Shown here in pieces: positions 1 through 64,000 of a DNA stretch of 64,000 nt; positions within the stretch are counted from its first letter, which is position 1; the number at the start of each line of letters is the position of its first letter. Source of the DNA: Cerasicoccus sp. TK19100 (GTDB lineage Bacteria; Verrucomicrobiota; Verrucomicrobiia; Opitutales; Cerasicoccaceae). The DNA lies in assembly GCF_027257155.1 (NCBI RefSeq), contig NZ_JAPWDU010000002.1, positions 1-64,000 on the forward strand, in the 5' to 3' direction. The notes below the pieces were generated by a model, which did not search any database, was not told where the DNA came from, and saw only the letters and a program-made list of their open reading frames with translations. Both the position numbers and the translations under genes were made by a program.

Positions 1-112
1 GGGACAGACCTAAGAAAGGTTGTGAAAGCTACCTTGCCATCCGGATTGCGCAAGTGTTTTTTTTGAAAAAATTTTCGTGCCCTTTAGCCTTTGTCACGAC
101 AGCATCGCCGGC

Positions 113-1024
113 ATGACTTTTGAAGAGATTTGTAATGCGCTGCCAAGCCAAGCCCGTAGGGAGGTTGCTCAATTTCCATACCCGAAAATTGCCAGTGGCA
201 AAGTGCGGGAAATCTTCGACCTCGGCGACCGTTTGCTGATTGTCGCTACGGATCGCCTGTCGGCTTTCGACGTCGTATTGCCCGACGGCGTACCTGGTAA
301 GGGCCTGCTCTTGACCCAGCTAAGCCTGTGGTGGTTTGAGCGCACGCAGTCCATTATTCAAAACCACCTGGTGCCGAATCACGCTGTGGAGCTATGTAAG
401 GTGTTGGCGGATTTCCCCGAATGGATTCCCTACGCGATGCTCGTGCGCAAGCTGGCTCCGGTGAAGCTGGAGGCCGTGGTGCGTGGATATTTGTCCGGCA
501 GCGGCTGGAAGGAGTATCAGCAAACTGGAGAGCTCTGGGGGCGCCCGCTGCCGGTTGGTCTGGTGGAGAGCAGTGCTTTACCCAAGCCGCTCTTTACGCC
601 TACGACCAAAGCCGATGTTGGGGACAAGGACTTGCCGGTGAATGATGAGCAGGGGGCGGCGGTTATTGGTGAGGCGCGCTACGAGCAGGTTCGTTCCGTT
701 GCACTGAAGCTTTACGATTTAGGGGTCGAGTATGCGGACAAGGCTGGCTTGATTCTGGCAGATACGAAATTTGAGTTCGGCGTCGACGAGGCGGGAGAGC
801 TCTTTCTCATCGATGAGGCGTTGACGCCGGATTCGTCCCGCTACTGGCCCAAGCAAGGCTACGCGGCTGGCAAGCCGCAGCCAGCATTCGACAAGCAGTA
901 TGTGCGTGATTACCTGGAAACGCTGGATTGGGATAAAACACCGCCTGGACCGAGCTTGCCGGAAGAGGTCATCATGCAGACTCGTGAAAAGTATCTCGGT
1001 GCTCTCAAGGCGCTGATGGGGTAA
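113..1024 (+). CDS. purC: Phosphoribosylaminoimidazole-succinocarboxamide synthase (SAICAR synthase)
   Basis: Cytoplasmic purine biosynthesis enzyme that joins CAIR and aspartate using ATP. The 303-residue product has the family hallmarks: the N-terminal ATP-grasp-like segment 'SGKVREIFDLGDRLLIVATDRLSAFD', written here only by its key parts SGKVREI and TDRLSAFD, then GSGWKEYQ, and the C-terminal LTPDSSRYW nucleotide-binding motif. Length matches the single-domain bacterial/yeast-like form. A GTG at 77 would add 12 residues, but the ATG at 113 begins directly at the conserved region (MTFEEICNALP) and is preferred; neither start has a clear ribosome binding site. No other pur gene is adjacent, so it appears to stand alone. 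Identification is very secure; the start is less certain. Confidence 0.96.
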   Translation: MTFEEICNALPSQARREVAQFPYPKIASGKVREIFDLGDRLLIVATDRLSAFDVVLPDGVPGKGLLLTQLSLWWFERTQSIIQNHLVPNHAVELCKVLADFPEWIPYAMLVRKLAPVKLEAVVRGYLSGSGWKEYQQTGELWGRPLPVGLVESSALPKPLFTPTTKADVGDKDLPVNDEQGAAVIGEARYEQVRSVALKLYDLGVEYADKAGLILADTKFEFGVDEAGELFLIDEALTPDSSRYWPKQGYAAGKPQPAFDKQYVRDYLETLDWDKTPPGPSLPEEVIMQTREKYLGALKALMG

Positions 1025-1218
1025 TGATTACTGTATTTGAAGCGGCAAATCGCCTGGTATCGCATTGCTTTTCTGCAATTTTACCGGACTTTTTTGCCGT
1101 GACACATCAGACTCACCCTCCGGAAAGCCACTAATAGACAGGGATTTAAGAAAGTTTAAATTTTTTGAAAGTTTCCCTTGCCAAGATGGAAACCCGCGGC
1201 ATACTCCGAACACTTTAT

Positions 1219-1293
1219 TGCCCGGTAGCTCAGCGGTAGAGCAGGTGGCTGTTAACCACTTTGTCGCTGGTTCGATCCCAGCCCGGGCAGCCA
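1219..1293 (+). tRNA. tRNA-Asn (anticodon GTT)
   Basis: A full cloverleaf can be folded: acceptor TGCCCGG (1219-1225) with CCGGGCA (1283-1289), anticodon stem GGTGG/CCACT around loop CTGTTAA with anticodon GTT at 1251-1253, T stem GCTGG/CCAGC (1266-1270/1278-1282) with loop TTCGATC, discriminator G1290 and an encoded CCA at 1291-1293. It lies between purC and a small metabolic cassette transcribed separately. Confidence 0.97.
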
Positions 1294-1340
1294 TTTTAAG
1301 AGTTTCGGAGTTTTTCCTTTTTCGAGTGAGTGAACTTTCA

Positions 1341-2243
1341 CTACACCGAAAACTTCGAGCGTTGAGCTTCTGTTTTTAGAAGCTTCACCAGCAACTCGGC
1401 GTGCGGATTAGGGCGCGTTGTGGAAAGGCCTATTGTGGCAGTGACTGGTTCAAACTTTGGGAAGAACGGTCGACACACAAGTGAGCGTGGTATGAATTCA
1501 ATCACGCTATCGGCAAGGATCGCTGCAGCTTGGTATGCCTCTACGCTGGCGAAAAGGGTCGAGATTCCGTCTGTCTCCAAGGCTGAAAAGTGTGGCTTAA
1601 AACCAAAGGGTTTGAAGATCCTTCGGATGTGTGGAACGTAATCGGGAAAATTCGGCTGAGCCAACCCGACTAAAGGCACGTTGCGCAAGCGCTTGGGTGC
1701 AATGCGTTTCGATTCCGCCAACGGATGATTGGCGTGCATGACCAGCACAAGCGTTAACCGACGCAATTCGGTCCATTGAAATCCAGGTATGGCTTCGAGA
1801 GATGGTTCCAGTGCAATGATGACATTCAATTTGCCTTCGATTGCCATCTGCTTCATCTCCGGTGGTGAAAGATCCGCAAGTTCGATTCGGACCCTTGGAT
1901 TCTCTGCCTGAAACTGCTGGAGAGCGCGGGGGAGAATACCAGCCGTTGCCGATGGGGAATAGCCGACGCGCAGCACTTCGCTAGCAGTCTCACCTCGCAC
2001 ACGGTGCACGGCGAGCTCCGCGCGGGCGAGCACTTCGCGGGCTTCATCGTAGAATAGCTCGCCAACTTCGGTCAGCTTCACCGCGTTCTTTCCGCGGATG
2101 AGCAACCGCACGCCCAGCTCTTCCTCAAGATCCTTCACCTGGCGGCTGAGTGCCGGCTGGGTGAGGTGCAGGATTTGCGCTGCCCGGTTAAATGAACCGT
2201 GCGCCGCTACGGCGACAAAGTAACGGAGGTGGCGAAGTTCCAC
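1341..2243 (-). CDS. LysR-family transcriptional regulator
   Basis: About 300 residues if started at the GTG at 2241-2243, which places VELRHLRYFVAVAAHGSFN at the very N-terminus as in typical LysR proteins; longer in-frame starts up to 2351 would run into the divergent gene and add a non-conserved extension. The winged helix-turn-helix (residues about 3-60, core 'RAAQILHLTQPALSRQVKDL') is followed by a substrate-binding effector domain (about 90-300). It is divergent from the SnoaL-SDR pair with about 98 bases between starts, the usual arrangement for a LysR protein controlling its neighbours. The effector is unknown; a small aromatic or aldehyde-type compound is only a guess from the neighbours. 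Confidence 0.9.
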   Translation of the reverse strand: MELRHLRYFVAVAAHGSFNRAAQILHLTQPALSRQVKDLEEELGVRLLIRGKNAVKLTEVGELFYDEAREVLARAELAVHRVRGETASEVLRVGYSPSATAGILPRALQQFQAENPRVRIELADLSPPEMKQMAIEGKLNVIIALEPSLEAIPGFQWTELRRLTLVLVMHANHPLAESKRIAPKRLRNVPLVGLAQPNFPDYVPHIRRIFKPFGFKPHFSALETDGISTLFASVEAYQAAAILADSVIEFIPRSLVCRPFFPKFEPVTATIGLSTTRPNPHAELLVKLLKTEAQRSKFSV

Positions 2244-2341
2244 ATTTTTGATCTGACTCAAACTAAAAGTATTAGCGAGCCAAAAAACTCGGCATTGGAC
2301 GTAGAGGAGACAATGCGGTATCCTACTCCAACTTCCGACCA

Positions 2342-2680
2342 ATGAAAACAAACACGACCGATCACCTACCGAAACCGGTGGCAGAATACATAGAAGCGGT
2401 GAACCGCTTCGACGCCGCGGCTGCTGCCGCTTGTTTCACTTCAGAAGCGACAGTCCACGACGAGGGGGGCGACCATGTGGGGGCTGCCGCCATCGAATGT
2501 TGGGTTGCCAAAACGAGCCATCGGTATCGACCACATGCCACGATAACGAACGTGCAGGGGTTCGGAGAAAAGCTGAGGATGGCCGTGAAGGTGGCTGGTG
2601 ATTTCCCCGGTAGTCCGATCGAACTCGACTATGAACTGCGGGTGAGTGACGGAAAAATCTTAGAACTGAGTATCCAATGA
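2342..2680 (+). CDS. SnoaL/NTF2-like small protein
   Basis: A 112-residue protein with the fold signature of the SnoaL-like/NTF2 superfamily: an N-terminal helix pair 'PVAEYIEAVNRFDAAAAAAC', then 'FTSEATVHDEG', where a strand and His/Asp residues line the cone-shaped pocket, and a beta-rich C-terminal half. Members are cyclases, isomerases, hydratases or ligand-binding proteins, so the exact reaction cannot be read from the sequence. Its stop overlaps the start of the downstream dehydrogenase by 4 bases (ATGA), so the two are translationally coupled. The pair SnoaL + SDR under a LysR regulator is a common mobile stress/oxidation cassette. Confidence 0.75.
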   Translation: MKTNTTDHLPKPVAEYIEAVNRFDAAAAAACFTSEATVHDEGGDHVGAAAIECWVAKTSHRYRPHATITNVQGFGEKLRMAVKVAGDFPGSPIELDYELRVSDGKILELSIQ

Positions 2681-3483
2681 AAACGCAAAAGCCAGATATT
2701 CCAATTAGCGGAGATGAATTTGCCGGACAGCGTGTTTTCGTAACTGGTGGCACTAAGGGGGCAGGCGAAGCGATGGTGCGCAGATTTGCCGCCGCAGGTG
2801 CATCGGTCGCCACGACTGCCCGCCGGGCACCAACTGAGTCTAACCTCCCCGGGATTTTCTTCGCGGGCGACTTGTCTTCAGCAGAAGGCGCTAGAAAAAC
2901 AGCCGCTGAACTCCTGGATGCCTTCGGCGTGCCGGATATCTTGATTCACAATCTCGGCGGCTCAAATGCGCCGGGCGGAGGCTTTGTAGCCCTCAACGAC
3001 GAGCAGTGGGTCGAAGAGCTGAACTTGAATCTGTTGGCCGCTGTTCGTATCGACAGGGTCATCGTCCCGTCGATGGTGGAGCGCCAATCCGGCGTAGTGA
3101 TCCACATTTCGTCAATACAGAGGCAGTTGCCGCTGCCCGAGTCTACCATTGCATATGCTGCGGCGAAGGCAGCGCTCTCTACATACAGTAAGGCATTGTC
3201 GAAGGAGGTAGGGTCCAAGGGGGTTCGCGTCACCTCTGTCTCCCCTGGATGGATCTATACCACAGCTGCACAAGCCATGGTATCCCGGCTTGCTGAACAC
3301 GGTGGCACGGACGAGGAGACCGCGCGCCAAGGTATTGTAAATGCACTGGGCGGTATTCCCATTGGTCGCCCGGCCTGGCCGTGGGAAGTCGCAGAACTGG
3401 TGGCCTTTCTTGCCTCTGCGCGAGCCGGTTCTATCCACGGGGCCGACTATGTCATTGATGGCGGAACCGTTCCTACTGTCTGA
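2677..3483 (+). CDS. Short-chain dehydrogenase/reductase (SDR)
   Basis: Cytoplasmic NAD(P)-dependent oxidoreductase of 268 residues. The classical SDR marks are visible: cofactor-binding [10 protein letters not shown] (glycine motif, residues about 24-33), D of 'FFAGDLSS', 'NLGG' replacing the NNAG motif, catalytic Ser in 'VIHISSIQ', and the YxxxK pair in '[13 protein letters not shown]', then PGWI after the active site and a C-terminal 'GADYVIDGG'. The substrate is unknown. An Arg-Arg pair after the first strand (TTARRAP) suggests NADP preference. It is coupled to the SnoaL-like gene by a 4-base overlap and is followed, after a gap, by an alpha/beta hydrolase. Confidence 0.93.
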
Positions 3484-3551
3484 GCGATTCACCTCAAAGT
3501 CCCCAAGGCTGGCGTATCAACACCCTTAGATGGCATTGTTTGAGTCAATTT

Positions 3552-3567
3552 TGGCACAACAAAAGCT
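3552..3567 (+). promoter_or_regulatory. Possible sigma-54 (-24/-12) promoter element
   Basis: TGGCACAACAAAAGCT keeps GG and GC at the 12-base spacing of sigma-54 promoters (consensus TGGCACG-N4-TTGCW), but the -12 half is AAGCT rather than TTGCA. It lies 70 bases upstream of the hydrolase ATG at 3636. One degenerate match in AT-rich DNA can occur by chance. Confidence 0.3.
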
Positions 3568-3635
3568 ACTTATTTACTACCAACTTTCCATGTTTTGCAG
3601 TAACGTTTCGATCAAAAGATTTAACCCAAAAAAGT

Positions 3636-4460
3636 ATGAGTACCTTCACAACGAAAGACGGAACTTCGATCTATTACAAGGACTGGGGAACCGGTCCGGT
3701 CGTCAGTTTCAGTCATGGCTGGCCTCTGACGGCTGATGCCTGGGAAGCCCAGATGTTTCACCTCGCGAGCAATGGCTTCCGTTGCATCGCTCATGATCGC
3801 CGAGGCCACGGTCGTTCTAGCCAGCCTTGGCATGGCAACGATATGGATACTTACGCGGACGACCTTGCGCAGCTTTTTGAGTTTCTCGACGTAGACGACG
3901 TAATGATGGTCGGGCACTCGACGGGTGGCGGCGAAGTCGCCCGATACATCGGCCGGCATGGAACCCAACGTGTTTCCAAGGCGGTATTGATGGGTGCGGT
4001 ACCGCCGATCATGTTAAAAACCGAGGCGAACCCGGGTGGTCTTCCCATGGAAGTGTTTGACGGATTTCGCGCTGCCTACATTGCGGATCGTGCTCAGTTT
4101 TTCCTGGACGTTGCGACGGGCCCGTTTTTCGGCTTTAACCGGCCAGGAGCGAAAGTTTCCGAAGGACTCATCCGCTCATGGTGGAGCCAGGGGATGATGT
4201 CCGGTCACAAGAACGCCTATGACTGCATCAAGGCTTTTTCTGAAACCGACTTCACTGAGGACCTTAAGCAGTTCGACGTGCCGACGCTTATCATCCACGG
4301 CGACGACGACCAAATTGTGCCCATTGACGCCTCGGCAAAGCGCGCTGTGCAGTTCGTCAAAAACGCTGAGCTTATTATATATCCTGGCGGGGGACACAGT
4401 CTTGGGGATACTGAAAAAGAAAGACTCAATGCCGACCTGCTTGACTTCGCCCGCTCATGA
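3636..4460 (+). CDS. Alpha/beta hydrolase (non-heme chloroperoxidase / arylesterase type)
   Basis: A 274-residue alpha/beta-hydrolase starting at the ATG at 3636 ([18 protein letters not shown]), the typical start for this family; the in-frame ATG at 3540 would add 32 residues of low-complexity non-conserved sequence. Seen: oxyanion HGWP (about residue 28), nucleophile elbow GHSTGG (Ser about 96), acid in '[10 protein letters not shown]' and the catalytic His in GGGHSL near the C-terminus. The close resemblance to the cofactor-free 'chloroperoxidase' group suggests an esterase/perhydrolase acting on small esters. It probably belongs to the LysR-SnoaL-SDR cassette but is separated from it by 150 bases and may have its own promoter. 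Confidence 0.92.
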
Positions 4461-4685
4461 GTTCGAAGGCGTAAACTGACGCTAGATGAATCCATTGGCG
4501 CATTGATTTTAAGCCGAAAATCTAAGGGCGGTCGCCATCAGTCAGGTGGCTGCCCAGGTCTACAGGAACAAACGGGGAAATCTTGACCGTGGTGCAAGGG
4601 GTTCAGGCGAGAGTCTGTTTTTACGCGGCTCAATGCTTGGTTTTATCAATGTGCCCAGTTGAACTGAGTTTGCCCCGGTGTTTTC

Positions 4686-4771
4686 TGTCAGTTTGCCCAT
4701 AGGTTTCGTGCCGCGAAAGGTATAGGCTTCGTGTCAGTTTGCCTAGGTGTTTCGTGTAACGAAAGGTATGG
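4686..4771 (+). repeat. Two 40-base imperfect direct repeats, each with a hairpin
   Basis: Copies at 4686-4725 and 4732-4771 match at 32 of 40 positions by eye and share TGTCAGTTTGCC, TTTCGTG and CGAAAGGTAT. In each, TTTCG(T)-N3-(A)CGAAA makes a short hairpin. Partial echoes of 'CAGTTTGCCC' occur before and after. The period is 46 bases; only two good copies, so this is not a CRISPR array. Confidence 0.75.
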
Positions 4772-4863
4772 ACAAACTGGCAGTTTCCCTATGTGCAAAC
4801 TCGGATGTCAGTTATTTCCCTTTCAGGAGAGCGACTCTTGTCGCGGAAAATCGTGGATTTGAG

Positions 4864-5005
4864 TATGGAGTGCGCCAGCCCTCTGGCGCTTTAGCATTTT
4901 CAGAGGATTCTTCCCGACTGTAGTCGGTGTTGAACAAAGTAGATACAGAACCTTCTGAAGTATCCACAAAATCCCGAAAGCGCCAGAGGGCTGGCGCACT
5001 CCATA
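4864..5005. repeat. Palindromic element: 29-base perfect inverted repeats with nested palindromes
   Basis: The arm at 4864-4892 is the exact reverse complement of 4977-5005, separated by 84 bases. Each arm itself contains the small palindrome GCGCCAG-CCCT-CTGGCGC, so each arm can fold alone or pair with the other. The spacer contains a further CCGACT-GT-AGTCGG hairpin. No transposase lies inside. This is the structure of a REP/BIME-type or MITE-like intergenic element; transposon ends with an internal deletion are an alternative. Confidence 0.85.
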
Positions 5006-5050
5006 ACTTGAGCGAATGTGGCGGGTGCCCTGGAGGTATTTTGGTGCCTG

Positions 5051-6391
5051 CTAGCCTCGCAGCTTGGCGAGGACGTCGAAGAAGTTGGGGAAGGTCTTGG
5101 CGCAGCAGCCGGGGTCGTTGATCGTGATCCAGGGGCGGCCGTCGCCGTGAAGGTCGTGGCTGCCGAGGATGCCGAAGCTCATGGCGACGCGGTGGTCCTC
5201 ATAGGTGTCGATGGCCAGCGGGGCGTCCTTGGTGGCGGCAATGAGGGCGGCCTTATCGGGGTGGACGGTCATGCTGTCGTCGGTCTCGTCAACGCATTGG
5301 CCGAGCTTGCGCAGTTCGGTGGCCATGGCGTGGATGCGGTCGGTCTCCTGGTGACGTGTATGGGCTATTCCGGAGATCGTCGTCGGGCCGTCGAGCAGGG
5401 GCGTCACCGCCGCCAGCGTGAGGAAGGTGTCCGAGATCGGGTTGAAGTTGATGTCGACTCCGGGCGTCTGGCGCTCGGGGAACTCAGCCACCAGAGCGTT
5501 TTCGTCGACATTGAAGAACGCCCCCAGCGGCTGGATCGCCTCGATAAACTTGATATCGCCCTGCAGGCCAATGCCGTAGCAGCGCTCCAGCGTCAACGAG
5601 CCGCCGACGACCCAAGGTAGCATTGCGAAGTAGCTGGCCGCCGTGGCGTCGGGCTCCACGACGTAGGCTGGGCGCGGGTAGTAGTAGGTGCCCTCGCCGT
5701 TAAAGGTGAAAGGGCCGGTGTCGGACTCGCCCTGTGGCTGCACGCCGAACTGCTCGATCATGGCGAGCGTCATCCCGATAAACGGATGGGAAACGGTGGC
5801 ACCGGCCAATGAAATCGTCAACGGAGCCGAGGCAAAAGGAGCAATCATCAGCAGCGCAGAGAGGATCTGACTGCTGGCGGAGGCGTCGACGCTCAGTTCG
5901 CCACCGGGCATGCCCTTGGTCTTGAGCGTGAAGGGGAAAAAGCCGGGCTCGCCGTGGTATTCCACTTCGGCCGCGCCATGGGCGACCAGCGCATCGAGCA
6001 GGCCACGCATCGGGCGCTTACGCATCGGGGCCGAGCCATCGAGCTTGAAAACGCCGTCCGGGCGCAGACAAAGCATGGCGGTCAGGAAGCGGGCGGCGGT
6101 GCCGGCGTTGCCAACGTAGATCTCGGCCTCCACATTGGGGATCTTGCCGCCGCAGCCGTTGACGAAAATCGTTTTGCCGGCCTCATCCTCGTCCACGGTG
6201 ATGCCGAGCGCGCGCAGGGCGTTGGCCATGATTCGGGTGTCGTCGCTGAATAGCGCGCCTTCGAGCGTCAGTGACTCCCGCGAGAGCGCCGCGAGGATGA
6301 GCGCGCGGTTAGTAATGCTCTTCGAGCCGGGCAGGGTGACGCGGCCGCCAACGGGACGCGTAAAAGGCTGAATGGTCAAAGGATCGGTCAT
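5051..6391 (-). CDS. aroA: 3-phosphoshikimate 1-carboxyvinyltransferase (EPSP synthase)
   Basis: Sixth step of the shikimate pathway: transfer of enolpyruvyl from PEP to shikimate-3-phosphate. The 446-residue product shows the family motifs in order: PGSKSITNRAL near residue 21, NAGTAARFLTA (PEP loop) near 94, LDGSAPMRKRPM, 'DATAASYF', the RHQETDRI helix and 'DHRVAMSFG' near the C-terminus. Length is normal. The start at 6391 (MTDPLTIQPF) leaves the usual short strand before GSKS. Transcribed away from the membrane-protein gene downstream of position 6460 on the same strand, with a 68-base gap, so the two may be cotranscribed. Confidence 0.97.
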   Translation of the reverse strand: MTDPLTIQPFTRPVGGRVTLPGSKSITNRALILAALSRESLTLEGALFSDDTRIMANALRALGITVDEDEAGKTIFVNGCGGKIPNVEAEIYVGNAGTAARFLTAMLCLRPDGVFKLDGSAPMRKRPMRGLLDALVAHGAAEVEYHGEPGFFPFTLKTKGMPGGELSVDASASSQILSALLMIAPFASAPLTISLAGATVSHPFIGMTLAMIEQFGVQPQGESDTGPFTFNGEGTYYYPRPAYVVEPDATAASYFAMLPWVVGGSLTLERCYGIGLQGDIKFIEAIQPLGAFFNVDENALVAEFPERQTPGVDINFNPISDTFLTLAAVTPLLDGPTTISGIAHTRHQETDRIHAMATELRKLGQCVDETDDSMTVHPDKAALIAATKDAPLAIDTYEDHRVAMSFGILGSHDLHGDGRPWITINDPGCCAKTFPNFFDVLAKLRG

Positions 6392-6459
6392 GGCAAAAGC
6401 AAGCAGTCAATCGACTGCGGTCACGGCTTCAAGCTTGAATGGGGTGGGTTTGCGTTCCG

Positions 6460-6897
6460 CTACATCTTCGACTTAAACTGGGCGCGGACGTCTTTGGTCT
6501 GCAGGGCCCAGATAGCGTAGCCGCCGCCGATGACCATGAGGATGCTAATCAACCAGAACATAATAAGCTGCGGGGTGGAAGCACCGCTGAGGGCGTCCGG
6601 GGTCCGCAGGACCATGATGATCTTACCCGCCGTGAAGATCACAAACACGTAGGCACAGGACAGGGCGAACGTACGCCACATGGCTTTGCGCTTAAGCAGG
6701 CCCCAACCAACGACCAGGAACACCATCAGGAAGTTCGGGGCGGCGAGGGGTTCGTAGATAAATGCCTGAACCGTCTGGATCAACGCCAACGCGCCAATAA
6801 AGATGAAAGCCCAAGCCACATAGACCAGGTGGTTTGTCTTTTTCTTTTCTTTCAGAGGTGCAGTTTCTGTCTCGGTAGGCTTTGGATCGTTTTCCAT
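6460..6897 (-). CDS. Small four-helix membrane protein of unknown function
   Basis: A 145-residue protein with a charged cytoplasmic N-terminus rich in Glu/Lys/Thr (residues 1-22) followed by four predicted membrane segments, at roughly 25-45, 52-68, 75-97 and 110-130, and a basic tail (QFKSKM). No catalytic motif or recognised family is visible. It precedes aroA on the same strand (68 bases apart) and follows the LysR gene after 60 bases. Coding is supported by length, hydrophobic periodicity and a clean start (MENDPKPTETE); function is not assigned. Confidence 0.75.
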   Translation of the reverse strand: MENDPKPTETETAPLKEKKKTNHLVYVAWAFIFIGALALIQTVQAFIYEPLAAPNFLMVFLVVGWGLLKRKAMWRTFALSCAYVFVIFTAGKIIMVLRTPDALSGASTPQLIMFWLISILMVIGGGYAIWALQTKDVRAQFKSKM

Positions 6898-6958
6898 TAC
6901 TTATAATCATGCAGGCAAAGCCCGCGCGGCGCTAGACTTTTTTCAGCGCCAAGCAGGG

Positions 6959-7891
6959 TTATACGTATTCCAGTGCGTTGCGACCGAGAAGGCGTTCTTT
7001 GGCCTCGATACAAAGACCGATGAAGGTTTCTTCAAATAAAGTCAGCTCGTGTTGGCGCGCCCAGTAGAAAGCCCACTTGCGTGTGGGGCCGCCCTCAGCA
7101 ATGGGGCGGAAAGTCAGGCTGCCAACGGACTCATGAGTCGCGGCGACCCATTTTGGGGCAAAGGCGAGGCCTTGGCCGATCTTCACCATTTCGATGATGG
7201 CCTCCATACTGCCGACCTCGATTAACTCCGCGGGGCGGACGCCCTGACCGTGCAAGCGATCCTTGATGATGGCATCGGTCGGATTGTTCCCGCCATAAAG
7301 GTGAAGTGTCTCACCGCTGAGGTCGTTGAGGTCGATGATCTCCTTAGATGTCAGCGGGTGAAAAGGTGGCATGACGATCATCAGCTCGTCTTCGAACCAG
7401 TCGAGCGATTCCAAGTCGGCGGCGTCGGCTCCCACGCCAAAGGCGAGGACGAGGTCGATGTCGTTGTGGCGCAGTTGCTCCACGTTCTGCTTGCTGGGTG
7501 CCGGGTTGATGCTGATCGTGCAGCTGGGAAAGCTTTGCTTAAATTCGCGGATGATCTCGGGCAGCACGATGTGGGCGCAGGCCGGGGTGGCACCAACGCG
7601 GAGTCGGCCACGGCCCCAGCCATCGAAGTTGCCAATGCGCTCGCGCATGGATTCCAGGCGGGCCAGGATTTCGGTGGCTTCGCGTATAATATACTCGCCG
7701 GGCTCGGTCGGGCGGATGCGCCGGCCCTCGCGTTCAAACAGGCGGTGACCGACGTCAGTTTCCAGCGCTTTGACGGCGTGGCTGACGGCGGACTGCGTCA
7801 AATGTAGTGATTTGGCAGCCTCGGTGAAGCTCCGTGTTCGCGCGACGGCGACGATGGTCATCAGTTGTCTTGTGTCCAATGGAGCTATCAT
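6959..7891 (-). CDS. LysR-family regulator next to the nitrate assimilation genes
   Basis: About 310 residues from the ATG at 7889-7891 (MIAPLDTRQLM), which puts the helix-turn-helix (core 'SFTEAAKSLHLTQSAVSHAV') at residues about 10-35; an ATG further upstream would overlap the divergent gene. The effector domain runs from about 95. The protein resembles CysB/Cbl/NAC-like and general LysR activators. It is divergent from the NasS-like gene; the first base of the -24 element of that gene's putative promoter coincides with this start codon, so binding of the regulator at its own promoter would directly affect it. Its role as a nitrate or nitrogen regulator is inferred from position. Confidence 0.88.
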   Translation of the reverse strand: MIAPLDTRQLMTIVAVARTRSFTEAAKSLHLTQSAVSHAVKALETDVGHRLFEREGRRIRPTEPGEYIIREATEILARLESMRERIGNFDGWGRGRLRVGATPACAHIVLPEIIREFKQSFPSCTISINPAPSKQNVEQLRHNDIDLVLAFGVGADAADLESLDWFEDELMIVMPPFHPLTSKEIIDLNDLSGETLHLYGGNNPTDAIIKDRLHGQGVRPAELIEVGSMEAIIEMVKIGQGLAFAPKWVAATHESVGSLTFRPIAEGGPTRKWAFYWARQHELTLFEETFIGLCIEAKERLLGRNALEYV

Positions 7892-7906
7892 GGCATGGAA
7901 CTGGCT
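7891..7906 (+). promoter_or_regulatory. Sigma-54 promoter element upstream of the NasS-like gene
   Basis: TGGCATGGAACTGGCT has GG (7892-7893) and GC (7904-7905) with the exact spacing of the -24/-12 consensus TGGCACG-N4-TTGCW. The same TGGCATG half occurs in two other promoters of this nitrate cluster. The predicted start lies near 7917, giving a leader of about 40 bases to the ATG at 7956. Confidence 0.55.
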
Positions 7907-7955
7907 AGCAAGCGCCATACCATTCATGGCGCAAACGACAGATAAAACTGACACA

Positions 7956-8936
7956 ATGAAAATTGGGTTGGTGCGGCTTCTTGATGCCGCGCCCTATATT
8001 TTGGCGGGTGAGTTGGGCTATTACCAGGAGGTCGGGCTCAAAGTGAAGCTCACGTGGGAGCTTGGTTGGGCCACGATTAAGCACAAAATTGCTTATGGGG
8101 ATTTAGACGCTGCTCACGCACTGGCCCCGCTGCCGCTGTCGATATCAATCGGTTATGAGGTCGCCGCTCGCGCGTGCAAGGCGCTGATGGTCACCAGTCG
8201 TCTGGGCAATGGGATTACGCTTTCCAACAATATTCGCGCGCGCGGGGTAAATAGCGCCGACGATTTCCGCGCGGAGGTCCGCTCAATGCGGGGGCAACGC
8301 CTGTACAAGCTGGGGGTGGTCTCGATGGACTCCTGTCACTGCTTTTTGCTGAAACAGTGGCTGACCAGCATTCGGCTGGACCCGGATCGCGACGTCAAGA
8401 TCGTCGTCATTCCGCCGGGCCAGGCAGTGCGCAATCTTCGCGCCGGCACGCTGGATGGCTACTGTGTGGGTGAGCCCTGGAACAGCTTGGCAGTCCGTGA
8501 GGGCCTGGGCTGGACGGTGGCCATGAGCAATGACCTTTCACCGAATCACCCGGAAAAGGTGCTGCTCGCGCTCAAGTCGAAGATCGACGAGCGGCCCGCG
8601 CAATACAAGGCGCTCGTGGCCGCATTGACTAAGGCTTGCGCCTACTGCGCCGACCCGGAAAATATTACCCGGGTGGCTCGTCAAATGCGCCGCGTGCAGG
8701 TGTTGGGCAGTACGGCCCAAGGCGCGGAAAAGATTTTGCGCGGCGAGTATGACCGCGGAACCGGGCTGGGCGTGATGCCGGAGCCGGTTATTGACTTTTG
8801 CAAGAACGGCCAGACGCATATCTCTGCGGCCGATGTTGCCTGGATATCGCTCAGCGCCAAACAGGCGGAGTGGGGCGGTGTATCCTCGGAAGCCTTGATG
8901 AAAGCCGCTTCCAGCGCCTACGAACAAGCCGAGTAG
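7956..8936 (+). CDS. nasS: Cytoplasmic NrtA-family nitrate/nitrite-binding protein (NasS-like sensor)
   Basis: A 326-residue relative of the NrtA/CmpA substrate-binding proteins. It begins directly at the binding fold (MKIGLVRLLDAAPYILAGELGYY) with no signal peptide, so it should be cytoplasmic, as in NasS, the nitrate sensor that holds the antiterminator NasT. The family motifs 'GYCVGEPWN' and 'HPEKVLLAL' are shared with the downstream NrtA. The ATG at 7926 would add only MAQTTDKTDT; the 7956 start better fits the promoter spacing. No NasT (ANTAR protein) is next to it or anywhere in this window, so its partner is unknown; the divergent LysR protein is one candidate. The alternative is an orphan transporter component. 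Confidence 0.75.
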   Translation: MKIGLVRLLDAAPYILAGELGYYQEVGLKVKLTWELGWATIKHKIAYGDLDAAHALAPLPLSISIGYEVAARACKALMVTSRLGNGITLSNNIRARGVNSADDFRAEVRSMRGQRLYKLGVVSMDSCHCFLLKQWLTSIRLDPDRDVKIVVIPPGQAVRNLRAGTLDGYCVGEPWNSLAVREGLGWTVAMSNDLSPNHPEKVLLALKSKIDERPAQYKALVAALTKACAYCADPENITRVARQMRRVQVLGSTAQGAEKILRGEYDRGTGLGVMPEPVIDFCKNGQTHISAADVAWISLSAKQAEWGGVSSEALMKAASSAYEQAE

Positions 8937-9159
8937 TGGGCGTTTTCGACCGCTTGGGTCGGAATTGGCATGAATTTCGTGCCTATAATTTACCATTAGC
9001 GTGAATCTGCTGTGTTAAATTATCCATGAGGCGCGTTCATGTGCTTTCTGAATATTACAAGAGACGTTTCATGGCCAGATTTTGTGCGGTTTGCGCGATA
9101 GATGAATTTAATTCATGAATCGCATGAGATTAATGACCGATTGATTACGTGGGACTTAC
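8937..9159 (+). other. Promoter-upstream region of nrtA
   Basis: AT-richer spacer with small palindromes, including ATTCATGAAT near 9110 and ATGAAT-TTA-ATTCAT. An AATGACCGATTGAT stretch at 9132-9145 recurs in near-identical form (AATGAGCCGATTGAT) at 14241-14255, upstream of the reductase operon. No gene, and no clear two-hairpin ANTAR target, was found. Confidence 0.5.
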
Positions 9160-9226
9160 GTTATTTGGCATGTGCGGTGCAATAATTGGCACGAACAACT
9201 TTTGCACCGCTAACTTGCCAAATAAC
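9160..9226 (+). promoter_or_regulatory. Two-tier dyad overlapping the nrtA promoter and leader
   Basis: An outer 11-base perfect arm pair (9160-9170 with 9216-9226, GTTATTTGGCA/TGCCAAATAAC) encloses an inner 9-base pair (GCGGTGCAA 9174-9182 with TTGCACCGC 9202-9210). The left arms form the -24 and -12 elements of the putative sigma-54 promoter, and the right arms lie just before the nrtA ATG at 9233. There is no T-run, so it is not an ordinary terminator. It could be a repressor operator or a DNA cruciform; because the transcript would start near 9192, only the right half would be in the RNA. Confidence 0.8.
9166..9181 (+). promoter_or_regulatory. Sigma-54 promoter of the nitrate transporter operon
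   Basis: TGGCATGTGCGGTGCA: GG at 9167-9168 and GC at 9179-9180 with the canonical -24/-12 spacing; consensus TGGCACG-N4-TTGCA matched at all but two of the informative positions. A near-identical block (29 of 39 bases by eye) occurs at 14283-14321 before the reductase operon. Confidence 0.75.
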
Positions 9227-9232
9227 ACACTC

Positions 9233-10594
9233 ATGAAACGCACTCTCATCAACACCGCCGCTGCACTCGCCATTGGTATCACCTCGGTTTACGCCGATCT
9301 GAACCTCGAAAAGGATGAGCTCAAGTTTGGCTTTATTAAACTCACTGACTGCGCGCCACTCGTCATCGCTAAGGAAAAGGGCTTCTTTGAGGATGAAGGC
9401 ATCCAGGCTGAAGTCATTGCCCAGCCCAACTGGAAGACGCTGCTCGACAACGTAATCAACGGCAATCTGGACGGCGCGCATATGCTCTCCGGCCAACCCA
9501 TTGCGGCCACAATCGGCATCGGCACCCAGGCGGACGTCATTACCGCCTTCACGATGGATCTCAACGGCAACGGCATCACGGTTTCCAACGCCGTTTGGGA
9601 AGAAATGCAGTTTAACGACCCGGCTCTGGACACGCCCACGCCCAAGCACCCGATTTCCGCCAAGGCTCTCAAGCCTATCGTCGATGAAAAGCTAGACGCT
9701 GGTGAAAAGCTCCAGATGGGTATGGTGTTTCCGGTCTCCACGCACAACTACGAGCTGCGTTACTGGTTGGCCGCATCGGATATCCATCCGGGCATGTATA
9801 CTGAGTCTGACACCGGCGGTCGCACCGATGCCGAGGTCGAGCTGTCCGTGACGCCCCCGCCGATGATGCCGACCGTGCTCGAAGCGGGTAACATTCAGGG
9901 CTACTGCGTGGGCGAACCGTGGAACCAGCAAGCCGTTGCCAAGGGCATCGGCGTCCCCGTGACCACCAACTACGACGTCTGGAAAAATAATCCCGAAAAG
10001 GTCTTCGGCGTGACCCAGGAGTGGAACGACGCCAACCCGAACACCCACGTCGCAGTGGTTAAGGCGCTGATCCGCGCGGGTAAGTGGCTCGATGAAAAAG
10101 ACGCCGACGGCAACTTCGTCAACCGCGAGGAGGCAGTCCGCATCTTGTCCCAGCCGAACTATGTGGGTGCCGACTACGACGTCATCAAGAATTCCATGAC
10201 CGGCACGTTCATCTTCCAAAAGAGCGACGTCCGCGAAATGCCGGAGTTCAACGTGTTCTTCGATCACTACGCGACTTACCCTTGGTATAGCGATGGCATC
10301 TGGTTCCTCACGCAAATGCGTCGTTGGGGTCAGATCACCGAGTCCAAGCCCGCCAGCTGGTATTTCGCCACTGCCGAAAAGGTCTACAAGCCAAGCATCT
10401 ACCTGCAAGCCGCCACGCTGCTGCTGGAAGAAGGCCTGATCGAAAACGACGACATCCCGTGGAACACCGACGGCTATAAGCCCGCCACCACGGAGTTCAT
10501 CGACGGCGTTGAATACGACGGACGCGACCCGATCGGTTACGTGAACAGCCACAAGATCGGCAACAAGGACCCTGAAGGCCTCGCCGCCAAGTAA
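9233..10594 (+). CDS. nrtA: Nitrate/nitrite ABC transporter periplasmic binding protein
   Basis: A 453-residue secreted binding protein of the NrtA/CmpA family. The start at 9233 gives a clean signal peptide ([21 protein letters not shown], cut before DLNLEKDE); an in-frame GTG at 9149 would bury it. The mature protein has '[20 protein letters not shown]', '[20 protein letters not shown]', 'GYCVGEPWN' and 'NPEKVFGVT', all typical of NrtA. It lacks a lipobox, so it should be free in the periplasm rather than a lipoprotein as in cyanobacteria. First gene of the transporter operon, driven by the sigma-54-type promoter at 9166. Nitrate versus nitrite or cyanate specificity is inferred from the reductases downstream. 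Confidence 0.93.
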
Positions 10595-10616
10595 CGATTC
10601 TCACCCGTAATATGTC

Positions 10617-10657
10617 CCTGGGCCCGGCGGACTGCCATCTCGCCGCCGGGCCACAGG
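10617..10657 (+). promoter_or_regulatory. Strong intercistronic stem-loop between nrtA and nrtB
   Basis: GGCCCGGCGG (10621-10630) pairs perfectly with CCGCCGGGCC (10643-10652) around a 12-base loop, and CCTG/CAGG extends the stem past one bulged base. No U-run follows. Such GC-rich stems after a binding-protein gene usually protect the upstream mRNA or partly stop transcription, giving excess binding protein over permease. Confidence 0.8.
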
Positions 10658-10695
10658 AACGACTTCGATATTTCAACTAAACGCTGACCGTTTCC

Positions 10696-12258
10696 ATGAA
10701 ATTCAAAATACTTAAAGCACTCGACGTCGCAGGCCTGCAGGTCTTCGATCCTGTTGTTCGCCTCATTTGTGGCGAAAATCCGCCGGAGCAATTTCGTAAA
10801 ATCCTGCTCTTCATTGGCGTGCCGATTGTTACTTTTGTTGTCTTCCTGGGCGTGTGGACCTACCTGGCTCCGCGTCACACCACCAAGGCAGGCGAGGTGC
10901 CCACGCCCGGTGTGGTGAAAAGCGCGGCTGACGGTATCTGGACTTTCCACGTTCGCGAAAACCAGAAGGCCACTGACTTCCTCCTCGAAGGCGAAGCGCG
11001 GGAAGAAGCGCTGGCCACCGTCAAGGCCCGCATTGTCGAGCTGGAGCCACTGGCTGCCGCTGCCAAAGAGCAGTTGGACGAGCTTGAATCTGCCTCGAAG
11101 GCCAAGATCGACGCCGAGGTTGGCCCGCTGCAAGCGAAGTATAAGGAAATGCGCACGCAGTCGCGTGATGAGGCCAAGGCGCGCGAAGAGGCGCTGATTG
11201 CCGAGGCTCAGGCGCTGCCCGTTAATGACGCCGCTGCACGCGACGCGTTCCTGTTGAAGGTCGCCGAACATGAAGCCAAACTGGAGGCCGACAAGGAGGC
11301 GCAAAAAGATTTCAAGGCGCAGATCGACGCCGCCTACACGGCGAAGTTTCCCGAGATGGAAGCCGTGCGCGATCAATACAATGGCTACGAAGAGGAACTG
11401 CAGTATTTGAGCAAGCGCCTCGACTACCTGACTGCGGGCAACCAATCCGTGAAGGTGACCGGCGAGCAAAGCGAACTCACTGAGCTGCAAACCGCGTTCA
11501 TGACCGCCACCGGTGGCAAGGAAACGTTCAGGGCTGCTGAGCAGGTGCTCAAGAAACAGCAAGCCATCGACCGCATTGCCGAGAGTGAATACTCCCGCCC
11601 ATGGACTTTCCCGCGCCAGATCGCGCGCAGTGTCTGGTGTGTGTTTGTCGGCTTCTTCATTGGCACCACGATTGCCGTTCCGCTGGGTGTGATCTGTGGT
11701 CTGAGCCGCGTTTGTATGGCCGCGCTGACTCCGCTCATCGCGCTGTTCAAGCCGGTCTCGCCGATTGTCTGGCTGCCGATTGTTTTCATTATCGTTGGCG
11801 GATTTATCTCCGACCCGGAGCAGGCACCCGTCCACCCGGCGTTCCTTTCCTCGGCGATCACGGTGGCGCTTTGCTCGCTGTGGCCGACACTGGTCAACAC
11901 CGCTCTGGGGGTTGCCTCGGTCGAGAAGGACCACGTGAACGTTGCCCGTGTGCTGCGTCTCGGCTTCTTCAGCCGTCTCTTTAAGATCGTGCTGCCATCG
12001 GCACTCCCGCTGATCTTCGCCGGGCTGCGCATCTCCCTTGGTGTGGGCTGGATGGTGCTCATCGCCGCCGAGCTGCTATCCTCCAGCGAAGGCATTGGAA
12101 AATTCGTCTGGGATATGTTCAACAACGGTTCTTCGCAGACCTTTGCCCAGATGTTCGTGGTGGTGTTCGTGGTTGGCGCGGTAGGCCTCTTGCTCGACCG
12201 CATCATGATCGTCCTGCAGCGCTCGGTGTCCTTCGATGGTGCCCCGACTGCAATCTAA
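10696..12258 (+). CDS. nrtB: Nitrate ABC transporter permease with a large coiled-coil insertion
   Basis: A 520-residue inner-membrane permease, against about 270-290 in ordinary NrtB. Order: cytoplasmic segment 1-35, first membrane helix about 36-57, then a region 98-250 with almost unbroken Glu/Lys/Ala heptad-like helix (for example '[18 protein letters not shown]'), then the usual permease core from about 303 ([17 protein letters not shown]) with five more helices and the EAA-type cytoplasmic loop near '[18 protein letters not shown]'. The insertion sits in the periplasmic loop between helices 1 and 2. Its job is unknown; docking of NrtA or spanning toward the cell wall are possible. Followed by two ATPases. 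The core assignment is secure. Confidence 0.92.
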
Positions 12259-12295
12259 CTCTGCAACGCAAAGTAATTTCAACGACTGGTATTTT

Positions 12296-13141
12296 ATGGC
12301 TTTCCTGGAAATGGAAAATGTCAGCGTGGGCTTCGGTCCGGAGGGTTTTCGGACCGAAGTCTTGCGCGACGCATCTCTCTCCGTGGAGGAGAATGAATTC
12401 ATCGCCGTGGTTGGGTTTTCCGGCAGCGGTAAGAGCACTCTGGTTTCGCTACTCACCGGCTTGCTGCGTCCCGACAGCGGCGTCATCAAGCTCAAGGGTA
12501 AACCGGTGACGAAGCCCGGCCCGCACTTGGGCATTGTCTTTCAAAACTACTCGTTGCTGCCGTGGCTTTCGGTTTACGGCAACATCGAACTGGCCGCGAA
12601 ACAGGTCTTCCCACACTACAGCAAAAAGGAGCGCAGGGCCCATGTGGAACGCTACATCGAAATGGTGAGCCTCACGCCGGCCCGCGACAAAAAGCCCAGT
12701 GAGCTCTCCGGCGGCATGCGCCAGCGCGTTTCCTTGGCGCGCACGCTCTCGATGCAGCCCGAGGTGCTGGTGATGGATGAGCCGCTCTCCGCGCTTGACG
12801 CCCTGACCCGGGCCAACCTGCAAGACGAGCTCGTCCGCATCTGGGAGGAAGACAAGCGCACGGTGGTCATGATTACCAACGACGTCGACGAAGCTGTGTT
12901 GCTTGCCGACCGCATTGTCCCGCTAACCATGGGCCCCGGTGCCACGCTGGCCAGGGACTTCCCCGTCACACTGGATCGCCCGCGCGATCGCACGACGCTG
13001 AACACCAATCCCCAGTTCAAGCACCTGCGCAATGAAATCATCCACTTCATGACCGCCATGAACAAAGAGGCCAAGATGCTTCGCGTCGATAAAGGCCTGG
13101 CCATGCCAGACATTCAACCAATCGATTTTTCCGCTGCTTAA
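12296..13141 (+). CDS. Nitrate ABC transporter ATP-binding protein (first of two)
   Basis: A 281-residue ABC ATPase of the NrtC/NrtD/SsuB group. Seen: Walker [10 protein letters not shown] (residues about 42-50), Q-loop '[13 protein letters not shown]', signature [13 protein letters not shown], Walker [13 protein letters not shown], and an H-loop in which the usual His is Asn ([11 protein letters not shown]), an unusual change that may lower or abolish hydrolysis at one site; the second ATPase has the normal His. It lacks the C-terminal NrtA-like domain of cyanobacterial NrtC. The start at 12296 ([13 protein letters not shown]) fits the family; an upstream in-frame ATG at 12236 overlaps nrtB. 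Likely forms a heterodimer with the next gene. Confidence 0.93.
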
Positions 13142-13182
13142 TCAAGCAACCAAAATACCTCAATCATCAACGCTGACACATC

Positions 13183-14058
13183 ATGATTGACAACAGATAT
13201 GTAGAAATTTCCAACCTCGTTAAGGCCTATCCGAATCCCTTCGGTGAAGCCGTGAAGGTTGTCGACGGGTTTAACCTGACCATCAAAAAAGGCGAAGTGA
13301 TCGGAGTAATCGGTCACTCCGGTTGTGGCAAGTCCACGGTGTTGACCATGGTTGCCGGCCTCAACGATATTTCCGACGGTGGCATCGTGGTCGCCGGTAA
13401 AGAAATTGACGGCCCAGGCCCGGACCGCGCGGTGGTTTTCCAGGCACCTTGTTTACTTCCCTGGATGACGGCCTTTCAGAACGTCATGATGGGCGTGAAG
13501 CAAGTTTACCCGCACGCGTCCAAGCAACAGCGCCGCGTCATCGTGGAGTATTCGCTGAGTGTCGTTGGCTTGGCCGACGCCATGCACAAATACCCGCGTG
13601 AGCTTTCCGGCGGCATGCAACAACGCGTCGGCATCGCTCGCGCGATTGCGCTCAAGCCGAAGGTGCTGCTGCTCGACGAGCCGTTTGGGCGATTGGACTC
13701 GCTGACCCGGATGGAGTTGCAGGACGTTATCCTCGGCATCCTCGACCGTGAAAAGATCACGACGATGATCATCACGCATGACCCCGATGAGGCCATCTTC
13801 ATGTGCGACCGCATTTGCATGATGACCAACGGGCCGCATGCGCGGGTGGGGCAGGTGATGCCGATCCATTTCGAGCGTCCGCGCAGCCGTGAGGAAATCA
13901 TGGAGACGGACGAATTCTACCGCTACCGCCAGCGCCTGCTACAGTTTCTCGACGACTGCGAGGCCGAGAAGCATGGCGGCGGCCCGATCCGCTTCGATCC
14001 TGATATCGAGTCGGCCAGTGAGGCATTACCGCCCGCCGAAGCCGCCGCATCACACTGA
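13183..14058 (+). CDS. nrtD: Nitrate ABC transporter ATP-binding protein (second of two)
   Basis: A 291-residue ABC ATPase with Walker [11 protein letters not shown]-loop '[14 protein letters not shown]', signature [14 protein letters not shown], Walker [13 protein letters not shown] and the switch His in '[12 protein letters not shown]'. Closely matches NrtD. It is 41 bases after the first ATPase and ends the transporter operon; about 270 bases separate it from the reductase operon, which has its own sigma-54-type promoter. The Ala/Pro-rich acidic tail after 270 is not conserved in the family. Confidence 0.94.
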
Positions 14059-14099
14059 TCGCAGTATAAATATAGCCGAATGGTCAGCAGGCAGGAGTG

Positions 14100-14132
14100 C
14101 AAGATGTATAAAAATTACCGCCATCTTGTTTT
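14100..14132 (+). terminator. Possible terminator after the transporter operon
   Basis: CAAGATG (14100-14106) pairs with CATCTTG (14122-14128), loop of 15 bases, followed by TTTT. The stem is short and the loop large, so this is a modest candidate in the 273-base gap after the second ATPase. Confidence 0.4.
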
Positions 14133-14283
14133 CCTCACTGGCTCAGCGGTTTGGTTGTGGCTTCGAAATCTAGGCCCTGTGGGTGGAATGTTAAGCGTTC
14201 ATGCCTATATGATAATCGTATGAATAATGCTCATACTTAGAATGAGCCGATTGATGTTTCTAAATCCCGCAGCAACAAGTAGT

Positions 14284-14299
14284 TGGCATGGCCGGTGCA
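14284..14299 (+). promoter_or_regulatory. Sigma-54 promoter of the nitrate/nitrite reductase operon
   Basis: TGGCATGGCCGGTGCA has GG (14285-14286) and GC (14297-14298) in -24/-12 spacing and shares TGGCATG-N4-GTGCA plus a following CGAACA with the nrtA promoter. The predicted start is near 14310, about 22 bases before the ATG at 14332. A GCTCAT-N7-ATGAGC inverted repeat lies upstream near 14229-14247. Confidence 0.75.
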
Positions 14300-14331
14300 T
14301 CAATAGGAGCGAACATAATTTTTGAGTAATA

Positions 14332-15888
14332 ATGATCTCCGAAGTCCATACGCTCGAGTCTGACGAAACGCCGATTGATCGGCTGTTGCGTGAGCAGGCG
14401 CGTCTCGAAACCCCCGTCACGGACTTTTCCCGCCGTTATGACGAGGGTGATTTCGAGGGACCGTTTCGTGACCTGTTGCCACTGGAAAACCCCAAGGAGG
14501 GCCAGCAGTTTGCCTTTGAGGTGGACTTGGATCGGTGCACCGGCTGTAAGGCCTGCGTGGCCGGTTGTCATAGCTTGAATGGCTTGGAGGAGAACGAAAC
14601 TTGGCGCGACGTTGGCTTGATCCAAGGCGTGCGTGAAGGTAAGGCCTACCAGCAAACGGTGACGACTGCCTGCCACCATTGCGTGGACCCCGGTTGCCTG
14701 AATGGCTGCCCGGTCAATGCCTACGAAAAAGATCCGAAGACAGGCATCGTTCTGCACCTCGATGATCAGTGCATCGGCTGCCAATACTGCGTGCTCAAGT
14801 GCCCCTACGACGTGCCGAAGTACAGCAAGCGACTGGGCATCGTCCGCAAGTGCGATATGTGCTACAGCCGTCTTTCCGTGGGTGAGGCACCCGCCTGCGT
14901 GCAGTCGTGCCCGACGGAAGCCATTCGCATCGTCACGGTGGATAAGGAAGCTTTGCAACACAAAGCAAAGGAAGACGGCGCACCGTCATTCCTACCCGCT
15001 GCCCCGCATCAATCTTACACCAAGCCCTCGACGGCCTACATCTCCAAGCGTGACATCCCACAAGACGCAGTCGCGGGTGACGCCACTACGCTGCGCCCAC
15101 AGCACGCGCACTGGCCACTGGTCATCATGCTGACCTTGACGCAGATTTCCGTAGGCTTGGCCGGTGCTGCCGCGATCTGGACTGCTCAGCAAGCTGCGCT
15201 TCTCGTCGCCTCAAGTATCTTTGCCGCGATTGGCTTGACTGCCAGTGTCCTGCACCTCGGCCAACCGCTCAAGGCTTGGCGAGCATTCCTCGGGGTGACG
15301 CATTCTTGGCTGAGCCGGGAGATCGTTACCTTCGGCGGTTACGCACCGCTGCTCTTCGGCCTGACCGCTGCGCAGTTTATCCCGCTGCCATTTGAAATTC
15401 CTGCCTTCGCACTTTGGGCGACAGTCGCTATCGGTCTGGCAGGCGTCTTCACCTCGGTGATGATTTACGCCGATACGCAGCGCCCATTCTGGCGGTTCAC
15501 TTACTCCAGCGTCCGTTTCTTTGGTGCCTCGGCCATCGCGCTCGGTGTCGGCGGCTGCGTGTTTGGGCTGTGCTCGGTGAGCTTCCTGGCACTGTCACTC
15601 GGGGTGCTGGTAAAGGCAGCAGTGGACATCGCTGGCATGGTCGAGCTGGGCAACCCGCAGTTCAGCCCGGGCAAGCACAGTGCGTTGATCCAGCTCGAAT
15701 GTGAACGGGAAGTGTTCATTGCCCGCTGGTTATTCACCTTAATCGGCGTGCTGCTAATCTGGTTTGGCGCGCAATCCGTTTTTGCCATAGGCGGTGCACT
15801 GCTCGTCCTGGGGGGCGAGATCGCGGAGCGCTACTTGTTTTTCCGGGCCGTGGCGGCACCCAAAATGCCGGGAGGAATTGCATCATGA
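14332..15888 (+). CDS. Fused DmsB-like four-cluster ferredoxin and DmsC-like membrane anchor
   Basis: A 518-residue fusion. Residues 60-200 hold four Cys quartets of a DmsB/NrfC-type electron-transfer protein (C69/72/75/79, C114/117/122/126, C147/150/153/157, C174/177/189/193), binding four [4Fe-4S] clusters. A linker (200-255) leads to a DmsC-like anchor (about 258-518) with about eight membrane helices, which in relatives oxidises menaquinol. There is no Tat signal, so the cluster domain faces the cytoplasm. It overlaps the nitrate reductase by 4 bases (ATGA), and the two should form one complex. The domain calls are secure; quinol-to-nitrate electron flow is inferred from this context. Confidence 0.88.
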
Positions 15889-18104
15889 ACTCGACACGTT
15901 TTACCCAACGACCTGAAGCGAACACGCCGCTCCGCCAATGGAACGGCCCGCTGACGCAGGAGATCGTCCAGCGCCCGTCGGAGTTCGGCCTTGGCCAACT
16001 GCCCATGACGCAGCAGCCTGACGCCACCACCGAGAGCGTATGTGGCTACTGCGCCACCGGCTGTTCCCTGAAGGTTCACCTCAAAGACGGCCAAGCTTTT
16101 AATCTCTCTGCTGACAAAGCCTACCCGGTGAACATGGGCATGGCTTGCCCGAAAGGCTGGGAGTCGCTGGCCCCGCTTAAGGCCAATGACCGCGCCACCA
16201 CGCCGCTGCTCCGCGACGCCGATGGCAAGCTGCAGCCGGTCTCTTGGGAGCAGGCAATGATGGAGATGGTCACCCGATTTAAGGGCGTTAAACAGGAGCA
16301 TGGCGGACGGGCAATTTCCTGGCTCAGCACCGGCCAAATCCCCACGGAGGAGATGGCCTTTCTCGGCTCACTTTGTAAGTTCGGCATTGGCATGGTTCAC
16401 GGCGATGGCAACACCCGCCAGTGCATGGCCACGGCGGTCGCCGCTTACAAGGAGTCCTTCGGTTTCGATGCGCCGCCCTATACTTATCAGGATTTTGAAG
16501 AGTCGGACGTGCTCGTCTTTGTCGGTTCCAACCTGTGCATCACGCACCCGATCATGTGGCAGCGCGTCATGCGCAATCGCCGCAATCCTGAGATCGTTGT
16601 CATCGATCCTCGCAGCACGGAGACAGCGATGGCTGCCTCGCATCACCTGCCACTGAAGCCGAAGTCGGACCTCGTTTTGTTCTACGGCTTGGCGCGCGCA
16701 CTGATAGAAAACAACTGGATCGACCAGGACTTTATCGACGCGCATGTGGACGGCTTTGCCGAGCTGAAGCAGTTCCTGCTCGAAGGCGAATACGACCTCG
16801 CCAGTGTCGCAAAAATCTCCGGCCTCGATGAAGGTGCGTTGTTTGAAGTGGCCCGCCTGATCGGCAGCGGTAAACGCGTCTCCCTCTGGTGGACCATGGG
16901 CGTCAACCAAAGTCACGAAGGCACCCGCGTCGCGCAGTCGATCATCAACCTCGCTCTGCTGACGGGGAACATCGGCAAGCCTGGAACTGGCGCGAATTCC
17001 ATCACCGGCCAGTGTAACGCCATGGGCTCGCGCTTGTTCAGTAACTCCACGAATTTGCTCGGCGGCCATAAATTCACCTGCCCAGATGATCGCGCCAAAG
17101 TCGCTCGTATTCTAGACATTGACGTGGCCTGCATCCCCACCGAAAACAGCTGGAGCTACGACCAGATTTTAGAAGGCGTCGAGCGCGGTGAAATCAAAGC
17201 CCTGTGGATCATCGCCACGAATACCGCGCACTCATGGATCAACCAAAACCGTTGGAACCGCCTCCGCGAGAAGCTGGATTTCCTCGTCGTGCAGGATATG
17301 TTTCACACGACCGAGACCGCGCAGATGGCAGACCTAGTCTTGCCCGCCGCCGCGTGGGGCGAGAAGGAGGGCACGCTAATCAACAGCGAGCGCCGCATCG
17401 GCCGCATTCGTAAAGTCAGCCGCGCGCCCGGACAGGCCCTGGCAGATTTTCACATTTTCCAACTCGTCGCACATTACTGGGGCTGTGGCGAAATGTTCAG
17501 TCGCTGGCGCTCGCCTGAGGCCGTGTTTAAAATCATGACGGAGCTCTCCAAAGGCCAGCCCTGCGACATTTCCGGCATTGAAAATTACGCGATGCTGGAG
17601 CGAAACGGCGGCATACAATGGCCGCTAGCTGAGTCCGTTGAAAAAGTCGAAAAGCAACGACGCCTGTTTACCGACGGCAAATTTTTCACCCCGAATGGCC
17701 GCGCGAAAATGATCTTCGATACGCCGCGAGAATTGCCAGAACCGACCGACGAGGAGTTTCCCTTTACACTACTTACGGGCCGCGGCTCGTCCTCTCAGTG
17801 GCATACCCAGACACGCACTGGAAAGTCCGACGTGCTGCGCAAACTTTACCCCGCCAAGGCATACATCGAGATCAATCCCGAAGACGCGCGTCGACTCGGT
17901 ATTGGTTCCGAAGAATCGGTTGTGGTTCGCTCCCGTCGTGGCGCGATCACCGTGACTGCACACCTGACGCCAATCACGCCGGTGGGATCCATCTTTGCTC
18001 CGATGCACTACCGCCAAGTGAACCAACTCACGCACTCGTCCTTTGATCCGCATTCGCGCCAGCCCTCCTACAAGGCCTGCGCGGTGGCGGTGAAAAAGGC
18101 CTGA
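15885..18104 (+). CDS. nasA: Assimilatory-type molybdopterin nitrate reductase catalytic subunit
   Basis: A 739-residue enzyme of the DMSO-reductase family reducing nitrate to nitrite. Visible: [4Fe-4S] Cys at C53, C56, C60 and C88, a Mo-ligand Cys in [14 protein letters not shown] (C180), 'SNLCITHPI', '[22 protein letters not shown]' in its key parts [11 protein letters not shown] and GQCNAMGSR, and the C-terminal molybdopterin dinucleotide domain from about 620 ('[19 protein letters not shown]' region). No Tat signal, hence cytoplasmic. It ends without the extra [2Fe-2S] domain of some NasA proteins. Translationally coupled to the DmsBC fusion and followed by the nitrite reductase. Substrate is inferred from family and neighbours. 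Confidence 0.92.
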
Positions 18105-18135
18105 AATTTGACACTCATCAACGACTGACATCACC

Positions 18136-19899
18136 ATGAGCACCAACCAGGAATTCAACCCGATACAGAAACAGTACTTGCAGGGATTTTTTGCAGGCGT
18201 TTCTCAGCGCGGTTACTTCGTTGGGCAGACCGCAAACGGGCAATTTACCCACGAGGCCGGATCGGCCGAAGGCGGAAACCTTGCCGAGGAAACCGTGCAC
18301 GGCACGCCCATTGACGATCTCTCCAAAGAGGAAAAAATCAAATACGACCAACATGGCCTCGACGTGTGGGACACTATGCTCGATAACGCTGCAAGGGATA
18401 GATTTCCAGAGGGCGGCGATGTCTTCCGCTATAAGTTTCATGGCCTCTTCTATGTGGCCCCTGCGCAGGATGCCTTCATGCTACGCTGCCGGATTCCCGG
18501 TTGCGTACTGCGCGCGGATCAAATGATCGGCTTGGCGGAAATCGCGGAAGACTGGGGCGGTAATTGCGCGCACGTTACTACGCGCGGCAACTTCCAGATT
18601 CGCGAAATCAAAGCGAAAGACAGTGTTGATGTGCTGGTAAAAATGCGTGAACTCGGACTGACCGCGCAAGGCTCCGGTGCCGATAATGTGCGCAACATCA
18701 CAGCCTCACCCACGAGCGGTTTTGACCCGCTGGAAGTTATCGACGTGCTGCCGCTGGCCAAGGCAATGCACCACTACATTTTAAACAACCGTGATCTCTA
18801 CGACTTGCCGCGTAAGTTCAACATCGCCTTCGATAATGGCGGCGCGGTGAGCGTTTGCGCCGATACCAACGATATCGCATTTTACGCAGTGCGAGTCGGC
18901 GGAGAGCACGATGTCGAGCCCGGTGTTTACTTCCGCGTGCAGCTCTGCGGCATTACCGGACACAAGCAATTTGCCAGTGACTGTGGGCTGCTGCTCAAGC
19001 CGGAAGAATGCGTGGCCGTTGCCGCTGCGATGCTGCGTGTTTTTCAGGAACACGGTGACCGCACGAACCGCAAAAAGGCACGGCTGAAATACCTCGTCGA
19101 CAACTGGGGTGTGGAAAAATACCTCCAAGAAGTTGGCAAGAAGCTGGCCTTCAAACTGCGTTACTTTGCATTGCAAAGTTGCGAGCCGCGCCAGCCCGTC
19201 ACGCGCCATGGTTACATCGGCGTTTACCCACAAAAGCAGGAGGGTTTGAACTACGTTGGTGTCACTTGCCCGGTGGGCCACATGACTCCCGACCAGATGA
19301 AAGGCGCGGCCCGACTGGCCACGAAATATGGCAAGGGCGACATCCGCCTGACCGCCTGGCAGAACTTTATCATTCCGCACATCGCGACGGAGGACCTCGC
19401 TGCATTCAAGGCAGAGCTCCGTGCGCTCGGGATGAACTGCGAGCACGATTACATCATGAACGGTCTTGTAGCCTGCACGGGTAATGCCGGTTGCAAATTT
19501 GCCGCCTCGGCCACAAAGGCGCATTCGCTCAAACTGGGCGAGCACTTGAAGAGCGCAGTGACGCTGGACCAGCCGATAAACATCCACCTTACCGGTTGTC
19601 CGAACTCCTGCGCACAGCACTACGTGGGCGACATCGGCCTGCAAGGAGTGAAGATAAAAGTCGATGGCGAGTCCGTCGAAGGTTACCACATCGTGCTCGG
19701 TGGTGGCGTCGACAACGAGCAGGGGATTGCACAGGAGGTGTTCCAAAGCGTGCCATTCGAGGAGATCCCGCCGCTCTTGGAACACGTCCTCAAAACTTAC
19801 CTGGCCTCACGCGACGGCACGGAGAGCTTTATTCAATTTACCCGCCGTCACACCACTGAAGAACTCAAACAAATTTTTGCGAACCATGTCCTCAACTAG
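18136..19899 (+). CDS. nirA: Siroheme/[4Fe-4S] nitrite reductase, NirA type
   Basis: A 587-residue cytoplasmic enzyme that should reduce nitrite to ammonium with six electrons. Two ferredoxin-like half domains and two nitrite/sulfite reductase folds are visible; the siroheme-cluster Cys are C447 and C453 (in [10 protein letters not shown]) and C488 and C492 (in [17 protein letters not shown]). The TGN/NSC wording and the partner nitrate reductase favour nitrite over sulfite. It has an N-terminal extension (residues 1-75) before the first domain. The start at 18136 is 31 bases after nasA, and its stop lies 14 bases inside the next gene. Confidence 0.93.
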
Positions 19900-21667
19900 T
19901 CCTCAAGCCCTCGTTCCGTTCTTGCCGGAAAACGCGCCATTCACTGCGGAGCAGCGCGCTTATTTAAATGGTCTGCTGGCGGGCATTTTCTCAGGCTCGC
20001 CTGCCAGCTTGCCAATGCCAGCCGAAAGTGCGGCCCCCGCACGCCCCCTAACGATCCTATTCGGTTCGCAAACGGGCAATGCCGAAACACTGGCCAAGCA
20101 AACCGCCAAAAAAGCCAAGGCTCAAGGCTTTGCCGCGGAGGTCTTCGACATGGAAGCATACCCGACGGAGCGCCTGCCCAATGAGCAGAATTTGCTCATC
20201 ATTACCTCGACCTATGGCGAGGGCGACCCTCCCGACAATGCTGAGGAGCTGCACAGCTTTCTCCTGTCCGACGAGGCACCGAAGCTGGAGAAAGTCCGCT
20301 ACTCGGTGCTGGGACTCGGCGACTCGAATTACCCGGATTTTAACCAGTGCGCCAAGGAGTTTGACTCGCGCCTAGCCGAGCTTGGTGCCGAGCGTTTGCA
20401 CAATGGCGTGTATTGTGATGTAGAGTTCGACGACGACTTCGAGGAGTGGTTAAGCGGTACGTTGAGTAAAGCGAATGAAGGTGAAGCACCTGCGACAAAC
20501 TCTGCGATGCAAAGTTTACCTGCGCCGACTGAAGCCGAAGAAGCACCCGGTTACAGTCGCAAGAATCCGTTTGCGGGCAAGCTGCTGAAGAACCACGTTT
20601 TGAATAAAGAAGGTTCGGCCAAAGAAATCCGCCACGTGGAAATCTGCCTGAACGGATCGGGGCTAGAATACGAAGCCGGTGACGCGCTGGGCGTGGTGCC
20701 GGTCAACTGCAAGGCGCTGGTCGAAGAGATTTTATCCGCGACCGGATTTACCGGCGAGGAGCCCGTTGCCAACCCCGAGGGTGGGGAGGTTGCTTTGTAT
20801 GAGGCGCTATCGAAGTTTTACGACATTACGAATATCTCGAAGATATTTTTGGCCAACCTTGCGCCGTTTGCGAATCACCAAAAGCTGAACGAACTGCTGG
20901 CCGACGGCAGCGGCGATATCGACGATTACATGGCAGGCCGTCAGATCATTGATGCGCTGATCGAGTTCCCGGGTCAGTGGGAAACAACGATGGACTTCAT
21001 CGGAATGTTCAAGAAGCTCGCGCCGCGCCTTTACTCGATTTCTTCCAGCCCGAAGGCACACCCCGGGCACGTGCATTTGACGGTGGGTGCCGTGCGCTAT
21101 GAGACGCATGGGCGTAGCCGCAAGGGGGTTGCCTCGACCTTCTTGGCCGACCTCGAAGAAGGCGGCGAAGTGCGGGTTTACGTGCAGCCAAACAAACACT
21201 TTAAGCCGCCCGTCAATCCTAATACGCCCATGATCATGGTTGGTCCGGGCACCGGCATCGCGCCGTTCCGCGCGTTTCTCGAAGAGCGGATGTCGACCAA
21301 GGCACCGGGCAAGAACTGGCTGTTTTTCGGCGATCAAAAGAGCGAGTTTGACTTCATTTACGAACCGCAGCTCAAGCTGATGCAGGGAGAAAATTGCCTG
21401 ACCCGGCTCGACCTGGCCTTCTCGCGCGATACGGCGGAAAAGGTTTACGTGCAGCATCGTATGCTGGAGCAGGCCGAAGAACTGTTTGCCTGGTTGGAAG
21501 AGGGTGCGCATTTTTACGTATGCGGCGACGCCTCGCGCATGGCCAAAGATGTCGACGCGGCGCTGCACGAAGTCATCGCGAAAGCGGGCGGTATGAGCTA
21601 CGAAGATGCGACGGCTTATGTGGAAAAGCTACGCAAGGAGAAGCGCTACGTGCGCGACGTTTATTAA
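19886..21667 (+). CDS. CysJ-like diflavin reductase (sulfite reductase flavoprotein family), probable electron donor to NirA
   Basis: A 593-residue NADPH-FMN-FAD reductase starting at the ATG at 19886, 14 bases inside nirA. Order: short helical N-terminus ([16 protein letters not shown]), flavodoxin domain (about 50-200; [36 protein letters not shown]), FAD domain ([14 protein letters not shown]) and NADP domain ([20 protein letters not shown] ... [13 protein letters not shown] ... [14 protein letters not shown] ... RYVRDVY). This is CysJ architecture, but cysI is absent and the gene is fused by overlap to nirA. I infer that it feeds NADPH electrons to the nitrite reductase; a role in sulfite reduction cannot be excluded. 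Confidence 0.92.
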
Positions 21668-21690
21668 ACGGTATTGGCTCAGCAGGGCGG

Positions 21691-21978
21691 CTATTCCGTT
21701 TTGCTGAGCTCTGCCTTGAGACGCGCCTTGCACTCGTCGGACATGCCTCGCGAAACGGCAGCCTCGCCGATGTCATCACAGCAGGCCCCGAGCTTGTTAT
21801 GCATCAGGCCCACCTGCTTGTCGTAGCGGTCGGTGTAGGGGCACATGATGCACAATATCTTCAGCTTCAGCTTCTCGCTAAATGTCAAATTCCGCTCACA
21901 CGACTCCGATACCAGGCGCGCGGCGTCCTGGCATGTTAAGAAGTTACGGGTGAACCATTTGTAAACGGCGAGAAGCAT
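21691..21978 (-). CDS. Small zinc-finger-like (zf-HC2/anti-sigma type) protein
   Basis: A 95-residue soluble protein. The core 'LTCQDAARLVSESCERNLTF' followed by 'LKLKILCIMCPYTDRYDKQV' has the spacing of small zf-HC2 domain proteins (usually L-x-C-x-E-A... then H-L-x-x-C-x-x-C), in which His/Cys bind zinc in ECF anti-sigma factors. Here the His position is a Lys/Ile and only Cys remain (C17, C28, C43, C46, C66 and C67 by approximate count), so zinc binding by a true HC2 motif is uncertain. No sigma factor is adjacent. It converges on the diflavin reductase. Confidence 0.6.
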   Translation of the reverse strand: MLLAVYKWFTRNFLTCQDAARLVSESCERNLTFSEKLKLKILCIMCPYTDRYDKQVGLMHNKLGACCDDIGEAAVSRGMSDECKARLKAELSKTE

Positions 21979-22049
21979 ATATCCTGATTAATCCTTTTCC
22001 TTTAAGACGTAATTCTCCGCAATTCCTTGCATGCTTCAATTCAATTTTT

Positions 22050-22733
22050 TTATGGCAAGGACACGTTGAAGAGTTCGGCGATATTTGCGGCACCCGCTAA
22101 GTCGGATGCCGCCGCCTTGGGGCCAACGAGCGCTGCTTGCCAACCCGCACCAATCGCGCCTTGAGCGTCCTCTTTCAGGCTGTCGCCGACATGAAGCAAA
22201 TGTGCTGAGGAGACGCCAACCTCCGCTTCAATTCGCCTGAAAATCTCGGGTGACGGCTTTTCAACGCCGAGCTCTGCCGAAACGAATATGGCTTCGAAAT
22301 ATTGGGCCAAGCCCAGGCCATTCAAGATGCCTCGCAGGCGCGAATCGTTGTTCGACAAAACGAACATACGGAAGCCGCGTTGCTTGAGGTCTTGCAAGGT
22401 TTCGCTGACACCTGGCAATACCCGCCAGCGATCAGGCATTGCGAAGGCATTCCAGAGAGCTTCAAAATGCGTGTCAAATTGGTCGCTTGGCGTCAGGCCA
22501 TTCAGCGTTCCGGCGACGATGGTGCACCAGCTTTCTCGGTCGAGCACGGCGTCGGGCTTATTCTGTTTGAGTGCCTTAAAACTGGCCCGGAAATTTTGCT
22601 CCAACAGATCGGGATCAAGCGGGTAACCCAGGCCGCCAAGCACCTCGGCGTAAACCTCGCCCACCGACGGATGCGGAACGATTAACGTGCCCGCCGCGTC
22701 AAATGTGATGGCTTGAATACCATCGAGCTTCAT
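22050..22733 (-). CDS. HAD-superfamily hydrolase (phosphatase)
   Basis: A 227-residue HAD protein, but motif I reads FDAAGTL instead of the usual FDxDGT, so the second Asp (general acid) is Ala at this site. Motif II Ser/Thr in 'FVLSNNDSR', Lys in 'VEKPSPEIFRR' and motif IV 'LLHVGDSLKEDAQGAIGAGW' are intact, and the order matches the HDHD3/REG-2-like group, where the first motif is also FDAAGTL. Substrate unknown. It is last in a four-gene minus-strand run with 4-base overlaps, beginning at 25346, so it may act on a sugar phosphate used by the glycosyltransferases; that is inference. Confidence 0.9.
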   Translation of the reverse strand: MKLDGIQAITFDAAGTLIVPHPSVGEVYAEVLGGLGYPLDPDLLEQNFRASFKALKQNKPDAVLDRESWCTIVAGTLNGLTPSDQFDTHFEALWNAFAMPDRWRVLPGVSETLQDLKQRGFRMFVLSNNDSRLRGILNGLGLAQYFEAIFVSAELGVEKPSPEIFRRIEAEVGVSSAHLLHVGDSLKEDAQGAIGAGWQAALVGPKAAASDLAGAANIAELFNVSLP

Positions 22734-23536
22734 GCCGGTGACTCCAAATGTTGGTCGAGCCCGACTGAGCAGCGGACGCGTTTTTCGTCCAATGTGGCTT
22801 GCAGCATTTGCTTGTTAGCGTCGTAGCGATCGCGGGACTGCTCAGGGTGGTTGAGATGCGCGAGCTGTCCGCGGCCATAGACAAATTTACGCTGCAAGCC
22901 GAGGTGGTAGAGGCGGGCGGCGAGATCGGAATCCTCGGCACCCCAGCCCTCGTAGGATTCATCGTAGCCATTCACGGCGATCAGGTCGTCGCGCCACATG
23001 CCAAGATTGCAGCCGAGGATGCCGTGCAGTTCGCAGTTGCGCTTAATGACTGGCCGGGGCCAGCGCACTGCCTTGAAGGCCCCGTGCAGGTTGCCACTGA
23101 GGAACAGGCTGGCGAGATTCGTTTGATTGTCGATCAACGCATCGACTTTACTTTGCACCACAAAGCAACGGCGCCCCTGCACGAAGGTTCCGCGCTCGGC
23201 GATGGCCCGGTGATCGGCAATGAAGCGCTTGAAGGGCAGGCAGTCGCCGTCGATAAAGACGAGGTAGTCGCAATGTGTTTGCGCAATGGCGAGGTTCAGA
23301 ATGCGGGAGCGGCGGTAGCCGTTGTCCTCCTGCCAAACATGTCGCATCCTCCACAGTGGCATCTTGTGGCGCCAGACTTCGACCAACTCGCGCGTTTCTA
23401 CAGTCGAGCCATCGTCGGCGATTAGGATTTCGTCGGGTGCCTCGGTGCCGGCGGCCAGCCAGCGCAGCACGGCGTCGAGCTTGCGCGGGGAGTTGTAGGT
23501 GTTGATCACCAGCCCAATGGCGGGGTGCTTGCTCAT
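22730..23536 (-). CDS. Family 2 glycosyltransferase
   Basis: A 268-residue GT-A fold enzyme: N-terminal 'GLVINTYNSPRKLDAVLRWL', nucleotide-binding Asp pairs in 'ILIADDGST' and 'LVFIDGDCLPFKRF' (DxD), and the C-terminal 'GWGAEDSDLAARLYHLG' of the galactosyltransferase-associated (GT7C) domain. No membrane helix, so it is cytoplasmic and acts on an inner-leaflet lipid-linked acceptor. It overlaps both neighbours by 4 bases. The donor sugar cannot be read. Confidence 0.92.
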   Translation of the reverse strand: MSKHPAIGLVINTYNSPRKLDAVLRWLAAGTEAPDEILIADDGSTVETRELVEVWRHKMPLWRMRHVWQEDNGYRRSRILNLAIAQTHCDYLVFIDGDCLPFKRFIADHRAIAERGTFVQGRRCFVVQSKVDALIDNQTNLASLFLSGNLHGAFKAVRWPRPVIKRNCELHGILGCNLGMWRDDLIAVNGYDESYEGWGAEDSDLAARLYHLGLQRKFVYGRGQLAHLNHPEQSRDRYDANKQMLQATLDEKRVRCSVGLDQHLESPA

Positions 23537-24327
23537 TGGCGCGGCTTAAATTTTTCCCGGACTTCCGGCGTGGTGTCGTATTCGTAAAGACGGCTGTGGC
23601 GGACGAAGGTTGCGAAGGAAGTCAGCACGGCCGCGTAAAATCCCGGAAAGCCGTCCATGAAACCGCGACGCAAAAAGTAGGCACGATAGAAGCGCCACGG
23701 CGGTCGCAAAATGGCGTGGCTGAGCGACCATTTTTTGCCGGCATCGAGCTGGCGCTGCAGGTAGATATCAGCAAAGTAATTGATCTTCTCGATCTGGTCG
23801 TTGAGCGTTGGGTTAGTGTAGTGATGCAGGTCCGCAGTGAGCTTTTTGGCGGTGCCTTCGAGGTCCATGCGGTCGTGTTCGCGGCTGCCGGCCCAGCGGC
23901 CTTTGCCAGTGCGGATCAGGCGTAGTGAGCGGTCGGGATACCAGTCGCCATGCGTCATCCAGCGCCCAAGGAACCATACTTTGCGCGGAAAAGACGCGCC
24001 GTTAAATGCCGGGTCGTCGGCCTCGATGAAGGCGCGTAGTTGATCGACAAGCTCGGGGGAAAGTTCCTCATCGCAGTCGAGGCAGAGCGTCCATGGCTGC
24101 GTGGATTTCTCCAGGGCGATGTTTTTCTGGTCGCGGTGGCCGTGCCAGGATTCCTCGAAAATTTGTGCGCCGTACTCGTCGCGGGCAATAGTCTCAGTGC
24201 CGTCGGTGCAGTCGTTATAAACGAGGATAATCTCGCTCGCGAGCGGCTTAACGCTGTCGAGGCAGCGGCGGATACGCGCGGCTTCGTTGTGCGCTATCAG
24301 GCAGACGGATAGCGGTAGGGTGTTCAT
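23533..24327 (-). CDS. Family 2 glycosyltransferase, WaaE/KdtX-like
   Basis: A 264-residue GT2 enzyme with 'LSVCLIAHNEAARIRRCLDSV', 'CTDGTETIARDEYGAQIFEESW', here cited by its key parts HNEAARI and DGTETIA, acidic 'LCLDCDEELSPEL', and 'MTHGDWYPDRSLRLIRTG', all typical of the lipopolysaccharide core beta-1,4-glucosyltransferase WaaE/KdtX group. A C-terminal amphipathic/hydrophobic part near 'RPPWRFYRAYFLRRGFMDG' is shared with that group. Second gene of the overlapping operon, so an outer-membrane core sugar is the likely product. Confidence 0.9.
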   Translation of the reverse strand: MNTLPLSVCLIAHNEAARIRRCLDSVKPLASEIILVYNDCTDGTETIARDEYGAQIFEESWHGHRDQKNIALEKSTQPWTLCLDCDEELSPELVDQLRAFIEADDPAFNGASFPRKVWFLGRWMTHGDWYPDRSLRLIRTGKGRWAGSREHDRMDLEGTAKKLTADLHHYTNPTLNDQIEKINYFADIYLQRQLDAGKKWSLSHAILRPPWRFYRAYFLRRGFMDGFPGFYAAVLTSFATFVRHSRLYEYDTTPEVREKFKPRQ

Positions 24328-25346
24328 TGGCTGCCCCCTTTAAGCAGTGCAAAGGCGGCCTCAGCGACGTCGGTTGGCAGCACAGTGTTGATGCACGGTA
24401 TGGGCTGATCGCAGACGTGCAGGTGGCCGCTGCAAGGGCAGGGCGCACCTTGGATGCTCAGGTTTTGCGGGCCGAGCGGGGCCCAGCGGGAGGAGGCCGT
24501 GGGGCCGAAAAAGCCGACCGTTGGCACGCCTAGCGCCGCCGCCAAATGCAGGGGGGCCGTGTCGGGCGAAATGAAAAGCGAGGCGCGAGCGATGGTTGCG
24601 ATATACAGTTCCAGCGAAGCAAAGGCGGGCAGGCAATGAGCCTCGGGAAGCGCGGCCTTGAGGGCTGTTAATAATGCCTGTTCACGCTCGGTGTGTCCGG
24701 CGGTGAAGACCATGGGCAGGCCGCTTTTTTGCATCAATGCGTGCAGCTCGACCCAGTGCTCGACGGGCCATTCTTTCTTGGGTTGGCTGGTGGACAGGTG
24801 GCCGATGATGCCGGGGTTGGGCAGGATTTTTTTGGCCTCGTCAGCCAAAGACGGGTCAGGCGTCAGTTCCAGGGAAAGCCCGTCGCGCAGGAAGGGGACG
24901 CTCCACGCCGAGAGCACATAGGCGTCCCGCACGATTTCATGGCGCGTGGTGTCGAGCTCTTCGATGGTTTGCGTGTAGCACTTGGCGCGGCCGGCGAAGC
25001 CCTTGGGAGCCATAACGCCGAGTCGTTCGCGGGCACCGATCATACGGGAAAGCACGGCACCGCGGTCGTTGCCGACGAAGTCCACACTGCGGTCAAATTG
25101 CTCGGCGCGCAGCTCACGGATCAGGGGCAGGCTGTCGCGGAGGCGGAGCTTTCCGCGCGTGCGCTTAAGCACCCAGACCTTGTCAATCCAACTGAGGCGC
25201 TGAAGCAGGGGGGCAGCTTCGGCGGCGACGAGGGCGTGTATCTCGGCCTCCGGCTGATGCTGGCGCAGCATTCTGAGCGCCGGGACCATCAGGGCCACGT
25301 CGCCAAGGAACTTGAATTTGATTGCCAGGATTTTTTCGCGTCGCAC
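24324..25346 (-). CDS. Family 9 glycosyltransferase (heptosyltransferase-like)
   Basis: A 340-residue GT-B enzyme. 'ILAIKFKFLGDVALMVPALR' (acceptor domain start) and 'LFISPDTAPLHLAAALGVP' followed by 'VGFFGPTASSRWAPLGP' are the standard ADP-heptose:LPS heptosyltransferase motifs, and the Cys-rich end (CPCSGHLHVC ... PCINTV) is common in this family. First gene of the four-gene minus-strand run; the divergent GT9 gene starts 42 bases away, so the two share a promoter region. Builds lipopolysaccharide inner core or a similar surface glycan. Confidence 0.93.
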   Translation of the reverse strand: MRREKILAIKFKFLGDVALMVPALRMLRQHQPEAEIHALVAAEAAPLLQRLSWIDKVWVLKRTRGKLRLRDSLPLIRELRAEQFDRSVDFVGNDRGAVLSRMIGARERLGVMAPKGFAGRAKCYTQTIEELDTTRHEIVRDAYVLSAWSVPFLRDGLSLELTPDPSLADEAKKILPNPGIIGHLSTSQPKKEWPVEHWVELHALMQKSGLPMVFTAGHTEREQALLTALKAALPEAHCLPAFASLELYIATIARASLFISPDTAPLHLAAALGVPTVGFFGPTASSRWAPLGPQNLSIQGAPCPCSGHLHVCDQPIPCINTVLPTDVAEAAFALLKGGSQ

Positions 25347-25387
25347 GGTTAGGGGGCGTTAAAACTCTCCACCAAAACGACTAAGCG

Positions 25388-26410
25388 ATGAACGAGCAAG
25401 GCCGAAGCTTCTATGAACAAGCGCGCGATGCGCGGCGCCTGCTGGTGCTCGATTTGGGCTTTCTGGGCGACTCGGTCCACCTGATCCCGGCGCTGCATGA
25501 GATTCGCCGAGCCTGGCCGGATGCCCAGCTCGATGTGATGGCGGAGACGCGCGCAAGGCAGATTCTGCAAATTGTTCCCGGGCTCGACAATGTGCTTGGT
25601 TACCCGCGCTTTCCGAAGGGGCCGAAGTGGTATGAGAATTTTGGTTACGTGAAAGACCTGCGCGCCCGCCAATACGATGCGGTGATCAACCTGAACGGCT
25701 CGGACCGCTCCAGTATTCTGACCTGGGCCAGCGGTGCAAAGTGGCGGCTGGGCCGCGTGCCACCAAAGCAGTCGGCGTTTTGGCCGCATTGTTTCACGCA
25801 CACGGTTGATGTTCCCCACGGCGGTCGCCCGGTCTTTGTTCAGCGTTGGGAATGCCTACCCGCAGCGGGAATTCCCGTCAGTGTGGCACCGGAATTTGCG
25901 GTAACCTTGCCCGCGGAAGTCGTGGCGGCGGTGGACGAAAAACTCGACGGTGAGCACGGCTATTTGCATATCAGCCCTTGCACGACGCAGGACCAGAAAG
26001 AGCTGCCCATGGAGGAATTAGCCAAGTTGGTCGCAGCGCTTATTGCCGATAAAAGCGGCCCCAAGGTGGTCATTTCCTGCGCACCGAATGAGCGTGAAAA
26101 AGGCAAAGTCGCCGAGCTGCTTAAGCGCTTGCCGGAACCGCCCTGGCGGGTATTTGCCGGAGAGTTGTCGCTGCTGGAATTAGCGGAGACCATGGGCCGT
26201 GCGAGTCGTCATTTTGGCGGCGATTCCGGTGCTCTGCACTTGGCGCTGATGATGAACACGCCGACGGTGTCCTGGTTTCGCGATTACGAGGGCAAGGACG
26301 AGTGGCTGCCCCCGGGCGACCAGCATCGCACAGTGCTCGGACAGGAGTCACCCAATGGCCTGCAGGGGCTCTCGGCCGAGCAACTGCTTCGTGCGTATCG
26401 CGAGGTGTAG
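25388..26410 (+). CDS. Family 9 glycosyltransferase (second heptosyltransferase-like protein)
   Basis: A 340-residue GT-B protein: 'LLVLDLGFLGDSVHLIPALHEIR' at the N-terminus (after about 17 leading residues), 'INLNGSDRSSILTWASGAKWR' and the donor-site 'RHFGGDSGALHLALMMNTP' followed by TVSWF. The donor motif is less canonical than in the divergent GT9, so a different sugar is likely. Expressed in the opposite direction from the main surface-glycan run with a 42-base shared upstream region. Confidence 0.91.
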   Translation: MNEQGRSFYEQARDARRLLVLDLGFLGDSVHLIPALHEIRRAWPDAQLDVMAETRARQILQIVPGLDNVLGYPRFPKGPKWYENFGYVKDLRARQYDAVINLNGSDRSSILTWASGAKWRLGRVPPKQSAFWPHCFTHTVDVPHGGRPVFVQRWECLPAAGIPVSVAPEFAVTLPAEVVAAVDEKLDGEHGYLHISPCTTQDQKELPMEELAKLVAALIADKSGPKVVISCAPNEREKGKVAELLKRLPEPPWRVFAGELSLLELAETMGRASRHFGGDSGALHLALMMNTPTVSWFRDYEGKDEWLPPGDQHRTVLGQESPNGLQGLSAEQLLRAYREV

Positions 26411-26487
26411 ATACAAGAAGGCGTCGGCTCACTCGAACCGACGCCACTCCTGCTGCTAACTATTACTCTACTATACTGACTGAACTC

Positions 26488-27036
26488 TTACGATTTTTCC
26501 GGGCTGTTGATAACGCCCTCTAAAGTTTCTACATATTTCTCGGCTCCGCCGCGCTGATAGCCCAACTGGGAAATCATTTCTCCGTCGGAGTTTAGAACAA
26601 TGATTGTTGGAAATCCTCTGACACCGTATTTTTTGGAGAGTTCCTCATTTTGTGTGGATAGTGCTTCCGTTTGCGGCTTATTGTTAGGGAAGTCCAAGTA
26701 AAGGCGGACGAGGTTTTTCTCGGCGTAATCTTCAAAGGCAGCCTGGTCGAAAACTTCCTTATCAAGCTTCTTGCACCAGCCGCACCAGTCGGAGCCAGTA
26801 AAGTCGATCAGGACGGCCTTGCCTTCCTCTTTCGCCAAAGCGAGCGCGCCCTGATAGTCCGTCACCCAGCCTTCGGGGACGTTGGGCTGCTGCTCCATGG
26901 AAATGGTGCTAGCGCCAGATTCGGCGGGCGCAGCGGCGTTAGACGGCGTGCCGGCAAATGCGCAGGAACCGCTGGTGTTGAGGACGACCGCTGCGGCAAC
27001 AGCGATAAAGGCGAAAATGAGAAGCAGGTCTTTCAT
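26488..27036 (-). CDS. Exported thioredoxin-fold protein (DsbD-gamma/thioredoxin_7-like)
   Basis: A 182-residue protein with an N-terminal hydrophobic signal/anchor (residues 1-28, ending near SCAFA), a disordered Ala/Ser linker to about 55 and a thioredoxin domain with redox motif DWCGWCKK (C85, C88) in 'VLIDFTGSDWCGWCKKLDKE'. 'GVRGFPTIIVLNSDGEMI' contains the conserved cis-Pro. The WCGWCK form is typical of periplasmic thioredoxin_7/DsbD-gamma-like reductants. Divergent from nadB across a 143-base AT-rich gap. The partner is unknown. Confidence 0.9.
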   Translation of the reverse strand: MKDLLLIFAFIAVAAAVVLNTSGSCAFAGTPSNAAAPAESGASTISMEQQPNVPEGWVTDYQGALALAKEEGKAVLIDFTGSDWCGWCKKLDKEVFDQAAFEDYAEKNLVRLYLDFPNNKPQTEALSTQNEELSKKYGVRGFPTIIVLNSDGEMISQLGYQRGGAEKYVETLEGVINSPEKS

Positions 27037-27179
27037 AATTTAATTCTTTGGTTAATATGACATGAAGTCGGGGAAAATATTCCATCCTTTCAAAAAAAAA
27101 TCTGTAGCGTTGATTTTCTTCAGCGAATTCTACACGATTACGCGCTTTACTCGTTGAAAATTAACCATTTCTAGAATTT

Positions 27180-28814
27180 TTGAAGGCTTTTGACGTCATT
27201 GTTGTGGGCTCCGGCATAGCCGGGCTGAGTTATGCTCTGGGAATTGGCCGCACCGGTCGCCGGGTTGCGATCATTACGAAAAAGAACCGCGCCGAGTCCA
27301 ATACGAACTACGCTCAAGGTGGCATTGCCAGCGTGACTTCGCAAACCGACGACTTCGAATTGCACGTGAAGGACACGCTCACGGCGGGCGATGGACTCTG
27401 TGACGAAGGCGTCGTGCGCGAGATCATCAGCGATGGCCCGTCGCGCATTCAGGAGCTGATTGAGCTCGGGGTGGACTTTACGCATCTGGGCGACGGTCGG
27501 GTGTCCCTGCACCGCGAAGGCGGGCACAGTAAGCGCCGGATTTTGCACGTGAAGGACCTCACCGGTGCCGCGATCGAAGCCGCGCTGCTGGACGCCGTTG
27601 CCGCGTGCAAGGAGATCGAGGTGTTTGAGCACCACATGGCGATCGACCTGATCACCTACGAAAAATTGCGCCGCAAAGGCATGTCGATGGGGCCGATGGC
27701 CAATCGCGTGGTCGGCCTCTACGTGCTTGATTCGCAGCAGGGCAATGTGGAGACGTTTTCCGCGCGAGTAGTCATGTTGGCCACCGGCGGGGTGGGGCAG
27801 GTTTACCAGTACTCGACCAATCCCGATATCGCGACGGGCGACGGCATTGCCATGGCTTATCGGGCCGGTGCCGAGGTGCGCAACATGGAGTTTATCCAGT
27901 TCCACCCGACCTCGCTATTTACCTACACGCACGAGCGTTTCCTGATCTCGGAGGCTGTGCGCGGAGAGGGCGCGGTGTTGCGCAATCTACAGGGTGAGGC
28001 TTTCATGACGCGCTACGATGAGCGCAAAGACCTGGCCCCACGCGATGTGGTGGCCCGCGCGATCGACAGCGAGATGAAGAAGAGCGGTGCCCAGCACCTC
28101 TGGCTCGACATCACCGATCAATCCGAGGAAAGCCTGCGCGACCGTTTTCCCACGATTTTCGAGGCACTGCTCAAGCAGGGCGTCAATATGGCCAAAGACC
28201 CGATCCCTGTCGTGCCGGCTTGTCATTACCTTTGCGGCGGCGTGAAAACAGACCTCATGGCGCGCACGAGCATTCCCGGCCTCCTGGCCTGTGGCGAAGT
28301 GGCTTGTACCGGCCTGCATGGAGCGAACCGACTGGCCAGCAACTCACTGCTGGAAGCCTGCGTGCTCGCCCGCGACGGGGTCACGACCACGCTTAAGCTG
28401 CTGGAGGAGACCACCGCTATCCCCAGTAAATTGCCCGACTGGCTCGATGGCGACATGCGCGACCCGGACGAGCGCGTCGTTCTCTCGCACAACCTCGACG
28501 AGCTCAAGCGGACCATGTGGGACTACGTGGGCATTGTCCGCACAACCAAGCGCCTCCGCCGCGCCAAAACCCGTGTGGCCAACCTCCAGCAGGAAATCAC
28601 TGAGTATTACTGGAATTTCAAAGTCGACGCCGCACTACTGGAGCTGCGCAACCTCATTCAAGTGGCCGAGTTGATTATCGACTGCGCGCTGCAGCGCAAG
28701 GAGTCGCGCGGGCTGCACTACACGCTGGACTTCCCTGACCGCGCGCCTGACCCGTCGGATAGCGTGGTCCGGCTGCATTCTTCGATGAAAAGTGGCTCTT
28801 TGATGCAACAATAG
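27180..28814 (+). CDS. nadB: L-aspartate oxidase
   Basis: A 544-residue FAD enzyme making iminoaspartate, the first step of NAD synthesis. The start is a TTG at 27180, giving MKAFDVIVVGSGIAGLSYAL with the dinucleotide-binding GSGIAG at once; no ATG or GTG lies before it in frame. Other marks: 'NTNYAQGGIASV', 'EFIQFHPTSLF', 'GEGAVLRNLQGEAFM', 'GGVKTDLMARTSIPGLLACGEVA' in its parts HYLCGGV and LACGEVACTGLHGANRLASN, and the C-terminal helical domain. nadA/nadC are not in the window. Confidence 0.95.
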   Translation: MKAFDVIVVGSGIAGLSYALGIGRTGRRVAIITKKNRAESNTNYAQGGIASVTSQTDDFELHVKDTLTAGDGLCDEGVVREIISDGPSRIQELIELGVDFTHLGDGRVSLHREGGHSKRRILHVKDLTGAAIEAALLDAVAACKEIEVFEHHMAIDLITYEKLRRKGMSMGPMANRVVGLYVLDSQQGNVETFSARVVMLATGGVGQVYQYSTNPDIATGDGIAMAYRAGAEVRNMEFIQFHPTSLFTYTHERFLISEAVRGEGAVLRNLQGEAFMTRYDERKDLAPRDVVARAIDSEMKKSGAQHLWLDITDQSEESLRDRFPTIFEALLKQGVNMAKDPIPVVPACHYLCGGVKTDLMARTSIPGLLACGEVACTGLHGANRLASNSLLEACVLARDGVTTTLKLLEETTAIPSKLPDWLDGDMRDPDERVVLSHNLDELKRTMWDYVGIVRTTKRLRRAKTRVANLQQEITEYYWNFKVDAALLELRNLIQVAELIIDCALQRKESRGLHYTLDFPDRAPDPSDSVVRLHSSMKSGSLMQQ

Positions 28815-28841
28815 GGAGCCTGCGGGGTTGAGCAATTTAAG

Positions 28842-29702
28842 ATGAAACGCCTGACTCTCGCTACCCTGTTCATTGCCCCTTTCACGCTGTTCGCCCACGG
28901 TGACCATGATCACGATTCCGACGTGGATTTGACCGCGGTGATTGCGCAGGCACCCAGTCTCGGGGCGGTGGAGATCGAGCAAATCGGCGACTATTTGGTC
29001 ATCTCGTCGAAGGACCAGCCGGCGCATGAGACAGGGCAATTTCCCAACCGAAAGAATCCCAACGCGATTGCAGCGCAGTCGTTTACCTTTAAAGTCCCAC
29101 TGCATCCTGAGCGCGCCGAGCGCCCGATGGCTTACGACGGCTACTTGTTCGGCGTGGCGATCAATGGCGTGCCTTTCGACCCGGGCACGGGCGAGACCTG
29201 GAATGGCGACCGCCGTTGGCGTGAGGAGGCGATTGTCGCGGGCAATCCCGGCAAACTGGGGGTCGATCAAAACAACGCGCACGTCCAGCCCAGCGGCATG
29301 TATCATTACCACGGCATTCCCTGGGGGCTGATCAACGAGCTCCGCGCCAAAAATCCCAAGGCGGGCAAAAGTGAGCCCTTGCTCATCGGATGGGCGGCTG
29401 ACGGTTACCCGATTTATTACCAGGAAGGCATGCGCTCGAGTTGGCGGCTGAAAGAAGGCCAGCGCGACGGCGGACCCGGTGGTCGCCATAACGGTGCCTA
29501 CACCCGCGATTACGAATACGAGGCCGACTCGGGCGACCTTGATTGGCTCAATGGCCGCTACGGCAGCACGCCGGAGTATCCCGAAGGCATCTATCAGTAT
29601 TACGTGACGGAGGAGTTTCCCTTCGTGCCGCGCTATTTCCTCGGCTCGCCCAATGAAGGCTTCCGCAAGCATCATCGCGCTATGGCCGGCCGCCCACGTT
29701 AG
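28842..29702 (+). CDS. Secreted YHYH-domain protein
   Basis: A 286-residue exported protein with a signal peptide (MKRLTLATLFIAPFTLFA) and a His/Asp-rich mature N-terminus (HGDHDHDSD) suited to metal binding. The name-giving motif is in 'SGMYHYHGIPWG', with 'LLIGWAADGYPIYY' and 'YQYYVTEEFPFVPRY' later, as in YHYH proteins of marine bacteria. The enzymatic role is not established for the family; copper or other metal oxidase-like function has been proposed only on resemblance. It follows nadB by 27 bases. Confidence 0.88.
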   Translation: MKRLTLATLFIAPFTLFAHGDHDHDSDVDLTAVIAQAPSLGAVEIEQIGDYLVISSKDQPAHETGQFPNRKNPNAIAAQSFTFKVPLHPERAERPMAYDGYLFGVAINGVPFDPGTGETWNGDRRWREEAIVAGNPGKLGVDQNNAHVQPSGMYHYHGIPWGLINELRAKNPKAGKSEPLLIGWAADGYPIYYQEGMRSSWRLKEGQRDGGPGGRHNGAYTRDYEYEADSGDLDWLNGRYGSTPEYPEGIYQYYVTEEFPFVPRYFLGSPNEGFRKHHRAMAGRPR

Positions 29703-29705
29703 CTG

Positions 29706-29790
29706 GCGGATCGCGAATTTCCACATTCGCTTACAATCCATCTGTATGAATATGATCGATTAGATGCGAATGTGGAAATTCGCGATCCGC
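29706..29790. repeat. 25-base perfect inverted repeat (long hairpin)
   Basis: 29706-29730 is the exact reverse complement of 29766-29790, with a 35-base loop. It starts 3 bases after the YHYH stop. There is no T-run on either strand at the stem end, so it is more like a mobile palindromic element or an RNA-stability hairpin than a classical terminator. Confidence 0.85.
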
Positions 29791-29871
29791 TTGCCCCCAT
29801 CCGCGGCAAAAATCCACTCTGTGTGAAAATTGACTGGCCAGCGCGGCGGCGGTGCGCGAGCGTAAAAGGCT

Positions 29872-30327
29872 ATGGCGAAAGTCGATGTAGATTTAGTGAA
29901 GATGGTGATGACCCGCACCGGCCTGGATGTGCGCACGGTGGCCCAAGTCATCGAAGAGATTAACCTCGAACTCAAGGCGCAGGCAGACGAAGAGGAGAAG
30001 CCGCCACCCGTGAAAAAGCAGTTCGTGATGATGGTTTCCGACCCGGAAGGCAAACTGGAGGGCGTCGACCTCGTTGGCTGGGTGCTGCAAATCCCCGAAG
30101 AAGACTCTGTATACGTGACCGAAGAGCGCCTGTTCCGCTGCGCCTACGAATACAACATGAGCAAAAAGGGCCGACGCATGCCGGTGAAGACCATCGCTGA
30201 AGTTTGCGAACACGCCCCCGCCCGCATCGCCAAAGAACAGAAAGTTTGGATCAAAAACAAGGAACCCGTCCTCCTCCTGCGCACGAATAACAAAGTGCCG
30301 ATGGAAACGAAGGACGCCGGTTTCTAG
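29872..30327 (+). CDS. Conserved-looking 151-residue protein of unknown function
   Basis: No family recognised. The N-terminal 30 residues (MAKVDVDLVKMVMTRTGLDVRTVAQVIEEIN, cited by its ends MAKVDVD and VIEEIN) look helical; a Glu/Pro/Lys linker follows (about 37-48), then a beta-rich domain with 'QFVMMVSDPEGKLEGVDLVG' and 'VYVTEERLFRCAYEYN', and 'VWIKNKEPVLLLRTNNKVPM' at the end. No signal peptide or membrane helix, so it is cytoplasmic. Coding is supported by codon bias like the neighbours and by a closed frame. It sits between two palindromic repeats. Confidence 0.75.
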   Translation: MAKVDVDLVKMVMTRTGLDVRTVAQVIEEINLELKAQADEEEKPPPVKKQFVMMVSDPEGKLEGVDLVGWVLQIPEEDSVYVTEERLFRCAYEYNMSKKGRRMPVKTIAEVCEHAPARIAKEQKVWIKNKEPVLLLRTNNKVPMETKDAGF

Positions 30328-30343
30328 TGAGGAAAAAGGAAAC

Positions 30344-30452
30344 GATTAAAGGAAAAAGGTTTGCTGTTGGCTCGGTTGCTACCTGCCGCAAGCTCCCGAT
30401 AATTCCTGAGTAGTCGGCCATACTTTTTCCTTTTTCCTTTAATCTTTTTCCT
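30344..30452. repeat. Purine/pyrimidine palindrome, copy 1
   Basis: GATTAAAGGAAAAAGG (30344-30359) pairs perfectly with CCTTTTTCCTTTAATC (30429-30444). The right side belongs to a 32-base sequence (30421-30452) that recurs identically at 31458-31489. A 69-base loop separates the arms. May act as a weak bidirectional terminator between the unknown gene and phyH. Confidence 0.75.
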
Positions 30453-30532
30453 CCATTCGCCGCAGGCTAATGGTTAGCCTTTACCTGTGCGGTTGGCTTG
30501 TTAACGTGGGTAACAAATCAACCCCGTTGCCC

Positions 30533-31420
30533 ATGATCGCTGACTGTCCCCTGACCGAATCCGATATCGAACATTTTCTCGAATACGGCTTTGTTGTCGT
30601 GCCCGAGGCGATCGTGCCGGACGTCTGCGATGCCGCGGTAGAGGAGGCATTCGAGCGCTGTGGCTACGACCGTCGTGATCGGTCCACCTGGGTCGAAAAG
30701 AAGATCCACCTCGGCATCAGCCGCTCAACCGCGATCGCGGAGATAGCCCCCAAAGCCTGGGCGGCTACATGCCAGTTACTCGGTGGCGAAGAGCGGGTGA
30801 AAACGCCCGCGAACTACAACAACGCCTACATTTTAAACCTTGGCGTTGGCGCGGATGAGCCGTTCCGCGCGCCCGGTCCGACTTGTCCAGGCTGGCACAA
30901 AGACGGGGATTTCTTCCGGCACTTCCTCGATTCGCCTGAGCAGGGCTTGCTGACGATTGTCGCCTGGAGTGATGTGAAAAGCCACGGTGGTGCGACCTAC
31001 ATCGCCACGGATTCCGTGAGCGTCGTGGCACGCTATTTAGCGCAACATCCGGAGGGACTTAAGCCGGGCGATATCCCGATGCGGGATCTGATCAGCCAAT
31101 GCTCGCAGTTTGTTGAGGCAACGGCGAACGCGGGCGACGTTTACCTGCTACACCCCTACATGCTGCACTGCCATTCTCAGAATATGCTGGAGGTAGCGCG
31201 GGTCATTATCAACCCACCCGCCATGCTCAAGGAGCCAATGCAATTCAACCGTTCCGATGGCCGCTATTCACCGGTCGAGCAGGCGGTGCTGCGCGGATTG
31301 GGTGTGGACCATTACGACTTCCAGCCAACCGGCCCACGCGAGGAGATTATTCCAGACCGCCGCAAAAAGCAGATGCAAATGCTCGAAGAGGAGATGAGGA
31401 GGAAAAAGGAAAAAGATTAA
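30533..31420 (+). CDS. Phytanoyl-CoA dioxygenase (PhyH) family protein
   Basis: A 295-residue Fe(II)/2-oxoglutarate oxygenase. The facial triad is visible: H122 and D124 in 'CPGWHKDGDFFRHF' and a distal His in 'LLHPYMLHCHSQN', followed by the R of 'EVARVIINPP' for 2-oxoglutarate. Start at the ATG at 30533 (MIADCPLTESDIEHFLEYGF), which fits the family; an upstream ATG at 30470 would add 21 residues. Substrate unknown (often small molecules such as ectoine-like compounds or secondary metabolites). Its C-terminal 'RRKKEKD' is encoded by the left arm of the second palindromic repeat, so the repeat has been taken into the gene. Confidence 0.87.
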   Translation: MIADCPLTESDIEHFLEYGFVVVPEAIVPDVCDAAVEEAFERCGYDRRDRSTWVEKKIHLGISRSTAIAEIAPKAWAATCQLLGGEERVKTPANYNNAYILNLGVGADEPFRAPGPTCPGWHKDGDFFRHFLDSPEQGLLTIVAWSDVKSHGGATYIATDSVSVVARYLAQHPEGLKPGDIPMRDLISQCSQFVEATANAGDVYLLHPYMLHCHSQNMLEVARVIINPPAMLKEPMQFNRSDGRYSPVEQAVLRGLGVDHYDFQPTGPREEIIPDRRKKQMQMLEEEMRRKKEKD

Positions 31421-31489
31421 AGGAAATAGCAGGCTCGGTCTTTCGAGATAGGGACGCTACTTTTTCCTTTTTCCTTTAATCTTTTTCCT
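31407..31489. terminator. Purine/pyrimidine palindrome copy 2, probable bidirectional terminator
   Basis: A 20-base perfect stem (31407-31426 with 31470-31489), loop 43 bases, between the convergent phyH and folA genes. The T-rich right arm and A-rich left arm supply U-runs for both strands. The stem overlaps the last codons of both genes. Confidence 0.6.
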
Positions 31490-31970
31490 TAACTCGCTGC
31501 AGGCGAATGGTCTCAAACTCCGGGAAATTGAGCAGTTTGTCCACGGGTTCAAAGAGGTGTTCAAACTCCGGCATAAAGGCGTCACCCTCGGGCGATCCAT
31601 ACACGCGGGTCAACAGTAACTCGCCGCACATGGGCAGGGTCTGGCGGTAGATCTCCGCGCCGCCGGCAATGAATATTTTGCGTTCGCCGGGATCGAAGGT
31701 TTGCAGCTCTTCCAGTGAGCGCATCAGTAAGGCCCCGGGGACGTCCTCGGGGCTGGCCTGGCGGGAGATGACAATGGTCTCGCGGCCGGGCAGGGGGCGT
31801 CCGATGGAGTCCCACGTCTTGCGCCCCATCACGAGCACGTGGCCCATCGTGGTGCGTTTAAAGAATTTAAAGTCTTCGGACAAGCGCCAGGGGATGGCGT
31901 TGCCGTTGCCGATCACGCGGTTTTCGGCCATCGCGGCGATGGCAATCCAGTTGGCGTTGGGGGTGGTCAT
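31476..31970 (-). CDS. folA: Dihydrofolate reductase
   Basis: A 164-residue NADPH enzyme making tetrahydrofolate. Seen: 'IAIAAMAENRVIGNGNAIPW' at the start (substrate/M20 loop), Asp in 'LSEDFKFFKRTTMGH', 'VLVMGRKTWDSIGRPLPGR' and 'IFIAGGAEIYRQTLPMC' (GG cofactor motif). Start at the ATG at 31968-31970 (MTTPNANW), which overlaps the stop of the upstream TolQ-like gene by 4 bases; a longer upstream start is not needed. Coupled expression with that membrane protein is implied. The last residues lie in the terminator repeat. Confidence 0.94.
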   Translation of the reverse strand: MTTPNANWIAIAAMAENRVIGNGNAIPWRLSEDFKFFKRTTMGHVLVMGRKTWDSIGRPLPGRETIVISRQASPEDVPGALLMRSLEELQTFDPGERKIFIAGGAEIYRQTLPMCGELLLTRVYGSPEGDAFMPEFEHLFEPVDKLLNFPEFETIRLQRVKEKD

Positions 31971-32362
31971 AAGGTGACAGCGGGCGTTTGGAATTCGTCT
32001 TTGCGCTTGAGCACGTAAATTAAGAGCAGAACGCCAAGGATGGTGCCGATGGGAAAATTGAGCATCCAGATAATGGAATACACGATCAAGAAAGTGAAAA
32101 ACCACGGTGCTCGATATCGATGGCCAAAGAGCGCGATGCCGAGCATTACCAGGCCAATCAAACCGATTATAAAGCCGAACGCAGTCGTGACCAGGGCAAC
32201 CCCCATCCCGCTTGCCAAGGCTTCGGGCTCCGCGGTTCCGCCCTCCGACATTTCATTGAACGTGGTGAGCATACCGATAATCGTCCCTAAGAGACCGATG
32301 ACTGGTCCGAGCTGCATCCAGGCACCGTAAACGGCTAATTTTCTTCCGGGTAAATCGTTCAT
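31967..32362 (-). CDS. Short MotA/TolQ/ExbB-like membrane protein
   Basis: A 131-residue protein with the channel-type segment 'GPVIGLLGTIIGMLTTFNEMSEG', which matches the conserved TolQ/ExbB helix, then 'VALVTTAFGFIIGLIGLVML' and two further hydrophobic helices near the C-terminus (about 82-100 and 102-120). It is much shorter than ExbB/TolQ (about 220) and lacks the first periplasmic and cytoplasmic parts; no ExbD/TolR partner is adjacent. Whether it conducts protons is uncertain. Overlaps folA by 4 bases. Confidence 0.78.
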   Translation of the reverse strand: MNDLPGRKLAVYGAWMQLGPVIGLLGTIIGMLTTFNEMSEGGTAEPEALASGMGVALVTTAFGFIIGLIGLVMLGIALFGHRYRAPWFFTFLIVYSIIWMLNFPIGTILGVLLLIYVLKRKDEFQTPAVTL

Positions 32363-32533
32363 GGTATCTCTTTTGTTACATCATTTGCCATCATGTAACG
32401 CTGGCAATGGAAATTGCGTAAATCGCTCATTTCTCCGTTGCGTTGGGAAAAATTGAGATCAATAACTTGCTGATAACCAAAGAAAAAGGTTGCCAGTAGA
32501 GCCATTTTGCCACAGGTTACTTAAAACTCCTCC

Positions 32534-33892
32534 ATGCGACTAGACCGGTATATTTCCAAGTCACGAATCATCGACATCGTTAGCTCGGATTTGGAGGGCG
32601 CGCTCAAAGAATTGCTCGAAGTCTGCAAGCTGCCCGAAGAGGCGGGGATGACCAAAAAGCAACTGCTGGGCGAGCTAATCGAACGCGAGCAAACGATGAC
32701 GACTTACCTCGGTGGCGGCATAGGCTTGCCCCACGTGCGTATTCCGATGAAGCGCCCGTATCAGTTCGCCATTGGTCGGTGCCCGCAAGGTTTGGAGTTC
32801 GAGGGACACGATGAATACCGCGAAATCCGCTTGGTGTTCCTGCTGCTCGCCTCGGAAAAAGAGAAATCTTATCTGAATGTATTGGCGTCGCTGGCGCGAA
32901 CTTTTCAGGAGCCAGGCGTCGTCGAAAAGCTCACCCAGTCCAAGGATGTTGGCGAGCTTCGTGATTCGGTGGCCGCTACCTTTGGTGGCAGCAGCACGAA
33001 GCAGGGCACGAAGGATAACAAGTTTAACCGCCTCATCTTGAAGGAAGCGGTCAAGGTCGCCAAGGGCTCTCAAAGCTCGGCGATCATGGTCTTTGGCGAC
33101 ACCTTCATCGGAGGCGTGGACTTGACGGAATCCTTCGGCGATATGAAGACGATCCTCGTCACGCAGTCAGCCTCAGAGGCAACCTTTGACAGTAAGACCG
33201 TCACGGCAATCATCCCGGCGCGATCGTTCGGGCACAGCCGCTTATCACAATTGCGCAGTGCAATGTTGATCGGTTTGACGCGCGGTATCATCAAGCACAA
33301 CGAACGCTTGTGCTGCGTGGGTGGCCTGCCACACAGCAACCAATTTGACACGCTGGTTGTGGTCGACGTGGAGCGTGAATTCCAATCGGTGCTCACGCGG
33401 CAGACCGATATGCTACCCGCCGCCGTCAAGCCCGAGGTGCTAGAGCGCGTGCTTGCTATCGCCACGGAGCTTTCCATCGAAGGCCGCGAAGGCAAGCCGG
33501 TCGGCTCGCTGTTTGTGCTTGGCGATTCCCAGCAAGTGCGCCCACACACGAAGCAGCTGGTGCTCAATCCGTTCTTCGGCTACGAGGCCGAGGAGCGCAA
33601 CATTCTCAACCCGTTCATGGACGAAACGGTGAAGGAATTTTCCCTGCTCGACGGCGCGTTCATCATTCGTGGGGATGGCGTGCTCGAAGCCGCCGGCACG
33701 CTGATTCACGCCAACGAACTACCTCAGCAACTGCCCAGTGGGCTCGGCACACGGCACGCCGCCGCCGCGTCGATCTCGATGGCCACGGACTGCATTGCGC
33801 TGGTGGTCTCGGCCAGTACCGGCCAGGTGACGCTTTTCCGCCGCGGCCAAATGCTGCCGCTGATTGAGCGCAACTCCAGTCGCGAGCTCTAA
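32534..33892 (+). CDS. PTS EIIA - pyruvate-kinase-C-like - diadenylate cyclase fusion (c-di-AMP synthase)
   Basis: A 452-residue three-domain protein. Residues 1-150: EIIA of the fructose/Ntr type, with the phosphorylatable His H67 in GGGIGLPHVRIP. Residues about 160-320: alpha/beta region ('AIMVFGDTF', 'ILVTQSASEATF', 'TLVVVDVEREF') resembling the pyruvate-kinase C-terminal-like domain of some archaeal DacZ cyclases. Residues about 323-440: DisA_N cyclase domain, with DGA at 373-375, GTRHA at 405-409 and VVSASTG at 424-430. The classical RHR motif is RHA here. No membrane helix. The domain calls come from motif recognition; phosphorylation-controlled c-di-AMP synthesis is inference. No neighbouring PTS sugar gene. 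Confidence 0.85.
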   Translation: MRLDRYISKSRIIDIVSSDLEGALKELLEVCKLPEEAGMTKKQLLGELIEREQTMTTYLGGGIGLPHVRIPMKRPYQFAIGRCPQGLEFEGHDEYREIRLVFLLLASEKEKSYLNVLASLARTFQEPGVVEKLTQSKDVGELRDSVAATFGGSSTKQGTKDNKFNRLILKEAVKVAKGSQSSAIMVFGDTFIGGVDLTESFGDMKTILVTQSASEATFDSKTVTAIIPARSFGHSRLSQLRSAMLIGLTRGIIKHNERLCCVGGLPHSNQFDTLVVVDVEREFQSVLTRQTDMLPAAVKPEVLERVLAIATELSIEGREGKPVGSLFVLGDSQQVRPHTKQLVLNPFFGYEAEERNILNPFMDETVKEFSLLDGAFIIRGDGVLEAAGTLIHANELPQQLPSGLGTRHAAAASISMATDCIALVVSASTGQVTLFRRGQMLPLIERNSSREL

Positions 33893-34004
33893 ATTTCCTA
33901 CCTGCTTGTTGCCACAATGAACCCCCAGCCAAACTAACCGAAACAACGAAGGCAGTTTGCCCGGGGATTTTTGTGGTCGTCGATAACCCCAACCCCACGC
34001 GACC

Positions 34005-35396
34005 ATGGATCATTCAAAAGCCTGGCGTCCAATGCGGCGCTTGAGCCTGCTAATCACGCTGGCAGCCAGCCCGGCGTTTGCCGCCTACACGCAGTATTCG
34101 GCGACCGCTGAGGAACGTCATGACGAGATGATGGCCTTCTTCACCGACCACACCGAGGCGACCGTTCCGGACTCCGTGCAAAGTTGGTGGGACTATAAAT
34201 ACATGCTCGGCGACGGCTATTACCGCGACGATTTGGCCAAGGAGGGCCTGACGCTGTCGCTGAAATTCGTCACCGACAGCCTGGGCAACGTGAGCGGTGG
34301 CCGCGACCAGGGCTTTACTTATACGGGCTCAATGGGCTTCGACGCCGACGCGGATCTGGAGAAATTACTCGGCATCGAGGGTGCGGATTTTTACGTTTCA
34401 GCGGTCTGGCGCTCGGGCACGAGCTTGTCTAATAAATACATCGGCAATGTCTTCCAGACTCAGCAGATTTATGGTGGGCAAAACCTGCGGCTCTATGCGT
34501 TTTACTGGCGGCAAAGTCTATTCGACGACCAACTGCTGCTCAAGGTTGGCCGCATCGCGCAGGGTGACGATTTCCTTTCCCGGCCGATCTATTGGAGCTA
34601 CGTGCAAAACGCTTTCGACGGCAACCCGGTGTCGATTTTCCTGAACACGCCGATGTATGCCTACCCGAATTCCACTTGGGGCGGTTTCGCTAAATACACG
34701 CCCAAAGAATCGGATTTTTTCGTGCAAGGCGGCCTCTATGGCGGCGCGAAAACCCCCACGCAGACTCGCAATAGCGCGCATGGTCTCGACTGGTCATTCG
34801 ACTACGATAACGCCTACCTGATGGGTATGTTCGGTTGGCGGCCAGGGATGAAAATCAGCGGGCAAAGTGAGCTGCCGGGGAATTATTCGATGGGTGCGTA
34901 TTACGTGACCGGCCACTTCCAGCAATTCCTGCCAGCGCCGGCACCACCAGGCACGAGCGCCGAGGTGGAGGGCAAGTGGGGCTTGTATTGGATGTTTGAC
35001 CAGATGGTCTATTCCAACGGCGTCAATTCGAATGGTGATAAGACCGGCATTACCCCGTGGTTTGTGGTCAGTATCGCGCCGGACGAGCGGGTGAATCAGA
35101 TGCCATATTCGTTCTACGGCGGCGTGCGCTGGGATGCGATTCTGCCTTCACGTAAAGACGACTTTCTCGCGCTGGGCTATGTTTACGGCATGTTTAGCGA
35201 CGACTTCGCCCAATCGCAGCGCAATCGCGGCATTCCGGGGCAGAATTTCGAGTCCGTCATCGAGCTCACCTACATGATCCAGGTCAACGAGTGGTTCACC
35301 TTCCAGCCCGACCTGCAATACATCATCAATCCGGGCGGCGCGCACCAATATAGCGATGCCTTCGTGTTGGGCTTCCAGTCATCGGTGCAGTTTTAA
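34005..35396 (+). CDS. OprB-family carbohydrate-selective porin
   Basis: A 463-residue outer-membrane barrel. A signal peptide ends near 'AASPAFA' (residue about 26); an internal ATG at 34032 would give the shorter leader MRRLSLLITLAASPAFA and is equally plausible. The mature protein is full of alternating aromatic strands and OprB-type phrases ('GSMGFDADADLEKLLGIEGA', 'LLLKVGRIAQGDDFL', 'QGGLYGGAKTP'), ends with a terminal Phe (SSVQF) as barrels do, and has no membrane helices. Function: passive uptake of sugars. Single gene with a 112-base gap from the EIIA-cyclase gene. Confidence 0.9.
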   Translation: MDHSKAWRPMRRLSLLITLAASPAFAAYTQYSATAEERHDEMMAFFTDHTEATVPDSVQSWWDYKYMLGDGYYRDDLAKEGLTLSLKFVTDSLGNVSGGRDQGFTYTGSMGFDADADLEKLLGIEGADFYVSAVWRSGTSLSNKYIGNVFQTQQIYGGQNLRLYAFYWRQSLFDDQLLLKVGRIAQGDDFLSRPIYWSYVQNAFDGNPVSIFLNTPMYAYPNSTWGGFAKYTPKESDFFVQGGLYGGAKTPTQTRNSAHGLDWSFDYDNAYLMGMFGWRPGMKISGQSELPGNYSMGAYYVTGHFQQFLPAPAPPGTSAEVEGKWGLYWMFDQMVYSNGVNSNGDKTGITPWFVVSIAPDERVNQMPYSFYGGVRWDAILPSRKDDFLALGYVYGMFSDDFAQSQRNRGIPGQNFESVIELTYMIQVNEWFTFQPDLQYIINPGGAHQYSDAFVLGFQSSVQF

Positions 35397-35402
35397 AGTC
35401 TT

Positions 35403-36047
35403 CTAGCCGATGTCGAAAATCTCGCTGACCTCGGCCCAGATCAGGTCGGCTACATCATGCACGGCCAGCGAGCCATCCACGACGAAGAACCGCTCGGGCA
35501 TTTGCTCGGCGAGGATCAGGTAGCCTTTGCGCACGGACTGGTAGAACTCGATGTTTTCCTGCTCCATGCGATCGGGCAGGTCGCTGGCGCGCTGGGCGGC
35601 ACGCTGGAGGCCGATTTCGGCCGGCACGTCGACAACGATCGTCAGGTGCGGCATCGCATCGCCAACGGCGAAGCTGTTTATTGCGCTCACGGGATCTTCG
35701 GACAGCTGGCGGGCCACGCCCTGGTAAACTGTGGTCGAGTCGAGGAAGCGGTCGCAGAGGATGACTTTGCCTTCCTTGAGGGCCGGGATGATCACCTCGC
35801 GCACGAGTTGGGCGCGGCTGGCGGCAAAGAGCAGCAGCTCGGTCTCGGGGCACATGCCGAAGCCAGCGTCGGCGTGCTTGAGCAAGTGGCGGATTTCTTC
35901 GCCGATGGCGGTGCCACCGGGCTCGCGGGTCAGCAGAACTTCGCGTCCGGCTGCTCGAATTTTATCGGCGAGTTGGGCGATTTGCGTGCTTTTGCCGCTG
36001 CCTTCCGAGCCTTCAAAGGAGATGAGGATGCCTCCGTTTTCCGTCAT
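35403..36047 (-). CDS. tmk: Thymidylate kinase
   Basis: A 214-residue dTMP kinase. P-loop GSEGSGKSTQ (about residues 12-21), 'LLTREPGGTAIGEEIRHLL' (the DR/TREPGGT substrate motif), 'ILCDRFLDSTTVYQG' (DRY/DRF), and 'RASDLPDRMEQENIEFYQSV' with the LID-type region. It converges on the porin with only 6 bases between them. Normal length. Upstream of it on the other strand is nuoA. Confidence 0.95.
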   Translation of the reverse strand: MTENGGILISFEGSEGSGKSTQIAQLADKIRAAGREVLLTREPGGTAIGEEIRHLLKHADAGFGMCPETELLLFAASRAQLVREVIIPALKEGKVILCDRFLDSTTVYQGVARQLSEDPVSAINSFAVGDAMPHLTIVVDVPAEIGLQRAAQRASDLPDRMEQENIEFYQSVRKGYLILAEQMPERFFVVDGSLAVHDVADLIWAEVSEIFDIG

Positions 36048-36203
36048 TTAGGGAAGAAAACAATTCGGGCAGGGCGCCACAAGGTTTTTAGAACGGTTTT
36101 CGGGCGTTGGCCTGCTTTGCTTGGTCTTTCGTTGTGGAGAACGCCTGCCGATACTCCGAAAAACCGCTTGCCAAGTGCGGGGCCAATGATTTCCTAGGGC
36201 GTC

Positions 36204-36578
36204 ATGGAATTGGCTGACTACCTGCCCGTATTGATTCAGATTTTGCTCGCTGTGGTGATTGCTGCGGCGATCCTGACGGCGAGTCACATCTTTGGCCAGC
36301 GCGCGCGCGGCAACTACGCGAAGGACGCCGCCTACGAGTGCGGTATGCTGGAGGAAAGTAAGCCACACCCGAAGTTTAGCGTGAAATTCTATGTCGTCGC
36401 GATGCTGTTCATCCTGTTCGACATCGAGATGGTCTTCATGATTCCGTGGGTGCTCGTTTACCGTGAGCTACTCGCTGTGGGTGTGCTTGATTTCTGGCCG
36501 ATTCTGTTCTTCCTCTTCATTCTGACCCTTGGCTTGGTCTATGAAATGAAGAAGAAGGGCCTTGAGTGGGAGCGCTAA
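36204..36578 (+). CDS. nuoA: NADH-quinone oxidoreductase subunit A (isolated)
   Basis: A 124-residue, three-helix subunit of complex I. 'YECGMLEESKPHPKFSVKFY' and 'MLFILFDIEMVFMIPW' are the invariant NuoA motifs, with helices at about 6-28, 60-82 and 90-112. No nuoB or other nuo gene follows; the next gene on this strand is far away and the protease converges with a 4-base overlap at the stop. It is an orphan nuoA, or the rest of the operon is elsewhere. Confidence 0.94.
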   Translation: MELADYLPVLIQILLAVVIAAAILTASHIFGQRARGNYAKDAAYECGMLEESKPHPKFSVKFYVVAMLFILFDIEMVFMIPWVLVYRELLAVGVLDFWPILFFLFILTLGLVYEMKKKGLEWER

Positions 36579-38818
36579 TTCGCTGGTAAAATCTCCAGTC
36601 GGTAAAAGCAGAAGTCGCCTTCGCCCAAGCCGCCCACGGTAACGCTTTCAGTGCCGTCGCCATTGGATACCGGCGAGCCAATCTGCTCCAGTGCGCTGGC
36701 GCCGGTTTGCCAGTCTGCCAGATCGTCGCTGCAATAGACCTTATAAGTCACACCGCCAACGGTGTAGCCATCGACCGTTGAGCCGGTGCCCGAGCCTTCC
36801 AATCGGCGAAAGGTGAACAACAGACGATCGTTGTCTTCCTCGACTTTTGGCAGTTTAGTGCGCGCCTCCTCGGGGTCGTTATAGGAGCCGCCCGTGCCGT
36901 AGTTGACGATGTCGGAAATGCCGTCGCTGTTCGTATCCTGTTCGGCCAGGGTTTCCACGCTTTGGCCGAGGCCGAGGTTCTCGAAAATCCAGTGCTCCAG
37001 CTCGTTGCCGACGGTGAGGGTCCAGGTTTGCTCGTCGGAACCGGCGAGATTGCTCGCCGTCAAGGTGACGGTGTATTCGCCGGTGGCGTCAGGCTGGCCG
37101 GTGATTTCGCCCGTGGCCGCGTCTAGGCTCAGGCTGCCGGGCAATACAGTGGCGGTAAACGCTGTTGGGTAATTGGCAGCCGTGACGTCGAAGTCGAACG
37201 CCGCGCCGAGGAAACCCTGTGCCGAGGCCATGCTGGTGATCACTGGCGGCAGCAGGCCGTCGAAGAGGAAATCGTTCAAATTAACGCGCCCGCCGGAAAC
37301 CGCTTTGCCCTCCAGATAAGTGACCGGCGTCACCGTGGCGAGTAGCATTGCTTTGATCTCGGCAGTGGTCAGCTCGGGCCGCAGTTGCATCATGAGCGCG
37401 ACGCAACCCGCCACTTGCGGTGCTGCCATGGAGGTGCCACTCAGGTAGCCGTAGCGGTTGCTGGGCAACGTGCTGAGAATGCTGGATCCCGGCGCGGAGA
37501 GGTCCACGGTTTCGAGGCCGTAGTTGCTGTAGTAGGCGAGGTTGTCACTGGCCGTGTGCGCGCCGACGGCAATGATATTGGGCTCCTCACTAGAGGTCGG
37601 TATGTGAGAATTTATGTCGGTGTCCAAGCCGTCATTGCCAGCCGAAGCGATAAACGGCGTGTCGGTCATGGCGATGTATTCGCTGATCAGCGGGTGAACG
37701 CTGCCCAGTGCGCCCCAGGAATTACTGGTAATATCTGCGCCCATGAACGCGGCGTAGTAGATGCTGTTGAGGGCGTCGGAGAGCGAGCCGGAACCGGAGG
37801 CACTCAAAAATTTCAGGCCCATGAGCTTGGTTCGCCAGGCGACACCACTGACGCCGACGCCGTTGTTACCGACGGCGGCAATGATGCCTGCGCAGTGGGT
37901 GCCGTGCTGATTGTCGTCCATGGGGTCCCCGTCGTCGTTGGCGAAATCATAGCCGTGATAGTCGTCGATGAGGCCGTTTTCGTCGTCGTCAATGCCGTTG
38001 CCTTCTATCTCACCTGTGTTGGTCCACATGTTTGCAGCGAGGTCCTCGTGCAGGTGGTCGATGCCGCTATCGATCACGGCCACCACGACGTCGTCCGCGT
38101 GATTCAGCATGTCCCAAGCCTCGGTAGAATCCATGTCCGGATCTTTGGCGTGGGTTGAATTATGGCACCATTGGTTGGAGAAAAGCGGGTCGTCGGGCGT
38201 TGCGGTCGCAAACACGATTACGTCGAGGCTGGTCTGCTCAATGCCTTCGGCCTGGATTTGCTGAATGCTCAGCCCGAGCTGCTCCAGCGCGTCGAGCGAT
38301 GGCTCCGGGCCACTGATCAACAACAGCCCAGGGGCCCAAAGCTGGCGGCGGACGCTGAGCCCGGCGTCGACCAAGGCGGCCATGGTGTCGTCAATGCTGG
38401 CGGGGTCCGCTTGCACGATTAGGTGGTCGGCCACCGCGACTTCGTCTCGCAAAAATTCGCTGTGTTCGTCCCAGATTGTTTTGACGCGCCAATGCGGATA
38501 TTTTTCAGGGGTGCGGTAGAGGCGCGTTTCCTCCCGGCCGCCTGTGGCGCTGGTTTCGATGCGGGTGGCGAACTCGGCGGAGCGCGAAAGAATGTCAGCC
38601 AACACCGGGTTGCGCGCCGATAGATCACGGCGATTGGTTTGGGGCGCAGGCCAGGTCGAGGTGGCCTCGACAGCGGAGGCCATGTTGCAGCGCTTGTCCG
38701 ATTGTGCGGCTTTCGTGCAGGGCTCTGAGTTGCGCGAAGCTTCTTGGCCCCAAACAAGCCATAGCGTAAACAAGGCGGTGAGTATTAAGCAGCCGCCAAG
38801 CTGGAAAATGCGCTTCAT
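36575..38818 (-). CDS. Secreted subtilisin-like serine protease (S8)
   Basis: A 747-residue exported protease. Signal peptide 1-24, a pro-region with several Cys to about 200, then the S8 domain with catalytic D250 (VVAVIDSGID), H305 (QHGTHCAG) and S463 (GTSMAAPQVAG), and oxyanion Asn in 'TSNSWGA'. A putative Ig-like He_PIG domain (about 525-615; 'GSLSLDAATGEITGQPDA') and a verrucomicrobial-type C-terminal domain ('SVETLAEQDTNSDGISDIVNYG') follow. Start at the ATG giving MKRIFQLGG; two residues earlier is another ATG. Acts outside the cell or in the periplasm on proteins. Confidence 0.93.
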   Translation of the reverse strand: MKRIFQLGGCLILTALFTLWLVWGQEASRNSEPCTKAAQSDKRCNMASAVEATSTWPAPQTNRRDLSARNPVLADILSRSAEFATRIETSATGGREETRLYRTPEKYPHWRVKTIWDEHSEFLRDEVAVADHLIVQADPASIDDTMAALVDAGLSVRRQLWAPGLLLISGPEPSLDALEQLGLSIQQIQAEGIEQTSLDVIVFATATPDDPLFSNQWCHNSTHAKDPDMDSTEAWDMLNHADDVVVAVIDSGIDHLHEDLAANMWTNTGEIEGNGIDDDENGLIDDYHGYDFANDDGDPMDDNQHGTHCAGIIAAVGNNGVGVSGVAWRTKLMGLKFLSASGSGSLSDALNSIYYAAFMGADITSNSWGALGSVHPLISEYIAMTDTPFIASAGNDGLDTDINSHIPTSSEEPNIIAVGAHTASDNLAYYSNYGLETVDLSAPGSSILSTLPSNRYGYLSGTSMAAPQVAGCVALMMQLRPELTTAEIKAMLLATVTPVTYLEGKAVSGGRVNLNDFLFDGLLPPVITSMASAQGFLGAAFDFDVTAANYPTAFTATVLPGSLSLDAATGEITGQPDATGEYTVTLTASNLAGSDEQTWTLTVGNELEHWIFENLGLGQSVETLAEQDTNSDGISDIVNYGTGGSYNDPEEARTKLPKVEEDNDRLLFTFRRLEGSGTGSTVDGYTVGGVTYKVYCSDDLADWQTGASALEQIGSPVSNGDGTESVTVGGLGEGDFCFYRLEILPAN

Positions 38819-38916
38819 GAACACAGGGGATATTATACCACAGGAGTCTTAACGCGGCATTAAATTTCGGCTGGCGGCAGGTTTTAATTCATATTTACAA
38901 AGCCATTGGTGCACAA

Positions 38917-38947
38917 AAAACGCTGACTAATCTCTAGTCAGCGTTTT
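38917..38947 (-). terminator. Intrinsic terminator of ispG
   Basis: Stem AAAACGCTGACTA (38917-38929) with TAGTCAGCGTTTT (38935-38947), loop of 5 bases. Read on the minus strand the stem ends in six T, 40 bases after the ispG stop. A clear Rho-independent terminator. Confidence 0.9.
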
Positions 38948-38987
38948 GGGGAAACTTTGGGATCTAGTATGCTAGATGAGAAAAGCT

Positions 38988-41027
38988 CTACACTTGAGCA
39001 GCCTCTTCGACGGCTTCGGGTTCGACCCATTTGCCGTGCTCGGAAATGAGGTCGACCAGGCGGTCGAGCGCCTCGACCTCGGGAATGTTGAACTTCACGC
39101 ATTCCTTGCCGACGTAGAGGTTGATCTTGCCTGGGGCACCGCCGACATAGCCGAAGTCCGCATCTGCCATTTCGCCGGGGCCATTGACGATGCAGCCCAT
39201 GACTGCGATCGTGACGCCCTTCAGGTGACCAGTGCGGCCCTTAATGCGCTGAGTGACCTCTTGCAGGTCGAAGAGGGTGCGTCCGCAGCTCGGGCAGGCG
39301 ACGTATTCCGTCTTCGTGGCGCGCATGCGGGCAGCTTGGAGGAGATTGTAGGCGAGGGCGGTTGCCTGGTCGGCGCGGCCGATGTTTTCAACGGAAATCA
39401 AGTCGCCCATGCCGTCGACGAACAGGTTGCCCGCGACCATGGAGGCTTCGAGCAGTTGGTTACCAAAGCCGTCTTCTTGCAGCACCTGCATTTCCGGGGT
39501 CACGCGGACCCAGAGCGGTGCCTTGGTGCCGATTTCCTTCAGCGCGTCGCCCAGTGCGCGGTAAGCGCCGGTGGCGTGGGTGTCGCCCGGGACGCCTGTG
39601 CGGGTGAAGACGAGTCGACCGTCGCCTAGTTTGCGAATGGTTTCCGCCCACGCATGAACCTGTTGGGCGTTGGTGTCGATTGCCAAGAGAAAGTCATTTT
39701 GCACGGCCCATTGATGAGCGTGTTCAAGGCAATCTTCCTCATATTTGCAAATGAACATCCAGCGCACGTCTTTACTCCATTCCATCCCTTGAAGTGAGAT
39801 GTCCTCGCTCATGCATTTTACGACGATGCATTCTACGGTAGTACCAAGTGCCTTGGCGAGGTTGGCGAGGTGCGGCAGATCGTCATTCGAGGCTACTTCC
39901 ACCAGCAGGCCTTCGACCTTGGCGTCCTTGAACTTGCGGTTGATGTCGAGCACGTCCTTGACGATTTCCGCATGCTCGGAGAGCGGGCGGTGGGCCGGGG
40001 TGATAACGCGGGGCGGCTCCAGGTTGCCAATCGGGGCGTTGGCACCGAATGACAGGTCGACGATGTCGCGGCGCTGGTATTCGTAGAAATTGGCGTGCGC
40101 CTCACTGCGGTCGGAATCGGGCAGCTGGGCGGATTGCTCCCAGTGGGCATGCGCGCGTTTGACCAGCTCCTGGCAAACGGGGATTTCGTGCCAGGGGTCT
40201 TCCGTCAGGGAGACACGGACGGTGTCGCCGAGGCCATCGTAGAGTAGGGCACCAATGCCGACTGCGCTCTTGATGCGGGCGTCTTCGCCTTCGCCAGCCT
40301 CGGTCACGCCGAGGTGCAGCGGATACTTCATGCCCTCCAGGTTCATCTTTTCGACGACGAGGCGATAGGCCTGAATCATGACCTTCGGGTTGCTGGCCTT
40401 CATCGACAGGATGATGTCGTGAAAATTGTGGCTCTCGGCGATGCGAATGAACTCCAGCGCAGACTCGACCATGCCTAACGGCGTATCGCCATAGCGGTTC
40501 ATGATGCGGTCGGAGAGGCTACCGTGGTTGGTGCCGATACGCAAAGCGCGGCCCAGTTCCTTGGCGCGGAGGACCAGCGGGCTAAACGCATTGTGCAGGC
40601 GCTCCAGCTCTTCCTCGTAGGCGGCGTCCGTGTATTCGGTGACGGCGAACTTCTTCTTGTCGGCGTAGTTGCCCGGGTTGACGCGGACTTTCTCCACGTG
40701 CTCCACGGCGACCATCGCGGCACTGGGCAAAAAGTGAATGTCTGCCACGAGCGGCACATGCTCAAAACCGGCGGCGGAAAACTGCTTGCGGATCGGGCCA
40801 AGGGCCTCGGCAGCAGTCTTGTTCGGCGCGGTGATGCGGACCACTTCACAGCCGACTTCCGCCAGGCGGATGCATTGCTTGACCGTGGCCTCGACGTCTT
40901 GCGTCAGGCTGGTGGTCATGGATTGGACACGGATGGGGTTACCACCGCCGACGCCGACGGGGCCTACCTTGACTTCACGCGTCTCACGGCGGGTGGCTTT
41001 AAAGCGGGAATGGCAATAAGGCTGCAT
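38988..41027 (-). CDS. ispG: 4-hydroxy-3-methylbut-2-en-1-yl diphosphate synthase, long form
   Basis: A 679-residue IspG/GcpE of the MEP isoprenoid pathway, about 300 residues longer than the common bacterial enzyme because of an inserted middle domain (about 250-530), as in plants and other PVC bacteria. TIM-barrel start 'VKVGPVGVGGGNPIRVQSMT', 'RITAPNKTAAEA', 'LRIGTNHGSLSDR', then after the insert the [4Fe-4S] domain with CPSCGRTLFDLQ and 'MGCIVNGPGEMAD'. Start at the ATG at 41025-41027 (MQPYCHSRF); an upstream ATG exists. A strong terminator follows. ispE is in the same window. Confidence 0.95.
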   Translation of the reverse strand: MQPYCHSRFKATRRETREVKVGPVGVGGGNPIRVQSMTTSLTQDVEATVKQCIRLAEVGCEVVRITAPNKTAAEALGPIRKQFSAAGFEHVPLVADIHFLPSAAMVAVEHVEKVRVNPGNYADKKKFAVTEYTDAAYEEELERLHNAFSPLVLRAKELGRALRIGTNHGSLSDRIMNRYGDTPLGMVESALEFIRIAESHNFHDIILSMKASNPKVMIQAYRLVVEKMNLEGMKYPLHLGVTEAGEGEDARIKSAVGIGALLYDGLGDTVRVSLTEDPWHEIPVCQELVKRAHAHWEQSAQLPDSDRSEAHANFYEYQRRDIVDLSFGANAPIGNLEPPRVITPAHRPLSEHAEIVKDVLDINRKFKDAKVEGLLVEVASNDDLPHLANLAKALGTTVECIVVKCMSEDISLQGMEWSKDVRWMFICKYEEDCLEHAHQWAVQNDFLLAIDTNAQQVHAWAETIRKLGDGRLVFTRTGVPGDTHATGAYRALGDALKEIGTKAPLWVRVTPEMQVLQEDGFGNQLLEASMVAGNLFVDGMGDLISVENIGRADQATALAYNLLQAARMRATKTEYVACPSCGRTLFDLQEVTQRIKGRTGHLKGVTIAVMGCIVNGPGEMADADFGYVGGAPGKINLYVGKECVKFNIPEVEALDRLVDLISEHGKWVEPEAVEEAAQV

Positions 41028-41323
41028 AAGAAAAATGTGAACGAGCACTAGAACAGTAGCGCGGGGAAATATCAAACGGAAAGGTGGCCATCGCTATTTC
41101 ATGCGCTTTTACCAAAAATCAGCCTGCGTATTCATTATCCCTTAACAGTCTTTATGGTAATATGGCCCCAATGAGATCGAGCCATATGCAGATGGGGTGC
41201 TAAAAATACCGTCAAAACCACGAATTGGAGCATTATCCTCTTAAAAACAGAGTCAAAAGGTCGTATATTCTTTAGCCTATTATACGCACTAGCCCCACTG
41301 CGTAAGACAACATCTAGTGCCAA
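41028..41323. other. Non-coding spacer between ispG and the pilin operon
   Basis: A 296-base AT-rich divergent spacer. It holds the promoter regions of both sides and no convincing gene; a short minus-strand frame (41135-41323) has no recognisable product. No strong repeat seen. Confidence 0.55.
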
Positions 41324-41863
41324 ATGAAAAACTATATCATTTCCACGAATATGCCTCAGCGGCGCTCGCCGGGGTTATCGCTCATCGAAATAATGGTCGG
41401 GATGACCATTCTGGGGTTGGTCATGGGCGCGAGCATTCTGGCTTTGCCGGAAATACGGCAGCTAAATTTTACCTCCGATAGCGTCCGCAGTGGTTACACC
41501 GTGCTGAATTCCGAGTTGGAGAATTTGCGCACGCAGACATTTGACCAACTTGCACAGGAGATTACCAGCTCCGGTAGCTCGCAGTCCGGCAGTGGGGGTG
41601 GTCTTTTTGGTGGTTTGGGAGGTCTTCTCGGCATCGGTGAGGAGGAGTCACCGACCGAGGTGAAGTCCAACTCCACCGCCACCGTCAATAACGTCGATTA
41701 CGCCGTCACCCGGCAGTTGGAGTTCACGGATTCCTCGCAAGAGATTATCCAATCCACGGTGTCGATTAACTGGTCCGTCAAAAACCGCCCACACAGTATC
41801 GTAGGCCGCGCAATTTTCACCAAAGATGGTCTTTCGGATAAAAAGTTCAGCTCGGCAAACTAA
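41324..41863 (+). CDS. Type IV prepilin-like protein (pseudopilin 1)
   Basis: A 179-residue protein with a class-III signal: 'QRRSPGLSLIEIMVGMTILG', cut after Gly before LSLIEIM, in which Glu5 of the mature helix (E in LSLIEI, counting L as 1) is the usual assembly residue. A hydrophobic helix (about 16-38) and a variable head rich in Ser/Gly with 'GGGLFGGLGGLLGIG' follow. The methionine at 41351 would give a shorter leader. First of a three-gene operon overlapping the next by 38 bases. Likely a minor pseudopilin of a type IV pilus or type II secretion system. Confidence 0.85.
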   Translation: MKNYIISTNMPQRRSPGLSLIEIMVGMTILGLVMGASILALPEIRQLNFTSDSVRSGYTVLNSELENLRTQTFDQLAQEITSSGSSQSGSGGGLFGGLGGLLGIGEEESPTEVKSNSTATVNNVDYAVTRQLEFTDSSQEIIQSTVSINWSVKNRPHSIVGRAIFTKDGLSDKKFSSAN

Positions 41864-42374
41864 CGGCGCGCGTTCTGCATTCTCCCTGCCGGAGTTGCTG
41901 ATTGCCTTGACCATTTTTGGCCTGCTCGCCGGAGGCATTACGGCGACTTTTCTGTGTTTCAGTAAAGGTCTCAAGGTGTCGATGGAGCATGCGGATCACG
42001 CTGCCCAGACCCAATTTGCCTTCGAGAAAATCAATAAAATGCTGCATTCAGTAAGCAGCGCGCACACGACCACGCCAACCAAGTTTGAGTTCACGACCGT
42101 CGATTTATCCGGTAACAAAGAGCGGCTCTCAATTTATTACGACGCTCAGAAGGAAGAAATCATCGAGACCGATGGCTCCACTTCACGCGTATTGCTGGAC
42201 GATGTGCATTCGGCGAAGTTCACCTATTACGACCGTTTTGGCGCAGAGACCAGCACCCTGATTGACATCAATGCCGCCAAGTTGGAAATCGAAACCGAAG
42301 TCTCCACGACCAACGGTTCCAAGGCATACAAGACCGAAACTTCCATCATTACTTTCCGCAATCGCACACTATGA
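41826..42374 (+). CDS. Type IV prepilin-like protein (PulJ/GspJ-like pseudopilin 2)
   Basis: A 182-residue protein with the prepilin leader 'ARSAFSLPELLIALTIFGLL' (cut within SAF-SLPELL; the residue before the cut is Ala rather than Gly). A hydrophobic helix (about 20-42) and a beta head follow. Starts 38 bases inside the first pseudopilin gene, so translation is coupled, and its stop overlaps the third gene by 4 bases. Similar to PulJ/GspJ. Its partner pseudopilins and the pilus ATPase are not in the window. Confidence 0.83.
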   Translation: MVFRIKSSARQTNGARSAFSLPELLIALTIFGLLAGGITATFLCFSKGLKVSMEHADHAAQTQFAFEKINKMLHSVSSAHTTTPTKFEFTTVDLSGNKERLSIYYDAQKEEIIETDGSTSRVLLDDVHSAKFTYYDRFGAETSTLIDINAAKLEIETEVSTTNGSKAYKTETSIITFRNRTL

Positions 42375-43780
42375 AATCGAACTTACCATCACGTCGCGGC
42401 TCTGTCATTCTGTTGGCGATGATCTTCAGCGCGGTGGCGATTTTATCGATCACCTTCTTGAGCCGTTCGCTTATTTCGCAACATCAGACTACTGTTCGTT
42501 ATGGTCTGGGTTACTCGGCGTTTCATTTGGCGGAGTCCGGTATCGAGCTGGGTATGCACGCCATTGCCAACGAAGGCCTGGGTAGCGGTAGTTGGCCGAA
42601 GACCGCAGATTTGACCTGGGAATACCAAGACACCTCGCCGGTTGGCCAATATGGTTCGACGACCAAAGTGCGTATTGTCGAGCAAGGTGGTGGCGAGTAT
42701 TTGATCACCTCACTGGCCAGCATTGATCTGGGCAAAAATCCCGTTGAACGCGCCGTAGAGACCCGGGTCAAACAAGCGGTCACCCAGGAGCAGGCAGACG
42801 AAAACACCGGCTCGGGCGTGTTTGCCTATGGCATGGTTGCCCGCGATTCCATTAAGCTGAACCACAACAATCCCGGGATGAAAATTTCCAGCTACGACAG
42901 CAACGTTAACAACGGCGTGCCGATTTGGGGCGTGAACACCGGCAGGTATGTCACCGTAGCGACGCCATCAGCAAACTATGGGGCCATTCAAGTCAACAAC
43001 GCCGTCGTGCATGGCTCGATTCGTACGGGCGGCGGTAACATTACCTACTCTTCCGGCTTTAATAATCCAAACCAGCAAGCCCAGAATGCGACCATCATTG
43101 GGCCGGACTCGTCGCAAACGAGCGGTGTCGACAGCAATTACATTTCCAAGGATTTCGATGGGGAAATTCCGAATCCCGAGCTGCCAACAGATGGCGGTTA
43201 CCTAAAATTGAGCTTCGACCAAAACTACTGGCAAAACACCAAGGATATTACTTTAGGGAACTCGCTGACGCCGACATGGGTGAATACCGAGCGCATCAGC
43301 ACGAATCAAAACGCCACGCTGACCATTGTGGGTGATGTGGTGATCGATGCTCAGCGCAATTTGAACCTTGGTGGGAGTATTGATATCAAGCCCGGTGCCA
43401 GCCTGACGATCATGGCGGGTGAGAACATGCACGTGAATGCCAACTACATCGACCAGCAGTTCCCGTCGCAGTTTCAGCTAATTGCCAAGAACAGCCAGGA
43501 CGTCGTGCTGAACAACTTCGATGTTTTTACCGGTGTGGTGAATGCGCCAAACTCAAACGTCCGTCTGGCAGGGGTTGGCGGCACGCCCAAGGCCCAGTTT
43601 CGGGGAGCCGTGGTTGCCAAATACATCGAAGTCACCAATGGCGTCGAGTTTTACTACGATGTCAACCTGGGCGATGGAGCGACTGACGACAGCGGTGACT
43701 ATAGCGATGGTCAAGAGGAAGTCGGAGAATTGGAGCTCATTAGCTGGGCCGAGATTTCGCCTTCCAAAGCGCTGAAGTAG
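42371..43780 (+). CDS. PilX-like/pilus assembly exoprotein (third pseudopilin-operon gene)
   Basis: A 469-residue protein with the N-terminal PilX-type segment 'RRGSVILLAMIFSAVAILSI' and 'YSAFHLAESGIELGMHAIAN', a membrane-anchored minor-pilin-like start without a Gly-Phe cut site of the usual form. The large Asn/Ser/Gly-rich beta region (about 140-420) looks like a beta-helix and ends acidic. It resembles the PilX/PilY-type tip or adhesive component of pili. Translationally coupled (ATGA) to the PulJ-like gene. Specific role is unknown. Confidence 0.78.
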   Translation: MKSNLPSRRGSVILLAMIFSAVAILSITFLSRSLISQHQTTVRYGLGYSAFHLAESGIELGMHAIANEGLGSGSWPKTADLTWEYQDTSPVGQYGSTTKVRIVEQGGGEYLITSLASIDLGKNPVERAVETRVKQAVTQEQADENTGSGVFAYGMVARDSIKLNHNNPGMKISSYDSNVNNGVPIWGVNTGRYVTVATPSANYGAIQVNNAVVHGSIRTGGGNITYSSGFNNPNQQAQNATIIGPDSSQTSGVDSNYISKDFDGEIPNPELPTDGGYLKLSFDQNYWQNTKDITLGNSLTPTWVNTERISTNQNATLTIVGDVVIDAQRNLNLGGSIDIKPGASLTIMAGENMHVNANYIDQQFPSQFQLIAKNSQDVVLNNFDVFTGVVNAPNSNVRLAGVGGTPKAQFRGAVVAKYIEVTNGVEFYYDVNLGDGATDDSGDYSDGQEEVGELELISWAEISPSKALK

Positions 43781-43786
43781 GCTACG

Positions 43787-44158
43787 TTAATCGATGCGCC
43801 TCAGGCGGTAAAAAGTCGGTTCATTGCTGTCGCTTTGGAAATCCAATCCGGCTTCGGTCTCATTGTTGACCACCTGCATGAGCGTGACTGGGGTGAACGT
43901 CTTTAGGTCCGTTGAGCTGCTTAGCTCGACCAGTCCGAATTCATAAAGTGACCATTCAGCGGAGCCTGCATTGCCCTTGGTGAACACAACTGTCGCGCTG
44001 AAATTGTCCGTCGGATCGGTGGGATCGGTCTCGCCGAGGAATTCCTGCATGTTGGTCTGGCCGTCACCGTCGAAGTCGTCGTCCGGCCCCATGTTGGCAC
44101 CGGGGATCGTCTGACCAAAATGCTCGGTCATCCAGCTGTCCGGTAGGCCGTCGATGGC
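43787..44158 (-). pseudogene. C-terminal part of the metalloprotease after an in-frame TGA
   Basis: In the same reading frame as the upstream protease, the codons after the TGA at 44159-44161 read AIDGLPDSWMTEHFG, then 'DDDFDGDGQTNMQEFLGETD' and a beta domain to the stop at 43787. The 'DGLPDSW...FDGDG.TN.QEF' pattern is the usual C-terminal Ca-binding linker of secreted verrucomicrobial proteins and normally follows the catalytic part in one polypeptide. An ATG at 44129-44131 could restart translation, but without a signal peptide. Probably a nonsense mutation or a sequencing error. Confidence 0.75.
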
Positions 44159-45688
44159 TCAGATGGGGTTTTGATCGAGGAACAAATTCTTCATGGAAAA
44201 CGTCACTACTGGCGATTTATTAACGCCATCACTGACGCGATAGAGCATGCGTCGACCCTGGAAGAACGAGGTTGGCTCCGTGCTTAAGTCGAAGGACAGG
44301 CCTAAGGGCGTCAGTTCGATGCCGGTGTTGTCGTTGATGAAGGTATGCTGAATGCGCCCGGAATCGAAAGTGTCTAAGATTTCCACGGTCAGCTCGTCGC
44401 CATCTAGGTCGCCGACTGCGAGCCGATAGCGGTTAATTTCGTCGCTGAGGATTGGGCTCGGGGCGTTTACGAGCTTGAAGTATTGGCTGAAAGCGTAGGG
44501 CGGGTGATTGAGCGGGTGTATCAGATTCACGAATTGAACGTCCCAATCGCGGACCGATGCGCCGCGCCCGTCATTGCTGATGCGGAAATACATGGTGGCC
44601 GCTTTGAGAAAGGGGTCCGTTTCGTTCGGGTCTTCACTACTGTGCGAGAGGCCGATCACATGCCCCAATTCGTGGGTGAGCACTTGCTTGAGTTTCTCTA
44701 GCGATTGCAGAGACGTTTTCTCGTGGTCGAGCACCACATAGCCTTTGGTGGAATGGAAAAAATCGAACTCCCCAACAGTGCCGCCAACTGGCCCAATCGA
44801 GCTGGAAACCGCGGATCGTCCACCGACTCCCAGTGTGGTAGAGGCGTTGCTGATTTGGTCAAAATTATCGTGAAAATCGATCAGGATAACCTCGTCGCCG
44901 TAGATTGGAGTGGTGACTTCCCCGACCGTGATTTCGCGGGTGGACTTGATGAAATCCTCTTTGCCGATGATCTGGAAGCGCACTGTGCAAACGCCTTCCC
45001 ACGCGGCTAGTGCTTCTTCCAGCGCTTCCAGGCATTGAGCCTCGGTGATGCCGGGTGGGCGTGTCGAGTCATTGTAGATAACGGGGATTGGGCGCCCACG
45101 GTCCGGGGCGAGAAAACGGCTCGGGGTGGTGTCGCCCAGTAAGCCCGTGCTGGTGGCATCTCGGGCGATTTTGGTGACGCCATAGGCGGTGAAGTCGACG
45201 CCGTCCTGCGGGTTGTCGGTGCAATATTCACGGATTTCGGTCAGCCAATATTCCGCGGCGTTTTCGGAGCTGGTCAGGTGGTCGGAATCCGGGTCGGCGG
45301 GGAGGGGCAACATACCATTGGGCACGATACAAAACTCCGGCCCATCCGGAGAATTGGCCAGCATGACGAGCGCCCGATCCTCGGGCGTTAGCGCGCTGTA
45401 CATGCTGACGTAAGAATGCTCATTGCCGTAGCTGCCGCCGGATTGGCTGGCGTATAAGCGATCGGGTAGTGCGCCCTTAATGGTTTCATTGACGGTGATC
45501 AATGCCTTCGTGCGAATCTCACCCGTAGTGCTCAGATAGTATTCCAGATGAGAGATGCCTGCCACCGCGATGGCGTCCGCCTGTTCAACTGCCTGAGCGG
45601 CTGTTTGGCTCTCAGCGCAGGCTGCGTTTAAAACTGGTGCCGTGAGCCCAAGAGCAAACGTAATTAGTAATGCGAAACGGGTAGTCAT
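44159..45688 (-). CDS. Secreted matrixin-like metalloprotease, truncated by a stop codon
   Basis: A 509-residue protein beginning at the ATG at 45686-45688 with signal peptide 'MTTRFALLITFALGLTAPVLNA' in its parts RFALLITFALGLTAP. The zinc site is 'VLTHELGHVIGLSHS' (HExGHxxGxSH), a matrixin/M10-type form. 'FDLSTEPTSFFQGRRMLYRV' and a beta-sandwich follow, ending abruptly at 'FLDQNPI' with TGA. The same frame continues into the Ca-binding tail described separately, so the true protein was probably about 630 residues. Expected role is extracellular protein digestion. Confidence 0.85.
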   Translation of the reverse strand: MTTRFALLITFALGLTAPVLNAACAESQTAAQAVEQADAIAVAGISHLEYYLSTTGEIRTKALITVNETIKGALPDRLYASQSGGSYGNEHSYVSMYSALTPEDRALVMLANSPDGPEFCIVPNGMLPLPADPDSDHLTSSENAAEYWLTEIREYCTDNPQDGVDFTAYGVTKIARDATSTGLLGDTTPSRFLAPDRGRPIPVIYNDSTRPPGITEAQCLEALEEALAAWEGVCTVRFQIIGKEDFIKSTREITVGEVTTPIYGDEVILIDFHDNFDQISNASTTLGVGGRSAVSSSIGPVGGTVGEFDFFHSTKGYVVLDHEKTSLQSLEKLKQVLTHELGHVIGLSHSSEDPNETDPFLKAATMYFRISNDGRGASVRDWDVQFVNLIHPLNHPPYAFSQYFKLVNAPSPILSDEINRYRLAVGDLDGDELTVEILDTFDSGRIQHTFINDNTGIELTPLGLSFDLSTEPTSFFQGRRMLYRVSDGVNKSPVVTFSMKNLFLDQNPI

Positions 45689-45846
45689 TCGGTGCAAAAT
45701 TCCGGTTAACGATATTGTATTTTTACAAGATCCGCTCGCGAAAGGCAATGATCCGCTCGATTTTCTAATGTTTATATCAACAAATCCAGATATATTGATT
45801 TAATGGCTTGATTTTCAGCCAAGCCTTCGCATGTTTTGGGACTCTT

Positions 45847-47022
45847 ATGAGCAAATCTTACCACTTTTCTTCGGAATCGGTGGGTGAAGGTCACCCCGAT
45901 AAAGTCGCCGATTACATTTCGGACAGCATCCTGGACGCCTGCTTGGCGCAGGACCCAAAGAGCCGCGTTGCTTGCGAGACACTCGTTAAGAGCAACGTGG
46001 TTACCGTAGCTGGCGAGATCACCACGAACGCCAAGTTTGACTACAACTCAGTCATTCGCGACGCCATTCGCGACATCGGCTACATTAACAACGACGACGT
46101 TTTCCACGCCGACGAAGTTTTCATTAATAACATCCTGACCAAGCAATCCGGCGACATCGCTCAGGGCGTAGACGCCGCTGCTGCCGCCGGTAAGGACACC
46201 GAAGAGCAGGGCGCTGGCGACCAGGGCATCATGTTCGGTATTGCTTGTAACGAGACGCCTGAGCTCATGCCCGCACCGGTCATGTATGCCCACCGCTTGC
46301 TGCGCAAGATGGCGGAAATCCGCAAGGCCGAGAACAGCCCTGCGCCATGGCTCCGCCCGGACTGCAAGAGCCAGGTAGCCGTTGCATACGAAAACGGCAA
46401 GCCGGTTAAGATCAACAACGTTGTTATCTCCACACAGCACGCGGAAGCCGTGACGCTGGCAGAGATCAAGGAGTTCCTGATCGAAAACGTGATCAAGCCA
46501 GAGCTGCCAGCCGACATGATTGACGAGGATACCCAGTTCCTGATCAACCCGACCGGCCGTTTCGTCATTGGCGGACCTCAAGGCGATGCAGGCCTCACCG
46601 GCCGTAAGATCATTGTCGACACCTACGGTGGCTATGGCCGTCACGGTGGTGGTGCTTTCTCCGGTAAGGATCCGTCGAAGGTTGACCGCTCAGCTGCCTA
46701 CATGTGCCGCTGGGTTGCCAAGAACATCGTGGCCGCTGGCCTCGCTGAGAAGGTTGAGCTTCAGGTTGCCTACGCGATTGGTTATCCGCACCCGACTTCG
46801 ATTCACATCGACGCATTCGGCACGGAAACAGTCGACACCGCCAAGATCGAAAAGGCCGTTAAGGAAGTCTTCAGCTTCAAGCCGGCAGACATCGTAAAGC
46901 AGCTCGATCTGCTGCGCCCGATTTACCGCGAAACCACGCACTACGGCCACTTCGCCAAGGAAGGCCTCCCATGGGAGTGCACCGCCAAGGCTGAAGAACT
47001 TAAAGCTGCCGTTGGCAGCTAA
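45847..47022 (+). CDS. metK: S-adenosylmethionine synthase
   Basis: A 391-residue cytoplasmic enzyme making SAM from methionine and ATP. '[20 protein letters not shown]' at the start, '[21 protein letters not shown]' in its parts [10 protein letters not shown], '[21 protein letters not shown]' cut here to [15 protein letters not shown], and '[12 protein letters not shown]' are hallmarks. The start at 45847 (MSKSYHF) is preferred over an ATG at 45808. A short hairpin separates it from ahcY, with which it forms the methyl-cycle pair. Confidence 0.97.
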
Positions 47023-47026
47023 AGGC

Positions 47027-47076
47027 AAAATGATGAATGCAAAATTCAAAAACAAGAATAGCGCATTCATCATTTT
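47027..47076 (+). promoter_or_regulatory. Hairpin between metK and ahcY
   Basis: AAAATGATGAATGC (47027-47040) pairs exactly with GCATTCATCATTTT (47063-47076), 22-base loop, followed by TTGAATTTTGAATTTT. Could be a partial terminator or an attenuator that lowers ahcY relative to metK. It does not show the conserved core of a SAH riboswitch. Confidence 0.65.
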
Positions 47077-47109
47077 TTGAATTTTGAATTTTAACTTTTG
47101 AATTAACAC

Positions 47110-48549
47110 ATGAGCACCGCAACAAAAACAACCACTGACTATAAAGTTCGCGACATCACGCTGGCCGACTTCGGCCGCAAGGAAGTCGAGATCGCTCAAT
47201 TCGAAATGCCGGGCCTCATGGCCACGCGCGAAAAATATGCCGGCGAGCAGCCCCTCAAGGGCGTCCGCATCATGGGCTCCTTGCACATGACGATTCAGAC
47301 CGCCGTGCTGATCGAAACCCTGAAGGCACTTGGCGCTGACGTGCGCTGGTGCTCCTGCAACATTTACTCCACCCAGGACCACGCTGCGGCCTACGTAGCG
47401 AAGAACCTAGGCGTGCCGGTCTTTGCCTGGAAGGGCGAAACCCTCGAGGAATACTGGTGGTGCACCGAGCAGGCTCTCACCTGGCCCGATGGCTCCGGCC
47501 CTCAGTTGATCGTGGACGATGGCGGCGACGCAACACTCCTCATCCACAAAGGTTACGAGCTCGAGAACGGCGAGAAGTGGGTCGACAGCGACTCCAGCAG
47601 CCTCGAAGAGCAGGTCATCAAGAAGCTCCTTAAGAAGATTCACGCCGACAAGCCTAACCACTGGCACAGCGTGCTCGAGGACTGGAAGGGTGTTTCCGAA
47701 GAGACTACGACCGGCGTTCACCGCCTTTACGAAATGCACAAGAAGGGCAAGCTCCTCGTGCCGGCGATCAACGTCAACGACTCCGTTACGAAGTCTAAGT
47801 TTGACAACCTCTATGGCTGCCGCGAGTCCCTCGTGGACGGCATCAAGCGCGCCACCGACGTGATGATCTCGGGCAAGGTTGCCGTGATCTGCGGTTACGG
47901 CGACGTCGGCAAGGGCTGCGCCCAGGCCATGCGCGCACAGGGTGCCCAAGTTGTTGTCACCGAAGTCGACCCGATCTGCGCACTGCAGGCCGCCATGGAA
48001 GGCTTCCGCGTATTGACCGTTGAAGACACCCTCGGCTGGGGCGACATCTACGTCACCACCACGGGTAACTTCGGCATCATCACCGCCGACCAAATGTCCA
48101 AGATGAAGGACCAGGCCATCGTCTGCAACATCGGCCACTTCGACAACGAAATCGAAGTCGACAAGCTCGATGACATGCCCGGCGTTGACCACGAGGAAAT
48201 CAAGCCTGACCATCAGGGCGCGGTGGACAAATACACCTTCCCGAATGGCAACAGCGTCTACCTGCTGGCCAAGGGTCGCCTCGTTAACCTCGGTTGCGCG
48301 ACCGGTCACCCGTCCTTCGTGATGTCCAACAGCTTCACCAACCAGGTCCTTGCTCAGGTCGAGCTCTGGAAGAACGTCGAGAAATACAAGCCCGGCGTTT
48401 ACATCCTCCCGAAGAAACTCGACGAGGAAGTCGCCCGCCTGCACCTGCAAAAGATCGGCTGCAAGCTGACCAAGCTCACCGAAAAGCAGGCTGACTATAT
48501 CGGTGTTACCGTAGAAGGACCTTACAAGCCGGAACACTACCGCTACTAA
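47110..48549 (+). CDS. ahcY: Adenosylhomocysteinase
   Basis: A 479-residue NAD-bound enzyme that splits S-adenosylhomocysteine to adenosine and homocysteine. '[20 protein letters not shown]' in its part [13 protein letters not shown] motif [11 protein letters not shown], 'HFDNEIEV', '[22 protein letters not shown]' in part [14 protein letters not shown], and the C-terminal PYKPEHYRY that reaches the partner subunit are all present. Includes the extra 40-residue segment of the large bacterial form. Second gene after metK. Confidence 0.97.
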
Positions 48550-48576
48550 GCTGTAGCCCTCAGGCGATACTTTTCA

Positions 48577-48609
48577 AAGCGACCTCCGGTATAGGGGGTC
48601 GCTTTTTTT
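48577..48609 (+). terminator. Intrinsic terminator after ahcY
   Basis: AAGCGACC (48577-48584) pairs with GGTCGCTT (48597-48604), 12-base loop, then a seven-base T-run (48603-48609). Ends the metK-ahcY unit. Confidence 0.88.
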
Positions 48610-48720
48610 ATCGCTATGGTTAATTATTCATTGGCTTGACTTAGATTGCTTGCAGCGACTTTAGCTTAAGTTTAGTAATATCCTGACGATATTTATTACA
48701 TCGTTGGGATTGAATTTATA

Positions 48721-49557
48721 ATGTCGCATCTTAATTACAGTAAATGGTTTACGCGTATTGGGGTCTTATGTATTTTCCTCAATACAGTCCAGACTGTATA
48801 TAGCGTGGTGATATCGCAAGGTAGTGGCTCTCAGGTTTATAATAGCAATGTGGGTACGAATTCCACGATCACTATATTCAATGATGCCGATGCGATCTTT
48901 AACGGCAAAATTGGCACCGGCACCGATATCTTTATCCAGAATACAGCCATCGCGGTTTTCAACGGGGAACTGGCCAATAACGTGACGATTGACCTGCAGG
49001 GGGGCACCACGACGGTCAACTCCATCAAAAACAACGCGACGATTAACGTGAACGGCGGGACCTTGCTCCTGAATCAGTCGGTTGGGAATAGCGCGAGCGT
49101 TAACGTAAACAGTGGCACGCTTGAGTTGGGGGCGGATGATGTTTTCCCGACTTCAGGTAATCAGGCATCCCTTACGATGAACGGCGGCACCTTGGACACC
49201 CAAGGCTACAACGTGGAGTTTGACTCGCTGACGCTTAATGGCGATTCGACGATTGATTTGGGCGATAATCCCAATGTCACGGTTGATTTGGGCGCAATTA
49301 GCGGTTCTGGCACGCTGACGGTCATCAACTGGGTGGATACGAACTCCATCATCTTCAATCCCGGTTCTTCCAGCATCGATGTGGGCACTCAAGTGATGTT
49401 CGCGCCAGGCGGTGCCATTGTTGACCCCAATGACCCGAGCAAGATTATTCCCGTTCCCGTACCGGAGCCGTCCACATACGCCCTAGGCGCTTTGTTAGGA
49501 ATTTTTGGGGTGATGTTCGAGATGAGGCGTCGGCACAAAACACAGCTCGCCAAGTGA
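48721..49557 (+). CDS. PEP-CTERM exported protein
   Basis: A 278-residue secreted protein. Signal peptide region 1-30 ending near 'VYSVVISQG', then an Asn/Gly/Thr-rich repetitive beta region ('NNVTIDLQGGTTTVNS', 'NVNGGTLLLNQSVGNSA') suggesting a beta-helix surface protein. The C-terminus is a standard PEP-CTERM tail: 'VPVPEPSTYALGALLGIFGV' followed by basic 'RRRHK'. Such proteins are sorted by exosortase to the cell surface or exopolysaccharide. No exosortase is nearby. A single gene after the ahcY terminator. Confidence 0.9.
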   Translation: MSHLNYSKWFTRIGVLCIFLNTVQTVYSVVISQGSGSQVYNSNVGTNSTITIFNDADAIFNGKIGTGTDIFIQNTAIAVFNGELANNVTIDLQGGTTTVNSIKNNATINVNGGTLLLNQSVGNSASVNVNSGTLELGADDVFPTSGNQASLTMNGGTLDTQGYNVEFDSLTLNGDSTIDLGDNPNVTVDLGAISGSGTLTVINWVDTNSIIFNPGSSSIDVGTQVMFAPGGAIVDPNDPSKIIPVPVPEPSTYALGALLGIFGVMFEMRRRHKTQLAK

Positions 49558-49582
49558 GAAAATTTCGTCGATTACTTTTTCC

Positions 49583-50773
49583 ATGCCGGAAAAAGAGTCA
49601 GGCAGTTTTGTCGAGCGCCTTCCGCTGATTCATTCGTTAATGGAAGTGGTGGACCCCGGTGTCTACCGTCGGCTGCCCGAGGACTGGCTGATCGCGGTGA
49701 CCGACGTGCAGGGCTCCACGGAGAATCTGGCCCGCGGCCGATATAAGGAGGTCAACGGCGTTGGCGTGGCAGCGATCGCAGCCGTGCGCAATTTACACAA
49801 GCCCGAGGAAATCCCTTTCGTGTTCGGCGGCGATGGGGCGACTTTTTGCCTGCCACCGGAGCGCCGCGAAGACGTGGCTGCGGTTTTGCGCGCGAGTTGT
49901 CGCATGGCCCGGGAGGATTTCAATTTGTCGCTGCGTATTGGCATCGTGCCGCATCGCGAGATTCTGGCGCGTGGCCGCGAGGTGCGGGTGGCTCGTTTCA
50001 AATTAACCGACTGGGTGACGCAGACCATGTTTATGGGCGGTGGCCTGGAGCTGGCTGATGAACTCGTTAAAGACCCGCGCCCCAATAATCCCTACCGACT
50101 CAGCGAGAAAGGCCGCCAGAGCGCCGACTTCAGCGGCCTCGAATGCCGTTGGGAAAATATTCCCAGCCGCCACGGAGAGACGGTGGCCTACATTTTCCGG
50201 GCGATTGGCAATGAGCAGCAACGCGCGTCGGCGTTTCGCAAAATCATCACGCTGGTCGAGGAGGCCTACGGCGACGCTGAGCAATCCAACCCGTTGCATC
50301 TTGGCGGTCTCAAACTAGCCACCAAGCCCGCGCATCTTCGACTGGAGCATCGCGTGCGGACCTTCGCCGAAGGTGCGGTGCGACGTTGGAGTTATGGTAA
50401 ATATTTGCGGCTGCAGGTCCTCGTCGGCCGGATCATTATGAAATACGGCCTCAAGTTTGCGGGTGCCGATTGGAGCCACTATCGTGAGGACTTGATCGCC
50501 AATGCCGACTTCCGCAAAATCGACGATTGCCTGCGCTTTGTGCTCTCCGGTACAGCCGCGCAGCGCCAGCAATTGCTTACCAGCGTGAAGGCTGCATTCT
50601 TGCCCAATGAGGTCGTGTATGGCCACCACGTGGCGGAATCGGCGATTGTAACATGTGTCATCGATAGCTACCAGCACGAGCACTTGCACTTCGTTGACGG
50701 CTCCTCCGGGGGTTACGCCCTCGCGGCCAAAGAGATGAAAGCGGCGATGAAAGCATTGGCACCGGCGAGTTGA
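49583..50773 (+). CDS. DUF3095-family protein (nucleotide-cyclase-like)
   Basis: A 396-residue cytoplasmic protein. The N-terminal half reads like a class-III nucleotide cyclase: 'LIAVTDVQGSTENLARGRY', 'VNGVGVAAIAAVRN', 'IPFVFGGDGATFCLPPE' (GGDG resembling the catalytic strand), 'MAREDFNLSLRIGIVPH'. The C-terminal half is helical, with 'HLHFVDGSSGGYALAAKEMK' near the end. Family is known as DUF3095; function is not established and cyclase activity is only a structural suggestion. It starts 25 bases after the PEP-CTERM gene. Confidence 0.82.
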   Translation: MPEKESGSFVERLPLIHSLMEVVDPGVYRRLPEDWLIAVTDVQGSTENLARGRYKEVNGVGVAAIAAVRNLHKPEEIPFVFGGDGATFCLPPERREDVAAVLRASCRMAREDFNLSLRIGIVPHREILARGREVRVARFKLTDWVTQTMFMGGGLELADELVKDPRPNNPYRLSEKGRQSADFSGLECRWENIPSRHGETVAYIFRAIGNEQQRASAFRKIITLVEEAYGDAEQSNPLHLGGLKLATKPAHLRLEHRVRTFAEGAVRRWSYGKYLRLQVLVGRIIMKYGLKFAGADWSHYREDLIANADFRKIDDCLRFVLSGTAAQRQQLLTSVKAAFLPNEVVYGHHVAESAIVTCVIDSYQHEHLHFVDGSSGGYALAAKEMKAAMKALAPAS

Positions 50774-50828
50774 GCTTTTCGGGTAATTTCCAATTGCCGC
50801 GCAGGGGCGAACTACCTTTATTGCCACC

Positions 50829-51731
50829 ATGGCACTAAAGCTGAAACCCGTTGATATTATACGAAACAATTCTCCCGAGATGGAACCCGTGCCGACCGGC
50901 CAGTCGCCCAAGCTGAAGAAGCTTAAGGGCATCCGCGCGGTCATGTTCGACATCTACGGAACACTCTTTCAAAGCGGAGTGGGGGACATCTCCCTTGTCG
51001 CCAACGACAAATCCAAGACCCGCGAAAAGCTTATTCGGCAATCGATCGAAGAAGTCGGCTTCATCCTCACCGATGAAAAGACACCGATTAACGAGCTCTT
51101 CATGGACACCATCAAGGCCGAGCAGGACATCCGCCGCGATCAGGGAACGCCGTTTCCCGAGGTGGACATCATTGGCGTATGGGAGGACTTGATCGGCCAG
51201 TTGGAGGCCTATGAATTGATCCGTGGCCGCACGACCCGCAACAACCTCATGCAGCTCGCGACATTGTTCGAGGTCCGCGTGAACCCGGTTTACCCGATGC
51301 CCGGCGTGCTCGACGTGTTCGAGAGCTGCCTGGACAAGGGCAAGAGCCTCGGCCTCATTTCCAATGCTCAGGCCTTCACGCCGCTGCTGTTTGATGCGTT
51401 CTTCGAAGACAGCCCACATGATCTGGGCATGGAAGAGCTGCTCTGCATTTACTCTTACGAGCACAGTGTGGCCAAGCCAGGTGCCGGGCTGTATGAGATC
51501 GCAATGGAGCGCATGCAGGCGCTGGACGGGATTAAGCCGGAAGAGACACTCTTCATCGGCAACGACATCCGCAACGACATCTGGCCCGCGCAGAAACTCG
51601 GCTTCAAGACCGCGCTCTTTGCCGGTGATGACCGTTCTCTGCGTTTGCGCGAGGACGACGCCGATTGCAAGGACGTCAAGCCGGACGCCGTCATCACGGA
51701 GCTTGAGCAGATACCCGAGCTGTTGGGTTAA
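50829..51731 (+). CDS. HAD-superfamily hydrolase
   Basis: A 300-residue HAD protein. 'VMFDIYGTLFQSG' is motif I (FDxYGT), 'SLGLISNAQAF' holds the Ser of motif II, Lys in 'SYEHSVAKPGAGLYEIA' is motif III, and 'TLFIGNDIRNDIWPAQKLG' is motif IV. The cap has Asp/Glu-rich sequence at 60-170. The first 38 residues are an unusual extension. Substrate is unknown. Followed 13 bases later by an EEP-family nuclease/phosphatase, so the two may be cotranscribed. Confidence 0.9.
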   Translation: MALKLKPVDIIRNNSPEMEPVPTGQSPKLKKLKGIRAVMFDIYGTLFQSGVGDISLVANDKSKTREKLIRQSIEEVGFILTDEKTPINELFMDTIKAEQDIRRDQGTPFPEVDIIGVWEDLIGQLEAYELIRGRTTRNNLMQLATLFEVRVNPVYPMPGVLDVFESCLDKGKSLGLISNAQAFTPLLFDAFFEDSPHDLGMEELLCIYSYEHSVAKPGAGLYEIAMERMQALDGIKPEETLFIGNDIRNDIWPAQKLGFKTALFAGDDRSLRLREDDADCKDVKPDAVITELEQIPELLG

Positions 51732-51743
51732 TTCTACTTCGCA

Positions 51744-52520
51744 GTGCCGGACACCTTACGACTCGTCACCTTCAATATTGCGCATGGCCGCGGCCTGTCG
51801 CTTTACCAGAAATTCAGCTCGCCGGAGCGTATCAGGAAAAACCTGCGCGCCATCGGCGAGCTGATGGTGAAGGTCGATGCCGACATCGTCGCCATGCAGG
51901 AAGTCGACGAGGATTCGCATTGGAATTGGAATATCAACCTGCTCAAAGAAATCCAGGCGGTAGCTGGCTACGAATATGCCGAACTGGGCGTAAACAATCG
52001 CCGCACGGGCAAGCGTCCTCTGGCTTATGGCAACGCGATTTTGTCGCGCCATCGTCTTGAGCATTGGCACACGCAATCCTTTGGCGAGGCGACATTGGGC
52101 GAAAAAGGCTTTCTCTACGCGGAGATCGATTACAAGGGGCAAGTTGTGCCGCTACTGAATGCGCACCTGGATTTTCGCTCGCGCAAACGGCGGGTTGAGC
52201 AGGTGGAATCGATCATGGACTACATCATTGAAAACGCCCACCGAGGTCCTGATGAGCGTCCGCTGGCTCCGATCATTTGTGGCGATTTTAACAGCCGATC
52301 CAAGCCGCAGGCCGATGCGGTCAACCATCTGTTTCAGCACATTCTGAAGCACCGCGAGTATCACTTGTATCCGCGCGACAAACGAACATTCCCCGCACAT
52401 TTACCAAGTAAGACGATCGACTTCGTCTTCTTGCCGGAGCCTTATCGGATGACGCGCTGTGAAGTGCTGCCCGGCTTTTTATCAGATCACAAGCCGGTGC
52501 TACTGGAATTCGAGCTGTAA
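51744..52520 (+). CDS. Endonuclease/exonuclease/phosphatase-family protein
   Basis: A 258-residue protein starting at GTG 51744 (PDTLRLVTFNIAHGRGL after the initiator). The four catalytic motifs of the EEP fold are visible: 'LVTFNIAHG', 'IVAMQEVDED' with Glu, 'LLNAHLDFRS', 'IICGDFNSRSKP' with Asp/Asn, and 'SDHKPVLLEFEL' with the SDH motif at the end. No signal peptide. Hydrolyses phosphodiesters; likely DNA, RNA or a lipid headgroup. Family fit is strong; substrate unknown. Confidence 0.93.
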   Translation: MPDTLRLVTFNIAHGRGLSLYQKFSSPERIRKNLRAIGELMVKVDADIVAMQEVDEDSHWNWNINLLKEIQAVAGYEYAELGVNNRRTGKRPLAYGNAILSRHRLEHWHTQSFGEATLGEKGFLYAEIDYKGQVVPLLNAHLDFRSRKRRVEQVESIMDYIIENAHRGPDERPLAPIICGDFNSRSKPQADAVNHLFQHILKHREYHLYPRDKRTFPAHLPSKTIDFVFLPEPYRMTRCEVLPGFLSDHKPVLLEFEL

Positions 52521-52530
52521 GCGTTGTGGC

Positions 52531-53319
52531 CTACAGGTTCACCGGGCTTTCCAGCGTAAAAGCCAGCACTGAGCCCGAGGAATACTCGACATTGTCGCCC
52601 TTGTGTAAGAGGCCGCCCGCTGCACCACCTACGGCACCACCGGCCGCACCGTCGCCAGCGCCATCATTGAAGGCTCCGAAAATAGCGCCCATTGCTGCGC
52701 CCTTGGCGGCACCGCCCAACACGTCTTTGCCCGTTTCCCCAGCGGAGCTTTCCTGCTGAGTGCTGGTGCGCACAGCGACCATCTGGCCCTTGTAATTGAT
52801 AGCGTTAATCGTCAGCACCAGATCGGCTTTTTTGCGAATGATGCCAGCGGACTTGGCGCTGACGATCTCTCCCTGCAGCTGTGTGCCAGCGGGCAAAATC
52901 ACCTGATCGCCCACGCGTAAATCCGATACCAGGACGGCGGGGAAAGTCTCTCCGGCCTTCACGCTACCGGAGTTGATCGAACCCTGAAGCGAAGCAACCA
53001 GATTCGTGCCAGCCGGAATGGTCATGGCCGAAGGTGCCTCGGCTGGCGCGGCAGGAATGGGCCCAGGGATCGAAGCCGCCGCAGCACCTGGCCGATTCGG
53101 CGTCTCCTCGGAAAAGGTGATGCTGGCGATGTCCCCCCGGCTATATTCCTGTGTGGAGCCGTTGAAATAAAAGCGGACAACATCAGGCGTGCCGCCTTCG
53201 TAGGAACCTTTCAGCGTGGAGCCATTGCGTAACTCCAGCGTATCAGCGGATAGCGAAAATGATGCAAGCGCGAGCGCGGCAATCGTGAGTGAGCAGTGGT
53301 GGATAAGAAAAGATTTCAT
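52531..53319 (-). CDS. Secreted glycine-zipper protein
   Basis: A 262-residue exported protein with a signal peptide (MKSFLIHHCSLTIAALALASFSLSA in its part LTIAALALASFSLSA), 'LELRNGSTLKGSYEGGT' at the mature start, a Pro/Ala/Thr linker (about 75-105) with 'MTIPAGTNLVASLQGSIN', a beta domain and a glycine zipper near the C-terminus (GGAAKGAAMGAIFGA and GGAVGGAAGGLL). Related to the TonB/TrbI-like and surface-antigen families that share such folds, but not confidently placed. Converges on the EEP gene with a 10-base gap. Confidence 0.8.
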   Translation of the reverse strand: MKSFLIHHCSLTIAALALASFSLSADTLELRNGSTLKGSYEGGTPDVVRFYFNGSTQEYSRGDIASITFSEETPNRPGAAAASIPGPIPAAPAEAPSAMTIPAGTNLVASLQGSINSGSVKAGETFPAVLVSDLRVGDQVILPAGTQLQGEIVSAKSAGIIRKKADLVLTINAINYKGQMVAVRTSTQQESSAGETGKDVLGGAAKGAAMGAIFGAFNDGAGDGAAGGAVGGAAGGLLHKGDNVEYSSGSVLAFTLESPVNL

Positions 53320-53473
53320 GGGCGAGCTTTAAAGTAGTTTTCGGTTCGGCTAAAGTACAAAACATTCAGTTTTACAAGACGGTCTTCAAAAATACAGCAT
53401 TGTCACAATTGGCTGGTCATCGAGTAGGCAGCCGTTTGGATAACGGCCATATTATCGGCAAAAATTCCCCCAC

Positions 53474-55522
53474 ATGATGAAAACGCACGCCCCGATTATC
53501 CCTCATTTCGATGCGCTGCTGCACGGCGGCGACTATAACCCGGACCAGTGGCAGCACCGCCCGGACATTATTCAGGAGGACTACCGCCTGCAAAAACTCG
53601 CTGGCTGCAATGCCTTTAGCGTCGGCATCTTTGCCTGGACATCCTATGAGCCCGCCGATGGGCAATACGAGTTCGACTGGCTTGACCGCACGCTGGACGG
53701 CTTGGCTGCGCAGGGGAGTCGGGTCTTCTTGGCAACACCCTCCGGGGGCAAGCCCGCCTGGATGTCTCGCAAGTATCCGGAGATTCGCCGCGTGGCGGAG
53801 AATGGCTTGCGCGACACGCATAAGCGCCGACACAACCATTGCCAGAGCTCACCGGTTTACCGGGAAAAAATTGCCGCGATCAATGAGCGCCTCGCCGAGC
53901 GTTATGCGCATCACCGCGCTTTGGGTGGCTGGCATATTTCCAACGAGTATAGCGGCTCCTGTTACTGCGACGGTTGTCTGGGGGCATTCCGTCGCTGGCT
54001 GGAGGAACGCTACGGCTCGCTGGACCAACTCAACCGCGCCTGGTGGACCGAGTTTTGGAGCCATCGGTTTACCGACTTTGCCGAGATCGACCCGCGCGAC
54101 GAAAGCATCGACTGCCTGGCCCTCGACTGGAAGCGATTCACGACGTGGATCACGTGCGACTTCATGCAGCACGAGATCGCTGCGGTGCGCCAGCATTCCG
54201 ATCTGCCGGTGACGACCAACCTGATGGGCTATTTTGACGGGCTGGATTATTACCGCCTCGCTGAGCTTTGCGACTTCATCTCGGATGATAATTACCCTGA
54301 GTGGAATGGTCCCGATAAGGCGCATATTATTCAGTCGGTGGCGATGACTCATGACCAGCACCGGAGCATGAAGCAGAAGCCGTTCGTGCTGATTGAATCC
54401 ACGCCCAGTAACACGAATTGGCAGTCCTGCATGCACCACAAGCGCCCCGGTATTCACCGGTTGCAGATGCTACAGGCCATCGGTCACGGCGCTGATGGTG
54501 CCATGTATTTTCAGTGGCGCAAAGGGCAGGGCGGCTTTGAGAAATTCCATGGTGCCGTCGTCGACCACGAGGGCAGTGAAAACAGCCGTGTCTTCCGTGA
54601 AGTTGCCGAAGTGGGTGCGAGCCTTAAGCAAATTGCAGCCGCGCGGGGTGGCCACGTGGACGCGCCGGCAGCGATTATTTACGACTGGGATGCACGCTGG
54701 GGCTTCGAGCTTTCGGCAGGCCCAATCAGTGGTCCGAAAAAGCAATATGTCGCCACGTGCCAGGCATTCCATCGCCCGCTGTGGGCTGGCAGCGTACCGG
54801 TTGATGTCATTGAAAGCACGGCCTGCTTTGATGGCTATCGGTTGATCATTGCGCCTCAGCTGTTTATGTTGAAGCCGGGTGTTGCCGACGCCATGAAGCG
54901 CTTTGTGAAAGCCGGTGGCACGCTGTTAATGACTACCCTGTCTGGCATCGTAAATGAAAACAACAGCTGCTTCCTCGGCGGGTGGCCAGGTGATGGGCTG
55001 CGTGAACTCTTTGGCGTGTGGGTTGAAGAGACCGACGAATTTAACGACCACCATCCGGTGAGCATGACTTTCGCTGCGGGCAACCGCCTGGGGCTCACGG
55101 GCGACTTCGCGATGAACGCCAACATTGATTGCGTCCATGCCGAAAGTGCGGAGGTCCTGGCGACTTTTAAGGATGGCTTCTACGCCGGCCAACCGAGTTT
55201 CACGGTGAAGGAGTCGGGTAAGGGGCGCGCCTATTATTTGGCCGGTCGCTGCGGCGAAGATGCGCTTACGGCGATCGTTGAAAGCATCTGCCGCGAAGCC
55301 GGTGTTGCGTCCTGCATCCCCGAAAAGTTGCCTCCCGGCGTCGTGGCCCAATTGCGCGAGAACGAGTCGGGCCGTTTTTACTTTTTGCAGAACACGACCG
55401 AGCAAGCCCAGGAGCTACAGTTGGCGCATGCCTACGTGGATTTAATTGCCGGGGATGCCACGGGCAGCGTGGTTCAAATGCCGCCGATGGGGTCGCTGGT
55501 GCTCAAAGCAAAATCCGATTAA
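53474..55522 (+). CDS. Beta-galactosidase, glycoside hydrolase family 42
   Basis: A 682-residue cytoplasmic enzyme cleaving beta-galactosides. TIM barrel begins at 'HGGDYNPDQW'; acid/base E158 in 'GGWHISNEYSG', nucleophile E308 in 'VLIESTPSNTNW', and the structural zinc Cys C123, C163, C165 and C168 (NHCQSS ... SCYCDGC). A Gly-rich 'trimerisation' domain (from about 390) and a beta C-terminal domain follow. No signal peptide. A single gene, transcribed before the tmRNA. Substrate specificity could also be galactan oligosaccharide. Confidence 0.94.
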   Translation: MMKTHAPIIPHFDALLHGGDYNPDQWQHRPDIIQEDYRLQKLAGCNAFSVGIFAWTSYEPADGQYEFDWLDRTLDGLAAQGSRVFLATPSGGKPAWMSRKYPEIRRVAENGLRDTHKRRHNHCQSSPVYREKIAAINERLAERYAHHRALGGWHISNEYSGSCYCDGCLGAFRRWLEERYGSLDQLNRAWWTEFWSHRFTDFAEIDPRDESIDCLALDWKRFTTWITCDFMQHEIAAVRQHSDLPVTTNLMGYFDGLDYYRLAELCDFISDDNYPEWNGPDKAHIIQSVAMTHDQHRSMKQKPFVLIESTPSNTNWQSCMHHKRPGIHRLQMLQAIGHGADGAMYFQWRKGQGGFEKFHGAVVDHEGSENSRVFREVAEVGASLKQIAAARGGHVDAPAAIIYDWDARWGFELSAGPISGPKKQYVATCQAFHRPLWAGSVPVDVIESTACFDGYRLIIAPQLFMLKPGVADAMKRFVKAGGTLLMTTLSGIVNENNSCFLGGWPGDGLRELFGVWVEETDEFNDHHPVSMTFAAGNRLGLTGDFAMNANIDCVHAESAEVLATFKDGFYAGQPSFTVKESGKGRAYYLAGRCGEDALTAIVESICREAGVASCIPEKLPPGVVAQLRENESGRFYFLQNTTEQAQELQLAHAYVDLIAGDATGSVVQMPPMGSLVLKAKSD

Positions 55523-55539
55523 TCGGGCATGAGACCCAC

Positions 55540-55568
55540 TTGACAAATGCGGGGAAGTGCACGATATT
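55540..55568 (+). promoter_or_regulatory. Candidate sigma-70 promoter of ssrA
   Basis: TTGACA (55540-55545), 17 bases, GATATT (55563-55568); the -35 is perfect and the -10 matches four of six. It lies 55 bases before the mature tmRNA 5' end, as expected for a processed transcript. Confidence 0.6.
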
Positions 55569-55622
55569 CTACTCTTTGATCTTTGAGAGGCATTTCAAGG
55601 TCATGCCTCCCCGATATGCAAT

Positions 55623-55996
<374 letters not shown>

Positions 55997-55998
55997 GC

Positions 55999-56010
55999 GC
56001 ACTTCGGTGC
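55999..56010 (+). terminator. Small UUCG hairpin after tmRNA
   Basis: GCAC-TTCG-GTGC at 55999-56010 is a stable tetraloop hairpin 5 bases after the tmRNA CCA, followed by TAAAAATT rather than a T-run. A weak terminator or 3'-processing signal at best. Confidence 0.3.
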
Positions 56011-56069
56011 TAAAAATTAAAACCGCTTCCGAGCTTGCTCATCGATTGGGGTGGGGCAACTTAGTCGCC

Positions 56070-56903
56070 ATGAAGAAATGGGGAAAGTTCCTGCTCAATG
56101 TGGTGGCGCGCTGGATGCGGGCTGACGGGTTCGGGCTTTCCGCATCGATGTCTTTCTATATGCTGTTTTCGTCGGCACCGCTGATCGTGTTTGCGCTCAT
56201 GATTGCGGGGAAATTTCTGGGCGAGGACGGGGCACGGGATGCAGCGGTCGACTGGATGCAGAGCTTTATGTCGCACAAAGAGGCGGCGTCGTTGATCGGG
56301 ATGGTGAAGCCGGATGCCTTTGACCAACAAGGGTGGTGGCTGGCCGTGGTATCCGGGGTGACGCTGTTTTGGGCGGCCACCTTAATCTTTGTCCGCCTGC
56401 GCATCAGCGTGAATCGCCTGTTAGAGATCACCAGTTCGGACATGAAGCAGGCGGTGAAGCGCAGTTTGCTGGGCCGCTTGAATGCTTTTCTTTTTACATT
56501 GGCGGCAGGCCTGATCCTGGTGACGGGCATTCTGATCACGGCGATGGCACCGAAGTTAATTCCGCTGTTTTTGCCGCAACAATATGATTGGGCCAGCTAC
56601 GTAATCGACGTCACCAACGCCTTCATGGTGTTTGGCGCGGTGGCGGCGATTATCAAATTGCTCGCCGTGCATGCGCCGAGTTGGAAGGCGACGCTGATTG
56701 GCAGCGCATTCGTGCTAGGCTCGTTTGAGATTGGCCGCTTACTGGTAAATGTTTACTTGAGCCAGAGTGAAATCGCCTCGGCCTACGGTGCGGCGAACAC
56801 GCTGGTGGTCTTCCTGCTGTGGATTTATTATTCGACCCAGATGATGCTGTTTGGTGTTTGCATTGCAGGGGAGATTGATGGCGAAGTCGGGCAGAGGGAT
56901 TAG
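56070..56903 (+). CDS. YihY/BrkB-family inner-membrane protein
   Basis: A 277-residue protein with about six membrane helices. The start is the ATG at 56070 (MKKWGKFLLNVVARWM), placing 'GLSASMSFYMLFSSAPLIVF' as the first helix; earlier in-frame starts fall inside the tmRNA. Conserved family phrases: 'SFYMLFSSAPL', 'WAATLIFVRLRISVNRL', 'AKSVIDVTNAFM'-like helix, and 'GAANTLVVFLLWIYYSTQM' near the C-terminus. The molecular role is unknown (older names: BrkB, virulence factor). Transcribed toward prfA with a 70-base gap. Confidence 0.9.
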   Translation: MKKWGKFLLNVVARWMRADGFGLSASMSFYMLFSSAPLIVFALMIAGKFLGEDGARDAAVDWMQSFMSHKEAASLIGMVKPDAFDQQGWWLAVVSGVTLFWAATLIFVRLRISVNRLLEITSSDMKQAVKRSLLGRLNAFLFTLAAGLILVTGILITAMAPKLIPLFLPQQYDWASYVIDVTNAFMVFGAVAAIIKLLAVHAPSWKATLIGSAFVLGSFEIGRLLVNVYLSQSEIASAYGAANTLVVFLLWIYYSTQMMLFGVCIAGEIDGEVGQRD

Positions 56904-56973
56904 CGGAATTTCTTGCTAAGCGGGCGACTTTCCGTTTGTTTTTCGCGTTTCGCCGATATCACGGCCACACATC

Positions 56974-58071
56974 ATGGAAGGCATTCCCGACTTAGAACCA
57001 TTTCGCAAAAGGCGCGCCGAGCTCGACGAGTTGATGGCGGAGCCTGACTTTTTCTCCGACCAGAGCAAGGCTACGGAAGTCTCCCGCGAGCACACACACA
57101 TTTCCAACTTGCTTGAGCTTTACGACCGTTTGGCCAAGCTTGAGCGCGAGCTCGAGGAAAACCAGGCCATGGTCAATGACTCCTCGCTCGATGAGGAGCT
57201 CCGCGAAATGGCTCGTGAGGAGGTGGCCGAGGCCGAGAAAAAGCACGAGCCCTACCGACAGGAATTGCTGCTAGCCATGCTGCCGCCCGACCCAACGGAT
57301 TCGCGTAATACGATCGTGGAAATCCGAGGCGGCGCGGGAGGTAACGAGGCCAACATTTTTGCCGGCGATCTATATCGCATGTATCAACGCTTTGCGGATC
57401 GCCAGGGCTGGCGAGTCGAAGCCATGGGTATGAATGAGTCCGATGCTGGCGGTTTCCGCGAAGTCGCATTCCTGATCAGCGGAGAGGACGTCTATAAAAA
57501 GCTTAAGTACGAGAGCGGCGTTCACCGCGTGCAGCGTGTGCCGGAAACGGAATCTCAGGGCCGCATCCACACCTCTACGGCCACCGTTGCGGTGCTGCCG
57601 GAAGCTGAGGAAGTCGACGTGGAGATCCGCACTGAGGACCTCGAAATCACCACCTGCCGCGCCAGTGGTGCCGGTGGTCAGCACGTTAACAAGACGGAGT
57701 CCGCGGTCCAGATGACCCACATCCCGACGGGCATCATGGTCTATTGCGCGGATGAGCGTTCGCAGCTCAAAAACCGCGCTAAAGCGCTCAAAGTGCTTCG
57801 CTCCCGCTTGCTCGAAAGGAGGCAGAAGGAGGAGGCCGAGAAGTATGCCGCGCACCGCCGCAGCCAGGTGGGCACTGGGGACCGCTCGGAGCGCATTCGC
57901 ACGTATAATTTCCCGCAAAGCCGCCTGACCGACCACCGTATCGGCCTGACCTTGCACAGCCTGACTGCTGTCATGGACGGCGACTTGGACGAGATTATCG
58001 AATCCCTGACTCAAGCTGACAGCGCCGCGCGTTTGGAGGCACTGCTCGCCGAGGGTGCGCAAACTGTATAA
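56974..58071 (+). CDS. prfA: Peptide chain release factor 1
   Basis: A 365-residue class-I release factor. The stop-codon tripeptide region reads '[20 protein letters not shown]', so the RF1 PxT site is PET (instead of PAT/PVT); the catalytic loop is '[19 protein letters not shown]' with GGQ at about residues 231-233. This is RF1 (UAA/UAG) and not RF2 (SPF). Start at 56974 ([13 protein letters not shown]). ispE follows after 5 bases, so the pair should be cotranscribed. Confidence 0.96.
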
Positions 58072-58076
58072 GCCGG

Positions 58077-58961
58077 ATGCCGGAGCTAACGATTTTTTCG
58101 CCTGCGAAGATTAACCTCGTGCTCGCGATCACCGGTGTGCGTGAGGACGGGTTTCACGAACTCGTCAGCCTGGTGGCACCGGTCAATTTCGGCGACGAGA
58201 TTACTGTCGAGCTAGTGCCGGGGCAGGAGGGGGACGTCCTGACTTGCGATTTCCCGGGTGTGCCGACCGATGGCTCCAACCTGGCCTTGCGCGCGGTGAC
58301 GGCTTTTCGCCAAAAGCACCACTTTGCCGAAGGGGTGCGTATTCAGCTCGATAAGCGCATCCCGGCGGGTGCCGGATTGGGCGGTGGCAGCAGTAATGCT
58401 TCGGCCGTGCTGGCTGCGTTGAATCAGCTTACAGGTGAACCGCTTACCAATGCCGAGCTGATAGAATTGTCGGCCACATTAGGCTCGGATTGCCCGCTGT
58501 TTCTGGCGAAAAAACCCGTAATAATGAGGGGGCGTGGCGAACATTTGTCGGACCTGGAGCCCGCAGCAAATGACGCCTTAAAAGGCCAGCGCCTTATCAT
58601 CTTTAAGCCATCTTTTGGTGTCGAAACCGGGTGGGCTTACGGGCGGATGAAGGCTAACGGATCCTGGTATCTGCCGACCGAAAAAGCGGAGGACATGTTG
58701 TCTCAGTGGCAGGCATCTCCAAATAGCTCTAAAGTGCCGTTATTCAACAACATGCAGGATGCGGCGTTTGAGAAATATTTGGCGCTCCCCACTGTCCTGG
58801 AGCTGCTGCGTGAGCGCCATGCTGTCCGCTGCTTAATGAGCGGCAGTGGCAGTTCGTGCTTCGTGTGCCTGGAGGAGGGCGATGATGTTGCATCTATCAC
58901 TGCCACGATTCGTGAGTGCTTGGGGGAGGATGTTTTTTGCGTCGAAACCTCAATTGTTTGA
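58077..58961 (+). CDS. ispE: 4-diphosphocytidyl-2-C-methyl-D-erythritol kinase
   Basis: A 294-residue GHMP kinase of the MEP isoprenoid pathway. 'FSPAKINLVLAITGVREDGFHEL' in its parts SPAKINL and DGFHEL, the glycine-rich ATP loop PAGAGLGGGSSNASA (about 99-113), 'LGSDCPLFL', and 'MSGSGSSCFVC' near the C-terminus are all typical. Normal length. Coupled to prfA (5-base gap). Works in the same pathway as the ispG gene 17 kb away in this window. Confidence 0.96.
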   Translation: MPELTIFSPAKINLVLAITGVREDGFHELVSLVAPVNFGDEITVELVPGQEGDVLTCDFPGVPTDGSNLALRAVTAFRQKHHFAEGVRIQLDKRIPAGAGLGGGSSNASAVLAALNQLTGEPLTNAELIELSATLGSDCPLFLAKKPVIMRGRGEHLSDLEPAANDALKGQRLIIFKPSFGVETGWAYGRMKANGSWYLPTEKAEDMLSQWQASPNSSKVPLFNNMQDAAFEKYLALPTVLELLRERHAVRCLMSGSGSSCFVCLEEGDDVASITATIRECLGEDVFCVETSIV

Positions 58962-59088
58962 TTAATATTCGTCTCTCAATTAGCGCCAAAAGGACTGAAC
59001 GGAATTATCTTGCCTGTATCGTGAGTCGAACCAATCTGTAAAGAATACCGACACCGTCGGATACTTCCCCCTGCAAGACACTGATTGA

Positions 59089-60861
59089 ATGGATTCCGAT
59101 AAGCCTAAAGAGATCATCCTGGACGGCATCGCAGCTTCTCCTGGAGTTGCGCATGGATTGGCTTTCGTTATCTTGCAGAAGGAGTTAGAGATTCCGGTTT
59201 ACGAGATTCCTACCAAACAGCTGGAGCACGAGAAGGAGCGTTTTGAAAAAGCGCTGCTGGAGGCCCGCCGCCAGATTGCAGAAATCCGCCACGAGATTGC
59301 CGGGCGTTTGGGGGAGAACGAAGCGCGCATTTTTGACGCACATATCATGGTCCTTGAGGACCGCGCTTTGATCGAGGAAACGCTTCGGGAAATGGAGGAC
59401 ACCGGCTACAACGTCGAGTATTGTTTCCGCGAGGTGAGTAACCGATTCATTGAAGCCTTTGAGGCCCTGCAGGATGATTACCTGAAGGAGCGCGTTAAGG
59501 ACATCGAGGACGTCTCCCGCCGTGTTTTGCAGATCCTGCTTGGGCAGACTCAGCGCAACCTGATGGAGTTGGTCAACGAGCGCATTATCGTCTCCGAGGA
59601 CATCACACCGTCGGAGGCCGCGAGTTTTGATAAAAAGAGAATTTTAGGCGTTGTGACGGACTCCGGCAGCCGCACCAGCCACGCCGTCATCATGGCGCGT
59701 TCACTGGGCGTCCCGGCTGTCGTTGGTTTGCACAATGCCTCAGAACAGCTTGATAATGAGGACTATATCCTGATCGATGGTTATGATGGCATTGTCATCA
59801 TCAACCCCTCGGAGGAGACCCTGTTCCGCTACGGTGAGCTGAAAAGCGAACGCCAGAATATTCAGCGTGTCTTTGAGAGTTCGGCGCTTTTGCCGGCGAC
59901 CACGGCCGATGGGCATCGCCTTGAGATCGGTGCCAATATCGGCGGTCCGGAAGACTGTGAATCCGCCCTGGAGCGAGGCGCAGAAGGTGTGGGGCTTTAC
60001 CGCACGGAGGCGCTGTTTATGCAGCAGGACGCCTTTCCGGACGAGGAAGACCAGTATCAGGCTTACCGGGAGGTGGCGGAGGCCTTGTCCCCGCATCCGG
60101 TGATTTTACGAACGCTGGACTTAGGCGGCGATAAGCACCTGTCCGACTATTTTGTCCAGAACGAGAACAATCCATTTATGGGCTTCCGGGCGATTCGTTT
60201 CTGCCTGGAGCATCGGGATTTGTTTAAGGACCAGCTCCGCGCAATCCTTCGCGCCAGTGCCGTCGGCAACGTGAAGATCATGTATCCGATGATCAGCTCG
60301 GCCGAAGAATTGATTGCCGCCAATCTGCTGCTCGAAGAGGCAAAAAAGGAGTGCCGCGAGCGCGGACAGAAGTTTGATAAGGACATCCAAGTCGGCGCGA
60401 TGATCGAGATACCTGGTGCCGCCTATACCTGCGATCTGCTGGCCGAGCATTGTGATTTTTTCAGTATCGGGACCAATGATTTGATCCAATACCTTCTCGC
60501 GGTGGATCGCGTAAATGATCGCATTGCCCACCTCTATGAGCCGAATCATCCGGCGGTCATCCGTACGTTAAAAGTGATCATCGAAACAGCCAACAAGCAC
60601 AATGTCCATGTGGGTGTCTGTGGGGAAATGGCAGGCGATCCAATCTACGTGCCGCTGCTGTTCGGATTGGGTGCCGATGAGATCAGCGCGACTGGAACGG
60701 TTTTGCCGGAAATAAAATATTTAATCCGCAAAATGAAGCTGTCGGAGGCGAAGGATCTTGCAAAACGCATTCTCCGCGAATCGGACCCTCATGCAATTCG
60801 CAATCAGTTGACTAAGTTCTACGAGACGCAAATGCGCGACGTTTTGGAGCAAATCGACTAA
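59089..60861 (+). CDS. ptsI: Phosphoenolpyruvate-protein phosphotransferase (PTS enzyme I)
   Basis: A 590-residue cytoplasmic EI that transfers phosphate from PEP to HPr. N-terminal phosphohistidine domain with H198 in 'DSGSRTSHAVIMARSLGVP'; PEP-binding C-terminal barrel with 'GVGLYRTEALFMQ', 'RTLDLGGDKHL', 'ANPFMGFRAIRFCLEHR'-type residues, 'GAMIEIPGAAYTCDLLAEH' and the active Cys in 'GVCGEMAGDP'. No GAF domain, so it is the carbohydrate-PTS type rather than EI-Ntr. No HPr gene is next to it. A likely phosphate source for the EIIA domain of the diadenylate cyclase fusion. Confidence 0.95.
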   Translation: MDSDKPKEIILDGIAASPGVAHGLAFVILQKELEIPVYEIPTKQLEHEKERFEKALLEARRQIAEIRHEIAGRLGENEARIFDAHIMVLEDRALIEETLREMEDTGYNVEYCFREVSNRFIEAFEALQDDYLKERVKDIEDVSRRVLQILLGQTQRNLMELVNERIIVSEDITPSEAASFDKKRILGVVTDSGSRTSHAVIMARSLGVPAVVGLHNASEQLDNEDYILIDGYDGIVIINPSEETLFRYGELKSERQNIQRVFESSALLPATTADGHRLEIGANIGGPEDCESALERGAEGVGLYRTEALFMQQDAFPDEEDQYQAYREVAEALSPHPVILRTLDLGGDKHLSDYFVQNENNPFMGFRAIRFCLEHRDLFKDQLRAILRASAVGNVKIMYPMISSAEELIAANLLLEEAKKECRERGQKFDKDIQVGAMIEIPGAAYTCDLLAEHCDFFSIGTNDLIQYLLAVDRVNDRIAHLYEPNHPAVIRTLKVIIETANKHNVHVGVCGEMAGDPIYVPLLFGLGADEISATGTVLPEIKYLIRKMKLSEAKDLAKRILRESDPHAIRNQLTKFYETQMRDVLEQID

Positions 60862-60881
60862 TTTTGCCGATTTTCAGACGA

Positions 60882-61829
60882 TCAGGAGCGCGCCCAAACG
60901 CGCAGGCTGCTGAGGAGAAAATACTCCAGCGCCGCTGCTTCCTGGAAGTTTACTTCGAGCAGCCCGGCTGATTTTTCGAGTAGCTGAACCGCCTGATCCA
61001 AGCGTCGACCCGCACCGTTGGTGTCCTCGGTTTGCAAGGCGGCATTGCGGGTTTGTTCTTCGATTTCGGCGAGCATACGTCCACGCAGGCTCTTCATGTA
61101 GCCGGTCTCCATGGCGACGATTTGGTCATCGGTCATCGATTCAGGCAGGGTCAGCTTGAACTCCTTCCAAGCCTCGCCAGAGAGTTCGTTTTTGATGCCG
61201 ACAAAGCGGGTGATGAGCCCGTAGGCACCAAGGATCAGCTCTGGTGCAGAGCTGCGGTTGGCACCGCGGCCGGCCAACTCCAGTAGAGTGGAGTAGTCGG
61301 CAAGCCATTGTTTCCAATCCGCAGACTGAATGCGGTCCCGATCTGCAGGGAAGTTGACGAGGAGGCATCGGCTGCGAATCGTGGCCAGCAAATCATAAGG
61401 GCGGGTGGTGATCAGGAAAATCGTTGTTTCCGCCGGTGGTTCCTCCAGTGTCTTGAGAAAGGCGTTGGCAGCCTGGGTTTGCAGGCGGTCAGCCTCGTAG
61501 ATCACGGCGACTTTTGCGCCGCCCTGGTTGGAGGTTTGCTGAATGTTGCGGTTCAGGTCGCGAATGTCGTCCGTGCCGATGCGTCGCATCTTATTGGACG
61601 GGCGTACGCTGAAGAAGTCCGGATGGCTGGCAGGCTCCGGTGTATTCAGCAGACGGCTGGCTAGTTGGCGGCAGCCGTCATCCAAGGTTTCGAGGCTAGC
61701 CCCCTGCAGCAATAAAGCATGTGCTAGACGCCCTTGGGCAAATGCGTCTTGTAGGACGGTGAGGGGGCTGTTGGCGTCGACTGTTTCGTTCACGGAAGAC
61801 AGGGAAGTGAATCCCGCATCTTCCGCCAA
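60882..61829 (-). CDS. holB: DNA polymerase III delta' subunit
   Basis: A 315-residue clamp-loader subunit. 'RLAHALLLQGASLETLDDGCR' (degenerate Walker A, as delta' does not bind ATP), 'VAVIYEADRLQTQAANAFLKTLEEPP', cut to the key EADRLQTQAANAFLKTLE, then 'TIFLITTRPYDLLATIRSRC' with the Ser-Arg-Cys sensor and a C-terminal collar domain. The zinc Cys of many DnaX/delta' proteins between residues 50 and 80 are absent. Convergent with ptsI, 21 bases apart. Confidence 0.9.
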   Translation of the reverse strand: MAEDAGFTSLSSVNETVDANSPLTVLQDAFAQGRLAHALLLQGASLETLDDGCRQLASRLLNTPEPASHPDFFSVRPSNKMRRIGTDDIRDLNRNIQQTSNQGGAKVAVIYEADRLQTQAANAFLKTLEEPPAETTIFLITTRPYDLLATIRSRCLLVNFPADRDRIQSADWKQWLADYSTLLELAGRGANRSSAPELILGAYGLITRFVGIKNELSGEAWKEFKLTLPESMTDDQIVAMETGYMKSLRGRMLAEIEEQTRNAALQTEDTNGAGRRLDQAVQLLEKSAGLLEVNFQEAAALEYFLLSSLRVWARS

Positions 61830-61846
61830 CGAAAATCTTCGCCGAT

Positions 61847-62107
61847 TTAGTACATTTCCAGAATCTGCTCGCGGCGCATGCTGTACTCTGCCGGAGTCAT
61901 ACCACCAGAGGCGTAGCTGCGGTCGAGCTGCTGCATTTGCATGACGCGTTTTTCGCTGGCAGTCATTTGCTGAGCTGCAGCTGCGGGTGATTCAGCCATT
62001 GGCTCGGCGGGCTTGGTCGTCGTCGTGTCTGCGGTATCAGTTGATTCGCAGCCAACGTTTACGAGCAGGCCAGCGAGTAGGGTGATGATGAGTAGCGATT
62101 TATTCAT
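61847..62107 (-). CDS. Small lipoprotein
   Basis: An 86-residue secreted lipoprotein: signal 'MNKSLLIITLLAGLLVNVGC', lipobox VNVGC with Cys20 (a Val at -3 and Gly at -1), then a Thr/Ala/Pro-rich tether and a helical C-terminus with 'ASEKRVMQMQQLDRSYASGG' that ends 'MRREQILEMY'. Short amphipathic C-terminal sequence of this kind (SHOCT-like) often mediates oligomerisation. Family not recognised. Just upstream of holB on the same strand with a 17-base gap. Confidence 0.8.
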   Translation of the reverse strand: MNKSLLIITLLAGLLVNVGCESTDTADTTTTKPAEPMAESPAAAAQQMTASEKRVMQMQQLDRSYASGGMTPAEYSMRREQILEMY

Positions 62108-62200
62108 AGGTCTGTGTGTGTGGTTGTGTAGTGTGTCAATGTGCTACATTAAGCGCTTTTCGGCAAGCGTAATAATACAGCAGTCTTGGCGCCAGAGGTC

Positions 62201-62228
62201 TTGACAAGGCGCGCGGTCTTTTCATTAT
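62201..62228 (+). promoter_or_regulatory. Sigma-70 promoter of nusA
   Basis: TTGACA (62201-62206), 16-base spacer, CATTAT (62223-62228; four of six). It starts transcription near 62235, giving a leader of about 70 bases with a terminator-like hairpin. Confidence 0.65.
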
Positions 62229-62260
62229 CGACGGTTAAAACAACTATCCGGTCAAACGAT

Positions 62261-62286
62261 AGGTGGGTCTCGGCCCACTTTTTTTT
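62261..62286 (+). terminator. Attenuator-like terminator in the nusA leader
   Basis: Stem 62261-62267 with 62274-62280 (GTGGG/CCCAC core plus A-U and G-U pairs), six-base loop, followed at once by a run of eight T (62279-62286). It ends 19 bases before the nusA ATG, inside the leader of the promoter at 62201, with no upstream gene on this strand. It should act as an attenuator on nusA itself. Confidence 0.8.
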
Positions 62287-62305
62287 ATTTTAAAAACCCA
62301 CACCA

Positions 62306-63550
62306 ATGAGCAACGAAATCCTGTCAGTCCTCGAATACATGGAAAAGGAAAAGGGAATCAGTCGTGATGACATGATTCAGACTATTTCCTCTGCGATTCG
62401 CAATGCGGCGCAACGCGGCGTCAACGCAGGCCAGGAGCTGAAGGTAGAGATCAATCCCCGCAATGGTGCCCTCAAGGCCTGGGCGGAGCTTACGGTGGTC
62501 GACTCGGTCAGTGATCCTACCAGCGAAATCCATATTGAAAAGGCCGGCGTCTATAAGAAAGACGCCCAGATCGGTGACCTCGTTTACCGCGAAGTCGATC
62601 CAGCATTCCTCGGCCGCATTGCCGCTCAGACTGCCCGTCAGGCAATCATGCAGCGCATCCGCCAGTTTGAGAAGGAGCGTATTTTTGACGACTATAAGGA
62701 CCAAGTGGGCGACGTCGTCACCGGTGTGGTTCGCCGCCGCGAGCGTGGCGACTTGATCGTCGACCTCGGTAAGGCCGAAGCCGTGCTGCCGCCGCGTGAG
62801 CGCGTGCCCGGCGAAGATTACGCCCCGGGTGAGCGCATTCGCTGCCTGCTGCTGAAGATTGACACCACCCCGCGCGGGCCGGAGCTAATCCTCAGCCGCG
62901 CCTCCCTGCATTTTGTCCGCCGCCTGTTTGAGCTGGAAGTCACGGAAATCGCTGATGGCACCGTTTCGATTGAAGGGATGGCACGTGAGCCAGGTTACCG
63001 TTCGAAGCTGGCCGTCCACAGCAACGACACCAAGGTCGACCCGGTCGGTGCTTGCGTCGGTGCGCGTGGTGCCCGCGTTAAGAGCATTGTTCGCGAGCTC
63101 GGCGGTGAAAAGATCGATATTATTAAGTTCGATCCGGACCCCATTGCCTTGCTCCACGAAGCGATCAAGCCGGCTATTCCGCGCAACATCCGCATGGACG
63201 AAGAGCACCGCCGCATCTACTTCGAAGTCAACGAGGAAGACCTTTCCATCGCCATTGGCCGTCGCGGTCAAAACGCGAAACTGACCTCAAAGCTCCTGGG
63301 CTGGCGCCTCGACATCGGCAAGCTCAAGGTGCAAGAGCAGGGATTCGACGAAAAGCGCCAGGAGGCGATTTTGTTGTTGGCGGAACGCACCGGCCTGCAA
63401 GTGCCGCGCGCGGCAATTCTCGTCGACAACGGCTTGAACAACATCGAGGCATTTGCCGGTGTTGAAGCCGACGACCTCATGGACATGGGCCTCAACGAAG
63501 AAGAAGCCAACATGGTCATCGCCAAGGTAGCCGAATCGATTTCTGGCTAA
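62306..63550 (+). CDS. nusA: Transcription termination/antitermination factor NusA
   Basis: A 414-residue RNA polymerase-binding factor. N-terminal domain (1-130), S1 domain (about 131-205; '[20 protein letters not shown]'), KH1 ('[21 protein letters not shown]') and KH2 ('[21 protein letters not shown]'), then one C-terminal helix-hairpin-type repeat (about 345-414). Start at 62306 ([17 protein letters not shown]). No rimP gene precedes it, unlike the usual rimP-nusA-infB order; infB follows 67 bases later. Leader attenuation suggests autoregulation. Confidence 0.96.
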
Positions 63551-63617
63551 ATTGAGCAGCAAGAATACTGAACGAAGAACAAGAATTAACTGTAGAAGAA
63601 GACACCAATACTAATTT

Positions 63618-64000
63618 ATGAGCCGCAGAATATATGAGATCTCCAAGGAACTCGATATGGAGAACAAGGAGGTCATGGAAATCCTGCGCGAGCGGGGGTT
63701 TGAGGTGAAGAGTGCGTCCAGCACGATCGACAACATCTCAGCCGAAGCATTTATTGACGAATTTCGCAATCAGGCAAACTCCGAGGCTGAAAGCCCGGAG
63801 GAAACCGCGCCTGCGCCGGAAACTCCAACTCCAGCGCCCGCGCCCGCGCAACCCGTTAAGCCGAACATACCCGGTAACGCGATTGTAAAGTCCAAGGAAG
63901 ACCTGCAACGCGAGCGCGCGGAAAAAGAGGCCGCTGAAAAGAAGGCCCGCGAAGATGAAATCAACCGTCGCCGCGAAGAACGTGAAGCCGCTGCCCAGCC
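63618..64000 (+). CDS. infB: Translation initiation factor IF-2 (N-terminal part)
   Basis: Start at the ATG at 63618 (MSRRIYEISKELDMENKEVMEILRERGFEVKSA, cited here by its parts RRIYEISKELD and VMEILRERGFEVK), a typical IF2_N domain that binds the ribosome, then an Ala/Pro/Glu-rich linker with 'TPAPAPAQPVKPN' and 'KEAAEKKAREDEINRRREER'. The window ends inside the gene; the GTPase domain is outside. Follows nusA as usual. Confidence 0.93.
   Translation, partial: MSRRIYEISKELDMENKEVMEILRERGFEVKSASSTIDNISAEAFIDEFRNQANSEAESPEETAPAPETPTPAPAPAQPVKPNIPGNAIVKSKEDLQRERAEKEAAEKKAREDEINRRREEREAAAQ

Follow-up and report, generated by a model that had tools for sequence, protein, structure and literature searches.

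For most classes of diadenylate cyclase, how c-di-AMP synthesis is controlled is largely an open question. A 64,000-nucleotide stretch of the Cerasicoccus sp. TK19100 genome (contig NZ_JAPWDU010000002.1, positions 1 to 64,000; hereafter the window) raises it in a specific form, since one of its genes joins an EIIA domain of the PTS to a diadenylate cyclase (DAC) domain. The original prediction for this locus was that EIIA phosphorylation, driven by the ptsI product of the same window, may switch c-di-AMP synthesis in response to carbon or nitrogen supply. Here we ask what the fusion protein is, whether its cyclase site is intact, and what its EIIA domain may report.

Domain organization of the fusion protein

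The gene and the features of its product are as follows.

32534..33892, plus strand: EIIA-DacZ_P-DAC fusion gene, predicted diadenylate cyclase, very likely of the 'DacD' type, 452 aa (ORF, Pfam, family alignment)
32534..32983, plus strand: EIIA domain (PTS_EIIA_2, fructose/Ntr class), residues 1-150 (Pfam, fold match 1a6j)
32732..32734, plus strand: codon of His67, the predicted phospho-acceptor (alignment with PtsN)
33020..33385, plus strand: DacZ_P domain (PK_C-like by profile), residues 163-284 (Pfam; family-profile match to the pyruvate kinase C-terminal region)
33473..33850, plus strand: DAC domain, residues 314-439 (Pfam; CdaA-AMP model match)
33650..33658, plus strand: DGA motif, residues 373-375 (D373 and G374 invariant)
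33746..33760, plus strand: GTRHA motif, residues 405-409, counterpart of the CdaA GTRHR (G405, R407 and H408 invariant; 409 variable)

Profile searches and an AlphaFold2 model agree on this organization, which confirms the 452-residue fusion and bears out the predicted reading frame with its EIIA and DisA_N-type domains. The start methionine (M1) is invariant in the family alignment, and all three Pfam matches exceed their curated cut-offs: PTS_EIIA_2 at residues 21-143 (E 3e-20, 73 bits against a cut-off of 27), DacZ_P at residues 163-284 (E 7e-16, 58.6 bits against 27.4) and DAC (PF02457) at residues 314-439 (E 2e-21, 76.4 bits against 27). In the model, which was built from 35 relatives and has a mean pLDDT of 82.9, residues 1-153 resemble EIIA-Ntr (1a6j; Z 18.0, rmsd 2.4 over 144 residues) and residues 296-444 resemble CdaA-AMP (8c4n; Z 16.9, rmsd 2.5 over 130). 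The linker at residues 152-161 has a pLDDT below 50, and the placement of EIIA on the rest of the protein is therefore not fixed by the model. H67 aligns with the active-site histidine in the IPHGR motif of PtsN (PDB 4gqx/3urr) and lies in the (I/L)PH motif of PF00359; like DGA (373-375), GTRHA (405-409) and VVSASTG (424-430), it was recovered at the residue given in the original prediction.

The middle domain is PK_C-like as judged from sequence profiles, on which the fold assignment rests, with residues about 155-295 being poorly covered in the VIA-align structure comparison. The family profile matches the pyruvate kinase C-terminal region of PDB 3eoe (E 0.003), and a weak match to PK_C, under the cut-off at E 0.002, was obtained with the DacZ_P domain of a close relative, in agreement with the pyruvate-kinase-C-like domain first proposed. 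PK_C-related DacZ domains are reportedly described in a 2023 review of DAC architectures by Galperin. As in the DacZ superfamily, the PK_C-like DacZ domain directly precedes DAC. The best NCBIfam match is the haloarchaeal DacZ equivalog NF041371 (E 1.5e-32), at 113 bits against a cut-off of 430, and by this score the fusion protein is a relative of that DacZ and not an equivalog.

Conservation of the cyclase site

The DAC domain combines the CdaA-like fold with DGA and (G)xRH motifs, and position 409, which is Arg in CdaA, is Ala, giving RHA in place of RHR. The original prediction had taken this as a sign that the cyclase may be altered, and it is conceivable that the protein is an altered or inactive cyclase that serves in another role. 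We consider this very improbable. Of the 80 named relatives, 74 have Ala at position 409 and 6 have Ser, and elsewhere in the branch the residue is Thr, Arg, Gly, Val, Met, Asn or Leu; because it varies so widely, the second Arg of RHR was not treated as defining for DacZ relatives. D373, G374, G405, R407, H408, S426 and S428, in contrast, are invariant in the 35-row family alignment, and on the strength of the invariant catalytic residues D373, G374, R407 and H408 an alteration due to RHA was rejected. All three domains of the fusion are under purifying selection (dN/dS about 0.02 to 0.17 wherever dS was estimable), and the fusion is the only DAC protein in most genomes of the order. This cyclase shows no sign of decay, and it is predicted to be active.

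A second DAC protein is encoded in the same genome outside the window (L113:7710-9455, minus strand; contig C2 near 147 kb). It has 581 aa with the organization DACNG-DACNH-DAC and a GARYN motif replacing GxRH, and the start of an adjoining ORF of 416 aa resembles, by eye, a DUF3800 protein.

Distribution and classification

Conservation within Verrucomicrobiota was surveyed in a phylum sample of 388 genomes and an order sample of 66 Opitutales genomes. Full-length relatives occur in nearly all genomes of the same order in the phylum sample, and the fusion family profile matches 62 of the 66 genomes in the order sample, most of which have a single DAC gene; the named relatives are Opitutales, Opitutaceae and Puniceicoccaceae. 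Other classes contribute few full-length members, which are 32-35% identical (G319, G004, G248, G384, G035 and G160). One locus (L039:4968-7424, minus strand) encodes an 818-aa DacZ_P-DAC protein with an N-terminal stretch of about 500 residues that has no Pfam match and may in part be a gene-start artefact. One genome of the order (G102, L111) has no DAC match and has retained EI and HPr together with a single free-standing EIIA that bears a PH motif.

DacD is one of the classes in the scheme of Corrigan & Gruendling (2013), adopted in PMC6741144, where the representatives given with Figure A1 are Lacunisphaera, Coraliomargarita and other Opitutae/Verrucomicrobia. Because these are Opitutae, the group in which the fusion is usually the sole DAC protein, the fusion family is very likely this catalogued class, an assignment that follows from the representatives listed there and not from the class definition. 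The EIIA-DacZ_P-DAC architecture, that of the near-universal and usually single cyclase of Opitutales, is as such not new: it is already catalogued, and Pfam has DacZ_P, so that the high novelty implied at the outset does not hold. What is new concerns the partners of the EIIA domain: in most Opitutales the fusion appears to be the principal EIIA output left to a PTS that has no recognised permease.

PTS components in this genome and across Opitutales

The ptsI gene expected in the window is present.

59089..60861, plus strand: Enzyme I (EI; ptsI), no GAF domain (Pfam PEP-utilisers_N, PEP-utilizers, PEP-utilizers_C)

This EI presumably heads the relay as its phosphoryl donor. HPr, with a HARPA site, is encoded on another contig (L114), and the genome also encodes HprK. 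The single PTS_EIIA_2 match in the genome is the fusion itself, and profile searches of the genome gave no match to PTS_EIIC (PF02378), EIIA-man or EIIA-Glc. The order sample is similar: among 66 genomes, EI was found in 53, HPr in 57 and HprK in 55, PTS_EIIC in 5 and EIIA-man in 1, and no genome had an EIIA-Glc match above the cut-off. EI, HPr and a His67-bearing fusion occur together in 39 genomes, and in 28 of these, including that of Cerasicoccus sp. TK19100, the fusion is the sole EIIA_2. None of the 28 has PTS_EIIC or EIIA-Glc and one (G423) has an EIIA-man match, 'only output' being understood here among the families searched, namely PTS_EIIA_2, EIIA-man, EIIA-Glc and PTS_EIIC (PF02378). 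A relay of this kind has a precedent in Brucella, where an incomplete regulatory PTS, with HprK, is a working phosphorelay (PMC2937029). It is plausible, albeit with somewhat less than even confidence, that in most Opitutales the PTS has turned from sugar import to a line given over to signalling, with the cyclase as its sole recognisable EIIA output and c-di-AMP reporting PEP-driven phosphorylation.

The window EI contains only the three PEP-utiliser domains and no N-terminal GAF domain, which in PtsP is the glutamine/2-oxoglutarate sensor (PMC13104625). A nitrogen-PTS reading was rejected on this ground, and nitrogen supply, one of the two inputs originally suggested, is not indicated; since EI lacks GAF, carbon or energy status would be the more likely input.

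Loss of EIIA and His67 in relation to EI and HPr

Of the 47 EI-containing genomes with the fusion, 41 retain His67, which is also present in at least 78 of the 80 named relatives (the other two were not parsed). The EIIA domain has been deleted, with DacZ_P-DAC kept, in four genomes of two lineages (G403, G415 and G425 from one family, G416 from another); all four are without EI and HPr, and deletion was seen only in such genomes. His67 is replaced in the EI-negative genomes G428 and G411, and also in two clades in which EI and HPr are present, by Tyr in G367, G408, G418 and G429 and by Ser in G149 and G176. Another EIIA domain with a PH motif occurs in four of these six EI-containing genomes, and no other EIIA_2 was found in G408 and G429. 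G391 and G407 have neither EI nor HPr, yet keep EIIA and His67. A strict rule, by which loss of His67 would coincide exactly with loss of EI, was therefore rejected, there being exceptions both ways.

His67 or EIIA is lost in five of the seven genomes without EI and HPr versus seven of the 52 others (Fisher p 0.003, relatedness ignored), and the corresponding test against EI absence gave p 0.010 (Fisher, relatedness ignored). A tree-aware irreversible-loss model, run with several rootings, gave p 0.015 for EIIA deletion and p 0.04-0.06 for any loss. With this modest statistical support (p 0.015 to 0.06), the tracking of EI/HPr loss by EIIA loss is suggestive and not proof, because the tree was derived from the fusion protein, many of the genomes are draft MAGs and deletion occurred only about twice; the losses also fall in reduced genomes, where loss is common.

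The two EI-containing clades that lost His67 and kept EIIA, together with G391 and G407, count against control through His67 and suit a domain that regulates the cyclase independently of phosphorylation, in a docking or structural capacity, by binding, for example, a K+ transporter subunit or another partner. Unphosphorylated PtsN would be the model, since in E. coli PtsN acts via protein contacts with TrkA, YcgO and KdpD (PMC13104625). Given that most EI-containing genomes and nearly all named relatives retain His67, and that EIIA deletion is confined to EI-negative genomes, we regard this role as unlikely, although it deserves serious weight. The EIIA-less DacZ_P-DAC proteins of the same order bear on a further possibility, in which the DAC and PK_C-like domains alone sense a metabolite and EIIA, as a phosphoryl store or reporter, exerts no control over the cyclase, or the signal runs in reverse or in parallel. 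The PK_C-like domains of DacZ are indeed predicted ligand sensors (Pfam DacZ_P description; PMC6741144), but the fusion is retained almost throughout the order and also in divergent members from other classes of the phylum, which makes this arrangement improbable. Because the EIIA-less relatives keep an intact DAC domain and its motifs, EIIA is probably a modulator that is dispensable for catalysis.

Gene neighborhood and candidate c-di-AMP targets

Two annotated genes lie downstream of the cyclase gene.

34005..35396, plus strand: OprB-type carbohydrate porin gene (Pfam PF04966, E 2e-70)
36204..36578, plus strand: nuoA (Pfam Oxidored_q4)

The porin gene starts 112 bp downstream of the cyclase gene on the same strand, and whether the two belong to the same unit is uncertain. 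The recurrent neighbor across loci is nuoA, which immediately precedes the cyclase gene in 46 of 75 named loci (L121-L200) and 17 of 44 others; in the window it lies downstream, past the porin gene and a thymidylate-kinase-like ORF. Two nearby ORFs (30470-31420 and 29872-30327) have no Pfam match at E 0.001. No potassium transporter is encoded among the genes adjoining the cyclase gene, and no conserved potassium-gene neighborhood was seen among the neighbor clusters. The c-di-AMP riboswitch (RF00379) was rejected as a target, with no match in this genome and one among the 66 genomes of the order, weak matches being lost under stricter filters. That sole match is in a 50%-complete genome (G399, L120) with no DAC match, where contamination is possible.

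Proposed mechanism and comparison with known systems

On balance we favor, with a little better than even confidence, control of the cyclase through phosphorylation: PEP, EI and HPr would phosphorylate His67, and the phosphorylation state would tune c-di-AMP synthesis. The protein would belong to the DacZ branch, as a soluble diadenylate cyclase with an N-terminal EIIA phosphorelay domain, to which phosphoryl groups would pass from PEP through EI and HPr. With no EIIB/EIIC drain for the phosphate seen among the PTS families searched, the degree of phosphorylation would track the PEP:pyruvate ratio and the amount of HPr available, a supply that HprK can lower by phosphorylating HPr on serine. 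Phosphorylation could then reposition EIIA with respect to the PK_C-like and DAC domains, driving c-di-AMP output up or down. Carbon/energy status would be the expected input. The switch originally proposed gains support from the sole-EIIA_2 pattern (28 of 39 genomes), the lack of PTS_EIIC in those genomes and the restriction of EIIA deletion to genomes without EI and HPr; phosphotransfer, its coupling to the cyclase and the sign of that coupling are the steps that we infer. If correct, the mechanism would tie c-di-AMP, best known for its role in potassium and osmotic control, to one specific input: the PEP-driven phosphorylation of a single histidine. Since E. coli EIIA-Ntr controls potassium uptake via protein contacts (PMC13104625), the fusion may bring together two established pathways of ion homeostasis.

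Among known cyclases, the representatives given for DacD come from the Opitutae/Verrucomicrobia, the group of the fusion itself. With the DacZ/CdaZ superfamily of archaeal and bacterial PK_C-DAC cyclases, which includes the c-di-AMP-producing DacZ of H. volcanii (PMC6741144), the fusion shares DacZ_P and DAC; it differs in its additional N-terminal EIIA and in a middle domain that is DacZ_P and not of the haloarchaeal type. CdaA (DacA) of Listeria and Bacillus has the DAC fold and the DGA and GTRH motifs in common with the fusion, which in contrast lacks a transmembrane part, carries other regulatory domains and has RHA for RHR. On the PTS side, the incomplete system of Brucella likewise relays without a permease, with HprK present there and here (PMC2937029), whereas an EI without GAF sets the system apart from the PtsP type. 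The fusion shares with PtsN/EIIA-Ntr the fructose/Ntr-class EIIA fold and its histidine motif; unlike in the PtsN systems of E. coli (PMC13104625), the EIIA is here fused to the synthase of a second messenger.

Follow-up and report, generated by a model that had tools for sequence, protein, structure and literature searches.

According to the accessible portions of the published accounts, the closest described relative of the element discussed here is the rimP-leader, a terminator of the form GGGc...gCCC followed by a U-tract, situated 4–130 nt before the operon and, in its general form, lacking a visible antiterminator (Naville & Gautheret 2010, PMC2965389). The same account leaves open whether RimP or NusA is the agent at this leader, which is very widespread, with NusA favoured (PMC2965389). 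Its main text (supplementary lists apart) does not contain the word "Verrucomicrobi", and our literature search found nothing on a nusA leader element in Verrucomicrobiota. In B. subtilis, nusA is controlled by NusA-stimulated termination in the leader (Mondal et al. 2016, as related in the review PMC12288461). For S. agalactiae, the accessible text describes RNA-seq data that place transcript ends 31 nt downstream of the start of the rimP-nusA operon, with a short and a long RNA from gbs0413–gbs0418, and suggests NusA feedback (PMC4448216). NusA feedback has also been reported (cited in PMC2965389 and PMC4448216) for the E. coli metY-rimP-nusA-infB operon, which is described as having several promoters and terminators.

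The window, by which we mean the entire analysed stretch of 64,000 nt from Cerasicoccus sp. TK19100 (NZ_JAPWDU010000002.1, positions 1 to 64,000), carries a leader of comparable layout. The features are as follows.

61847–62107, minus strand: 86-aa ORF, divergent from nusA and the closest ORF upstream of the leader
62201–62228, plus strand: sigma-70-type promoter from a pattern scan, with TTGACA (62201–62206), a 16-nt spacer and CATTAT (62223–62228)
62233–62237, plus strand: predicted transcription start, around 62235, placed from the −10 box
62244–62262, plus strand: small upstream hairpin CTATC(CGGTCAAAC)GATAG, its final two bases shared with the terminator foot
62261–62280, plus strand: terminator hairpin AGGTGGGT-CTCG-GCCCACTT, arms 62261–62268 and 62273–62280, −10.3 kcal/mol
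62279–62286, plus strand: U-tract (T8), with the predicted 3′ end of a short RNA at about 62286
62306–63550, plus strand: nusA, 414 aa (TIGR01953, 372 bits; NusA_N, S1 and KH domains)
63618–63998, plus strand: 5′ part of infB (IF2_N domain), the gene continuing beyond the window end

The initial annotation had read this locus as promoter, short leader, hairpin, T8 and then nusA, an order confirmed by the sequence and the pattern scan and, for nusA-infB, by domain search. In the window sequence about 30 nt lie between promoter and stem and 19 nt between T8 and the nusA ATG, and the terminator hairpin ends 25 nt before nusA, which is here the first gene of the operon and encodes a protein 97% identical to C. 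frondis NusA. Since the closest upstream ORF (61847–62107) is on the minus strand, there is no nearby co-directional gene feeding into the leader; the product of this ORF matches nothing in NCBIfam or Pfam and has, by eye, a lipoprotein-signal-like N-terminus. Inspection by eye gave no leader peptide across about 70 nt and no Shine-Dalgarno-like sequence in 62287–62305, the latter being similar in many Opitutales leaders. An Rfam 15 search of the leader returned no family at gathering score and, with the cut-off relaxed to E ≤ 10, nothing beyond three chance matches on the minus strand. The window also holds a tmRNA gene at 55623–55994 (Rfam RF00023, 133.8 bits).

Within the 4 kb scanned, neither the promoter pattern (1 versus 1.6 in shuffles) nor the terminator pattern (3 versus 4.8) is above chance, and folding gave modest z-scores (−1.9 for 62234–62290, −0.7 for 62234–62310). 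The case for the hairpin rests on comparison. We sampled 189 nusA leaders of the phylum, with L050 left out as its nusA match starts at residue 6, and merged 16 duplicate groups to arrive at 173 distinct leaders. The scanner returned a hairpin with T-tract in 155 of these, three of which (L157, L190, L192) were judged spurious, leaving 152. Conservation of the leader hairpin in related genomes, a check put forward in the initial annotation, was run on this sample: a terminator that scores at least 20 and lies no more than 80 nt from the start is present in 145 of the 173 distinct leaders. By comparison, five sets of dinucleotide-shuffled leaders yielded 2, 1, 3, 2 and 2 out of 173, and a 464-kb portion of the own genome yielded 18 out of 314 genes. 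Among those 18 genes, only nusA has the G[TC]GGG motif; a strict G[TC]GGG stem is found in 144 of the 173 leaders, and across the phylum the hairpin lies 13–111 nt from the start codon. A convincing hairpin is absent from 21 of the 173 leaders (18 misses and the three judged spurious), so that nusA is able to do without it. Reduced Opitutales genomes tend toward loss, the hairpin being absent in six of eight genomes below 1.4 Mb versus two of 42 larger ones (Fisher p 5 × 10−5; some genomes are incomplete). Leaders that have lost it include L113, L125, L126, L128, L129 and L131, from Opitutales genomes of 0.8–1.3 Mb.

Alignment A1 comprises 116 of the 152 leaders; each distinct stem is represented once for Opitutales, and each distinct hairpin once for the other groups. 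Its ten-pair stem consists of 93.7% standard pairs, a percentage inflated by the picking of all rows via the pairing scanner, and the shuffle and slide controls lessen this bias without removing it. Changes on both sides occur in eight of the ten pairs over the 116 rows, and the covariation score of 0.403 compares with 0.265 (sd 0.009) for shuffled alignments, is reached by none of 500 shuffles and drops to at most 0.199 after sliding by up to 3 columns. The stem consensus reads AGNGGG...CCCRCU, with one G-C pair invariant and the T positions of the U-tract at least 90% conserved in A1. Over the 116 rows the last core pair is C-G in 36, U-A in 20 and U-G in 19; the window, with core GGGT...GCCC, has U-G at this variable position.

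From A1, and thus from Verrucomicrobiota leaders only, we built covariance model R1. Its top match in the 5.07-Mb own genome is the window leader (36.9 bits). The second match, of 29.4 bits (G000:C8), lies just past the stop of a 634-aa ORF, which we take to be phosphoglucomutase-like; we rejected it as a second leader copy, the position after the stop looking like that of an ordinary 3′ terminator. At E ≤ 0.01 over 193 phylum genomes R1 has 103 matches, spread over 90 genomes; of these matches 64 are just upstream of nusA, 24 elsewhere and 15 in genomes without a listed nusA place, and R1 misses half of the 193 genomes at this threshold. The element being short, R1 is nusA-linked yet not fully specific. 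Applied to 13 nusA loci from outside the phylum, the model found the leader in eight, at E ≤ 0.053 and always on the operon strand: Sinorhizobium (30.4 bits), Methylobacterium (28.8), Vescimonas (27.8), B. velezensis (25.9), Subdoligranulum (23.5), Acetoanaerobium (23.4), Niveibacterium (22.1) and Monoglobus (19.6). In all four annotated loci of these eight the match stands just before the annotated rimP. The Amphritea match is weaker than the 14.5 bits of E. coli and second in its locus, and the Neochlamydia, Nonomuraea and Legionella nusA loci gave no match in place. Because a model derived from Verrucomicrobiota alone finds its counterpart in Bacillus, alphaproteobacteria and clostridia, we take the Verrucomicrobiota leader to be the rimP-leader element.

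The promoter is tied to the hairpin as well. In 135 of 149 leaders a TTGAC lies no more than 110 nt upstream of the hairpin, versus 14.5 expected by shuffling (L065, L080 and L117, without anchor, were left out of the 152 for this count), and TAnnnT peaks at spacers of 16–18 (44 of 104). With the closest TTGAC within 110 nt taken as the promoter (138 of 152 leaders), the distance from the −35 box to the loop is 68 nt in Opitutales (quartiles 66–69, SD 3.5, n = 104), exactly 68 nt in the window, and again 68 nt in other classes (quartiles 67–70, SD 6.4, n = 34). The distance from hairpin to start codon is variable, at 13–66 nt in Opitutales (median 22–23) and 24–108 nt in other classes. It is the promoter and the hairpin that are kept together, and not the hairpin and the start codon. 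A consensus promoter search free of the TTGAC requirement placed its top candidate at 64–72 nt in 95 of 152 leaders. In the R1-positive loci of other phyla the top candidate is at 71 nt in B. velezensis, 64 in Monoglobus and 63 in Vescimonas, Subdoligranulum has a lower-ranked candidate at 66 nt, and the remaining four of the eight yielded no convincing one. In the accessible parts of the literature on the B. subtilis, rimP-leader and S. agalactiae leaders we found no mention of a fixed promoter–hairpin spacing.

The window hairpin, at −10.3 kcal/mol, and the Opitutales hairpins, with a median of −12.3, are weak beside 27 3′ terminators taken from the own genome, whose median is −20.4. The comparison was made with the own genome because five of the 16 putative 3′ terminators from Opitutales loci carry the nusA motif and are probably leaders themselves. 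A weak hairpin is typical of NusA-dependent terminators, and that of the window fits such a site, as expected.

No rimP gene precedes nusA in the window, as the initial annotation had remarked, and RimP domains are undetectable across the sampled phylum, with PF02576 in none of 193 genomes, all at least 90% complete, and PF17384 in none of 96; among the control genomes, 10 of 14 were positive for both. Within the class, PF02576 is absent from all 126 good genomes. Weak matches in two of 141 class genomes (G087 and G121, 89% and 80% complete), inside frames of over 1000 aa, were not accepted as RimP. A RimP so diverged as to escape both Pfam models is possible. RimP is otherwise widespread in bacteria, and its absence, which had been called unusual, is so among bacteria at large and ordinary for Verrucomicrobiota. 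With rimP missing, the element stands directly before nusA. The nearest gene upstream of nusA varies from genome to genome and is divergent in the window, in 64 of the 109 Opitutales loci and in 35 of the 59 others, so that the hairpin is not the terminator of that gene; among 19 listed co-directional neighbours of non-Opitutales nusA loci, none looked RimP-like by eye. At G244:C69 and G254:C69 the nusA reading frame stays open a long way upstream, giving open frames of 1301 and 1018 aa and probably reflecting high G+C, with a start codon at the usual place in L178.

In Opitutales a second, upstream hairpin overlaps the terminator foot, as CTATC...GATAG in the window and CTTTC...GAAAG elsewhere. 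Its mean score over 79 nonredundant Opitutales leaders is 9.97, versus 7.31 with species-swapped upstream halves (8.86 in the highest of 100 swapped replicates) and 7.05 after shuffling, and by eye four Cerasicoccus leaders keep its stem with differing loops. It is not enriched in other classes (6.12 versus 5.95 swapped, 43 leaders), and a broader duplex test gave no signal for it. Given an overlap of two bases, its effect in the window may be small; our guesses are that it competes for the terminator foot or acts as a pause hairpin. We rejected an antiterminator formed between the upstream leader and the terminator 5′ arm, the mean z for such pairing being −0.02 in 105 Opitutales leaders; the values elsewhere are +0.24 (12 leaders, rest of class) and −0.07 (35, rest of phylum). 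An outer stem joining the upstream leader to sequence after the U-tract is present elsewhere in the class (mean z −1.59 over 12 leaders of other orders; for example L133, L134, L139 and L143), weak in the remaining phylum (−0.42, 35 leaders) and absent in Opitutales (−0.12, 105 leaders), and therefore forms no part of the case for the window. The B. subtilis scheme reportedly needs no second structure.

We consider it likely that the feature is a Verrucomicrobiota rimP-leader attenuator directly before nusA-infB, through which NusA limits its own synthesis. RNA polymerase would start at about 62235 and meet the weak G-rich/C-rich hairpin and U-tract about 25–50 nt further on. A share of transcripts would stop at the U-tract to give RNAs of about 50 nt, the remainder continuing into nusA-infB. 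By raising pausing and hairpin-dependent release, NusA would enlarge the stopped share, and abundant NusA would thus mean less synthesis of NusA and IF-2. Of the possible autoregulation raised in the initial annotation, the regulatory leader terminator is strongly supported, the hairpin being conserved, covarying, set at a fixed distance from its promoter and similar to the rimP-leader, while termination at this leader, NusA as its driver and the direction of feedback are steps that we infer. As to the agent, NusA is supported by precedent (B. subtilis, S. agalactiae, E. coli), by the weak hairpin and by the placement of the element directly before nusA in genomes without rimP; with rimP lost and the leader kept, NusA is favoured over RimP as the leader's reason to exist.

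A fixed and a regulated terminator cannot be told apart in sequence, and the hairpin might simply stop a constant share of transcripts, setting the nusA-infB level without NusA feedback. The lack of antiterminator pairing with the 5′ arm (mean z −0.02, 105 Opitutales leaders) accords with such a fixed damper. Against it are the phylum-wide conservation of stem sequence and structure, matching rimP-leaders elsewhere, and the regulation by NusA of the only case described as tested in the accessible text of PMC12288461, that of B. subtilis; we regard it as unlikely. Read-through might also be under the control of another factor, be it cold-shock proteins, NusG, a ribosome-assembly protein or a small molecule, with the Opitutales upstream hairpin as the switch. 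That hairpin does overlap the terminator foot above expectation (9.97 versus 7.31, 79 leaders), and for the operon of E. coli a role of Csp antitermination has reportedly been put forward. The accessible part of a 2019 E. coli study disputes that proposal, and in other classes the upstream hairpin is not enriched (6.12 versus 5.95, 43 leaders) and the terminator is the same, so that we give this reading a smaller chance still. For the preferred reading of NusA feedback, too, the Opitutales hairpin is a point against, as a further signal may be at work.

The stretch of about 50 nt delimited by promoter and terminator would suit a separate small RNA, whose 3′ end, or that of an upstream gene, the hairpin might form while standing before nusA by accident. 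The element accompanies nusA across the phylum, though, the neighbour is divergent in the window and most loci and differs between genomes, and the pattern scan gave no other promoter candidate between 62228 and nusA, which together leave an accidental placement very improbable. Proximity of the hairpin to the start codon in Opitutales (median 22–23 nt) could point instead to a role in translation or stability of the nusA messenger. This we find scarcely credible in view of the conserved U-tract and of a promoter–hairpin distance that is held against a widely variable hairpin–start distance.

Returning to NusA feedback as the preferred reading, the hairpin loop lies about 68 nt from the −35 box, at about +33, where sigma would be leaving and NusA arriving. 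Tentatively, and with considerable doubt, we suggest that the leader may gauge how fast NusA loads onto early complexes rather than its occupancy in steady elongation, the Opitutales upstream hairpin tuning the gauge. If this is true, the rimP-leader elsewhere would in fact belong to nusA, with RimP carried along in the operon. Retention of the element before nusA in a phylum where RimP is undetectable amounts to a natural experiment pointing to NusA, and the fixed promoter–hairpin spacing offers a testable handle on how NusA is gauged.

Set beside the known leaders, the element shares with the rimP-leader the G-rich 5′ arm, the C-rich 3′ arm, the U-tract and the position before a nusA/infB operon, at a distance (25 nt in the window, 13–111 nt in the phylum) within the 4–130 nt described for that family. 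As to an antiterminator, the 5′ arm gave no pairing signal, but the Opitutales upstream hairpin overlaps the stem foot above chance. Unlike the rimP-leader operons, whose first gene is rimP, nusA comes first here and rimP is undetectable. With B. subtilis the locus has in common an intrinsic terminator in the 5′ leader, and the leader of the related B. velezensis matches R1 at 25.9 bits; the B. subtilis leader differs in preceding rimP and in resting on experiment where ours is an inference, and the B. velezensis hairpin lies about 110 nt before rimP, in contrast to the 25 nt before nusA in the window. S. agalactiae gbs0413–gbs0418 (rimP-nusA-infB) resembles the window in its short leader with an intrinsic terminator near the start site, and differs in having rimP and RNA data. 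In E. coli the hairpin right before rimP is the top R1 match of the 6.5-kb locus, yet a weak one (14.5 bits, E 0.064 alone). The leader element is ordinary in kind, a known type in a rimP-less phylum; its newer points are the fixed promoter–hairpin spacing and, in Opitutales, the second hairpin overlapping the terminator foot.
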